DNA from: Colwellia sp.
Lineage (GTDB): Bacteria; Pseudomonadota; Gammaproteobacteria; Enterobacterales; Alteromonadaceae
Length of the DNA: 46,528 bases
Reading direction: 5' to 3'
NCBI GenBank assembly: GCA_022969215.1
Contig: JALJPA010000009.1
Span: 1 to 46,528, forward strand
In this document: one piece after another, positions 1 through 46,528 of the stretch
Layout: every line of letters begins with the position of its first letter
How positions within the stretch are numbered: position 1 is the first letter of the stretch
Program-made: the position numbers and the translations under genes
The notes under the pieces: generated by a model
What the model was told of the DNA's origin: nothing
The model's input: only the letters and a program-made list of their open reading frames with translations
The model's database searches: none

Positions 1-3
1 ATT

Positions 4-1761
4 ATGGCTGGACGCATTTCCCGACAATTTATAGATGATTTATTAAGCCGAGCAGATATTGTTGACCTGGTAGATAGTCGAGTGCCGTTAAAAAAAGCCG
101 GCAAAAATTACCAAGCTTGTTGTCCATTTCATAATGAAAAGTCCCCTTCTTTTACGGTAAGCCAAGATAAGCAATTTTATCATTGCTTTGGTTGTGGCGA
201 ACACGGTAATGCCATCTCTTTTTTAATGGAGTTCGATCGCCTTGATTTTGTCGATGCGGTAGAAGAACTTGCTTCTTATTGTGGTATGGAAGTGATCCGA
301 GAGGAAAATACAGCTAGCCCAGAAGAGCAACGCCGACAGCAGCAAGTTTATCAGCAAAAACAAGATGACTATGAGCTAATGGCGAAAATTAGTAGTTTCT
401 TTCAGCAGCAATTAAAAGTGGCTAGCGACAAAGAAACGGCTATTGATTACTTGAAAGGCCGTGGTTTAAGTGGCGAAGTTGTTAAACGCTTTGGCATTGG
501 CTACATCAGTGATGCTTGGGACGGTATGATGAATTCCTTCTCACGCAATGGCCAAGCTAATCAGCAATTGATTGATTTAGGTATGGCGATTGCGGGGGAT
601 AAAAAGCGACCTTATGATCGCTTTCGTGGTCGTATTATGTTTCCTATTAGCGATAAGCGCGGCCGAGTAATAGGGTTTGGCGGCCGTGTATTAGGAGATG
701 CAAAACCCAAATACTTAAACTCACCTGAAACGCGTATTTATCATAAAGGCCAAGAGCTTTATGGCTTACATGAAGCCAAACAAGCCAATAAACAACTTAA
801 GCGACTGGTTGTGGTTGAAGGCTATATGGATGTAGTCGCTTTAGCTCAACATGGCGTCGACTATGCCGTTGCTTCATTAGGTACCGCGACGACATTTGAG
901 CAGTTACAAACATTATTTCGCACTGTTCCTAATGTGGTTTGTTGCTACGATGGTGATAGAGCAGGGCGCGATGCTGCATGGCGGGCTATGGAAAATGCCT
1001 TGCCACTTATTCGCGATGGTTTTTCGTTAAAATTTGTTTTTCTACCCGATGGTGAGGACCCTGATTCATTGATTAGGGCACAAGGGCAGCAAGCTTTTGA
1101 AGATATTCTTGATAGCGCAATGCCGTTATCAAAATTCTTATTTGAACAATTAATGCAGCAAGTTGATATGAGCTCTCTTGAAGGGCGTGCAGCTTTAGTT
1201 GAATCATTTCAACCCTTTTTAGCTAAGCTACCAGAAAGCATTTTAAAAGATGCCATGCTTAATGAAATAGCGAACAACTTTGGTACAGGTAGTGAGCAAT
1301 TTCTAGCAAAGTTCACTAAAAATATAAAAGGTGAGGTGGCAAGGCCTGCGCTTAAAGCCAGAACAAAAGTCACCCCTGTGAGGTTAGCACTTGCTTTATT
1401 GTTAGAGCATCCCCATATAGCAAGTAGCTTAGGTGAAATAAGTGTATTGCAGCCTTTAACTGCTCCAGGAATACCGTTGTTAATGCAAGTGTTAGGCGTA
1501 TGTCAGCAAAACCCTGATATTAAGTCAGCACAATTACTTGAATATTTTCGTGGTAGCGAGCAAGGAACACAGTTAGCTAAGTTGATGTGTTGGCAACATC
1601 ACGTTGAAGCTAATGCAGCGACCGATGTTTTTCTTGATAATATTGAGGCGCTATTGAATAACTTTGTTGAGCAGCGGAGAGAAGTATTATTACAAAAAGC
1701 CCGTGCTGGACAAATAACTGCTGAGGAAAAACAAGAGTTACAAGCAATACTTAACTCTTAG
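4..1761 (+). CDS. dnaG: DNA primase DnaG
   Basis: 585-aa ORF; N-terminal CHC2 zinc finger (CCPFHNEKSPSF...YHCFGCGEHG), TOPRIM motif VVVEGYMDVVAL; directly upstream of rpoD. Confidence 0.98.
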   Translation: MAGRISRQFIDDLLSRADIVDLVDSRVPLKKAGKNYQACCPFHNEKSPSFTVSQDKQFYHCFGCGEHGNAISFLMEFDRLDFVDAVEELASYCGMEVIREENTASPEEQRRQQQVYQQKQDDYELMAKISSFFQQQLKVASDKETAIDYLKGRGLSGEVVKRFGIGYISDAWDGMMNSFSRNGQANQQLIDLGMAIAGDKKRPYDRFRGRIMFPISDKRGRVIGFGGRVLGDAKPKYLNSPETRIYHKGQELYGLHEAKQANKQLKRLVVVEGYMDVVALAQHGVDYAVASLGTATTFEQLQTLFRTVPNVVCCYDGDRAGRDAAWRAMENALPLIRDGFSLKFVFLPDGEDPDSLIRAQGQQAFEDILDSAMPLSKFLFEQLMQQVDMSSLEGRAALVESFQPFLAKLPESILKDAMLNEIANNFGTGSEQFLAKFTKNIKGEVARPALKARTKVTPVRLALALLLEHPHIASSLGEISVLQPLTAPGIPLLMQVLGVCQQNPDIKSAQLLEYFRGSEQGTQLAKLMCWQHHVEANAATDVFLDNIEALLNNFVEQRREVLLQKARAGQITAEEKQELQAILNS

Positions 1762-1971
1762 TTTTGACTATACTTAGCAAGCAATAATGAGATTAGAGCC
1801 ACAATATTGGCTTGAAATTTCACCAAGCGATTAAGACAGGATATTCGCTGGTAACTGTCTGAAAAATTCGTTATAATTTCCGGCTTTATTGCGCCTTTTA
1901 TTAGCATTTGCTAATGTTTTATGCGCATATTTTACATCCCATATTTATATAATACAGGTGGACACTCGTCA

Positions 1972-3810
1972 ATGGAACAAGCCCCTAAATCTAGACTTAA
2001 AGAGCTGATAACCAAAGGTAAAGAACAAGGTTATTTAACGTTTGCGCAAGTTAATGATCATCTTCCACAAGACATTATCGATTCTGATCAAGTTGAAGAT
2101 ATCGTTAGTATGATTAATGATATGGGCATTCAAGTGTTTGAAAATGCACCAGATCAAGATACCTTGATGATGAGTGAAGGCAACACTGATGAAGATGCAG
2201 CCGAAGCTGCAGCTCAAGCACTGGCTACCGTTGAAAGTGAAATTGGTCGTACAACAGACCCTGTCCGTATGTATATGCGTGAAATGGGTACCGTTGAACT
2301 TCTTACCCGTAAAGGCGAAATCGTTATCGCTAAGCGTATAGAAGAAGGCATCCGAGAAGTTCAGCGTAGTGTTTCAGAATATCCACCTGCGATAAACTTC
2401 TTATTAGACATGTGGGATAACTTTGAAGCGGAAGAACTTCGCTTAACTGATATCATCACTGGCTTTTTAGACCCAGATGCGGAAGAAGAAGTTGCTCCTG
2501 CAGCTACACACGTGGGTAGTGAACTGTCAAAAGCAGATCTTGCTGATGAAGATAAGTCAAAACAGGAAGAAGAGGATGAGGAAGAAGAAGATACTGGTCC
2601 TTGCCCTGAATTAGCTCGTGAGAAATTTACAGCTTTACGCGAAGCGTATGAGAAAGCAAATAAAATAATAGAGACCAAAGGTCGTGGTCATAACGATGCT
2701 CAAGAAGCTATCGATGCCGTAGCTGAAGTCTTTAAAGAATTCCGTTTGATCCCTAAGTTATTTGATAAGTTAGTTAAAAACATGCGCAGCATGATGGACA
2801 GATTACGTGTTCAAGAACGTTTGATCATGAAACACTGTGTTGTTGGTGCTAGTATGCCTAAAACAACCTTTATCAAATTATTCCCAGGTAATGAAACCTC
2901 AAAAGAATGGTTTGAAGCAGAAAAATTAACGGGTAAGCCATACTCAAGTAAGCTTGTTGATGTTGATCTTGATGTTGAACGTTGTATCTACAAACTAAAC
3001 CTAATTGAAGAAGAAACGCACCTAAATATTCATGGCATTAAAGACATTAACCGTCGTATGTCAATTGGTGAAGCAAAAGCACGTCGTGCCAAGAAAGAAA
3101 TGGTTGAGGCAAACTTACGTTTAGTTATCTCAATTGCTAAAAAATACACCAACCGTGGTTTACAATTTCTTGATTTAATTCAAGAAGGTAATATCGGCTT
3201 GATGAAAGCGGTTGATAAATTTGAATACCGTCGTGGTTATAAGTTCTCAACTTATGCAACGTGGTGGATTCGTCAAGCAATTACCCGTTCTATTGCTGAC
3301 CAAGCGCGCACCATTCGTATTCCTGTGCATATGATTGAAACGATTAACAAGCTAAACCGTGTTTCTCGTCAAATGCTACAAGAAATGGGACGTGAGCCTA
3401 CGCCAGAAGAATTAGCTGAACGTATGGTAATGCCAGAAGACAAAATTCGTAAAGTATTGAAAATAGCTAAAGAGCCTATTTCAATGGAAACTCCTATTGG
3501 TGATGATGAAGATTCACACTTAGGTGACTTTATTGAAGATGGTAGTGGTGAACTTCCTGTTGACTCAGCTACCTCAGAAAATCTAAAAGGTGCTACTCAT
3601 GAAGTACTTGCTGGCTTAACTGCCCGTGAAGCTAAAGTACTTAGAATGCGCTTTGGTATTGATATGAATACTGATCATACTTTGGAAGAAGTTGGTAAGC
3701 AATTTGATGTAACACGTGAACGTATTCGTCAAATTGAAGCGAAAGCTTTACGCAAGTTACGTCACCCATCTCGTTCAGAGCAGCTGAAAAGCTTCTTAGA
3801 TGGTGAGTAA
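1972..3810 (+). CDS. rpoD: RNA polymerase sigma-70 factor RpoD (likely start at Met 1972, [15 protein letters not shown] track extends to 1921)
   Basis: Sigma-70 regions 1.1-4.2 recognisable ([64 protein letters not shown]). Confidence 0.98.
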
Positions 3811-3847
3811 ATAGTAAATAGCTAAAATTCTATTTTAAATAGACATA

Positions 3848-3898
3848 AAAAAGAGTAAGTTAGTAATACCTGTAGGTATTGATAGCTTACTCTTTTTA
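3848..3898 (+). terminator. Rho-independent terminator after rpoD
   Basis: Inverted repeat AAAAGAGTAAG...GTAATACC tgta GGTATTGA..CTTACTCTTTTT. Confidence 0.8.
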
Positions 3899-3920
3899 CT
3901 TTCTAATATAAGGAACTTTT

Positions 3921-4538
3921 ATGCGCGTTATTGTTGTACTCGCTTGTGCACTTGCCTTCACCACTTTGCCTTCAATGGCAAAACAAGCACTAAACGTTGA
4001 GATAACCCCATTGATTGGCTATCGCTTTGGTGGTGATTTTGATACCAGTAAAGATAAGGTGCATAATCGTATCGAGCTAAATGAAGCAACCAGTTATGGT
4101 TTGTTAACGGCTTGGTCTTTTGACTCTAAGCGCCAAGGTGAGCTATTAATAAGCCATTACAGTACTAATTTTTCCCATTCGGATGACTTTTCAGCTAGTA
4201 ACAGCGGCCTTGGCATTACCTATGCTCACATAGGCGGCAATGTCCCTATTTCAGAGGGCCCAATTCCTTTTTATGTCACCGGTGGTTTTGGTTTAACTCA
4301 TCTAGATCCTAAAGATGCGAAACTCAGTAGTGAAACACGCTTTTCGATTAATGTTGGTTTAGCCAGTAAAATTGAATTAAGTGAGCGTCTTAGTTTAAGG
4401 TTAGATAGTCGTGTATACGGTACATTTTTTAATTCGGATAGTGCGGTATTTTGTGATGAAGTAAATTGTGCAATATACATTTCTAGCGATATTTGGTTTC
4501 AAACTGAGGTGAGTGTCGGCTTAACCTATCGTTTTTAG
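3921..4538 (+). CDS. Outer-membrane beta-barrel protein
   Basis: 205 aa, signal peptide, alternating beta-strand pattern, C-terminal YRF. Confidence 0.75.
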   Translation: MRVIVVLACALAFTTLPSMAKQALNVEITPLIGYRFGGDFDTSKDKVHNRIELNEATSYGLLTAWSFDSKRQGELLISHYSTNFSHSDDFSASNSGLGITYAHIGGNVPISEGPIPFYVTGGFGLTHLDPKDAKLSSETRFSINVGLASKIELSERLSLRLDSRVYGTFFNSDSAVFCDEVNCAIYISSDIWFQTEVSVGLTYRF

Positions 4539-4715
4539 CGCTAAATCTTACTTTTTCGCCTAAGAAATAAGCGGTCAGTAAAAAAACGTGACTTTTTAAA
4601 GTTCATTAGGTGACAACAAAATAAAAAATGCTTATACTGCACGCGCTTTACTGGTTTACTCATTTGATTAAACTAATAAACGCGTTAGAAAATATCAGGC
4701 CAAATATGTGAAAAT

Positions 4716-4792
4716 GGGCCTTTAGCTCAGTTGGTTAGAGCATCCGACTCATAATCGGCAGGTCCCCAGTTCAAGTCTGGGAAGGCCCACCA
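4716..4792 (+). tRNA. tRNA with CAT anticodon (tRNA-Ile2 or elongator tRNA-Met)
   Basis: GGGCCTT/AAGGCCC acceptor stem, CTCATAA anticodon loop, GTTCAAGTC T-loop, encoded CCA. In E. coli ileX lies near rpoD, favouring Ile2, but identity is not resolved here. Confidence 0.9.
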
Positions 4793-4799
4793 TTTTCAT
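4745..4799. repeat. attL: 55-bp direct repeat, overlaps intact tRNA 3' half
   Basis: cgactcataatcggcaggtccccagttcaagtctgggaaggcccaccattttcat identical to 30991-31045. Confidence 0.95.
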
Positions 4800-4817
4800 T
4801 GATATACAGCCAATCAG

Positions 4818-4858
4818 CAGTAACCACACAAAAGTCAGTTACCATCTGGTAACCATCT
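4818..4858. promoter_or_regulatory. Putative arm-type integrase/excisionase binding sites next to attL
   Basis: agtaaccac...gttaccatctggtaacca; the same gtaaccatctggtaacca motif occurs beside attR (30855-30875). Confidence 0.5.
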
Positions 4859-5336
4859 CAAATAATAAATCTCTGTTAAAAACTCCTTAATTAAAACCTT
4901 TTGCATTAATCCATGTTAAATAGTTCGTGTTGTATGTGCATGACATTTGATTGAAACAGATTAATTGTCACAAAACTATATTTCATAAAACGTAAGGCAT
5001 GGCACGTTAGCTACTTAGCGTAGAAAAATGTCGGTCGGTTAGTTACGTTAACCCCTCTTTGTAAAAATAACGTTAGGTTAATCACGTTAGCAGCCTTTGG
5101 CGCACGAACTTCTTCACAGCTTTGTTTCACGTTCTTGTCTCTAATCACTAGTCTTTAGCCGTGTAGGTAGTATTTATTTCACGGACTTCGCTTCCCGCTA
5201 TAACGAGAGTATACAAACACCTATAAACGGTAGCGCTTAGTGAACTACAAACAGTCACTTCTTCGATCAACAATGATCGGTTTCTACAGGTAAATTGATT
5301 TATATTGTGCGCCCCAAATAAGTAGGAACCAACCAA

Positions 5337-5822
5337 ATGAACAAGTTAATCCCATCGTTATTAGCAGTAGCTCTTATATCAACATCAGCCAACGCCACCG
5401 AATCAGAGGGCAGTGTTTACGTCAAAGCTGACATGCAAAAACTTGAGTTCAATGGTTACTCGCTTGACGTGCAAGGTATCACTGGCGGCTATCAGTTCAA
5501 CGAGAACATAGCATTACAGGCCTCATACCTTATCGGTGACGAGTACGGCGTGGATTACACGGCAATGAAGCTTGACCTTGTTGGCATAGCACCATTAAAC
5601 GAGAACGTTGCACTTGTTGGTGAGATTGGTTTATCGACCTATGAAGAAGATTACAACAACAAATATTACAAGAACTACACTGACACCGCTATCCATACGG
5701 GTGTTGGTATCATGTTTCACACTGAGCAAGTGTCGTTAACCTTTGCCTACCATTCATACGCGCTTAATGATGCCGAGATAGCAGGTACTGGTTTCGGCGT
5801 ATCACTAGGCTTTAAATTCTAA
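5337..5822 (+). CDS. Small outer-membrane beta-barrel protein (element cargo)
   Basis: 161 aa, signal peptide, beta-barrel pattern, C-terminal GFKF. Confidence 0.7.
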   Translation: MNKLIPSLLAVALISTSANATESEGSVYVKADMQKLEFNGYSLDVQGITGGYQFNENIALQASYLIGDEYGVDYTAMKLDLVGIAPLNENVALVGEIGLSTYEEDYNNKYYKNYTDTAIHTGVGIMFHTEQVSLTFAYHSYALNDAEIAGTGFGVSLGFKF

Positions 5823-5973
5823 CGAAGTACCAAACCCGAAGGAATGTGTTACCTGTCAATTGACCTTATTAGTCAGGAGGTAACTATCGACGGATACCAA
5901 GAAACCCAAGTTAATCACTTCGAAAACCTATATAAATTTCACCGTGGCAGGTACAAATATTAGGAAGTTTCTA

Positions 5974-6327
5974 ATGAATAAACTATCAACAGTATTACCC
6001 ATAGCTTTACTTTTAGGTGCATGTACGTCTTCAAACTTCACTCCTCCTGGTCAAGCGACAGCAAGTAAATATGCCCCAGTACAAGCGTCGGCTGCTCAAC
6101 AGCTAGGACGAGTAACATATATGACTTCTGGTGCTGACTTCGTGGTCGAGGCAAGGCGTGAAGATGCTTACAAGAAGATGTATAAGGCCTGTAATGAGCG
6201 TTATGTGATTGTTAAAGAAGGCACATCATCATCAGCAGGTCAGATTTACCAGACAACCAGTAGCGGCTTAACCTTTGGTGGGGGTTTTGATTACCGCACC
6301 ATTTATTTTGACTGTGTTGAAGATTAG
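5974..6327 (+). CDS. Putative lipoprotein (start likely 5974)
   Basis: MNKLSTVLPIALLLGACTSS lipobox. Confidence 0.7.
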   Translation: MNKLSTVLPIALLLGACTSSNFTPPGQATASKYAPVQASAAQQLGRVTYMTSGADFVVEARREDAYKKMYKACNERYVIVKEGTSSSAGQIYQTTSSGLTFGGGFDYRTIYFDCVED

Positions 6328-6329
6328 TC

Positions 6330-6635
6330 ATGAAGCACATCGACAATTATTACACTGGTCAAATGGATGGGCTCAACGATAAGCAGGCACCAAACGACTT
6401 ACACACTTACAAGCACCAGTTTGACCTGCACCTAGAGGAGCACCAACGTTCTTATGGTCAAGTGGCATTAAGAACCCACTTGTTGAGTGATGTAGATATT
6501 GTGATTGAGCCTAAAGTAGAGCAGGAGCAACTGGAATATGAGTGGATAGAAGAACCTTACAAACATCGTATCAGCGTTGGAGAATGGATTATGTGGGGGG
6601 CGGTGACAGTTTTCCTTTATTTTTCTATGTCCTAA
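6330..6635 (+). CDS. Hypothetical protein with C-terminal TM segment
   Basis: 101 aa, 2 nt after the preceding stop; C-terminal hydrophobic segment WIMWGAVTVFLYFSMS. Confidence 0.55.
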   Translation: MKHIDNYYTGQMDGLNDKQAPNDLHTYKHQFDLHLEEHQRSYGQVALRTHLLSDVDIVIEPKVEQEQLEYEWIEEPYKHRISVGEWIMWGAVTVFLYFSMS

Positions 6636-7413
6636 GAGGCTTAGTAACTGAAGTTACTCAAGGCCCCCTCGTTAATAAGTGTCCTGTAATAAATAATCGT
6701 CTTCGACGTTGTGCGTAGCACCACCCCTAAAAAATTGGTAACTACTATTATTAGAGCATACTTGCCTGCCAACCAACACCAAACCAAATCTATCCGAGGC
6801 AACTAGCGTGGTTTACGCACTATCAAATGTAGAATTTATGACAGTGACTCAGTACTAATCCACGTGGACTTGGACACACTGACAGAGTGTGGGGGTCTTG
6901 AGAGCGCTACTGAGGCGAGTGAGGACTGGAAGCGAGTGGCCGGAGGACACGAGGCACTTGTAACAGTAGTGCGCTTACCACTCTGTTGGTGTGTACAAAT
7001 GCTACGCGGGGATTCGTACTGAATGAACCAGCGCAGAAATTGCTATGTTTTATTGGGGGTAAAGTAGCGACCATCCCCGAACCTCACTCTCACATCACTC
7101 TTTTCTCACACAATGAGTCTGCTCACATCACTCTTTCCTCACACAATAATATTATTCACCGTGTTGAGTCACCTCTATTGCAGCCGACACCGTTCTTCCC
7201 GCGTGAAGTAATACCAGAACTCCGCGCCATAGGTGGGAGTTTCTCAATTAAAGGGAGAGAGCCTTATCCAATTTTTGTGAGGCTACCTTACGGCAGGCTT
7301 ATTGTTTTACGTGAGATTGATACTGCGTTAGCATCATGCAGTTAAATGTTAATGACAGCCAAGTTCTATGTAGTGGAGAACCTTAATACTTACTTGGCAG
7401 TGAGTTACCCTAA

Positions 7414-8142
7414 CTAATGCACTGGTTGCAAAGCGTTTTGCGTGAAGTCGTTGAACGTGATGTTCATTACTTTCTTACGATGTACCCTCGTTAGATAACG
7501 GCCATAGCGCGCGACACTTTCTTCTGAGATATGTCCGCTCCCTGCACATCTACCACATGGTTGCCATTGACTCGCGTTCCTGTGATACCAATGCCCTTTT
7601 CGCATCTCACCTGATGGGGAGAAGTTACTAGCGTTTTTGGTGTCAGAACATTTACTACATATCTTTAACACTTTAGCTGATGTATCAACTGGCGGGGTTA
7701 GGTGTCGGATTTGATGCGTTGCTGCACGTTGTCTAGCCAGAGCTTCATGGTCAAGTCTTGCTGTTCTGGCCTTTGGCTTTTGTGGAGCTACTAACTTTGC
7801 TACACTCTTGATAACCTCCTTGGAGACTTCTTTTACTATGCTCGATAACATCTCCTTGCTTAGTGGGTTTATCCCCATCCATCGCCAGTACTTGGCAACC
7901 TGTTTAGCCGTGTAATGCGGCTTTTCTTGCGTTGGCAGGGCTGAATATTGGTTAAACATATGTTCTTCCTCTCTTAGTTGGGTTAGGTGTTCTATGACAC
8001 TGGGTGCGCTGAAATCGCCAGGGTCTATTCCCTTAAACGACTGCAAATATGTAAGCCATTTGGCTTTCTGTTCCTCAGTGAAAGTCAGGGACTCAAAGGC
8101 CATAATTAACGCCTTAGCCTGCTGTTCTAATGTTGCTGCCAT
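7414..8142 (-). CDS. Hypothetical protein with CxxC zinc-binding motifs
   Basis: 242 aa; CSKCSD and CGRCAGSG; next to 8148-8984 on the same strand. Confidence 0.65.
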   Translation of the reverse strand: MAATLEQQAKALIMAFESLTFTEEQKAKWLTYLQSFKGIDPGDFSAPSVIEHLTQLREEEHMFNQYSALPTQEKPHYTAKQVAKYWRWMGINPLSKEMLSSIVKEVSKEVIKSVAKLVAPQKPKARTARLDHEALARQRAATHQIRHLTPPVDTSAKVLKICSKCSDTKNASNFSPSGEMRKGHWYHRNASQWQPCGRCAGSGHISEESVARYGRYLTRVHRKKVMNITFNDFTQNALQPVH

Positions 8143-8147
8143 ATCTT

Positions 8148-8984
8148 TTACTCTTCTTTATCTATGCTGAACTCTTCTGCAATCTCGGAGTTAAACTCCC
8201 ATAACAACGCGGCTATTGAAGCTCGACTTTCAGGGCCTTGGATATTATTTCTTATATAGTCGAGGGCTAGGTGTTTTAAGGAATGTATGCTTACTTCGTT
8301 TAACTGTGTTGAACGTTCGTCGGTACATGCCCCTGTCATTTCGAGCAGTTCAGGATCTCCGTAAGACATAGCCAATGAATGCAGTATGTAATCCTCCTTA
8401 GTATCTTCAAAATCTTCCGTATCTAAGTCCTCTAAGCCTAGTTTTGATTCATCCTCTGTTGAGGCTAGTGTTACTTCTTCTGAGGTTTTGGCTGTCGTTT
8501 TCTGTGTTTCTTTGACAGGGGTATGGACTGCCACTTCATTCGATTTAGCGTCTTGGATTGCTGGTCGAGGCAAGTGCCCGAGTAACATCTTGATGATGTC
8601 AGGAGACCATTTTATTCGACCTTTATTAGCGCCCTCGGCTTGGTTGTATTGGTACTCTTGAGAGTAAGGCATTCCAATTTTTGATGGCCTCCAAGCCTTT
8701 TCCCCTGTACGTTCTTGCAAGCCCCTTTCTAGCAGCCATGTGTTAACGTCTGCACCTGACTTTTTGAACAACTTGCCAATGTCGGAGGGTTTGTACCACT
8801 TATCAGGAGTGCTCTCGAGGATGTTGTATATGCCAATGGCTCTTGCGGCATTCGTAAGCTTGTTAGCGTTTTCTTTTGTTGGAAGTATTACAGCCATTGG
8901 CGCCCCACCTTCGTCAACTAGGACTGTTGTGTGGCCATCTTGCCTGATGGTGACCTTTGGTAAATCTACATATTTGGTGTTCAT
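8148..8984 (-). CDS. Hypothetical protein, possible DNA-binding regulator
   Basis: 278 aa; plausible operon with 7414-8142; phage antirepressor/KilAC-like character is speculative. Confidence 0.6.
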   Translation of the reverse strand: MNTKYVDLPKVTIRQDGHTTVLVDEGGAPMAVILPTKENANKLTNAARAIGIYNILESTPDKWYKPSDIGKLFKKSGADVNTWLLERGLQERTGEKAWRPSKIGMPYSQEYQYNQAEGANKGRIKWSPDIIKMLLGHLPRPAIQDAKSNEVAVHTPVKETQKTTAKTSEEVTLASTEDESKLGLEDLDTEDFEDTKEDYILHSLAMSYGDPELLEMTGACTDERSTQLNEVSIHSLKHLALDYIRNNIQGPESRASIAALLWEFNSEIAEEFSIDKEE

Positions 8985-9006
8985 TTTTATTTCCTTTGGG
9001 GTACAA

Positions 9007-9033
9007 AAAAGCCCAACGAGATGTTGGGCTTTT
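9007..9033. terminator. Bidirectional Rho-independent terminator
   Basis: AAAAGCCCAAC gagat GTTGGGCTTTT. Confidence 0.8.
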
Positions 9034-9281
9034 GATTGGTGTTAGTTTCTAAATTTGGGCTTTAGATAATGGTCAATCTGACCTCTGAGTTGTAGTTATC
9101 ATGCTCAGTGTCTTTGAACGTGTGATATCCACGAGCTACAAAGTTATCGAACTCTGGTCCTTTATCTAGTTGGAATACCAAGTAATCCTCCATAGCGGCG
9201 GGGTCAGTTTTACCGTTGCTACCGGCCGCATCAATTGGGAATAGGATCTTAACTTTGTCACCATGGTCATGCTCGCGGGCC

Positions 9282-9830
9282 TCAAGTAGTATGTATCTCT
9301 TCGTTTGAGCTATCCATGCATATCAACTTTCCGGGCATTCTGAGTACACTAGATGTATCTGCAACTAATTCTAGGTCAAAGTCACTTTCTTCAACTTCTA
9401 ACTTACACATCTTGACTGAAGGATTATCATCAACAAAGGCGATTACCCTTATCTCGTTGTCCTGATCATGTATATGTTTCAGAACAAGTGGCAAATTGTC
9501 TTTGGCAATGTTACCTACTTGTTTTCCTTTAATTTCTACCCTAACTGCATACTCTCCCTTATAGGTCGTTTCTATAAGCTTTGCATCATGGAACGATCGA
9601 TGTTGAAAGCCGACTATGTTTTCCTTGTAAAACTGGCACCCCACTATAGAAAATTTAACGTAGGAATCATCTAGGTCAGCGTTACTGACTACAGGTTTTG
9701 TTTTAACTTTAGTCGGTGCCATTGGCTTAGTTGCTGCCTGTGACTCCTGATTTGGCTTTGGTCTTTCTTGTTTGTTACGGAAAATAGCCCAAAGTATTAA
9801 TAGAGCTACTATTATTGCGATTGTTGTCAA
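9282..9830 (-). CDS. Hypothetical membrane-anchored protein
   Basis: 182 aa; N-terminal TM (IAIIVALLILWAIF) plus soluble domain. Confidence 0.6.
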   Translation of the reverse strand: MTTIAIIVALLILWAIFRNKQERPKPNQESQAATKPMAPTKVKTKPVVSNADLDDSYVKFSIVGCQFYKENIVGFQHRSFHDAKLIETTYKGEYAVRVEIKGKQVGNIAKDNLPLVLKHIHDQDNEIRVIAFVDDNPSVKMCKLEVEESDFDLELVADTSSVLRMPGKLICMDSSNEEIHTT

Positions 9831-10479
9831 TGTCCAGTGTCCTTAGCTTGCGTTCAATCCAGTAATTATACAGGTGTTAGTTGCTCGCTTTAGTTACAGG
9901 TTGTTCTCTTAGATGAAACACTTGAACCTCGGAACAAGGCAAGATTCTCTAGTAAAGTGCTAAGTAATTGATATGGAACGCTACCTAGTAACCAGAAAAC
10001 GGTTATTGTGTGATTATTACCCTTGTATTGTTGCAAATTGTATTTACCTTGTTTTTGATTGTGTAGAATTTCCTGTATGTCACTTTCTGTTACTTCACTA
10101 AGGATTGGGCCAAAGTAGGTTCATCGACCTAAAAACGAAAACGGCTATAGGAAAGATGAATCCGGTCGCGCCCCCCGTTTCATATACGAGTCATACATTA
10201 CGAATGAGAGGCAATTGGCCGAATACTGAGGACTTTAGTTTTATATTTTTTATTTTCCGTTAGGCACAGTTCAACGCACAATCAGGGCTGTAAATTGAGA
10301 GGGTCTTGTTCTGTATTTTTTATTTTTTTGTGGGGAAAGTGTGAGTTTTTTTATAGGTTAGGCGCAGCATTTAAGCATAGTTCACTTATCTTTTAAGTGA
10401 TCATAAACCAACTATCCCAAGCAGTTTAAGTTTTGGTACTAACCTAGTGCCAATGTTCCCTTAGTGCGCTTAACGGACG

Positions 10480-10736
10480 TTAGCCTTAGGTTTTTTGCCA
10501 TATATTTTCTCATGAATGTTTATTTTATTGTTAGTGCGTTCCTATACAGTAGGCTGTGATACTTGCTTTCTACAAGAAAGAGCGGATATTTCCTCCTTTC
10601 ACACATCGAACAGTTGCTTTGTTATTTTTAACTCATTGATCTACAGATAATAATCAAGTAATCTTGCCTTATTATAAATTATTGACGATTAACTCCATCT
10701 TGTAGAAAGAAGGCATTTTTCCTCATAATAAAGCTG
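10480..10736. repeat. 257-bp ORF-less unit, copy A
   Basis: Bounded by G^TTAG on both sides; 10493-10740 aligns ungapped with 12207-12454 (~16 mismatches in 248 bp by eye). Confidence 0.8.
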
Positions 10737-10767
10737 TTAGGCATTTAATCACATAAGGAGATGCATT

Positions 10768-11205
10768 TTGAGTTTCGATTATATTAATGGTGAAAAAGTA
10801 CCCCAAACTTTTATCCATGAAGATTATGAATTAGTTGGCACGCATAATGGAACTGTAAATGTAGAGAGCGGTAAATTTATTCTGCATGGGAAGTTACAAG
10901 GTACATTATGTCTTAATTCTAATGAACCTACTGAAATTTATGGTGAACAACAAGGTACCGTCAGTCTTTCTGGTAATAGTCATGTTTTCGTCAATGGTAC
11001 TATCCAAGGTACAACTACTATCCCATATGGAGCAACCTTAATTATTGAATCTACTGGTAAGTTACAAGGTACTCTTTCGAATGACGGCACTGTAATCTTA
11101 CGAGGTGTATTTGGTGGGGTAACTAGCGGAACAGGCCAAATAATTACTGAAGGAAATGGCTACATAAAAGAGCCTGTTGTAAGAAATGGTATTAATTATT
11201 ATTAG
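10768..11205 (+). CDS. Cassette 1: repetitive beta-solenoid protein
   Basis: 145 aa with repeated (L/Q)QGT(L/V/T) strands; RBS aaggag upstream; ORF track begins at TTG. Confidence 0.7.
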   Translation: MSFDYINGEKVPQTFIHEDYELVGTHNGTVNVESGKFILHGKLQGTLCLNSNEPTEIYGEQQGTVSLSGNSHVFVNGTIQGTTTIPYGATLIIESTGKLQGTLSNDGTVILRGVFGGVTSGTGQIITEGNGYIKEPVVRNGINYY

Positions 11206-11214
11206 TGGTGAAAA

Positions 11215-11307
11215 TGCCTAAAAAGTTGCTTAAACGGAAAAATAACAGTTGGCCATCGCTTCGCGATTATAGCCAACCATTATTTTCCGCTTAGCAAGGC
11301 GTTATGT
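11215..11307 (+). other. attC site of cassette 1
   Basis: TGCCTAA(a)AAGTTGCTTAAACGGAAAAATAACAGTTGGC...GCCAACCATTATTTTCCGCTTAGCAAGGCGTTATGT imperfect palindrome. Confidence 0.85.
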
Positions 11308-11334
11308 TTTTTAAATTTAGTCCTGGGAACGAAA

Positions 11335-11964
11335 ATGAAAGTCGATATAAAGTGGTGCGATTTAAAAAAAATTGGTGATACTAAGTTTGTAAATTCAATG
11401 TATATGTGGATCTTCGTTGTGCCATTATTAGTAAAAGCTTTTGAATATGTCGAAGATGAAAAACTTATATTTCAAATTTTTCAGCAACAACTTCCAATAA
11501 GTACTTCATTACCTTTCTCATGGAGCATGTTTTATTTCAGTGCTTTTTTCTTGGCTTTAGGTAATTTAATCTATTTGTTTAAATGCCCCAAAATAATTAA
11601 AGAACATCCCACTTATCAAAGTTATGTTAACGAAGGCAAAAAACTCAAGCAGTTAGGTCCGTATTGTGACGATATTTCATTTAATTGGCAGACGTTAGCT
11701 GAACAAATAAACCATAAAAAAGAAAGACTACAACTGAATAAAATGAATTCAATAGCAATTAGTTCTGTACGGAAAAATGAACCTGACTTCGATGTAGAAG
11801 ACCCTATACACTACTTTTGGCCAATACATAAATTTGGGGATGTAAAATTTCCATTTTATAGACGTATATGCACAACACTTTTTATTGTTGGATTCTCTTT
11901 ATTTGGAATTGTTGCACTTCAAAATTTATGGACTGTAGTTTCATTTTTAATGGCCAAAACATAA
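11335..11964 (+). CDS. Cassette 2: hypothetical membrane protein
   Basis: 209 aa, several TM segments; stop codon overlaps attC R''. Confidence 0.75.
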   Translation: MKVDIKWCDLKKIGDTKFVNSMYMWIFVVPLLVKAFEYVEDEKLIFQIFQQQLPISTSLPFSWSMFYFSAFFLALGNLIYLFKCPKIIKEHPTYQSYVNEGKKLKQLGPYCDDISFNWQTLAEQINHKKERLQLNKMNSIAISSVRKNEPDFDVEDPIHYFWPIHKFGDVKFPFYRRICTTLFIVGFSLFGIVALQNLWTVVSFLMAKT

Positions 11965-12054
11965 CAAGTTGCTTAAACGGACACAAACAGCTGGCTGTGC
12001 TCGTTCCTCGCTATTATAGCCAGCCATTTTTAGCCGCTTAGCAAAGCGTTATCA
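11959..12054 (+). other. attC site of cassette 2
   Basis: ACATAACAAGTTGCTTAAACGGACACAAACAGCTGGCT...AGCCAGCCATTTTTAGCCGCTTAGCAAAGCGTTATCA. Confidence 0.88.
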
Positions 12055-12193
12055 ATACAAAATATAATCCGAAGCATTGATTGACGCTTATTAGCTAATG
12101 ACCGCAATGTGGTAAAAGTGAGCCTTAGCTTTTAACCAATGGGCTATTCAAAATAGTTCACCGCTAATGACTTCTTGGTGCGCATTCCGGACG

Positions 12194-12450
12194 TTAGTAA
12201 TAAAAATTTTGCCATATATTTTCTCATGAATGTTTATTTTATTGTTAGTGTGTTCCTATACAGTAGGCTGTGATTCCTGCTTTCTACAAGAAAGAGTGGA
12301 TACTTCCTCCTTTCACACATCGAACAGTTGATTTGTTGTTTTTAACTCATTGATCTACTGACAACAATCAAGTAATCTCGCATTATTATATATTATTGAC
12401 GATTAACTCCATCTTGTAGAAAGAAGGGATTTTTCCTCATAATAAAATTG
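12194..12450. repeat. 257-bp ORF-less unit, copy B
   Basis: Same length between GTTAG boundaries as copy A, constant offset of 1714 bp, about 93% identical. Confidence 0.8.
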
Positions 12451-12472
12451 TTAGCTGTGTCATGGAGTATCG

Positions 12473-13339
12473 ATGAGTTTTCAAAGTAGGGAATGGTTTT
12501 ATTCATTCAGAGAATTAGAAGACCTAGCAACGAAGCAAGAACTAGATAAAATCTCCAGCCGAATAATAAAACAATATGCAGCAATAACTAAAAATTGGAA
12601 TAAAGAACTTAATTCAGAGTGGACTTGTAGAACTTACTTTGCAACTAACATGATTTTAAATGCTACTGTTTTATTAAAGAATGCAGAGTACGCAGAAGAA
12701 AAAAACTTAAGAATTGTTAAGCCTTATATTGAGTATTATGCGGTTTTATCCCTACTACGATGTGTAGTTTATACACTTCCAAGCCAGCAGTGGGATAATG
12801 GAAAGTTAATTGAAATATCTCATAGTAAAGCAATTAACTTAGCTAGTGATTGGTTAGCACTTTTCAATAAATCAGAGGCTCAGGAACTAAAAGGTTTCTG
12901 TAAGCTTCTTAAAGCGCAAAGAGAATTAATTTCCTATAGAGCACCTGCTAGCGGGGATGCAAATCTAGACAATAGCTATGATGTTATAAAAATATGCACA
13001 ATATTAGCTGAGCTTGCTCAATTTAATTCGGTTTTATTGGAAGCATCTGTTAAGAAAAATACCGATCCGAAAGACTTTGTCGTTCATAGTGATGATATTA
13101 GCAAAATCGTTAATGTTACTATTGAAGGTATTGAGTTCTATGATCGCTATGACGCCATTCGTCTTGATTACATCAGAAGAAAAGGCCCTTATCCTTCAAA
13201 CTTACTATGCACTATGACTGAAGGGCAAACGGAAGATTATATTGGCGCTTGGGACAATGACGAAAGTTTTGAAACCGATGACAGTATTTATCATGGTGGT
13301 AGTCCTTGTGAATGGCAAACCATCTTTGACATCCCGTGA
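12473..13339 (+). CDS. Cassette 3: hypothetical protein
   Basis: 288-aa ORF filling a cassette with exactly matching boundaries (12451-13438). Confidence 0.8.
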   Translation: MSFQSREWFYSFRELEDLATKQELDKISSRIIKQYAAITKNWNKELNSEWTCRTYFATNMILNATVLLKNAEYAEEKNLRIVKPYIEYYAVLSLLRCVVYTLPSQQWDNGKLIEISHSKAINLASDWLALFNKSEAQELKGFCKLLKAQRELISYRAPASGDANLDNSYDVIKICTILAELAQFNSVLLEASVKKNTDPKDFVVHSDDISKIVNVTIEGIEFYDRYDAIRLDYIRRKGPYPSNLLCTMTEGQTEDYIGAWDNDESFETDDSIYHGGSPCEWQTIFDIP

Positions 13340-13345
13340 AAACAC

Positions 13346-13444
13346 AGCTAACAAGCAATTCAACAAGGACAAAAAACAGTTGGTTTTTGCTCCTTCGTGC
13401 TTATTTTAACCAACTATTTTTTGCCTGTTAATTGGGCGTTAGAA
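13346..13444 (+). other. attC site of cassette 3
   Basis: AGCTAACAAGCAATTCAACAAGGACAAAAAACAGTTGG...CCAACTATTTTTTGCCTGTTAATTGGGCGTTAGAA. Confidence 0.92.
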
Positions 13445-13470
13445 TTTCAATCAACTATGGATATTAATTA

Positions 13471-14007
13471 ATGAGTGAAGCAGGGAAATCTTTTGAGTGC
13501 TCTATAAAAGATGCTGAAGAATTACTTATCAGATTTGATAAGGAAAATAACACCACATCACAACCTAACTCTGAGACATTAAAGAGAGCAGGTATGGTTA
13601 TCGCTATGGCTGCTTGGGAAACTTACGTTAAAGATCGCTTTAGAGAAGAAATCGATTTTTGGTTAGCCTCCGTTAACGGGAGTCTTCTTGGTAATTTTGT
13701 ACAGAGAAAAGCAAATGAAGATTTAAAACGCTTTTTCAATCCAAACACTGATCGTATTAAGCAACTATTTAAGAGTTACTTTGAAATTGATATAACATCT
13801 GGTTGGGTTTGGGATAACTACCAAGCACCACAGGCGAAAAAAGTGTTAAATGAACTTATTGCCAAGCGTGGAGAAGCCGCTCATATTGCCAATACAGATC
13901 CATGTGGTGCACATATTATAAAGAGAGATGACCTTGATAAAGCTATTAGGTTCTTAAAAGGCTTAGTTAAAGCCACTGAAAATGTTGTGGTCGTAAAAAA
14001 ATTCTAA
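13471..14007 (+). CDS. Cassette 4: HEPN-domain protein (RiboL-PSP-HEPN-like)
   Basis: 178 aa helical; MVIAMAAWETYVKDRF...LNELIAKRGEAAHI with Rx4H motif. Confidence 0.72.
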   Translation: MSEAGKSFECSIKDAEELLIRFDKENNTTSQPNSETLKRAGMVIAMAAWETYVKDRFREEIDFWLASVNGSLLGNFVQRKANEDLKRFFNPNTDRIKQLFKSYFEIDITSGWVWDNYQAPQAKKVLNELIAKRGEAAHIANTDPCGAHIIKRDDLDKAIRFLKGLVKATENVVVVKKF

Positions 14008-14059
14008 CAAGGCGTTTAAACGGACAAAAAGCAGTTGGCTGTTTAATGTGGCGTTATAT
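14002..14059 (+). other. Short (possibly internally deleted) attC site of cassette 4
   Basis: TTCTAACAAGGCGTTTAAACGGACAAAAAGCAGTTGGCTGTTTAATGTGGCGTTATAT. Confidence 0.7.
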
Positions 14060-14090
14060 TTCAGTGTTCCAAAGGTTAGAGTTAATAAAT

Positions 14091-14744
14091 ATGACTGATA
14101 AAATATTTAAAGAAATCTTCAATGTTACTTTTCTAATTGCAATTTTTACTGGGATTTTATATATAGCAGGTTATTCATATCACGGAAGCTATGTAACAGA
14201 ACTAACTTTGCCACATGATCTATTCAATGTTTCTTTCAATGAAGCGTTAATAACGGGTTATTATATGATGTTCTTAGGTGGTTTTTTTACTGTTATTCCT
14301 GCTGTCATAGTTACTTTTTTGATTTTTATGTGTTTACATTTAACAGGAGAGCTATCAGAACTGAAGCTGGTAAGAAAAATAGTTACCTTTTTCTTTGTTA
14401 ACAAAAAGAAAGAACATCAGCTTGAAAAACCTCCATTTTTAAAGAAGTTAATTAAATTATCATTATCCGTATTTTGTTTTTTCGCTGCGCTTCTTTTTAT
14501 ATGGTTTAGTCTTCATTCGATAAATACTTTCTCTAGTGAACAAGCAGTTGATAGTGCTAAAAAAAGTTTAAATAAAGCTAAAAAGGAAACAGTGGGAGTA
14601 ACAATTTCTGTTAATAACTCAAAATTTGAAGGTGTTATTTTAAGGTGCTCAGCAAGTCATTGTGCAATTTTAAATAAAGAAAGTAATAGCTTGTTAATTT
14701 ACCCAGTTTCCTCAATTAAGAATATTGAGATTGCACAAACTTAA
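14091..14744 (+). CDS. Cassette 5: hypothetical membrane protein (start likely 14091)
   Basis: Several TM segments; the 14046 ATG of the ORF track precedes the cassette boundary at 14053/14054. Confidence 0.7.
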   Translation: MTDKIFKEIFNVTFLIAIFTGILYIAGYSYHGSYVTELTLPHDLFNVSFNEALITGYYMMFLGGFFTVIPAVIVTFLIFMCLHLTGELSELKLVRKIVTFFFVNKKKEHQLEKPPFLKKLIKLSLSVFCFFAALLFIWFSLHSINTFSSEQAVDSAKKSLNKAKKETVGVTISVNNSKFEGVILRCSASHCAILNKESNSLLIYPVSSIKNIEIAQT

Positions 14745-14773
14745 ACATACAAGCGCTTAAGCGGGCGTTATCG
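14744..14773 (+). other. Degenerate/truncated attC end of cassette 5
   Basis: aaacatacaagcgcttaagcgggcGTTATCG; R'' does not complement the cassette 5' end. Confidence 0.4.
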
Positions 14774-14920
14774 ATACTAAAGCTAATCCAACCTATCCAA
14801 TAGCAGTAATAGCTAACGTCTTCTTTGTGGTAAAAGTGACCACAACCTAGACTGTTATATAGTTAATACCCTTGGTAGAAATTTGAGTGGCTGGGAAAAT
14901 AACTAATAAGAGAAAATTAA

Positions 14921-15637
14921 ATGAAGCGCTGCGTAAAAAGCATCATCGTCATAATAAGCCTATCCCTTATTTCAACAGTAAGCATCGCCACTACTAACAA
15001 GGTTGTGAGCTTCAGCACAGCTAAGAAAAAGATGTACACTATAGTGTTCAATAACACAGGTGATACGCTGTATTGCGGTTGTGACTGGTCAGCTAAAAAA
15101 GTAGACCTGATCAGTTGCGGCCTACAAAGTTTCTTCCCTAAAAAACAAAGAAAACGTGCTCTAAGAACCGAAGCCGAGCATATTATCCCTGCATCTTGGA
15201 TGCATAAAGTTAACAACAAAACTAGGCAATGTGTTATTGATTCTAAAGCTGTAACAGATAGTGCGCGTGAATATTGTCAAAAACATGATTTAGATTATAA
15301 GAAAGCCCATAACGACTTAGTAAACCTTTACCCTGCTGTTGGGCAAGTCAACGCTGACCGCTCTAACAAGCCATTTGTAGATGTTGCTAAGAACAAAGTT
15401 AAAAGTTACGGGAAGTGTGACATTGAAATAGGTTCGAGAGGGATAGTGCCCCCTGCGGATAAGAAAGGTGATATTGCTAGAGTCGCATTTTATATGACAA
15501 AAACTTATGGAGTTACTTACTCAACAAGGCAGCTTGGACTGTTCAAACAATGGGATAAGCAAGACCCTATCTCAACACAAGAAAGGGCTCATAATCGGCG
15601 AATAATTAAAGTTCAGGGCTATGGTTTAGAGCAATAA
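14921..15637 (+). CDS. Secreted/periplasmic endonuclease I (EndA/Vvn family)
   Basis: Signal peptide; RTEAEHIIPASWM catalytic motif; AHNDLVNLYPAVGQVNADRSNKPF; cysteines. Confidence 0.88.
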   Translation: MKRCVKSIIVIISLSLISTVSIATTNKVVSFSTAKKKMYTIVFNNTGDTLYCGCDWSAKKVDLISCGLQSFFPKKQRKRALRTEAEHIIPASWMHKVNNKTRQCVIDSKAVTDSAREYCQKHDLDYKKAHNDLVNLYPAVGQVNADRSNKPFVDVAKNKVKSYGKCDIEIGSRGIVPPADKKGDIARVAFYMTKTYGVTYSTRQLGLFKQWDKQDPISTQERAHNRRIIKVQGYGLEQ

Positions 15638-16058
15638 ACTCGTAGGAGGAAATAGGCAGAGCATATAAATCAAGCATCTGGTATGTTATTTTTATGACCG
15701 TTTTGTGCGCTAAGCTGAAGTCACGGGCAATTGACAATGAGCGTGTAGGTTGGAAAGCCTACGATGCCAACTTAAATATTCTGATTACTCAACTATTATT
15801 CTACTCTCTAAACTAACAGGGCTGTTCATTATGTGGCGGTGTTACTAAATTAGAAAAATATAGTCGTTTGTGATGTCGTTGAGTCTGAATAAAAATGTGG
15901 AGAACTTTTAGATGTTTTGGTTTATCATGTTGTTTTTGCTTTAAGTTTATCGGAAATGTAAGAGATAAGGCTGAACATAGGCTTAAGTATTACGACGTGT
16001 ATTCGATTGTGAAAATTAATGATTATGTAACTCAATTTAACAAAATATAAGGGAATGT

Positions 16059-17147
16059 ATGGGTTTAGCTGAGGCTTTGATTAATCTTCCACAGTCTGAA
16101 AGAGGCGGTGAGATCGCTCAACGAGGGTTTGACTATCAGACCTGCTGGGCACTATCTCAAATGCTGGAATATGAACTGGATGGAAAAAACTATGTTTTTA
16201 TTTTTGAGTACCATGATGATGTTCTAATTTTAGATGATGAAGATTCTCCGAAAGATCTCACTTTTGCTCAAGTAAAAACCAGCGAATCCCATTGGACCGC
16301 TTATGATTTACGCAAGAGTACAAAGGCCAAACCAACCTCAATAATTGGTAAGCTATTCATTCATCATAAGAACTTCTTTGAATATTCACCTAAACTATTA
16401 TTTGTTACGAATGCTTCCTTCAACTTATGTGAAAATAATGGCGGCAAGTCTTCTTTTAGTGCAACTGAAGTGAAAATTGAGCATCAGGTTGGATTCAAAC
16501 AAGCAATTAAAGAACAAGTAATGCTTGAGGATGCGAGCATTGATCTTTCTTTTTTAAGGTTTGTTCAATCTTCACTAAGCCTAGACGATCACATCACACA
16601 TATAAAAGGTAAGTTGTGTGACTTTCTTTCTAAGAAATACGGTGATCAAACTACACTAAGTGTGCATGTACTAGCAGCTTTGCTAGAAAAAGAATGCAGA
16701 AATAAATCTAAGATAAAATCAGCTGACATCATCGATTTTAAAGATCTGATTTCTCGTAAAGGATTCTCTACTCAAGCATTTAATGGGGTCCTCGATTCAC
16801 TAAATACAAGCAATAGTTTTAAGCCTGACTGGGAAATGGCAAAAACAGTTTTTAATGATTTGAGTAAAACCCCATTTCAGCTCATCCCCCTACAAGCGAC
16901 TTTCTCACGAGTTTGTATTGATTTAAACCAAAGCACAAAGAATCCGTCGAATGTATATTTAGAGCATGCTATTAGCCTTCATGATATATCGGGTATTAAC
17001 TTGGATTTAAAACTCTATGTAACTGAGGTTATGATCAAAATTGATGCACTGTGCCCAGATTATACGATGGCTCTAACGTCAAGGAAGAAAGAATGTATTG
17101 TTGTTTACTCAATAGTTCAGAAGTTACTAGAGGAAGGTGAGAAATGA
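16059..17147 (+). CDS. DUF4297 (Cap4-type) dsDNA endonuclease-domain protein
   Basis: GGEIAQRGFDYQTCWAL...FEYHDDVLILDDE...LTFAQVKT matches the DUF4297 PD-(D/E)xK-like motif set. Confidence 0.78.
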   Translation: MGLAEALINLPQSERGGEIAQRGFDYQTCWALSQMLEYELDGKNYVFIFEYHDDVLILDDEDSPKDLTFAQVKTSESHWTAYDLRKSTKAKPTSIIGKLFIHHKNFFEYSPKLLFVTNASFNLCENNGGKSSFSATEVKIEHQVGFKQAIKEQVMLEDASIDLSFLRFVQSSLSLDDHITHIKGKLCDFLSKKYGDQTTLSVHVLAALLEKECRNKSKIKSADIIDFKDLISRKGFSTQAFNGVLDSLNTSNSFKPDWEMAKTVFNDLSKTPFQLIPLQATFSRVCIDLNQSTKNPSNVYLEHAISLHDISGINLDLKLYVTEVMIKIDALCPDYTMALTSRKKECIVVYSIVQKLLEEGEK

Positions 17148-18793
17148 AAAATATCTATTTCAAAAGTGCTCACATATTATCCCTTAGTGATAAAAAAGGG
17201 TTCTTTTACGAGTTTTCTCCAGACATTAATATAATTACTGGTGAAAATGATACTGGAAAATCCAGTTTTATCAAAAGCTTGTATCACACATTAGGTGCTG
17301 ATGTTCGCCTCGATAAAAGGTGGAAAAGTGACGACTTCATTTCAAAAGTAATAATTCACGTTAAAAAACGTGATTATGCTTTTATTCGTTACAATATGCG
17401 TATTTCTATTTTTGATATCACTGAAGGACAGGATCACATTGTTACTTCTAACTCTCGAACAGAAATTGCTCGAGTTGTAGGAGATATCTTTGATTTCAAC
17501 TTAGAGTTAGTTGTAAAGAACACTTTAGTTCAAGCTCAAGCCCAACCCGCTAGTCTGTATTTGCCTTTTTATATCGACCAAGATAGTGGTTGGGGTAAAA
17601 TTTTGGATTCGTTCAGCAGCTTAGCTATGTACAAAGATTGGCAAAAGAACATCCTTAACTTCCATGCTGGTGTTAAACCGAAAGAATTCTACCAACTTCA
17701 AGGGGAAATTAACTTAATTGACTTTGAACTTGATGAAGTTAGAGCAACATTAAAAGCTCTCGAGGCGGCTAAAAAACGCTTTGAAGATTCATTCGGTAGA
17801 GTATTATTTGATGTTGATGTTGGATATTATGAAGAGCTGTTAGAGCGCTTTCTCCGTCGGTGCCAGGACTTACATCAGAAAGAAACAAAATACAGAATCA
17901 AGTTAATAGAAGCCTTGTCCCTTCGAGACGAAATTATATCTGAAATAGAAGAGTCTAAAGGACAACTTGATGAAAATAACATTGACTCCTTATCTCCATC
18001 AGCAAGTATAGATGCCAAATATACAGTGCTTGAAAATAGAGATAAATTGTTGCTGATCATTCCTGCATTGTATGAACAAAAATCTGTGTATGATGAAAAA
18101 ATAGCTAGAATCAAAGAAGAATTGAAAAGCGCTAAAAAGTTAAGTTCTGAACTGAAAGAAATGCTTCAGGAAGTTAAAGGTAAATTAACTCTTCAAGATA
18201 TTATTAAAGCTCAAGCAAGCAAGCAGGTTGAGTTTACTTTCGGCGAACAAATTAGTGAGTTGCTTGAAGAAATAGGTCGATTAGATGTTGCTAGAACAAA
18301 ACTAACAGAAAAAATAACTGAGTTTGATGATAAAAAGCGTACAAAAAAAATTAACGATAAGTTCAAAGAGTCATTGAAGTTTGCACAAACTGAATTAGGT
18401 ATTCAAGATCCTAAACCGGGTACGATTCTTCAGTATGGGGCTATATCAAAGAGTGAAACTGGAAGCCGTGCGCCAAGGGCGATACTTGCGTACCACTATG
18501 CTCTTCTAAAAACGATTGAAGATAAGTCTACAATCCCAATGCTACCAGTCGTAATTGATTCGCCTAAACAACAAGACCCTGACAGGAATACAACGAAGAA
18601 AGTCTTCGATTTGTGTATTAATGGCTTGTCTGAAAATAATCAACTTATTATCGGTTCAGTTTCCTTTGAAAGAGAAACTGATGAGTTCAAAACATTGATT
18701 ATGACGGATAAATATAGCCTGTTAAAACCTGGTCTATATGAAAAGGTTTATCAACAAATAATGCCCCTATACCAAAAATCTGTATTGTTATAG
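17144..18793 (+). CDS. SMC/Rad50-like ABC ATPase, partner of the DUF4297 nuclease
   Basis: Walker A GENDTGKSS, central coiled coil, Walker B-like LPVVIDSP; ATGA overlap with upstream gene. Confidence 0.85.
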   Translation: MKNIYFKSAHILSLSDKKGFFYEFSPDINIITGENDTGKSSFIKSLYHTLGADVRLDKRWKSDDFISKVIIHVKKRDYAFIRYNMRISIFDITEGQDHIVTSNSRTEIARVVGDIFDFNLELVVKNTLVQAQAQPASLYLPFYIDQDSGWGKILDSFSSLAMYKDWQKNILNFHAGVKPKEFYQLQGEINLIDFELDEVRATLKALEAAKKRFEDSFGRVLFDVDVGYYEELLERFLRRCQDLHQKETKYRIKLIEALSLRDEIISEIEESKGQLDENNIDSLSPSASIDAKYTVLENRDKLLLIIPALYEQKSVYDEKIARIKEELKSAKKLSSELKEMLQEVKGKLTLQDIIKAQASKQVEFTFGEQISELLEEIGRLDVARTKLTEKITEFDDKKRTKKINDKFKESLKFAQTELGIQDPKPGTILQYGAISKSETGSRAPRAILAYHYALLKTIEDKSTIPMLPVVIDSPKQQDPDRNTTKKVFDLCINGLSENNQLIIGSVSFERETDEFKTLIMTDKYSLLKPGLYEKVYQQIMPLYQKSVLL

Positions 18794-18802
18794 TGGGTTA
18801 GC

Positions 18803-18828
18803 TCCCCACTAAATAATAGTAGTGGGGA
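18803..18828 (+). terminator. Hairpin after the nuclease/ATPase operon
   Basis: Perfect 9-bp stem TCCCCACTA aataatag TAGTGGGGA, 10 nt after the stop; no U-tract, so weak as an intrinsic terminator. Confidence 0.5.
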
Positions 18829-19175
18829 GAATCTATCTTTGAAGCGAAATTATTGCTCTGCCTAAGCTTTGAATTATATTAATTTACCTGAACTTATCTG
18901 TAGGTCCAAGTTTATATACTCTCAGGGCTAAAGTACCTCGTTAATTGAAAAGTACAATACCTCAGTGTACTAACGCATTTTTAATGGCATACATTTGAAC
19001 AACTTAGCTTATGAATTTTCTCTATTCGTAGTAAAGATGGCGACTTTGATGTGGATATTTATTTATAACAAGCTGTATAATATATGAAAAATATAGTTAG
19101 TTGCTTTCCTTTCCTAACATTTTAGCCCGCCAAAATTTGCCCATTAACAAGGGCATTAGAATATTGAGAATAAGT

Positions 19176-20459
19176 ATGAAGTTTATATGTGAAGACTGTA
19201 TTAATAACGAGGTGTTGAAACAGCATCTGATCAAAAAAGAACTCATTAACGAATGTTCTTATTGCGAGAGTAAACTAGTTCGAATAATTAGTTCCGAAGA
19301 ATTGATTAAGTTTGGTGGCGACAGGTTGGTAAATTCTTTGTATTCCATCGATGAAGCAACTTCTTATGAAGCAGCTATGTTCTTCGAAAGTTGTGATAAA
19401 ATATCATTTAAAGAAATTGCCTATATCATTGAGGATCTAGAAGTTGGAGACAGCAATTTTGAAGATGAGCTTGCCGAGTACATCTGGGTTAACTCTAGTA
19501 GTGACACAGATCTATTCGTCCTCGATTATGGCGACCATGATAACAATTCGTACAAAATTGAATGGTCAAAATTTATTAAATCTATAGCTCATAAACATCG
19601 GTTTTTTAATAAGGATGCGAAGGTTTTCTTAGATTCATTATTTGAAGTTTTACTTAATAAAGGTGAAGTTAGAGATAGAGTAATTACAACGATAAATAGT
19701 ACTACAGAGCTATTTAGAGCTAGGGTGGCAAACGATGAGTCTACGAGGAAGGAAATTGTTTCTGACCCCGCCACTCAGTTAGGTCCCGTTCCAGAGTGGT
19801 TAGCAGGTGAACAAAGAATGACACCAACAGGAATTTCAGCATTATATTGCTCACTGGAGAGAGATACATGCTTTAGCGAGGTCCGCGCAATTACTGGTGA
19901 TGTGGTACTTTCGGGGATATTTAAACCAACCGAAGAATTACATCTATTAGATCTTACTAAAATACATAAGCTCAGCCAATTAACAATAGACCCTTTTGAT
20001 AATTGCTTCTCCGACTTTTCAAATAGAAGTGAATTTATCAGAGATTTAATGTTTTTGATGTCAAGACCAGCATCGAAAAATAATTCGTCAAATTATCTAT
20101 CAACGCAGATAATATTTGAATATCTATCGGTTAAATTTGGAAATAAGCTTTCAGGTTTAATGTTTAATTCTGTTCAAACCGATGGTAAAGGCAAAAATGT
20201 AGTATTGTTCCCAGAAAAATCTACCGTTAATTCTTCTCCAAATTGCTTTAAAAACATTAAATCTATTTCGGAGCATCACACAGGTTTTGGTGATTTTCAG
20301 TATTATTTTTACTCAATTGAAAAGTCACCTGACAAATATAATTTAAGTTCTTCCTCTAAGGCGAAACTAGATTTCGTTGATGGAAGCTTGATGGTTTCAA
20401 AAGTTAAAGCTGTAGTTACTAAAACAGAAGATATTCCAATCGAAATCTCCGTGACATAA
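19176..20459 (+). CDS. RES-domain protein with N-terminal CxxC / HEPN-RES-like domain (start likely 19176)
   Basis: CEDC..CSYC N-terminus; FRARV...GISALYCSLERDTCFSEVRA RES-like core. Confidence 0.72.
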   Translation: MKFICEDCINNEVLKQHLIKKELINECSYCESKLVRIISSEELIKFGGDRLVNSLYSIDEATSYEAAMFFESCDKISFKEIAYIIEDLEVGDSNFEDELAEYIWVNSSSDTDLFVLDYGDHDNNSYKIEWSKFIKSIAHKHRFFNKDAKVFLDSLFEVLLNKGEVRDRVITTINSTTELFRARVANDESTRKEIVSDPATQLGPVPEWLAGEQRMTPTGISALYCSLERDTCFSEVRAITGDVVLSGIFKPTEELHLLDLTKIHKLSQLTIDPFDNCFSDFSNRSEFIRDLMFLMSRPASKNNSSNYLSTQIIFEYLSVKFGNKLSGLMFNSVQTDGKGKNVVLFPEKSTVNSSPNCFKNIKSISEHHTGFGDFQYYFYSIEKSPDKYNLSSSSKAKLDFVDGSLMVSKVKAVVTKTEDIPIEISVT

Positions 20460-20477
20460 TATGTCACAAGTCAGTAT

Positions 20478-20510
20478 TTAGTGGTAAAATAACGCGTGAC
20501 TTACCACTAA
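20478..20510. promoter_or_regulatory. Inverted repeat upstream of the TerS-like gene
   Basis: TTAGTGGTAA-N13-TTACCACTAA, perfect 10-bp arms. Confidence 0.55.
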
Positions 20511-20535
20511 CTTACTACTAATAAAGGTGACTATT

Positions 20536-20997
20536 ATGGGGCAAGCGTTAGAGATCCATGAGCGATCAGCAGAGGTAATTGAGTTCCCCTTGAGGGCAAT
20601 GGGTCGACCTGCACATAAAGCGGCTAGAATGGCTACTTTGATGCTAGTGAATGAGGGCATGAGCCAAGGACAAGCAGCAGAGGCTGCTGGTTACTCAATG
20701 GGGATGCAAAACTCTAGTCACATAGTTAAGTCAGTTGGCTTTCAACGAGCGTATACTGCTTTGCAGTCTAAATTACAGGTTGAATTGCCTTTCGAAGTGG
20801 TGAATGCCCGTGACCTTTACCTTGAGGCACATGCCAGTGCAACAACAACAATGGAAAAACTGCGTGCGATAGATAGTCTCGTCAAGCTTTATGGATTATT
20901 GCCAAATAAAGTTGTTGAAATAATAGAACCAACTAGCCGTGAGCAGATGGACACAATGTCTGATGCAGAACTAAAGCGGATTGTTGATGGAAATTAG
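20536..20997 (+). CDS. Probable phage terminase small subunit-like DNA-binding protein
   Basis: HTH-containing N-terminus (NEGMSQGQAAEAAGYS), helical body, acidic C-terminus; AAAGGTG RBS before ATG 20536. Confidence 0.55.
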   Translation: MGQALEIHERSAEVIEFPLRAMGRPAHKAARMATLMLVNEGMSQGQAAEAAGYSMGMQNSSHIVKSVGFQRAYTALQSKLQVELPFEVVNARDLYLEAHASATTTMEKLRAIDSLVKLYGLLPNKVVEIIEPTSREQMDTMSDAELKRIVDGN

Positions 20998-21259
20998 GTG
21001 ATGGATATTAGGTGATGGATATTAAGCGACAAGCAGGGGAGTCCCGTTAAAAACTAAACTGTTAAGTTGACCTAACAAAATGAAAATATTAATGTCTTCT
21101 TAGCGCAAGGAGCTGAGGGTTAAACTAACGCATATTAATCCCTTTGTAAGTTAGCGGTATTTTCACCACTAATTTGTATGTCATTTCCAACCAACTCAAA
21201 GCTCAATTTATCAACACATTTGCGTCTACTGATGCGATTATTAAACAGGTACTCTAAAC

Positions 21260-23014
21260 ATGCAATTGGCTACACTATTAAAAAATATGTTTGTAGATGA
21301 TGATTATAAAGGCACTGCCATAGATTTTGCGAAATTAAAGAATCCATCAGAAATAACTGATTTTAATTTAAACATAGATGATGACAATAATCAGTTGTTG
21401 AAATACTTGATATGGCCGATGAATACATTTCATTTAATAGCTTGGATATTTGATACATATGACGTGTACCAGAAAATTGTATCTTTAGAGAATGACAACA
21501 ACGGCCTAAGGCAGCTGAGCACGGGCAACCACGCAAGAAATTGGTCTAATGCATTGCGCAGTGCTACAACGCATAATGAAATTAATGTAAGTTCAAGGTT
21601 TTATAAACTATTGTTTAAATTGTTTAGTGCAAGTAAAGCAAGAGTTCAGATTGAAGAGTTACTTGAAGATCCTGAATATCTGGATTTACTTTTGGAACTT
21701 TATGTTGAGAGTGATAAATGTGCAGACAGTATAAGAAATGAATTACATCAAAAGACTAATGCTCTGATTCATCGATATGTGGGGGTATTGAGTGCTATAA
21801 ACGACCGCTCAATTATTTCTAGCTTATCTCAATGTAATAAAAGTAATGGGGTAATTCAGTTTAAGAGTCTTGTTCCGCAATCTGGCATTTCACTCAATAG
21901 CTTAAGCCATAATTTAGCATACATTAAGCCAGGGATTAAAGTAGCAGCTATTGTTGGAAAATCACCTCACCAAATAAAACCTAATGAATACCATATATTG
22001 GTGCTTCCTTGGCCTCTAGAGGTTAATGATGAGTTTTTTAAGCCGGATAATACACCAAGCTTACAGATGAATGAGGAGTTTGGTTTTTTTGCATATGAGA
22101 ACCGCCAAAAAATTACGCATCAGATGATTGAATATGCGATTGAATCCTCAGGAGAGACAAATTTACTAGACCTTATAGTTATTCCTGAATGTGCAGTGCA
22201 TTCTAATGATAAAACTGAACTAATAAAGGGTCTAAAATACTACTTTTCAAAAAGAGACATCCAACCTCCAGTCATAATTTTTGGTGTTTTTGGCAACGGT
22301 GATGGAAAAGGAAGCTACGGTGAAAACAGCTTGGAGCTTTTATATCAGAACCGATTTTCTGAACTTTATGATAGTGAGAATCAGAAGAAACATCACAGAT
22401 GGGCCCTCGATAAAACCCAGCTACAGACTTATGGATTAAGCCATTTACTTAGTGAGGAAAAAGTTAAGTTGTGGGAGAACTGCTCTACTGGAGGTCGAAA
22501 GTTGATTTCCTATCGGAATGACCACATTCATTTATGCCCTCTAATCTGTGAAGATTTAGCAAGACAAGAGCCAATCGCTCCTGTAGTTCGAGCATTAGGT
22601 CCCGATCTAGTAATAGCTTTGCTTCTTGATGGACCTCAAATCAAACAACGATGGCCAGGGACATATGCAAAAATGCTGACAGAAGAGCCCGGAAGTAGTG
22701 TTTTATCAATTACGTCATTTGGCATGACCCAACGCTCTACAGGTGCTATTAACCCCGAAACTAAAGAGAACTATTCACCAAGCTTTGATGTGGCGCTTTG
22801 GAGTGATGCCACTGGTAATCAAAGGTCTATTGAATTAGATGAAGGAAAAATCGGCGTTTTACTGCAACTCAAGTTTATAGAGGCAGAGCAATGGACAGCT
22901 GATGGTCGAAGAGAAGATAAAAATAGATTAGTTTACTCAATGCACAAATCTATAGGTGATGATGTTGAACTAGGTAAATTATCTCAAAAGGAAAGATTTA
23001 CAGTGAGTGCGTAA
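21260..23014 (+). CDS. Protein with N-terminal helical domain and C-terminal carbon-nitrogen hydrolase (nitrilase) domain
   Basis: Candidate Glu-Lys-Cys triad: LIVIPECA (E), HHRWALDKTQL (K), HLCPLICEDLA (C). Confidence 0.72.
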   Translation: MQLATLLKNMFVDDDYKGTAIDFAKLKNPSEITDFNLNIDDDNNQLLKYLIWPMNTFHLIAWIFDTYDVYQKIVSLENDNNGLRQLSTGNHARNWSNALRSATTHNEINVSSRFYKLLFKLFSASKARVQIEELLEDPEYLDLLLELYVESDKCADSIRNELHQKTNALIHRYVGVLSAINDRSIISSLSQCNKSNGVIQFKSLVPQSGISLNSLSHNLAYIKPGIKVAAIVGKSPHQIKPNEYHILVLPWPLEVNDEFFKPDNTPSLQMNEEFGFFAYENRQKITHQMIEYAIESSGETNLLDLIVIPECAVHSNDKTELIKGLKYYFSKRDIQPPVIIFGVFGNGDGKGSYGENSLELLYQNRFSELYDSENQKKHHRWALDKTQLQTYGLSHLLSEEKVKLWENCSTGGRKLISYRNDHIHLCPLICEDLARQEPIAPVVRALGPDLVIALLLDGPQIKQRWPGTYAKMLTEEPGSSVLSITSFGMTQRSTGAINPETKENYSPSFDVALWSDATGNQRSIELDEGKIGVLLQLKFIEAEQWTADGRREDKNRLVYSMHKSIGDDVELGKLSQKERFTVSA

Positions 23015-23254
23015 TCGACAGTATTAAGGAGTGACGGGGTTCTAGCCTGATAGTTGCAGGATTAAGGAGTATTGTCGCCTATATTCCCTGTGGATCTGCA
23101 TGCACACTACGCAATCAACTTAGCCGACCATTTAGTTTCCTCAAGATATCCACTAATACATTACCCTTAGGGTTCATGTTTTTAGTGGATAGCACTATAG
23201 CCATATCATATAGCACCTAGATAGACTTTAGCTCTAGAATGTTGCCAATTAGTA

Positions 23255-23818
23255 TTACAGTAAGCGGTCGTGGTCCATTTCACCCTCGAACCTATCAATG
23301 TTCTCGGTAAACAAATGGACTAGGTGGTCACGCATATTGGCCTCAGCTGGGTCGTCAAACTTTGTAGCCTCAAGGGCAGCTATCATAAGCGATGGTGCTT
23401 TTGCAGTGCGCGTCATGGACAGTGGGTCTTTCTGGCGGTATAGACGGTGAATCTGCATGCACATGATAAATGCGAATATGGCAGTGAAGTCCTCGTTAGT
23501 CTCTCTGTTCTGGTATAGCTCCAACAACACAGTCACCACGGCTTTATTTATCAAGGCCAAAGGTTCAGGCATGTATTCCATGCACTTGTTACACACTAGT
23601 CCCTTACGGCAGCAGTAGATAACACTAATACCCATTGGTGACCTAGGCGTCTCTACGCCTTTTGTCCTCCAGTCAAATATAAGTGGAGTGATTTTATCAG
23701 CTAGCTGCATCAGCACTTCTTCATACGCATCGTATGGATTATCCGTCAGTCTCATGTGTGGGTTTTCAGTAAGTTCCACGGTGTCATTCTTCTTGTTATC
23801 ACAAATTAGGTCGCGCAT
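23255..23818 (-). CDS. Hypothetical protein, cysteine-rich centre
   Basis: 187 aa; a partial degraded paralogue lies at 23929-24240. Confidence 0.6.
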   Translation of the reverse strand: MRDLICDNKKNDTVELTENPHMRLTDNPYDAYEEVLMQLADKITPLIFDWRTKGVETPRSPMGISVIYCCRKGLVCNKCMEYMPEPLALINKAVVTVLLELYQNRETNEDFTAIFAFIMCMQIHRLYRQKDPLSMTRTAKAPSLMIAALEATKFDDPAEANMRDHLVHLFTENIDRFEGEMDHDRLL

Positions 23819-23928
23819 CTTACATCAAGGATCTTGTTGTCGATATAGCAAATCACACCTAAGTCCAAAACAGCAGTGGCACTGCTATAGCTCACTATTA
23901 GCCGCACTCATGGCATTTTGTATTAGGC

Positions 23929-24240
23929 TTAGTTCTCAAAGTGAACGATGTTATCCTGGAACAGATCGATTAGATGATCGCGCATCTTAACCTCGACTGG
24001 GTCAGCCAGTACTAGTTGACCAAGAACTATGATCATTAGTGATGGGGCAGGGGCAAAGCGTATGGCAGGGCGGGGCTTCACCTTGAATCCAATCAAGGGA
24101 GCTGTGTTCCCGTGGTTCTCGATATATGTTTCATTTAATTATGAGAACACAAATCGGTAACACATCTGTACCCCTTTCTCCATAAGGGTATTATCTGAGA
24201 TATATATATTGTGTTCTAGGTGTTCTCTATACTTGGATAG
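23929..24240 (-). pseudogene. Degraded paralogue of the 23255-23818 gene
   Basis: Minus-strand translation ...FAPAPSLMIIVLGQLVLADPVEVKMRDHLIDLFQDNIVHFEN* parallels TAKAPSLMIAALEATKFDDPAEANMRDHLVHLFTENIDRFEGE; in-frame TAA at 24139-24141. Confidence 0.7.
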
Positions 24241-24655
24241 TTCCTACAGGGAAATTTCTTAATATCGTTATATTTTATTTAATGCAGAAAGTAGAAGATA
24301 AAATACATTATGCAAAAAGTAAAAGCAGTAAAACACTCTCAAAATATTCTCCTATAGAGGAGCTGACCCCGATTTATTGAGACCACCGAGAACGCACAAA
24401 ACAAAAACACTCCACAGTCCTTGTTTTCGCAAGGTTTTGTTGAGTTACCGATAGCGCGTTCTCTATAGTTTTCAATCAGAACACACAGCCCACTTTCAGG
24501 AACACACAGCCTTAATCGATCGTTTACCGACCTGTTTAGTGTGTCGCTTATCATTTCCCTAAAATTATCTAACGAGTACGCCTTAGCTTTTAGACACAAA
24601 AAGACCCCAAACATGGAGCCTTTTGCGTTTTCGATTACAAAACTATAGATAACCG

Positions 24656-26338
24656 CTAGTGAGCTTTGGCCTCACTTTCTATCATTTTTCCAAATAATGT
24701 CTTTAAATTACTTGCGGCATCTTTCGATTGGCGCACAACTATCCCTTTGGTTATTGTATTTTTGGTTATTGTATTTTTGGTTATGCTTGGAGGAAGTACG
24801 GCTAGTATCGTTGTTTTCTTGACCGCTGAAATCTTCATATCGTCAAAGTTAACAACTTCAATATTGCGAGTAACTAAATCTTTTGCGACGTACTGGATTG
24901 CTCTGGTTTCAAGGTTATGTAAGTCATATGATGGGTGCGCTTCCAAAAATGAAACCTTAGCACTGGTCATTACACTATCAACGCTTTCGTCTGGGGTACG
25001 GATGTTAACGTACCATGTATGTGGCGTTGTAGTGCGCTCTGATTTGAGGCGCATCTTCTTAACTTTTCGGTATCCCAACGTCTGCATAGTAGCCGCAATA
25101 ACCCGACCATGTGGCCACTTATGCTCACTATTCGGTAGGTCGGCTTTTAGTTTAAGGTAAGTAAGGTCTACTACTTGAGCATTAACTATTTCACAAGCAA
25201 AGTCTTCGATACGTTCACGCATAATCCCTTCTTCACTACCATCAGCGGCAGCATTTGCCATGTCGGCAAGCTCTTTGGTTTTTGGGGCTGTGTTGGCCTT
25301 GGAAAACTCGTCATTTATCACGTATTCGTGGGTAAAGAAGTACGCAATTTCGGGCAAGTAGTTCTCGCGGATTGTTGCAATCTCAGCAAAGTATTCATTG
25401 TAAGCATCGGCTCCGCCAAGTGACTCCCGAACTTCTTCCGTTGTTTCATGGGCTGAACGAGTAAGTAAGTATCGGCGCATATCTTCGGTGACAGGTAGGG
25501 CATCAGCATAGTTAGAAAACAGAACCCACGCAGCGGTTCGGTTAACAATTGAGGTACCTACATTTCGTTTGTTGATCACAAATGATTTATTAGATATGAA
25601 AGGCTTCACTGAGTTAATCGCGTTGTAGCGTTCTTTACCTTGTAACTTAACTTCTTCGACAACTTTAATCATGTTTCCCTCAGCCCATTCAGTCCATTCT
25701 TTTTCAAATAGACGAGGCTCGATAAGACCAAACGCCCCCTGACCTAAAGCCTGTCCAGCTATCTCTGCCATCAGCGTTTTACCATTCCCCTCAGGACCAG
25801 TTAACACTAAGGCGAACGGCTTAGGATTGTTTGGGTTCTGGTATGGCCATGCCAAGTAATCTAAAGTTAGTTGCGCACCGCGACTCCCCTTTACTAAGAA
25901 TTGAACGTGTTTAACAAATCGTTCTACGGCTTTGCGGCTTTCTCCTGAGGGAACTCGTAGCAATGGCGGGATGTACATATTCAGCGTTAGCTCTTGAGAA
26001 ACATCACGGTAAACTTCTGGCGCTCCAGGTTTATAACCTTTACCAAAAACGGTAGGTATCCAGCCTGCGGCAATGCCACAATCGAGGGCCATGGCATGTT
26101 CTGAATTTTTAGTATCATCTGCCGCTGCTTCGATGTTCATGGTGTTGAATGGTTTTGGCGCAATAGATGTCTTGGTTTTAGAGTTATATACTTTATCTTC
26201 GGTGCCAATATAAACGCGATTCTGCGCCCATGCTGGTGCTTCTGATTCACTTAGTAAATGTGGGTCTTCATCTTTTAGGGCTTGGATACACTGAGTAATT
26301 GTCGCCTTGAGATAGTTATTCTCAATCGGTTGTAGGCT
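24656..26338 (-). CDS. SF3/D5-type helicase portion of a satellite primase-helicase (ORF track starts at 26140; coding-like sequence extends to ~26338 in frame)
   Basis: Walker A LTGPEGNGKTLMAEI, WVLFSNYADALPV; upstream in-frame LQPIENNYLKATITQCIQALKDEDPHLLSESEAPAWAQNRVYIGTEDKVYNSKTKTSIAPKPFNT. Confidence 0.85.
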   Translation of the reverse strand, partial: SLQPIENNYLKATITQCIQALKDEDPHLLSESEAPAWAQNRVYIGTEDKVYNSKTKTSIAPKPFNTMNIEAAADDTKNSEHAMALDCGIAAGWIPTVFGKGYKPGAPEVYRDVSQELTLNMYIPPLLRVPSGESRKAVERFVKHVQFLVKGSRGAQLTLDYLAWPYQNPNNPKPFALVLTGPEGNGKTLMAEIAGQALGQGAFGLIEPRLFEKEWTEWAEGNMIKVVEEVKLQGKERYNAINSVKPFISNKSFVINKRNVGTSIVNRTAAWVLFSNYADALPVTEDMRRYLLTRSAHETTEEVRESLGGADAYNEYFAEIATIRENYLPEIAYFFTHEYVINDEFSKANTAPKTKELADMANAAADGSEEGIMRERIEDFACEIVNAQVVDLTYLKLKADLPNSEHKWPHGRVIAATMQTLGYRKVKKMRLKSERTTTPHTWYVNIRTPDESVDSVMTSAKVSFLEAHPSYDLHNLETRAIQYVAKDLVTRNIEVVNFDDMKISAVKKTTILAVLPPSITKNTITKNTITKGIVVRQSKDAASNLKTLFGKMIESEAKAH

Positions 26339-28023
26339 TCAAGCATTGAGTCCCCTACTTGGGCGCGGTCTTTCTTACAAAGTTTACGTTGGCTATTACG
26401 GGACACTTCTACTTGAATTTTTTCAAGCTGTTCTTCGTCTGTAGCTACTGCGATACGAGCGACTAAACCTTTGCGGGTATTCTTTGAGACGGCTGCGAGG
26501 TATTCGTCACCTGCTTTGTGAAATAAGCTTTTGATCGTTAGTTTTTTACCTGAGGTGCCCTCTCTCATGGACTCCCACTTTTGGTCACAAGCATCCGCTT
26601 CGTAATCGTCACCGTCAGAGGACCAAGTGTCCCAGATTTCTAATCCTTGAGCCGAAGCGTTACTGTGATTGTTTAGTATGAATCCGACACTTAGCCATTC
26701 ATCATAACCATTAGGGCTTATGTATGAGAGTGCAAATCGAACTTCGTCCATTTCGTTTAGGGACATTTCGCCTTTAGCACGAACGCTTACTTGCTTATTC
26801 GGAAGTTTGGGCAGGGCTTCATCTAGTTCTTGAATAGTTACCGTTTTTCCATGCCACTCAACTTTGTTTTCCCAGAACGAACCGTCTTCATTTTTTCGGT
26901 CAGGTTTAACATTAATTCCGATAGGTAGGCGCATCCAGCGGATAATATTATTACCCGATACATCACCTACAATACCAGCACGTTTAACAATAGAGGTGGC
27001 GAAGTCGACACTGTTGATTGGTAGTGCAAGTACATAACCATCTTGGAACGACCCAGGACTTGTTTCGATTGAGTAGGTTGGTTTTAGTTTGTCACGAATT
27101 CCTTTAGCTGTGTATGCTGCACGGGTTACTTTACCGTTTGAGTCAGTCTTGGCTTCTTTATGTTCACCAATGTCATCTATCATGAGAACAAACATCGCAT
27201 GGAAGTCCTCTTTTTTACGAGAAGTACCTGTGAATGTTGAACCACTGAAATACCGACCAGCACTACCTTTGTCCATTAGCTCTTTGGCGGTTAGGAACTG
27301 TCGGGTGTTGAAGCCGACTTTCCTATCTTCACCAGTGTTCCATACGGCAACGGTTGTTGAGGCTACGTGGTCACCAAAAATGTTGGTCATGAACTCTGCA
27401 TTAGTTTTAGGTTCTAGGATGGATTCCTTCTGTTGTACGGATAGGAAAGTTACGCCGTGGATGCCCGTATCACTATTATCTTCAACCATACTTTTAGCAT
27501 TGGTGTTATCAAAAATTGATGGTTGGTGCGCTTTGACCTCGTATTCTTTGGCCAGTTCTTCGGCCTTGGTTTGGGCTAATTCTTTCGCTTCTTTTTCTGT
27601 TTGATCACTCGACAGTTTCGCTATACGAGTTGCTTCTTGTTCCTCTGTTTTGGCTTTTTTTACACGGTCACGTTCTGCTTTATTTTCACGGGAAATGTCA
27701 TGATTTAATTGCTTGAGATCGGTCGTTGCTTTAGCTTTCTTGGTATTAAGGACACGTGATTGCGCTCGCAATGATTTCAGCGCTTCGCGGAACTTTTTGG
27801 CTACCGTGGCTAAAACCGTGTACTGAGTTTTCTCGTCTGTACTAAAGTGTTGGCGCTGACCATGTTCATCCAAGAATCCTTTAAGGTCTGTACTCGCGTT
27901 ATCTACCTCATCCTTGGCTTCCATGAGGTCTGGGGCTAGTCCATCAAGAGCCAACTCTAGTTCTTTAATAGATTTTTCAAGCGTAATGATTGTGGCGTTG
28001 CGTTCTTTATTCTTATTAGACAT
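26275..28023 (-). CDS. Primase portion with PriCT_2-like domain, probably frameshifted relative to the helicase ORF
   Basis: Coiled-coil N-terminus, primase-like centre (MLMIDDIGEH... IIRWMRLPIGINVKP), PriCT_2-like VRFALSYISPNGYDEWLSVGFIL...W..WS. Confidence 0.75.
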   Translation of the reverse strand: MSNKNKERNATIITLEKSIKELELALDGLAPDLMEAKDEVDNASTDLKGFLDEHGQRQHFSTDEKTQYTVLATVAKKFREALKSLRAQSRVLNTKKAKATTDLKQLNHDISRENKAERDRVKKAKTEEQEATRIAKLSSDQTEKEAKELAQTKAEELAKEYEVKAHQPSIFDNTNAKSMVEDNSDTGIHGVTFLSVQQKESILEPKTNAEFMTNIFGDHVASTTVAVWNTGEDRKVGFNTRQFLTAKELMDKGSAGRYFSGSTFTGTSRKKEDFHAMFVLMIDDIGEHKEAKTDSNGKVTRAAYTAKGIRDKLKPTYSIETSPGSFQDGYVLALPINSVDFATSIVKRAGIVGDVSGNNIIRWMRLPIGINVKPDRKNEDGSFWENKVEWHGKTVTIQELDEALPKLPNKQVSVRAKGEMSLNEMDEVRFALSYISPNGYDEWLSVGFILNNHSNASAQGLEIWDTWSSDGDDYEADACDQKWESMREGTSGKKLTIKSLFHKAGDEYLAAVSKNTRKGLVARIAVATDEEQLEKIQVEVSRNSQRKLCKKDRAQVGDSMLEAYNRLRITISRRQLLSVSKP

Positions 28024-28390
28024 AATAGACTTAGTTATCGAATCGACTGATTAACCCGTGCCGAGTGAGTTCAGTCTTTTTATTTCTACGAGTTCTATGT
28101 AATGCGTACCGGTCCTCAATAACCACGGCTATGGTTATCGTCGACTCAGCCATGATGCTTTCGCATAGGTCAGCCGTTACATAGTATTCGTCATTTATTT
28201 TATATTGGGCGGAGTTGGTTTTTTACCTTCTCCGCTTTTTGTTTTCTTGCTTTCTTGTTTCCCGAAAAACTTGCTGAATATACCCACCCCAGAAGGTTAT
28301 ATCTATTGGTATTTTTTCGCCGATTACGGAGCTAATATACATAGGTATACTCGGGTATACTCAGGTGCACAGAAACTTGTAAATTAATTT

Positions 28391-29002
28391 TCAATCATCA
28401 TGTGGGCCACAGTATTCTTGTGCTCTAAACTCTGCCCACTCTTGTGCTTTTCGAGTATCGACTTCGACTTTTGCATCGAACTTTTGTTGGATTGGGTATT
28501 CAGCGTCGAATATGCCTTTGAATGGTCTTCCGACCCTGATTTTTATCCCGTGCTGTTGTTCGTAGATAAGCGTAGCCAGTTTGGTGTCGTTGTCTGTTGA
28601 TTTAATAAGGGCTAAGTGTGCAGCTACTACATCGAGTAGTTCAGGGTTGACGATATGTAGTGACGCTAAAATGCTCTGCTTTAATGCGGTTGTAGTTATC
28701 TCGTGGAGGGCATTAATTATGATGGCAGCCCTGCTATGTTCTGAGGGAGATTCCTCATGATTGTCATTGCGTAATGCGGCTTTCATTTGTTCTGGTGACA
28801 TTGACAGAATAGGTACTATTGAGTCTAGGGGCTCTGCCGTAAAGCCAGCAACGGCTGTCGCAAAGAGTACGCTATGGCGGTGCCTTAAGTGGTCAAGTAA
28901 TTCTCGTTCGGCCTCGATACTGTATGGCTTACCACTTATTAGTTTTACGTTTGAATTATGCTCAGGCGTTGGGGTTGGTTTTGTCATTATAATATCCCCC
29001 AA
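28391..29002 (-). CDS. Hypothetical protein
   Basis: 203 aa (ATG 28987 also possible); between primase and AlpA-like genes on the same strand. Confidence 0.6.
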   Translation of the reverse strand: MGDIIMTKPTPTPEHNSNVKLISGKPYSIEAERELLDHLRHRHSVLFATAVAGFTAEPLDSIVPILSMSPEQMKAALRNDNHEESPSEHSRAAIIINALHEITTTALKQSILASLHIVNPELLDVVAAHLALIKSTDNDTKLATLIYEQQHGIKIRVGRPFKGIFDAEYPIQQKFDAKVEVDTRKAQEWAEFRAQEYCGPHDD

Positions 29003-29239
29003 TTAATGTGTTTTTGCGGGAGAAACTAAGCCTGACTCAATCCAAGCATCGAGGTCAGTTATTCGATAATAAATGGTTCGGCCTTTACGGTAATAAATTG
29101 GGTGTGAGTCTGCTTGGGTGCTGCGATGGACGGCTAGTGAGTTTGGAGTTGTTCCAAGATACTTTGAGGCTTCGGTGCTTGAAAACCAAACTTTGAATTC
29201 TTTTGCGTTTGACGATTTGGATGATTGTACTGTTGGCAT
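29003..29239 (-). CDS. AlpA/excisionase-like helix-turn-helix regulator
   Basis: VWFSSTEASKYLGTTPNSLAVHRST...IYYRKGRTIYYRITDLDAWIESG (HTH_17/MerR-like). Confidence 0.8.
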   Translation of the reverse strand: MPTVQSSKSSNAKEFKVWFSSTEASKYLGTTPNSLAVHRSTQADSHPIYYRKGRTIYYRITDLDAWIESGLVSPAKTH

Positions 29240-29455
29240 AATGCTCTCAATAAACTATCACCCCGTACCAAAGTTTACGGGGTTCATTTTAAAAATGATT
29301 AGTTGTATTGATAATCCAGTGCCAATGGGCTGAGGTATCTTATCAAGGGGTAGTGCAGGTGTTCTACCGAACTCACTATGTACTTTGGAGTGAGTCTTTA
29401 TATGCTATCAGCACGAGGCTGACCAATAATTACTATTAGTCTATCTTAATTATCC

Positions 29456-30826
29456 TTAGCCTGTCTTTGCTACTTTGTTACTACTTAGTAACTCAAACAT
29501 CATCTGGCGCTTTTCGTCATCACTTAGACTACCTAACAAATTCATTAGTTTATTATCCATGTTTGATGAGGATTCAATACGGCCCGCAGATTCTAGCACC
29601 TCACGCTCAACCTTGGCCGCCGGTATTATAAGTTCATCAGCCGACTGTACTACGTAGCCCGCAGTTACATCGTCACGGTTGGTTTTGTGATTAAGCAATC
29701 GTTTGATCGTGTATGATCCAATACCTGATGCTTCAGCATTTGAGGCAAAAGTTCGACGGCAATCATGAAAACCAAACGACAAGCCTATCGCTTTGGTTAT
29801 GGATCGCATAGCTTTTCGTGGGTCATCTATGATTACGTCTTTCGGACTAAATACATAGTCACCAACCTTTGCTTTATGACGACGGGTTAATATTTGTTTG
29901 ACGGTATCGGTGATCGGTAATTCTAATGGCGAGCCATTTTTGGTTTTGTCTATCCAAAAATATCCAGCGGATAAGTTAACTCTATTCCAAGATAAACCCA
30001 TTATTTCACCACGACGTAAACCCGTGAATATGGCAAACTCTAAGGCATCTATGCACACTATACCCATTGGGTAATCACTACGGCTAGCACGATACGAATC
30101 AAAACCATCAAGGACTTGGGCTAATTGGCTCTTTCTAATATGTGACTGTTTACGAGGAACATGATTCCATTGTCTATTATGACTTAAGCTACCAGTAATT
30201 CCCTGAAACAATTGCTCGCCACTTAGTCCTCGGTATTCTCTAATGGCAAAGTTAATAACCGCTCGTAGAACACGTGCCCATAAATCTGCTTGTGCCGGAG
30301 ATGATTTTCTTTGGCCTAATATTTTACCTTCAGTTATTTGCTGATGTCTGTCAGCCACATCTTGCTCACTGATGTTGAGTAGGCTTCGTTTTACAAAATC
30401 ACTAGAGTACAAGCGCAATAGGTCACGGTATTGTGTCTCTGTTTTTGGCTTTAAAGGTTTAGGGGATTTATGTCTATGATTAAGGTAATCATCAAGTGCT
30501 CGGCCTAAGGTGATCTCGCCGTTTACTTGTGCCTGTTCAGCTTCATTTAGGTCAGTACCACTATCAACATCGAACAATACTTTCTTTGCTTCCAGCCTCG
30601 CTTCTTCGAGTGTCATAACTGGCCATTGCCCTAAAACCTTTTGCTGTCTTTTACCATCAACTTGTCGTCTAATAGCAAAGGACTTATTACCAGTGGCTGT
30701 GATTCGTAAAGAAAGACCTGGCATGTTTGTGTCACCTATCTCTACTCTGCCTTTAGCTGGTAGGGCATTTTTCTTCTCGTAGTTCTTAATGAAGCTTTCA
30801 GTCAGCTTGAGTTTTTTGTGTGGCAT
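29456..30826 (-). CDS. P4-type tyrosine integrase (DUF4102 N-terminus)
   Basis: SLRITATGNKSFAIRRQVDGKRQQKVLGQWP; catalytic TGLRRGEIMGL, FHDCRRTFAS, LLNHKTNRDDVTAGYV. Confidence 0.95.
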   Translation of the reverse strand: MPHKKLKLTESFIKNYEKKNALPAKGRVEIGDTNMPGLSLRITATGNKSFAIRRQVDGKRQQKVLGQWPVMTLEEARLEAKKVLFDVDSGTDLNEAEQAQVNGEITLGRALDDYLNHRHKSPKPLKPKTETQYRDLLRLYSSDFVKRSLLNISEQDVADRHQQITEGKILGQRKSSPAQADLWARVLRAVINFAIREYRGLSGEQLFQGITGSLSHNRQWNHVPRKQSHIRKSQLAQVLDGFDSYRASRSDYPMGIVCIDALEFAIFTGLRRGEIMGLSWNRVNLSAGYFWIDKTKNGSPLELPITDTVKQILTRRHKAKVGDYVFSPKDVIIDDPRKAMRSITKAIGLSFGFHDCRRTFASNAEASGIGSYTIKRLLNHKTNRDDVTAGYVVQSADELIIPAAKVEREVLESAGRIESSSNMDNKLMNLLGSLSDDEKRQMMFELLSSNKVAKTG

Positions 30827-30854
30827 TCAGTACTCTTATAATATGACATGATGG

Positions 30855-30875
30855 CAGTAACCATCTGGTAACCAC
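30855..30875. promoter_or_regulatory. Putative arm-type integrase site next to attR
   Basis: cagtaaccatctggtaaccac, shared with attL-proximal 4818-4858. Confidence 0.5.
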
Positions 30876-30990
30876 TTCGGGCCATTAGTCTACATTAATC
30901 AAGGTTAGAATTTATAAGGGTAAATTGTTACAGAGTAGTAAATACGGGTGATCACCATGAAGGGCTGGGTGGTAGGAAACGTATAGTATA

Positions 30991-31045
30991 CGACTCATAA
31001 TCGGCAGGTCCCCAGTTCAAGTCTGGGAAGGCCCACCATTTTCAT
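30991..31045. repeat. attR: 55-bp direct repeat (tRNA 3' fragment)
   Basis: Identical to 4745-4799. Confidence 0.95.
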
Positions 31046-31193
31046 CATGTAGTACAACCTTTCTAGGCCGTTTTAGAAAAAGCTTACTTACCCTATTTCA
31101 AACTTTCGGTCCATGGCTGGTATCAAATTATCTACTGCTGTCCTAATCTCGACGACGGCGACAACGAACTTGAAAAAATAATTTGTTAATTAC

Positions 31194-31454
31194 CTAACAT
31201 TTAGAAATGCTTTGATTTTGATAAACGATTATCCGTTCGCCTTTTTTTTTGCTGATAACCTGGTATCGTCGAGTGACTTTGCCGTTCTTTGAGGTGTTAT
31301 CCCAAAGACAAGCGCCATGTCTTAAAGCTTCTAATGTCGATTTTCCACTTATTTTACCTACCTGTTTCCAGCCACCAAGGGCATATGACGTGATAGGGAA
31401 ACTTAACAAGAGCAAGGGCAAAATCATCCTGACAATTTTCATAACTCTCTCCAT
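31194..31454 (-). CDS. Small secreted protein
   Basis: 86 aa, signal peptide, two cysteines in mature part. Confidence 0.5.
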   Translation of the reverse strand: MERVMKIVRMILPLLLLSFPITSYALGGWKQVGKISGKSTLEALRHGACLWDNTSKNGKVTRRYQVISKKKGERIIVYQNQSISKC

Positions 31455-31699
31455 GTATTATTAAGATGGCTATATTTTACTGAACTTCACCTTTAACAAT
31501 ATTAGACCATTTTCATATAAACATACTACGACATTAAGATGACAATTCAGCTAGCTACTTATCATTGACTTTGCAGTAACTCAGGAAAGAAAAAATAAGC
31601 ATCAAAGCAATATCAAGGCTTATTAATATGGAGTTTTAGACGGCAGTGGGAATATAAAATATGAGAAAGTGCTGGCCCACTTTAGGCTAATATCCAATA

Positions 31700-31913
31700 A
31701 TTATACTCCCCATGATTTAAAACGTAGTATATCTCAGAGTTACTGAACCAAGACGTTGGCCTTTTAACAGTTAGCAAAATGGCAGGACATGCTAGGGTTA
31801 CCACCACTCAGATTGATGATAAATGCGAAGCTCAATTTATGCAACAGGCTATCAACCAACTCAAAGACTACCGACAATCAATTAAGTCAAACCACATCCC
31901 ACTCTCTATCTAG
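31700..31913 (+). pseudogene. Relic C-terminus of a second tyrosine recombinase
   Basis: TPHDLKRS in one frame then ISELLNQDVGLLTVSKMAGHARVTTTQIDDKCEAQFMQQAINQL in another; expected catalytic Tyr replaced by Asp. Confidence 0.65.
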
Positions 31914-32070
31914 TCTGTTTCTTCTTACTTTGACAAGCGCCAGCTATCTAATATTAAAATTGAACGATTACCTTTAATGATTAGCCAACTTTAATTTGCC
32001 ACATTTCTGCCATATTCTTGTCATGTTCTCGCTCTAAGCTACTGCTAACTTTTATCGTTAATAAGAGATT

Positions 32071-33744
32071 ATGATGAGCAACAAAACAATTTTAGCACTT
32101 GCTGTGGCAGCAGTACTTTTGGGTGGCTGTAGCGAAGATACCGTTGAAGTAATCAAAGAAGTCGAGGTGATTAAAGAAGTGCCACCTGTGGTGGTTACTC
32201 AGGTTAAAAACGTGATTTTAATGATTGGTGATGGCATGGGTGCACAGCAAGTTGGTTTGCTTGAAGAATATGCGCGCCGCGCCCCAAATTCAATATATAA
32301 CAGTATGGGTAATCAAACTGCTTTGTCAAAATTTGCTAATGCTGGTTTGATGGGGTTATCGCTCAACGCACCTCATGGTGATAGCGGCAGCCTAGTGGTT
32401 GATTCTGCCTGTTCAGCTACTCAACTCGCCACCGGTGTGGCTGCTGGTTCAGAAATGATTGGGCTTGATATCAACGGTAATATCGTCGAAACCATCCTCG
32501 AAATGGCTAAAGCCAAAGGTAAGGCAACCGGATTAGTTTCTGATACCCGTATTACCCATGCGACTCCCGCAGCATTCGCAGCCCACCAGCCGCATCGATC
32601 ATTAGAAACTTCGATTGCTGAGCAATTGATTGAGTCAGGTAATGTCGATGTTCTACTCTCTGGCGGCGCGCGAGTATTTTTACCTTCCGATATTAAAACA
32701 GACCTCGCCGACCAAGCATTAATGAAAGACCTAGGAATGCCGACCACCAGTTTTGGTAAATCTAAGCGTAAGGATGATCGCAACCTAATCCTAGAAGCCA
32801 AAGCCGATCATGGTTACGATTTAGCTTTTACCAAACAACAACTCGCCGCCCTCGACAGTAATAAAATATTAGGCTTATTTGCTAACTCAGGTATGGCTGA
32901 TGGCATTTCGTATACCGCCTGTAGCAAAGACAACAGCTGTGTAGAACCCTCACTACGTGACATGACTGTGAAAGCACTAGATGTCTTGAGCCAAGATCCC
33001 GATGGTTTTTTCCTCATGATTGAAGGTGGTCAAATTGACTGGGCGGGACATTCTAATGACGCCGGCACCATGCTGCATGAGTTAATCAAATTCGATCAAG
33101 CGGTGCAAGCAGTTTACGACTGGGTTAAAGACCGTGAAGATACCTTGGTTATTGTTACTGCCGATCATGAAACTGGCAGTTTTGGCTTAAGTTACTCCCG
33201 CAAAAATTTACCTGAAGGCAAGTTCCTTGATGGTGATGGTATGCAAGGTCGAGAATATAAACCTAACTTTAACTTTGGTCCACTGGCGACGCTCGATAAA
33301 CTGTATGCCCAGAGCGGCACTTTTTATAACATGATGAGTGCTGTTGATTCAAATTGGGACTTTAACGGCACCACAGGTCAGGAGTGGGCCGATGTCATTA
33401 ATCAATATAGCGCGATTAAGGTCACCGCAGAGCAAGCGGAGCAAATACCTCAGCGCGAAGTTAATGAATATCAGGTACCAGGTCACAAATACCTAAATGC
33501 CAGCGAGTTCCCGAAAATCGTCGATTTTAAAGAATTCTACGTTTATGGCGATGAGCTTCATGGCAACTTAATTGGCCGCACCCTAGCCGCTGATCAAAAT
33601 GTAGTTTGGGGGACGGGCACTCATACTGCTGCTCCTGTTCCAGTTTATGCCTTTGGACCAATGGGGGTGATTAAGCAATTCTCGACTATGCAACATCACG
33701 TCGACCTGGCTAACAAAATGATCGCAGCGCTAATCGAACCATAA
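32071..33744 (+). CDS. Alkaline phosphatase family lipoprotein
   Basis: Lipobox LLGGCS; MIGDGMGAQQ; VDSACSATQLATG; IEGGQIDWAGH; TADHETG. Confidence 0.93.
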   Translation: MMSNKTILALAVAAVLLGGCSEDTVEVIKEVEVIKEVPPVVVTQVKNVILMIGDGMGAQQVGLLEEYARRAPNSIYNSMGNQTALSKFANAGLMGLSLNAPHGDSGSLVVDSACSATQLATGVAAGSEMIGLDINGNIVETILEMAKAKGKATGLVSDTRITHATPAAFAAHQPHRSLETSIAEQLIESGNVDVLLSGGARVFLPSDIKTDLADQALMKDLGMPTTSFGKSKRKDDRNLILEAKADHGYDLAFTKQQLAALDSNKILGLFANSGMADGISYTACSKDNSCVEPSLRDMTVKALDVLSQDPDGFFLMIEGGQIDWAGHSNDAGTMLHELIKFDQAVQAVYDWVKDREDTLVIVTADHETGSFGLSYSRKNLPEGKFLDGDGMQGREYKPNFNFGPLATLDKLYAQSGTFYNMMSAVDSNWDFNGTTGQEWADVINQYSAIKVTAEQAEQIPQREVNEYQVPGHKYLNASEFPKIVDFKEFYVYGDELHGNLIGRTLAADQNVVWGTGTHTAAPVPVYAFGPMGVIKQFSTMQHHVDLANKMIAALIEP

Positions 33745-33845
33745 TTTATAGCTCTGTTAAAAAATTAACAAGGACACTCACTGTTAATTACTAAATCAGA
33801 ACCTCTCAACTAAGGTGAAATAATCTTAATTGAGAGATTTTTATT

Positions 33846-33995
33846 ATGACAGTGGTAAGAAAACGACAAGTCAGCTTGCTAGATACTCAGTATTATCATT
33901 GTATTTCCAGTTGTGTATGCAGTGCCTTTTTATGTGGTGAAGATAATCATACAGGAAAAAACTTTGAACATAGGCGGGCATGTGTTGAATATTAA
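33846..33995 (+). pseudogene. Truncated REP-associated (Y1) transposase N-terminus
   Basis: MTVVRKRQVSLLDTQYYHCISSCVCSAFLCGEDNHTGKNFEHRRACVEY*. Confidence 0.75.
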
Positions 33996-34152
33996 TTACT
34001 GAAATTAAGTGCTCTTTCCCATTCTAATTACCTCTTCTAGCAAGTGACAAAAATTACCTTAGCCTCTATTAGCAATAATAAAGCCTAAAGATAATTTAGC
34101 TTAAGCCGAGCGCCTTAAATTATATCCCTGCTCGGCGGTCTTATTAACAGCC

Positions 34153-35820
34153 TTATTGTTTCCATTCATTGCTGGTGTCAGGTTTACTGCCTTTGGTCCA
34201 CCATTTAGCGGTATAAACGATATTGTTATAGCTTGCTTGGTCACCACCATAATATACGGTAGTTACATCCCATTGCGCTATGCCTGTTGGTGGAACTGGT
34301 TCAGTTGGCGGCTCAATAGGTGGCACTGGCTCAGTCGGTGGAATAGTTGGCGGAACAGGTTCAGTCGGTGGAACCGTTGGTGGAGTATCAGAAACTAGCG
34401 ACCATGGACCGCCCTCTGAAGGTGTGTCACCTTGAGTCCACCACTTAGCTTTATATTGCTGCTCTAAATAAGTAACTAACGTGTTTGCTACATATACTTT
34501 GTTAGCAGTCCATTCAGTGTCATTTGTTGGTGGCTCAACTGGATCAGTTATTTGATCAACTATGCGCACAGTTGGCCAGTTAACATGTGACTGATAGAAA
34601 TTCGTCACACACTTTTCATAGTCACCTGTAACAAGTGCTGAATATGCCGTTTGATAACCCACTAATTTACATTCAAATGAGAAACCACCCGGTCGATCAG
34701 CGTAATATTGCCAGTCACCTTCCCAATTGGTGTAAAGTACATCTTCGGCATTGCTTAAATTCAGGCTACCGAAAGGGGTTTGTTGCCAACAGGTATTCTC
34801 TTCATCCGCTTGTTTAATTATTTGATAGTGATCAGATAATCCTTGCCAATAACTAATGCGGTTAACCGGTTGTCCCTTGTCTTGATTCTGCGCGCCACAT
34901 TCTATGCCACCATTAATAATATTAATCGTGGTACCAAAGCCATAACCAATACCGGCTGCTAATTCGGTTGCTGATGGTTGCCAAGTTCGGTCAATAACGT
35001 GCAGCATTGCTGGCTTTGGTGCTTGTGGTGTTAAGAAAAACCATACAGCGGATGCTAAGTTTAACCAAGAGTCAGCAACCTGTGCTGGGTCGTTAAGTAA
35101 AACGGTGGCGTCGCCATCAAACATGACTTCTGAAAAGGCGCCATAGTTGAAGTGATAAGATAACTGCTTTGCTCCTCGGCCAAAGTAGCCTTGATTTGCC
35201 GCACATGGCCAGCGTCTATTTTGCCAATCGTCTTGTCCACAACCTGTGGTATAACCTTTTTCGCCTTCAGACCAGCCCATTTCACGAACATGTACTAGGG
35301 CTTGCTGCCATTCTTCTAACTGTGTTGGATTATCTGAAGTATTATCCGGTGAAATATGGCCGCCAGTTTCTTGAGCAAAGTGAGCAAAAGCGGTAACAAT
35401 CGATTTTTGACAGATAGCATCGGCATCGCGGTTATCAGTGTAGTCGCCACAAAAAGCAGGGAATTTTCCTATGGCCTTGATAAATCGAGTATAAGTGTAT
35501 TCTGGTGCAGCCATTGCTGTTAAAAAATTCCATTCATGCTGACCAAATACTCTTTCTGCTCGCTTTACATTCTCAGGGTTAGTATCTGAGTTTGGTGAAA
35601 TAACATCAACGATAGTATTACTTCGTGTCCTTAGTGCTTTAGACCATATCTCATACATAGGGTTTAGTGTTTTTGCTTTTTCTGTCGCTAAAATATCGGT
35701 CTTAGTTAGTATATAACCATTTAGATTATCGGGATCTGGCTGTGCCTCTGTCGCATTGAGCGATAAAGAGGTACATAGTGCCGCGAGTATTGTTGGTTTT
35801 AACAAATTTCTAGTATTCAT
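34153..35820 (-). CDS. Secreted GH19 chitinase with two C-terminal CBM5/12-like modules and PT-rich linker
   Basis: FAHFAQETGGH, GRGAKQLSYHFNYGAFS; two ...YKAKWWTQG/YTAKWWTKG modules. Confidence 0.92.
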   Translation of the reverse strand: MNTRNLLKPTILAALCTSLSLNATEAQPDPDNLNGYILTKTDILATEKAKTLNPMYEIWSKALRTRSNTIVDVISPNSDTNPENVKRAERVFGQHEWNFLTAMAAPEYTYTRFIKAIGKFPAFCGDYTDNRDADAICQKSIVTAFAHFAQETGGHISPDNTSDNPTQLEEWQQALVHVREMGWSEGEKGYTTGCGQDDWQNRRWPCAANQGYFGRGAKQLSYHFNYGAFSEVMFDGDATVLLNDPAQVADSWLNLASAVWFFLTPQAPKPAMLHVIDRTWQPSATELAAGIGYGFGTTINIINGGIECGAQNQDKGQPVNRISYWQGLSDHYQIIKQADEENTCWQQTPFGSLNLSNAEDVLYTNWEGDWQYYADRPGGFSFECKLVGYQTAYSALVTGDYEKCVTNFYQSHVNWPTVRIVDQITDPVEPPTNDTEWTANKVYVANTLVTYLEQQYKAKWWTQGDTPSEGGPWSLVSDTPPTVPPTEPVPPTIPPTEPVPPIEPPTEPVPPTGIAQWDVTTVYYGGDQASYNNIVYTAKWWTKGSKPDTSNEWKQ

Positions 35821-36208
35821 CAGTTAGCCTATTATTATGGATGTTGTTTTTTTAACTGTTTGTTAACTTTTTTGTAATAATTAAGCTTAATATTTATACT
35901 AAATGACAGCGTTGTCAATAGAGGGAAGATTAATAAGTAGTGGTCAGACCGGTTTGACGAGTAAGGGCAAGGAAATATTTTACACTTAATAAATAACCTT
36001 GTTAGATTTGTAATTTGAACTTAATCTATAGCTTTAGGCATTTTAGTATCCAAATCGATTTGAAGAAACTTAAGCCAGTATTGCTTTTTTAGCAGTAGCA
36101 ATAAAACACAACGATACCTAAATAGTTATAGCGCTTGTTTACTATCCAAAGCCAGAAAAATAATTTACAGTGCTTATATAAATTTTAATAATAATAATTT
36201 TATAAGCC

Positions 36209-36871
36209 ATGCCCTCATCAAATAAATCCATTAATTATAACAATCTTTTTATCTACCTTCTTGCCTTTACTAGTGGTTGCTCCATCATGTGTATTGAGCT
36301 GTTAGCAGGCCGGATTCTCGCGCCATTCTTTGGCAGTAGTGTCCATATCTGGGGCAGTATCATCACTGTTTTTATGCTCAGTTTATCTTTTGGATATCTA
36401 CTTGGTGGTAAGCTTTCCACGCATTCTGCTTCACTTAACCGTTATGGTATTATTTTTATTATTGCCGGCATCAGCTTGTTGCCTATAGTCACATCAAGTA
36501 CTTGGTTAATGGAAAGCATTTTTGTCGCAATAGAAGACTCCCGTTATGGCTCTTTGTTAGCATCAACAGCACTATTTTTTATTCCTACGGTTATTTTAGG
36601 TATGTTATCGCCTTACTCGGTAAGGCTATTGGTGAAGAACTCTAATGAAAGTGGCCAGGTAGCCGGAAAATTATATTTTGTTTCTACCCTAGGTAGTGCC
36701 TTAGGTACCATTATTACTTCTTTCTACCTGGTATTGTGGTTTGATATAAACACCATTGTGATCAGTGTTAGTTTATTGTTAAGCCTATTAGGAATAACAA
36801 CGATCGCATTTGCAAAAGCTAATGCAAGTTTCGATAAAATGAACGCACAAAGAGATATCAGCCATGCCTAA
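36209..36871 (+). CDS. Membrane domain of a spermidine-synthase-like protein
   Basis: MCIELLAGRILAPFFGSSVHIWGSIITVFMLSLSFGYLLGG; overlaps next ORF by 8 nt. Confidence 0.75.
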   Translation: MPSSNKSINYNNLFIYLLAFTSGCSIMCIELLAGRILAPFFGSSVHIWGSIITVFMLSLSFGYLLGGKLSTHSASLNRYGIIFIIAGISLLPIVTSSTWLMESIFVAIEDSRYGSLLASTALFFIPTVILGMLSPYSVRLLVKNSNESGQVAGKLYFVSTLGSALGTIITSFYLVLWFDINTIVISVSLLLSLLGITTIAFAKANASFDKMNAQRDISHA

Positions 36872-37802
36872 TTCAACAAGTAAGCTAGCACTCTGCATCT
36901 GTTTTTTAATGAGTTTTTTTATTGCAAACGATGCAATGGCTAAGGTTATTCACAGCGAACGCTCTTTATATCGGAATATTCTCGTGGAGGATAAAGGCGA
37001 TTTACGTTGCTTAAAATTTAATGTTAAAAGTAACAAAACTCGACAAAGCTGCCTCTATAAAAGCAAACCAGAGCAATTAGTTTTTAATTACACCAAACTA
37101 TTACTAACAGGATTATTAGTTAAACCTGAGCCCTCGCGTATTTTGATCATTGGTCTTGGTGGTGGCACTATGTCAAATACCTTGCATCAATTATTGCCTG
37201 ATAGTTTTATTGATAACGTAGAGATAGACCAAAGTGTTATTAAAGTGGCTCGACAATACTTTGGCTTTTTGGAAAATGAGCAAATCAAAACCTATAGTCA
37301 AGACGGTAGAGTTTTTGTCAAAAGAGCACTTTTAAAGCAGCAAGAATACGACTGGATTATACTGGATGCTTTTAATGGCGATTATATTCCCGAGCACTTA
37401 ATGACCAAAGAGTTTCTAGAAGAAATCAAAAGTTTACTCTCAAAAAATGGCATATTAACAGCCAATACATTTTCATCAAGCAAACTGTATGGCTATGAAT
37501 CAGCCACTTACAAATCAGTTTTTGGTGATTTTTATCAAGTTACTAATCAAGACTATAGTAATCGAATAATATTAGCCGGAAAAAGTGGACTAGGAAAAAA
37601 AGACCATAGCGAGCATGAAACAGTAAATCAAAGTGAAGATATCAGTAAGTTAGCTACTGAGCTACTAGCCATTGGTGTTGATGTCAGAAAACTTTATCAA
37701 AAGATGAAATCAACCGCTATTCATCAAGACTGGCCCGATGACAGTCCAATACTCACGGATCAATTTTCGCCGGCAAATTTACTTAATATTGATACTGAGT
37801 AA
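36864..37802 (+). CDS. Spermidine synthase-like methyltransferase-fold protein
   Basis: ILIIGLGGGTMSNTLHQLLP, VEIDQSVIKVARQYF, YDWIILDAFNGDYIPEHLMTKEF. Confidence 0.85.
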   Translation: MPNSTSKLALCICFLMSFFIANDAMAKVIHSERSLYRNILVEDKGDLRCLKFNVKSNKTRQSCLYKSKPEQLVFNYTKLLLTGLLVKPEPSRILIIGLGGGTMSNTLHQLLPDSFIDNVEIDQSVIKVARQYFGFLENEQIKTYSQDGRVFVKRALLKQQEYDWIILDAFNGDYIPEHLMTKEFLEEIKSLLSKNGILTANTFSSSKLYGYESATYKSVFGDFYQVTNQDYSNRIILAGKSGLGKKDHSEHETVNQSEDISKLATELLAIGVDVRKLYQKMKSTAIHQDWPDDSPILTDQFSPANLLNIDTE

Positions 37803-37985
37803 ATGATAAGTAATTAGGATATTTGACTAGTGCTTTGTTAGCTAATCCTTTTCCTCGAGCATAGCTACAGTGAATAGGCTATTACTTGATCTTGCCAGCT
37901 TAGTTGAGAAATATAGTTAAAACACCTCTAAAATCCTGACAATATATGTGAGAATAGGGTAACTCTCTTCATTGGATTACCAAGC

Positions 37986-38612
37986 ATGTCAGTATTTGAA
38001 ATCAAACACCCACTAGTACAGCACAAAATTAGTTTAATGCGTGCCAAGGATATGAGCACACGGGACTTTCGTCAATTGTCTGCTGAAGTAGGTAGCTTAT
38101 TAACTTATGAAGCGACTAAAGATCTTGAGCTGGAAGACTTTCAAATGGAAGGCTGGGATGGTGAGTTAACTGGTCAGCGTCTCGTTGGTAAAAAGGCCAC
38201 GGTAGTCCCTATCCTACGTGCCGGTATTGGTATGTTAGATGGTGTTCTAGAGCTAATGCCAAGTGCAAAAATTAGTGTTGTTGGTCTTTACCGCGATGAA
38301 GAAACCCTAGAGCCAGTTACCTACTTCGAAAAATTAACTAGTGATATCGATCAGCGCATGGCGTTGATCATCGATCCAATGCTGGCTACTGGCGGTTCTA
38401 TGAATGCGACCATAGATATATTAAAAAAAGCCGGCTGTACTGATATTCGAGCCTTGATATTAGTGGCTGCGCCAGAAGGTATTGCCAAAGTACAAAGTGC
38501 TCATCCTGATGTTGATATCTATACCGCCTCAATTGATGATCACTTAAACGAGAATGGTTATATTATCCCTGGACTTGGCGATGCTGGCGATAAGATATTT
38601 GGTACCAAGTAA
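37986..38612 (+). CDS. upp: Uracil phosphoribosyltransferase
   Basis: [29 protein letters not shown]. Confidence 0.97.
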
Positions 38613-38792
38613 TTAGGGCTAAAGTAAAGCGAAGAAGGTTAGTTAAGCATACCTGGCTTTAAATCTTCATAGTGGTTTAATCATATTTCACATAGTGAAA
38701 TTGTATTTCATTGGATTAATTTATTGAGCTAGTGATTATTGGTGTACCATTGTGCTATATAAAGTTGTAAGTCTGAAATAGAGAGCATTGTT

Positions 38793-39233
38793 ATGAAATT
38801 AGAAGTTTATCTTTCCGGTGAAATTCATACTGATTGGCGCGATAAAATTATTCAAGGTTGCCAAGAGAGTGATTTAGATATCAGCTTTACTTCTGCGGTC
38901 ACCCATCATGAAACCAGTGACAGTGCTGGTGATCATCTTGGTGCTGAAGCACAACAGTTTTGGCGCGATCATAAATCAGCTAAAGTGAATGCTATGAAAA
39001 CCAAAACCTTGATTGAGCGATGTGATATTGCGGTTATTCGTTTTGGTGATAAGTACAAGCAATGGAATGCTGCTTTTGATGCGGGTTATTGTGCAGCCCT
39101 CAATAAGCCTTATATCACTTTACATAGTGAAGATATTATTCACCCATTAAAGGAAGTTGATGCCACGGCCCAAGCTTGGGCGACCAACGTTGAACAAGTG
39201 ATAGAAACGTTAAAGTACATTAGTAGCAAGTAA
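38793..39233 (+). CDS. YtoQ family protein
   Basis: VYLSGEIHTDWRDKI...RFGDKYKQWNAAFDAGYCAALNKPYITLH. Confidence 0.88.
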   Translation: MKLEVYLSGEIHTDWRDKIIQGCQESDLDISFTSAVTHHETSDSAGDHLGAEAQQFWRDHKSAKVNAMKTKTLIERCDIAVIRFGDKYKQWNAAFDAGYCAALNKPYITLHSEDIIHPLKEVDATAQAWATNVEQVIETLKYISSK

Positions 39234-39359
39234 CAAAAGTATTAGCCACTAATGCATTAGTGGCTAATAAATTCATAGACCTGTACTCCAACCAAGCCTA
39301 CCGATTTCCCTGCTAATCACTGCTTCATTTATAGTAGCGAATAAGACAAAATAATATTA

Positions 39360-40283
39360 ATGATATTCCCTTTTGAGCATTTTTATAAAAGCTTTTTGCG
39401 CAGCTATGGCCAAGTTATGTTGCAAGGAAACGCTATCACTGGCTTGTTATTCTTGCTTGGTATTGCTTTAAACTCTCTTACTATGTTGTTGGGCAGCATA
39501 TTGGCAATAATATCAGCTTTCGCTGTGGCAAAATTATGTCGATATGATGTCAACGCTGTGCAGCAAGGCCTATATGCTTTTAATGCGGCACTTGTGGGTG
39601 TAGCAGTCTTTTATTTTCTACCAGTTAGTCTTATCTCTCTATTTTTTGTTATTGTTGGCGGCGCTTTTTCAACGGCGTTAATGCACTTTATGATGACCAG
39701 AATGGCAAATATTCCTGCTTTTACCACGCCATTTATTCTGTCTACCTGGTTGATATTGTTATTCATTAATTATGCTGAATTGAACACTGTAGTTGGCAGT
39801 GTAGTTAGTAGTACTCTTGATATGGGCGATGACGTAGGCATTAATACCGCGACAGTTGCAGGTTATTTTCAGGCGAGTATGCGCGGTGTCGGTCAAGTTA
39901 TGCTGCAAGAATACTGGTTATCAGGTGTGTTTTTTCTCTGTGCATTATTTGTTAATTCTCGAAAGTCGGCCGCTTGGGCGTTTATTGGTTCGACAGTAGG
40001 CATGTTGATTGCTATCGGCTTTAGCTTTCCTCAAGATAAAGTCATTATGGGGCTTTATGGCTTTAATAGCTGCCTAGTCGCTATCGCACTGGCCGGTCGC
40101 TATCCAAATAAACCATGGTTGACCATGCTTGCTATTGTGCTTGCTGTTTTACTTACCCGGGCATTCGAATTGATAAACATACCAGCACTAACCGCGCCTT
40201 TTGTTATAACCACTTTACTGGTTATAACCTTAGTAAAAATACAAACTTGTTATGTTAAGAAATTAAATACCAAACCCGCTTAG
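39360..40283 (+). CDS. Urea transporter
   Basis: Polytopic with internal duplication: GQVMLQGNAITGLLFLLGI / GQVMLQEYWLSGVFFLCAL. Confidence 0.88.
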   Translation: MIFPFEHFYKSFLRSYGQVMLQGNAITGLLFLLGIALNSLTMLLGSILAIISAFAVAKLCRYDVNAVQQGLYAFNAALVGVAVFYFLPVSLISLFFVIVGGAFSTALMHFMMTRMANIPAFTTPFILSTWLILLFINYAELNTVVGSVVSSTLDMGDDVGINTATVAGYFQASMRGVGQVMLQEYWLSGVFFLCALFVNSRKSAAWAFIGSTVGMLIAIGFSFPQDKVIMGLYGFNSCLVAIALAGRYPNKPWLTMLAIVLAVLLTRAFELINIPALTAPFVITTLLVITLVKIQTCYVKKLNTKPA

Positions 40284-40495
40284 GCTAAGTCTTTTCCTTA
40301 CAGCGTATCTTTACTAACTACTCACTTTAACGCCAGCCATGCTAGCTTTAAGGTTAATTCTACCGAGCTTGCCAGACCTTTTACATCATTAGCTGTTAAT
40401 AGAGTAAAAAACGATATAAACAGGGATTAGCACACTTCAAATTGATACCTTGATTCCGTATGGTCTAGCCATGCATTATTAAAGGTTTCAAATTA

Positions 40496-41248
40496 ATGAT
40501 ACTTTCCCAAGCCAGTGCTAACGAGATTGACGATTATTACCTTATCTCTGCCGATAATAAAAATGGTGATATCTCATTAGACAATATCAGCGTTACCACG
40601 ACTCAATCGTCGGCTGTGGAGAAGACTTGACCAGCAAGTTGATGAAATTATTTTTACTGAGCAGGATACTGTTGAGTTAGAGGTGTTGGTTTATTCACAA
40701 ATATTTGTTATTTCTGGAATTAATGCTTAAATAGAATTGAGTATATAAAATGGCGAGTATGCTATTGCTTGCCAAGAGGATAACTATATCAACGAGAGAT
40801 TAAAGTAAATTCAGGTGATAGCTTATGTGTACGTCATATCAGTGCTAGTGGTTAGCAAGAGCAAGTGACGACAGTGGTTACTTTAGCTGAGCAAAATTTT
40901 TCTTTTTTCAGCATGACTAAAACTGAGCCAGTAGTCTCAGCAGAGCTAGTTATTACACCTGAGGCTGTTTCTCCTCCAGAGCCGGTGACAGAGTCGGTTA
41001 CAGAGCCAGTTTCAACACTCGAAGCCGTTTCTCCTCAAGAGTCGGTTACAGAGCCAATTACAACACCCGAAGCTCCTATTGCACCTGTGGCTGTAGAAGA
41101 GGAGATTAACACCGTAGATGAGCAGAAAATGAGTGCTGGCTCGATGATGTGGTTATTGTTCTTTGGCTTAGTCTTGCGGGGAAAAGTACTAAAACCGTAC
41201 TGCGGGAAGGATAGCCGCGCGATTACTGTGGTAAGTAAAGTCAGCTAA
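40496..41248 (+). pseudogene. Remnant of a secreted protein with GlyGly-CTERM-like tail
   Basis: Broken frames (MILSQASANEIDDYYLISADNKNGDISLDN...*), then Pro/Glu/Val repeats and MSAGSMMWLLFFGLVLRGK tail. Confidence 0.5.
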
Positions 41249-41315
41249 ATCCGCAATACAGCTTAGTTAAGCTAGCTAGAATCAGCTTAACTAAATAAAA
41301 TTAAGCTGAGCTAAT

Positions 41316-42182
41316 TTAAGCTAAGTTCAGTTGCAAGTTATCAATCAAACGCGCTTTACCGCAATGTGCTGCCGCTAAAATCACTAACTCAGTGTCATCT
41401 TCACTGGCTGGTTGCAATGTTTTTGCGTGGCAAATATGCAAGTAGTCAGTATGTAAACCGGCGTGATTTATTGCCTTGGCAGCTTGTTTTGCTAAGCCGA
41501 TAAAATCGATACTTTCTTGTTGAGCAAAGCCTGAACTAATTTGTTCGGCTAACCATGTTAAATTTTTATGTAGGGCCGGCGCGATCGCTATTTCTTCTGG
41601 CGTTAAATAACCATTACGAGAACTTAACGCTAAGCCACTTTCTTCTCTGCTAGTTACTACAGGCACTATGGTGATTGGCATCGATAAGTCTTCAACCATG
41701 GTTTGAATCACTTGTACTTGCTGGTAATCTTTTAAGCCAAAACAAGCGACATCAGGTTGAACTAGGTTGAATAGTTTACATACTACTGTGGCAACACCGC
41801 GAAAATGGCCAGGACGACTTTCGCCACAATATCCTTCCGAAACGTTTGGCACTTCAACAAAGCTTTGTTTAGACAGTCCTTTGGGGTAAATGATGTCAGG
41901 TGTTGGTGTAAATAATAAATCGGTACCTGCGTCAGTTAATTTTTGTTGATCATCATCCATAGTGCGCGGGTAACTAGCAATATCTTCATTGGCGCCAAAC
42001 TGCATTGGGTTGACAAAAATACTGGCGACAATTTTATCAGCATGTTTATGGGCTTCAGCCACTAACGAAATATGACCCGCATGCAAGTTACCCATAGTAG
42101 GAACAAAAGCTATGGTTAAACCTTGTTGACGCCATGCTTTTACTTGCGCACGTAATTCACTTATTTGACTGACTGTTTTCAT
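41316..42182 (-). CDS. panC: Pantothenate synthetase
   Basis: [12 protein letters not shown]; adjacent to panB. Confidence 0.97.
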
Positions 42183-42290
42183 AAATTTATCTTGTCGTTA
42201 TTTATTAATAGTTATTTATTATTAGTAGTTTATTGATAGAACTTTATTGCACAGTTATTTAATCACTGGCTATCACTTTACCGGTAAGTG

Positions 42291-43085
42291 TTACTTAAAA
42301 ATATGCTCATCACCAGGGAAGTTACCTTGACTGACTTCACTGATATAAAGCTCAATTGCTTGTTTAATGTCACCGGTGTCTTTCAAGAAATTACGCGAAA
42401 ACTTCGGCATATAATTACAGGCAATGCCTAAGGCATCGTGCATTACTAAAATTTGTCCATCAGTATCTTTACCAGCGCCTATACCAATGGTTGGGATAGT
42501 AAGCGCTTTAGTGATGGCTTCACCTAAGCTCGCTGGAATACATTCAAGTACTAACAATTGCGCGCCAGCGGCTTCTAATGCTTTGGCATCAGCAATCATT
42601 TGCTCTGCTTTATCATTTTCACGGCCTTGAACTTTAAAGCCACCAAAAATATTAACGGATTGTGGTGTTAAACCTAAATGAGCGCAAACCGGAATACCGC
42701 GTTCAACTAAAGCTGAAATAGTGTCATTAAGCCAAGCACCACCTTCCATCTTAACCATGCTAGCACCGGCTTGCATTAATACTGCAGCATTGGTCAGTGC
42801 TTGCTCTTGCGTGGCATAACTCATAAAAGGCATATCGGCAATAACTAGTGCCTCTTCAACCCCACGTTTTACACAACGGGTATGATAGGCCATGTCTTCA
42901 ATGGAGACAGGTAGTGTGCTGTCTTCCCCTTGTAAAACCATGCCAAGCGAGTCACCAATTAAAATGGCGTGTATGCCTGCTTGATCAAATAGTTTGGCAA
43001 AACTGGCATCATAGGCGGTGATTGTTGATATCTTTTCACCTTGTTGTTTCATTTTTAGCAAGCTTGCGGTGGATATTTTAGCCAT
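42291..43085 (-). CDS. panB: Ketopantoate hydroxymethyltransferase
   Basis: [32 protein letters not shown]. Confidence 0.97.
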
Positions 43086-43222
43086 GATATTTCCGAATTT
43101 GTTAATTAGCTTATTAAGCTATTTGCTATAAGCGGTTAGTTCTAATTATTATAGTGCTAAGGATTGTATTGCTAATATCTAAGATTCCACTATTTATTAT
43201 TTAAATAGTTATTATTGCAATA

Positions 43223-43711
43223 TTATAATTTTACCATGCCATTGCTATTGATCTCATTGGCAAGAGCGTTGACTGAGGTGCCGTCTGGTAAATACAAATT
43301 AGTCGCAATCTCTGCAAGCGGTAACAAGACAAATTCACGTAGCTTCATACCGTAGTGAGGCACAGTTAAACGGGCATTGTCGATAGATTGATTACCATAT
43401 AATAAAATATCACAATCGAGAATGCGTGCGCCCCAGCGATTATCTTTTCGCACTCGACCGGCAGCATTCTCTATTGCTTGTAAGGCGTCTAACAATGCCA
43501 GTGCTGATAAGCTAGTTTCTATGGAAATTACCGCGTTGATATAGTCATCTTGATCTTGAGGACCCATAGGTTTACTCAAATATAGTGAAGATAATGCACA
43601 GACTCTACTGTTTTCAATATTGGCTATTGCTTTAGCTGCATTGCTTACCTGTAGCCTTGGCTTTGATAAATTGCTACCTAGTCCTATATAAACAATAGTG
43701 GTGGTTGGCAT
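43223..43711 (-). CDS. folK: HPPK (start likely 43711)
   Basis: VYIGLGSNLSKP; RWGARILDCDILLYG. Confidence 0.95.
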   Translation of the reverse strand: MPTTTIVYIGLGSNLSKPRLQVSNAAKAIANIENSRVCALSSLYLSKPMGPQDQDDYINAVISIETSLSALALLDALQAIENAAGRVRKDNRWGARILDCDILLYGNQSIDNARLTVPHYGMKLREFVLLPLAEIATNLYLPDGTSVNALANEINSNGMVKL

Positions 43712-43724
43712 CAGCTTGTTATCA

Positions 43725-45197
43725 CTATTCAGTCGGTTTGCTGTTGGGCTTACGGCGTCTTCTTGGCGCTTTACGTTTAGTACCTTGAGGTGATTGAACA
43801 CCCTTAATCATCTGAATACGGGCGTCATTTGTTACTTCTTGAAAGTCTGTCCACCACTGTGCTAATTCATTAAGTTCAGTTGTGCCTTCAATTTGTGCGC
43901 GTAATAACAAGAAGTCGTAACCGGCTCTAAATTTAAGGTGTTCGAATGTCTTAAAAGCTCGCTTACCTTCGCGTCGAGCTAATTTTTCTTGCAGGATCCA
44001 AATATCCTTAATAACCGCTTGAAAACGTTTAGGAATGGCAATACTGCGTTGCTGCTCTGGCATTATTTCATTCAAGGCGGCAAAGAATACATCTTGCGGA
44101 GTAAGTTGCGTGGTTACTTTAATTCGCTGAATATGCTTTTGTAATGGGTACCAAAGCAAGGCAGCAAATAAAAATGCTGGTGTGACCCTTTGATCGTTAT
44201 TGATGCGTTTGTCAGTATTTTCCATCGCCAATCTAATAAAAGGCAGCAAAAAATCTTGTTCTTCGGGTGCTTGGTTAAGTGCTTGCTCAACGGCTGGGAA
44301 GAAATAACCAAACAAGTTATAACTACGCAATTGTTCAAAGTTAGCCACCGCTTTACCGGCAATAAACATTTTCAAGAATTCTTCAAACAAACGAGCGGCA
44401 GGAATATTGGCCATTAACGAAGAAAGCTCTTTAATAGGTGCTTTAGTGTCATCACATATTTGCATATCGAGTTTAGTGGCAAAGCGAATCGCACGTAACA
44501 TACGTACCGGATCTTCACGGTAACGAGTTTCAGGATCGCCAATTAAGCGGATAACTTTATCATTTACATCTTGCACGCCATTGGCAAAATCATAAACTTT
44601 GAAGTCTTTGGTAGAGTAATAAAGCGCATTGATAGTGAAATCTCTACGCTCAGCATCTTCTTCAATGCTACCGTAGATGTTGTCACGCAACAACATGCCA
44701 TCTTCACTTTGCTTAGAGGTTTTCTTACAACTTTTATCTTGTTCAGAAGCATTGTCATGGTGGCCCCTAAAAGTAGCAACCTCAATTATTTCTCGACCAA
44801 AAACAATATGAGCTAAACGAAAGCGTCGGCCAATTAAGCGACAATTTCTAAACAATTCTTTAATTTCATCAGGTGTTGCGTTAGTAGCAATATCAAAATC
44901 TTTTGGCTCTAAGCCTAATAAAATATCACGAACACCACCACCAACAAGATAGGCATCAAAGCCACTTTTATTTAAGCGGTATAAAACTTTCAGTGCACTT
45001 GGGCTTAATAATTGACGGGAAACAGGGTGCTGATCTCGGGAGAAAACCAAGGGATTATCAAAGGATGCGGTAGCAATATTAGTTTTGTTACTGGCGCTTT
45101 TTTTTGCGTTCTTTTTAGGGGTCGTTTTTGCGATAGTTTTACTCTTTTTTCGAGAGAAAACTCTTTTGCATAAATTAATAACGCTTTTGATAGTCAC
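43725..45197 (-). CDS. pcnB: Poly(A) polymerase I
   Basis: AYLVGGGVRDILLGLEPKDFDIATNATP; folK-pcnB order; basic C-terminus. Confidence 0.96.
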   Translation of the reverse strand: MTIKSVINLCKRVFSRKKSKTIAKTTPKKNAKKSASNKTNIATASFDNPLVFSRDQHPVSRQLLSPSALKVLYRLNKSGFDAYLVGGGVRDILLGLEPKDFDIATNATPDEIKELFRNCRLIGRRFRLAHIVFGREIIEVATFRGHHDNASEQDKSCKKTSKQSEDGMLLRDNIYGSIEEDAERRDFTINALYYSTKDFKVYDFANGVQDVNDKVIRLIGDPETRYREDPVRMLRAIRFATKLDMQICDDTKAPIKELSSLMANIPAARLFEEFLKMFIAGKAVANFEQLRSYNLFGYFFPAVEQALNQAPEEQDFLLPFIRLAMENTDKRINNDQRVTPAFLFAALLWYPLQKHIQRIKVTTQLTPQDVFFAALNEIMPEQQRSIAIPKRFQAVIKDIWILQEKLARREGKRAFKTFEHLKFRAGYDFLLLRAQIEGTTELNELAQWWTDFQEVTNDARIQMIKGVQSPQGTKRKAPRRRRKPNSKPTE

Positions 45198-45399
45198 AGG
45201 CCTTTAAGACAGACATAAAATAGTGGCGCAATGATATAACAGTGCAGGGCAAAAGAGAATAACAGAGAGGGTAAATAGCATGAAAAAGCAGCTAAAGTGT
45301 GGTGAAGAAAGAAATGCGACAATGACTGCACGCTTTTCTTTCTCTAATCTTATCTAAAATAGGTATTAAGCGCTCAGATAATTTTGTACCTTGGTAGTG

Positions 45400-46092
45400 C
45401 TACCAAGGTAATGTTTCACCATTAGAGTGCTTAAATACCCCAGAATCAGCCATGGTTAAGTTATCCATTAAAGCTATTAATCGCTCTGCCGCGACATCGG
45501 CGCTGATATCACCATTGCTTAAAATGCCATCGTTATTGACCATCTCAGTTTGCACATAACCCGGATGATAAATACCAACAGCGATATTATCTGCACTAAG
45601 GTCTCTTGCTAATGAAACTGCGGCAATATTTAGTGCTGCTTTTGACATTCGGTAGCCGTATCTGCCACCAGAAGTATTGTCAGTGATGGAGCCCATTCTT
45701 GAGGTGATTAAGCCTATCTTGCTACCAGCAGATAAATTACCGAGTAAAGCGTGGCTCAAGCATAGTGGTGCCAGAGCATTAACATTAAATTGCTCGATTA
45801 TGGTCTGTTGATTTAAGTCGCTTAGTTGTTCATCTCGTAAAATACCGGCATTGTTGATCAATAAATCAATGTTAATACCACTAAGGGCAGAGACAGCATT
45901 ATCGATACCTGCTTGTGTGGCAATATCAACCTGCGCTACCACATTGACGCTAAGGGCATCTAATTGCGCAGAGCTGTGACGACACAGTGCATAAACGCTA
46001 TCGCCACGTTGTTGAAAAATTTTAGCCATGGCATAACCGATACCACGATTAGCGCCTGTAATTACAATAGTCTTTGCTGTGTTGGTAAACAT
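45400..46092 (-). CDS. Short-chain dehydrogenase/reductase
   Basis: ITGANRGIGYAMAK; YGYRMSKAALN. Confidence 0.92.
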   Translation of the reverse strand: MFTNTAKTIVITGANRGIGYAMAKIFQQRGDSVYALCRHSSAQLDALSVNVVAQVDIATQAGIDNAVSALSGINIDLLINNAGILRDEQLSDLNQQTIIEQFNVNALAPLCLSHALLGNLSAGSKIGLITSRMGSITDNTSGGRYGYRMSKAALNIAAVSLARDLSADNIAVGIYHPGYVQTEMVNNDGILSNGDISADVAAERLIALMDNLTMADSGVFKHSNGETLPW

Positions 46093-46199
46093 AATATTTC
46101 CTTTTATTTATGAATTTAGTTTTCAGTAGCTTAGTGCCAGTAGTGCAAAAACGCTTAGTTTTCAGTAACTTTTGTTAAGTAGTTATAGAGGTCAGATAG

Positions 46200-46528
46200 T
46201 TAATCAATGTTTATTTCAACCTTATTGGGTACACGGCTTCGTTGCCAATTTTTAATTGCCCATTGAATTATTTCTGCAACGCTCGCACCCGCTAACTCAG
46301 GCTCAGGTGATTGTCCCAAGAATGCTAGTGCGGCAATAAGTGCAGGTTGTGGCTTTTTATTATTAATGGCCGGTGCTTTATTTTGTTTACTCAGTTTATA
46401 TCCTTGGCGGGTTATTGCTAAGGGGATATGACCGTATTGCGGCGTGGTACAGGGTAAAAAACTAGCGTTTAAGGTTTGATAAAGTGTTAGTTGTCTGGCC
46501 GTGGGTTCAAGTAAGTCACAGCCTCGGA
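46200..46528 (-). CDS. gluQ: Glutamyl-Q tRNA(Asp) synthetase, C-terminal part, truncated by window end
   Basis: Minus-strand RGCDLLEPTARQLTLYQTLNASFLPCTTPQYGHIPLAITRQGYKLSKQNKAP...; next to pcnB. Confidence 0.88.
   Translation of the reverse strand, partial: RGCDLLEPTARQLTLYQTLNASFLPCTTPQYGHIPLAITRQGYKLSKQNKAPAINNKKPQPALIAALAFLGQSPEPELAGASVAEIIQWAIKNWQRSRVPNKVEINID

Follow-up and report, generated by a model that had tools for sequence, protein, structure and literature searches.

The locus lies within a 46,528-nt stretch of DNA (the window) from a Colwellia-like marine bacterium and consists of an integron array enclosed in a 26.2-kb integrative island at a tRNA-Met gene (Table 1). The direct repeats of the island correspond to the 3' end of tRNA-Met and are identical over 55 bp, and in three relatives (G023, G008 and G015) the island is missing and its flanks are contiguous. 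Together with the phage-type integrase, these repeats and empty sites identify an integrative genomic island, which bears out the proposal of the first-pass annotation that the array is nested in an integrative element. The named relatives of the island integrase in a contig scan are all distant (42% or less).

Table 1. Features of the tRNA-Met island and of the integron units within it
Feature	Position	Strand	Evidence or remarks
tRNA-Met, island insertion site	4716..4792	+	ARAGORN; Rfam tRNA
attL core, 55 bp	4745..4799	+	Equals attR exactly; direct-repeat comparison
Left end L, unit 1	10464..10514	+	GTGCGC...GGACGTTAGC...TTTTTTGCCATATATTTTCTCATG
Leader and attI, unit 1, without intI	10515..10740	+	Cassette junction GTT at 10736; homology to intI-cassette spacer of C293, C74
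Cassette 1	10736..11300	+	145-aa ORF 10768-11205; weak bactofilin similarity
attC1	11216..11307	-	R2 72 bits, E 2e-18
Cassette 2	11301..12047	+	209-aa ORF 11335-11964; no family
attC2	11959..12054	-	R2 76 bits, E 2e-19
Right end R, unit 1	12048..12114	+	Aligned with 20 other right ends
Left end L, unit 2	12178..12228	+	Left-end comparison
Leader and attI, unit 2, without intI	12229..12454	+	Left end and leader align to unit 1 over 281 bp with 90% identity
Cassette 3	12450..13437	+	288-aa ORF 12473-13339; no family
attC3	13346..13444	-	R2 95 bits, E 3.5e-25
Cassette 4	13438..14052	+	ORF 13471-14007, 178-aa RiboL-PSP-HEPN protein; Pfam PF18735 E 9.5e-26
attC4, truncated	14002..14059	-	R2 31 bits, E 2e-6
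Cassette 5	14053..14766	+	ORF 14046-14744; no family; attC degenerate
Right end R, unit 2	14767..14832	+	Right-end alignment
Lamassu LmuA, neighbouring island cargo	16059..17147	+	PADLOC E 4e-176
Lamassu LmuB, neighbouring island cargo	17144..18793	+	PADLOC E 4e-289
Orphan attC, degenerate, before HEPN/RES gene	19063..19161	-	R2 29 bits, E 1e-5; 77% to attC in L089
HEPN/RES-domain protein, neighbouring island cargo	19101..20459	+	Pfam PF08808, PF18870
Primase-helicase-type protein	24656..26140	-	DUF5906; PDB 6k9c 'Primase' E 1e-7
Primase-like protein, PriCT-2 / RepB-type	26275..28023	-	Pfam
Tyrosine integrase of island, arm-binding domain present	29456..30826	-	Pfam PF00589, PF13356; PHROG integrase
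attR core, 55 bp	30991..31045	+	Direct repeat; empty site in relatives

The attC sites were assessed with a covariance model (R2) that was trained solely on attC sites from other contigs of the same genome, with no window sequences, and run across the whole window with filters off. The four palindromes previously proposed as attC were recovered on the expected (bottom) strand, three of them with E-values of 2e-18 or lower (the best being 3.5e-25) and the truncated fourth with 2e-6, and folding of the bottom strand gave z-scores of -5.6, -2.1, -3.9 and -1.1 for attC1 to attC4. These data confirm that the attC sites are genuine. A degenerate fifth site, also proposed earlier, falls below significance (∼14745-14773, 9.9 bits, E 4) and is suggested by its context, since it adjoins the conserved right end. 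Some of the array may be frozen, given the degeneracy of attC4 and attC5. About 120 attC sites are present in the host genome; no matching family was found in Rfam. A scan for R''/R' folds proved far too permissive and was replaced by the covariance models.

All cassette ORFs point in the same direction, as had been noted, and the 5' end of each cassette is complementary to its own R'' site broadly to the extent claimed (12 of 14 bases for cassette 3, 11 for cassette 4, 10 for cassettes 1 and 2, and 9 for cassette 5). A promoter scan of the array performed no better than on shuffled sequences, and we therefore claim no Pc.

Cassettes 1 and 3 are each preceded by a copy of a 292-bp repeat (10449-10740 and 12163-12454), which had been overlooked in the first-pass annotation. 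The gap at 12049-12450 is mostly accounted for by the second copy. Elsewhere in the host, the repeat is found between intI and the first cassette (contig C293) or adjoining intI (C74), and both leaders match attI regions, several of them adjoining intI, from the host and its relatives with 75-84% identity across 100-200 bp. Judged by this homology, the repeat is the attI/leader of the host chromosomal integron from which intI is gone. As in a complete integron, an attI heads the array in both units; no intact intI adjoins it, none being present between the left end and attI of either unit. Using two intact IntI proteins of relatives as tblastn queries, we detected no integron integrase in the window, as the first-pass annotation had stated. 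Nor does the host assembly, which is 87% complete, contain an intact intI (the C41 copy carries stops, the C74 copy has an internal deletion and the C293 copy ends at the contig edge). The leader with the identical intI-less junction was aligned at eight loci in five genomes; there was no match to the leader in plasmid or phage collections, or to its core in viral contigs. The possibility that the repeat is a non-coding cassette or a MITE was dropped, since it matches the intI-cassette spacer.

Each unit starts with a left end (L), followed by a leader of ∼225 bp with attI and by cassettes that each carry an attC, and is closed by a right end (R). The right end is common to 21 aligned places and begins where the final attC has its R' triplet; in C41 the left end directly adjoins the 3' terminus of the intI pseudogene. 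The conserved right ends starting at 12048 and 14767 had likewise escaped the first-pass annotation. About 30 small arrays share the left and right ends (one type also the attI without integrase), with several of them per closed chromosome. On the closed chromosome of G010, 10 of 11 left ends are paired with a right end, compared with a random mean of 0.08 and a maximum of 5 in 20,000. On that of G022, attI matches head attC arrays at 353186, 733645, 2412436 and 4133127, and the one intact intI is located at the 4133127 array, with no intI near the other three. Similar units also occur within a further tRNA-Met island (L122) and next to filamentous-phage genes (L168). We found no description of this end-defined family in the literature. 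It had been suggested that a satellite captured the cassettes; with shared-end units at many chromosomal places, acquisition as units is more likely.

We conclude that the region 10464-14832 very probably comprises two tandem integrase-deleted integron units inside the island. The comparisons demonstrate the structure, the homology of the leaders to intI-linked attI, the island boundaries, the presence of many further units in this genome and its relatives and, in one closed genome, several attI-headed arrays with a single intact intI. The units would produce no integrase themselves and may derive from a complete integron via loss of intI. An IntI encoded elsewhere in the cell may load, excise and shuffle cassettes at the unit attI in trans; the lack of an intact intI in the host assembly counts against this reading. 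The units may also spread as units, and the island integrase could then ferry them between cells. More tentatively, and somewhat short of probable, Colwellia-like bacteria may carry a new mobile element, consisting of integrase-free mini-integrons with L, R and attI that move as units and rely on a single chromosomal IntI acting in trans, some of them on islands and some next to phage genes.

The array had initially been called a CALIN, i.e. a cluster of attC sites lacking an integron-integrase (IntegronFinder, PMC9024848). This is formally right, as four attC sites lie close together in one orientation (at least two being expected of a CALIN) with no intI nearby. However, both arrays possess an attI/leader and a conserved 3' end of their own, and they are therefore integrase-deleted integrons in tandem, which the term understates. 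Since IntegronFinder detects attI in class 1 integrons only (PMC9024848), the unit structure is invisible to it. It could still be argued that plain decay is at work, chance rearrangements having brought fragments of the chromosomal integron into the island, where they persist as remnants with leftover leaders. CALINs have been proposed to be degraded integrons (PMC9024848), and the degeneracy of attC4, attC5 and the attC at 19063 fits this explanation, as does the host assembly without intact intI. Nevertheless, the same intI-less junction and both ends occur across many loci and species with different cassettes; random fragments would not be expected to have both ends in common, and we consider decay quite unlikely.

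Alternatively, the L-R unit may itself be a transposable element, with a transposase acting in trans on its ends and the integron as cargo. The consensus of L (GTGCGCATTCCGGACGTTAGC) and the reverse complement of R (TACCACATTGCGGACATTAGC) are identical at 15 of 21 positions, which may represent imperfect inverted repeats, and the units are dispersed around the closed G010 chromosome. Right-end/left-end matches extend to other genera of the family, one filamentous-phage-like contig has a full L-R unit after its Zot gene, and the cargo at a shared position differs between G000 and G011. On the other hand, neither a target duplication nor a transposase was found for these units, and G023, G024, G008, G015 and G011 provided no decisive case of a clean empty site: for the C212 unit, homology with G008 and G024 ends at about its left end, the right side is unalignable and no duplication is seen. 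In addition, the ends could be repeat-rich flanks, as the left-end sequence is similar to short palindromic repeats of intergenic regions. We regard a transposable element as a serious possibility, if not quite an even one; it is compatible with integrase-deleted units and concerns how they spread. RAYT/REP transposition came into consideration through a Y1-transposase gene next to tRNA-Met in G011, but was dropped as nothing links this gene to the units. IntI could also spread attI modules, if recombination between an upstream and a downstream attC excised a composite cassette (R, L, leader and attI) that was reinserted elsewhere. The segment 12048-13437 is flanked by attC on both sides with a whole leader inside, and the same junction recurs in G023 between different cassettes (86% over 443 bp). 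This route needs an upstream array, which stand-alone units lack, and it seems to us improbable.

The usual picture of an integron is one attI adjoining the integrase, with loose clusters of attC sites regarded as products of decay. The integrase-deleted units resemble sedentary chromosomal integrons in that their attI and attC are homologous to those of the larger arrays of the host (e.g. C398), but they are small, dispersed, devoid of intI and several per chromosome. Mobile integrons (Tn402-like transposons and integron mobilisation units) likewise lie between ends and are mobilised by another agent, whereas here intI is missing and no transposase gene or known IS is present at the ends. The nesting, thought at first to be undescribed, is not new: section 3.3 of a report on Shewanella prophage M16-3 describes a complete integron and an attI-headed CALIN within a cryptic prophage (PMC9892861). 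That array, too, lacks an integrase and has its own attI in a phage-derived element, but the genus and the prophage are different and section 3.3 describes neither a recurrent end-defined unit nor dispersal (PMC9892861). If the units are served in trans by one IntI, these marine bacteria would have many-sited cassette traffic, and arrays on tRNA islands would offer cassettes, likely including defence genes, a route between cells. The unit family offers a testable origin for CALINs and implies that annotation tools should seek orphan attI sites.

The island had also been viewed as a phage satellite, which would package cassettes into helper capsids. P4-like and PICI satellites have a tRNA site, a tyrosine integrase, their own primase/helicase and defence genes, and the island shares all of these, with an integrase of phage type and its own replication genes. 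In contrast to such satellites, no packaging, capsid-remodelling or helper-hijacking genes were recognised in Pfam, PHROGs, NCBIfam and PDB sequence searches, which divergent ones could escape. For its replication genes, IMG/VR yielded no relative, and searches of viral contigs gave no match to the helicase, the primase, or the 20527 and 8148 ORFs. We strongly doubt that the island is a true satellite. ORF 20527-20997 was considered as a terminase small subunit, for which searches gave no support. The attC at 19063-19161, lying beyond the two units among the neighbouring cargo, had been overlooked in the earlier annotation.

The window corresponds to contig C424 of a draft host genome (5.04 Mb, 434 contigs, 87% complete) and carries a 26.2-kb insertion behind a tRNA-Met gene, with an exact 55-bp repeat at both ends (4745-4799 and 30991-31045). 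Since the flanks are contiguous across a single att copy in three relatives (G023, G008 and G015), we conclude that the island truly is an integrated element. Its tyrosine integrase, which has an arm-binding domain, is encoded beside attR, and near-identical 20-bp direct repeats (CAGTNACCATCTGGTAACCA, 4836-4855 and 30855-30874) just inside the two island ends are probably the arm-binding sites of the island integrase. The island encodes a PriCT-2 primase and a primase-type helicase as replication genes, together with defence-type cargo comprising Lamassu LmuA/LmuB, a HEPN/RES protein and, inside a cassette, a RiboL-PSP-HEPN protein. Searches of Pfam, PHROGs, NCBIfam and PADLOC yielded nothing convincing for two ORFs after the RES gene (20527-20997, 156 aa, and 21260-23014, 584 aa).

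Because a first covariance model (R1) had been built with the window's own attC sites included, a second (R2) was constructed from sites on other contigs only and run over the entire window with filters disabled. This second model recovered attC1-3 (E-values of 2e-18 to 3.5e-25) and a truncated attC4 (2e-6), establishing that the array proposed by the first-pass annotation is real; the degenerate fifth site of that proposal fell below significance in the same search. The complementarity of cassette 5' starts to their own R'' was borne out by comparison and is a mark of one-by-one insertion by an integron integrase. The observation behind the earlier description of an integron array nested in an integrative element is confirmed, and its interpretation is supported in part. 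R2 also detected an additional degenerate attC at 19063-19161 (1e-5), raising the possibility that further stretches of the island are cassette-derived; this orphan lies directly before the HEPN/RES gene and behind the Lamassu genes. The host genome as a whole contains ∼120 attC sites over some 25 contigs, with long arrays on C396 and C398.

A 292-bp repeat that the first-pass annotation had missed occurs twice in the window (10449-10740 and 12163-12454) and again on host contigs C293, C74, C23 and C398. In integrons, attI and the intI promoter sit between the intI start and the first cassette. This is the position of the repeat on C293, where intI is divergent, and on C74 it likewise lies immediately upstream of intI, so that the window copies can be identified as attI regions. 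Behind its last attC, each array is followed by a right end shared by 21 aligned places (GTTATCGATACAAAATCTAATCC...GCTAATGTC...GTGG), which may derive from the original right flank of attI. With two leaders and a right end after each array, the window contains two units; their junction matches that of two G023 units with other cassettes at 86% identity over 443 bp. Immediately past the right end of unit 2, and outside the cassettes, lies a gene (14921-15637) for a protein of the Endonuclease I family whose start resembles a signal peptide.

Insertion site and integron units in the window
Feature	Position	Content
tRNA-Met	4716-4792	insertion site of the island
unit 1	10464-12114	attI and cassettes 1-2
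unit 2	12178-14832	attI and cassettes 3-5

In the window, on C23 and in several relatives, the leader runs straight into the left end without intI, through a junction (TTTTATTGTTAGTGTGTTCCTATACAGTAGGCTGTG or close to it) common to eight aligned loci in five genomes. On C41 an intI pseudogene abuts the left end with its 3' terminus, which fits an origin of the units from integrons by loss of intI. No intact intI was found in the 87% complete host draft: the C41 copy has stops, that on C74 is internally deleted (after about residue 140) and that on C293 is cut at the contig end. Directly behind attI on C74 (L022, 1-1100), a candidate IS91-type transposase gene was read by eye. An intI-profile match was obtained in 38 of 39 genomes of the genus, 31 of them exceeding the family cut-off, and many have several attI matches each. 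In closed genome G022, attI matches at 353186, 733645, 2412436 and 4133127 each stand at the head of an attC array, the last with the single intact intI; tblastn detected no intI relic in 17-kb stretches round the other three. These arrays without intI cannot be attributed to contig breaks.

Pattern scans of six genomes revealed many left and right ends. In the closed genome G010 (same genus, 5,373,180 bases), 10 of the 11 left ends are followed on their own strand, no more than 5 kb downstream, by a right end; when right-end clusters were randomly shifted in 20,000 trials, such pairings averaged 0.08 and never exceeded 5. We collected 33 left-right pairs of 0.6-5 kb, most with attC inside. 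Other genera of the family also yielded partial matches to one of the ends or to the leader. Leaders are of two types: type A, found in the window, and type B, which is distinguished by TTACTGAG...CTTAGTAA palindromes and has nearly the same end, AATAAGCTGTTAG. At L021 (694-970), L074 (12041-12300) and L075 (5641-5950), these repeated palindromes replace the intI promoter region ahead of the attI-like end; type B looks like a different regulatory region. A 297-aa tyrosine recombinase, ∼32% identical to IntI, is present in two copies (L075, 17077-17970, and G023:C1 near 470 kb), one copy lying shortly downstream of a tandem pair of integron units.

How the units spread may be explained by transposition of the left-right unit, by composite cassettes made by IntI or by plain recombination between repeats. 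The unit ends resemble inverted repeats (consensus 15/21 identical). The unit on host contig C212 has its left edge and right flank in common with G011 but carries different cargo, and homology of this locus to G008 and G024 ends at about the left edge of the unit. Short palindromic intergenic repeats (GCTAATGACTTCTTGGTGCGC...GACGTTAGC; e.g. 12160-12205 in the window), abundant in the host and its relatives, also resemble unit ends. As for the cassettes, IntI produced elsewhere in the cell most likely loaded them at the unit attI, and may still do so, and the island integrase would carry the whole package from cell to cell.

CALINs are common and have been proposed to originate from degraded integrons; IntegronFinder restricts its attI search to class 1 (PMC9024848). 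In Shewanella, CALINs and single attC sites are scattered (PMC9229058). The nesting, thought undescribed in the first-pass annotation, has a precedent: a Shewanella prophage carries an attI-headed CALIN alongside a complete integron (PMC9892861), the CALIN being comparable to the attI-headed, integrase-less array in the phage-like element here, and CALINs of virulent phages are also reported in that paper. We found no paper in the open-access literature on a dispersed family of units with shared ends, which hints that the family may be new.

Units or single attC sites also occur in or beside other mobile elements. In G011, another insertion at the same tRNA-Met (L122, 1400-11990) contains attC, one left-right pair, additional right ends and SIR2-like, SMC-type ATPase and FRG genes; no integrase was recognised in it, and a Y1-transposase gene adjoins the tRNA-Met. 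In G019, one weak attC (31 bits) lies in a tRNA-Met island whose integrase is related. On L168 (IMGVR_UViG_2923764317_000001), a filamentous-phage-like IMG/VR contig whose genes include Rep_trans, Zot and two integrases, a full type-B unit with three attC (12373-13890) begins ∼600 bp past the Zot gene and may lie inside the prophage.
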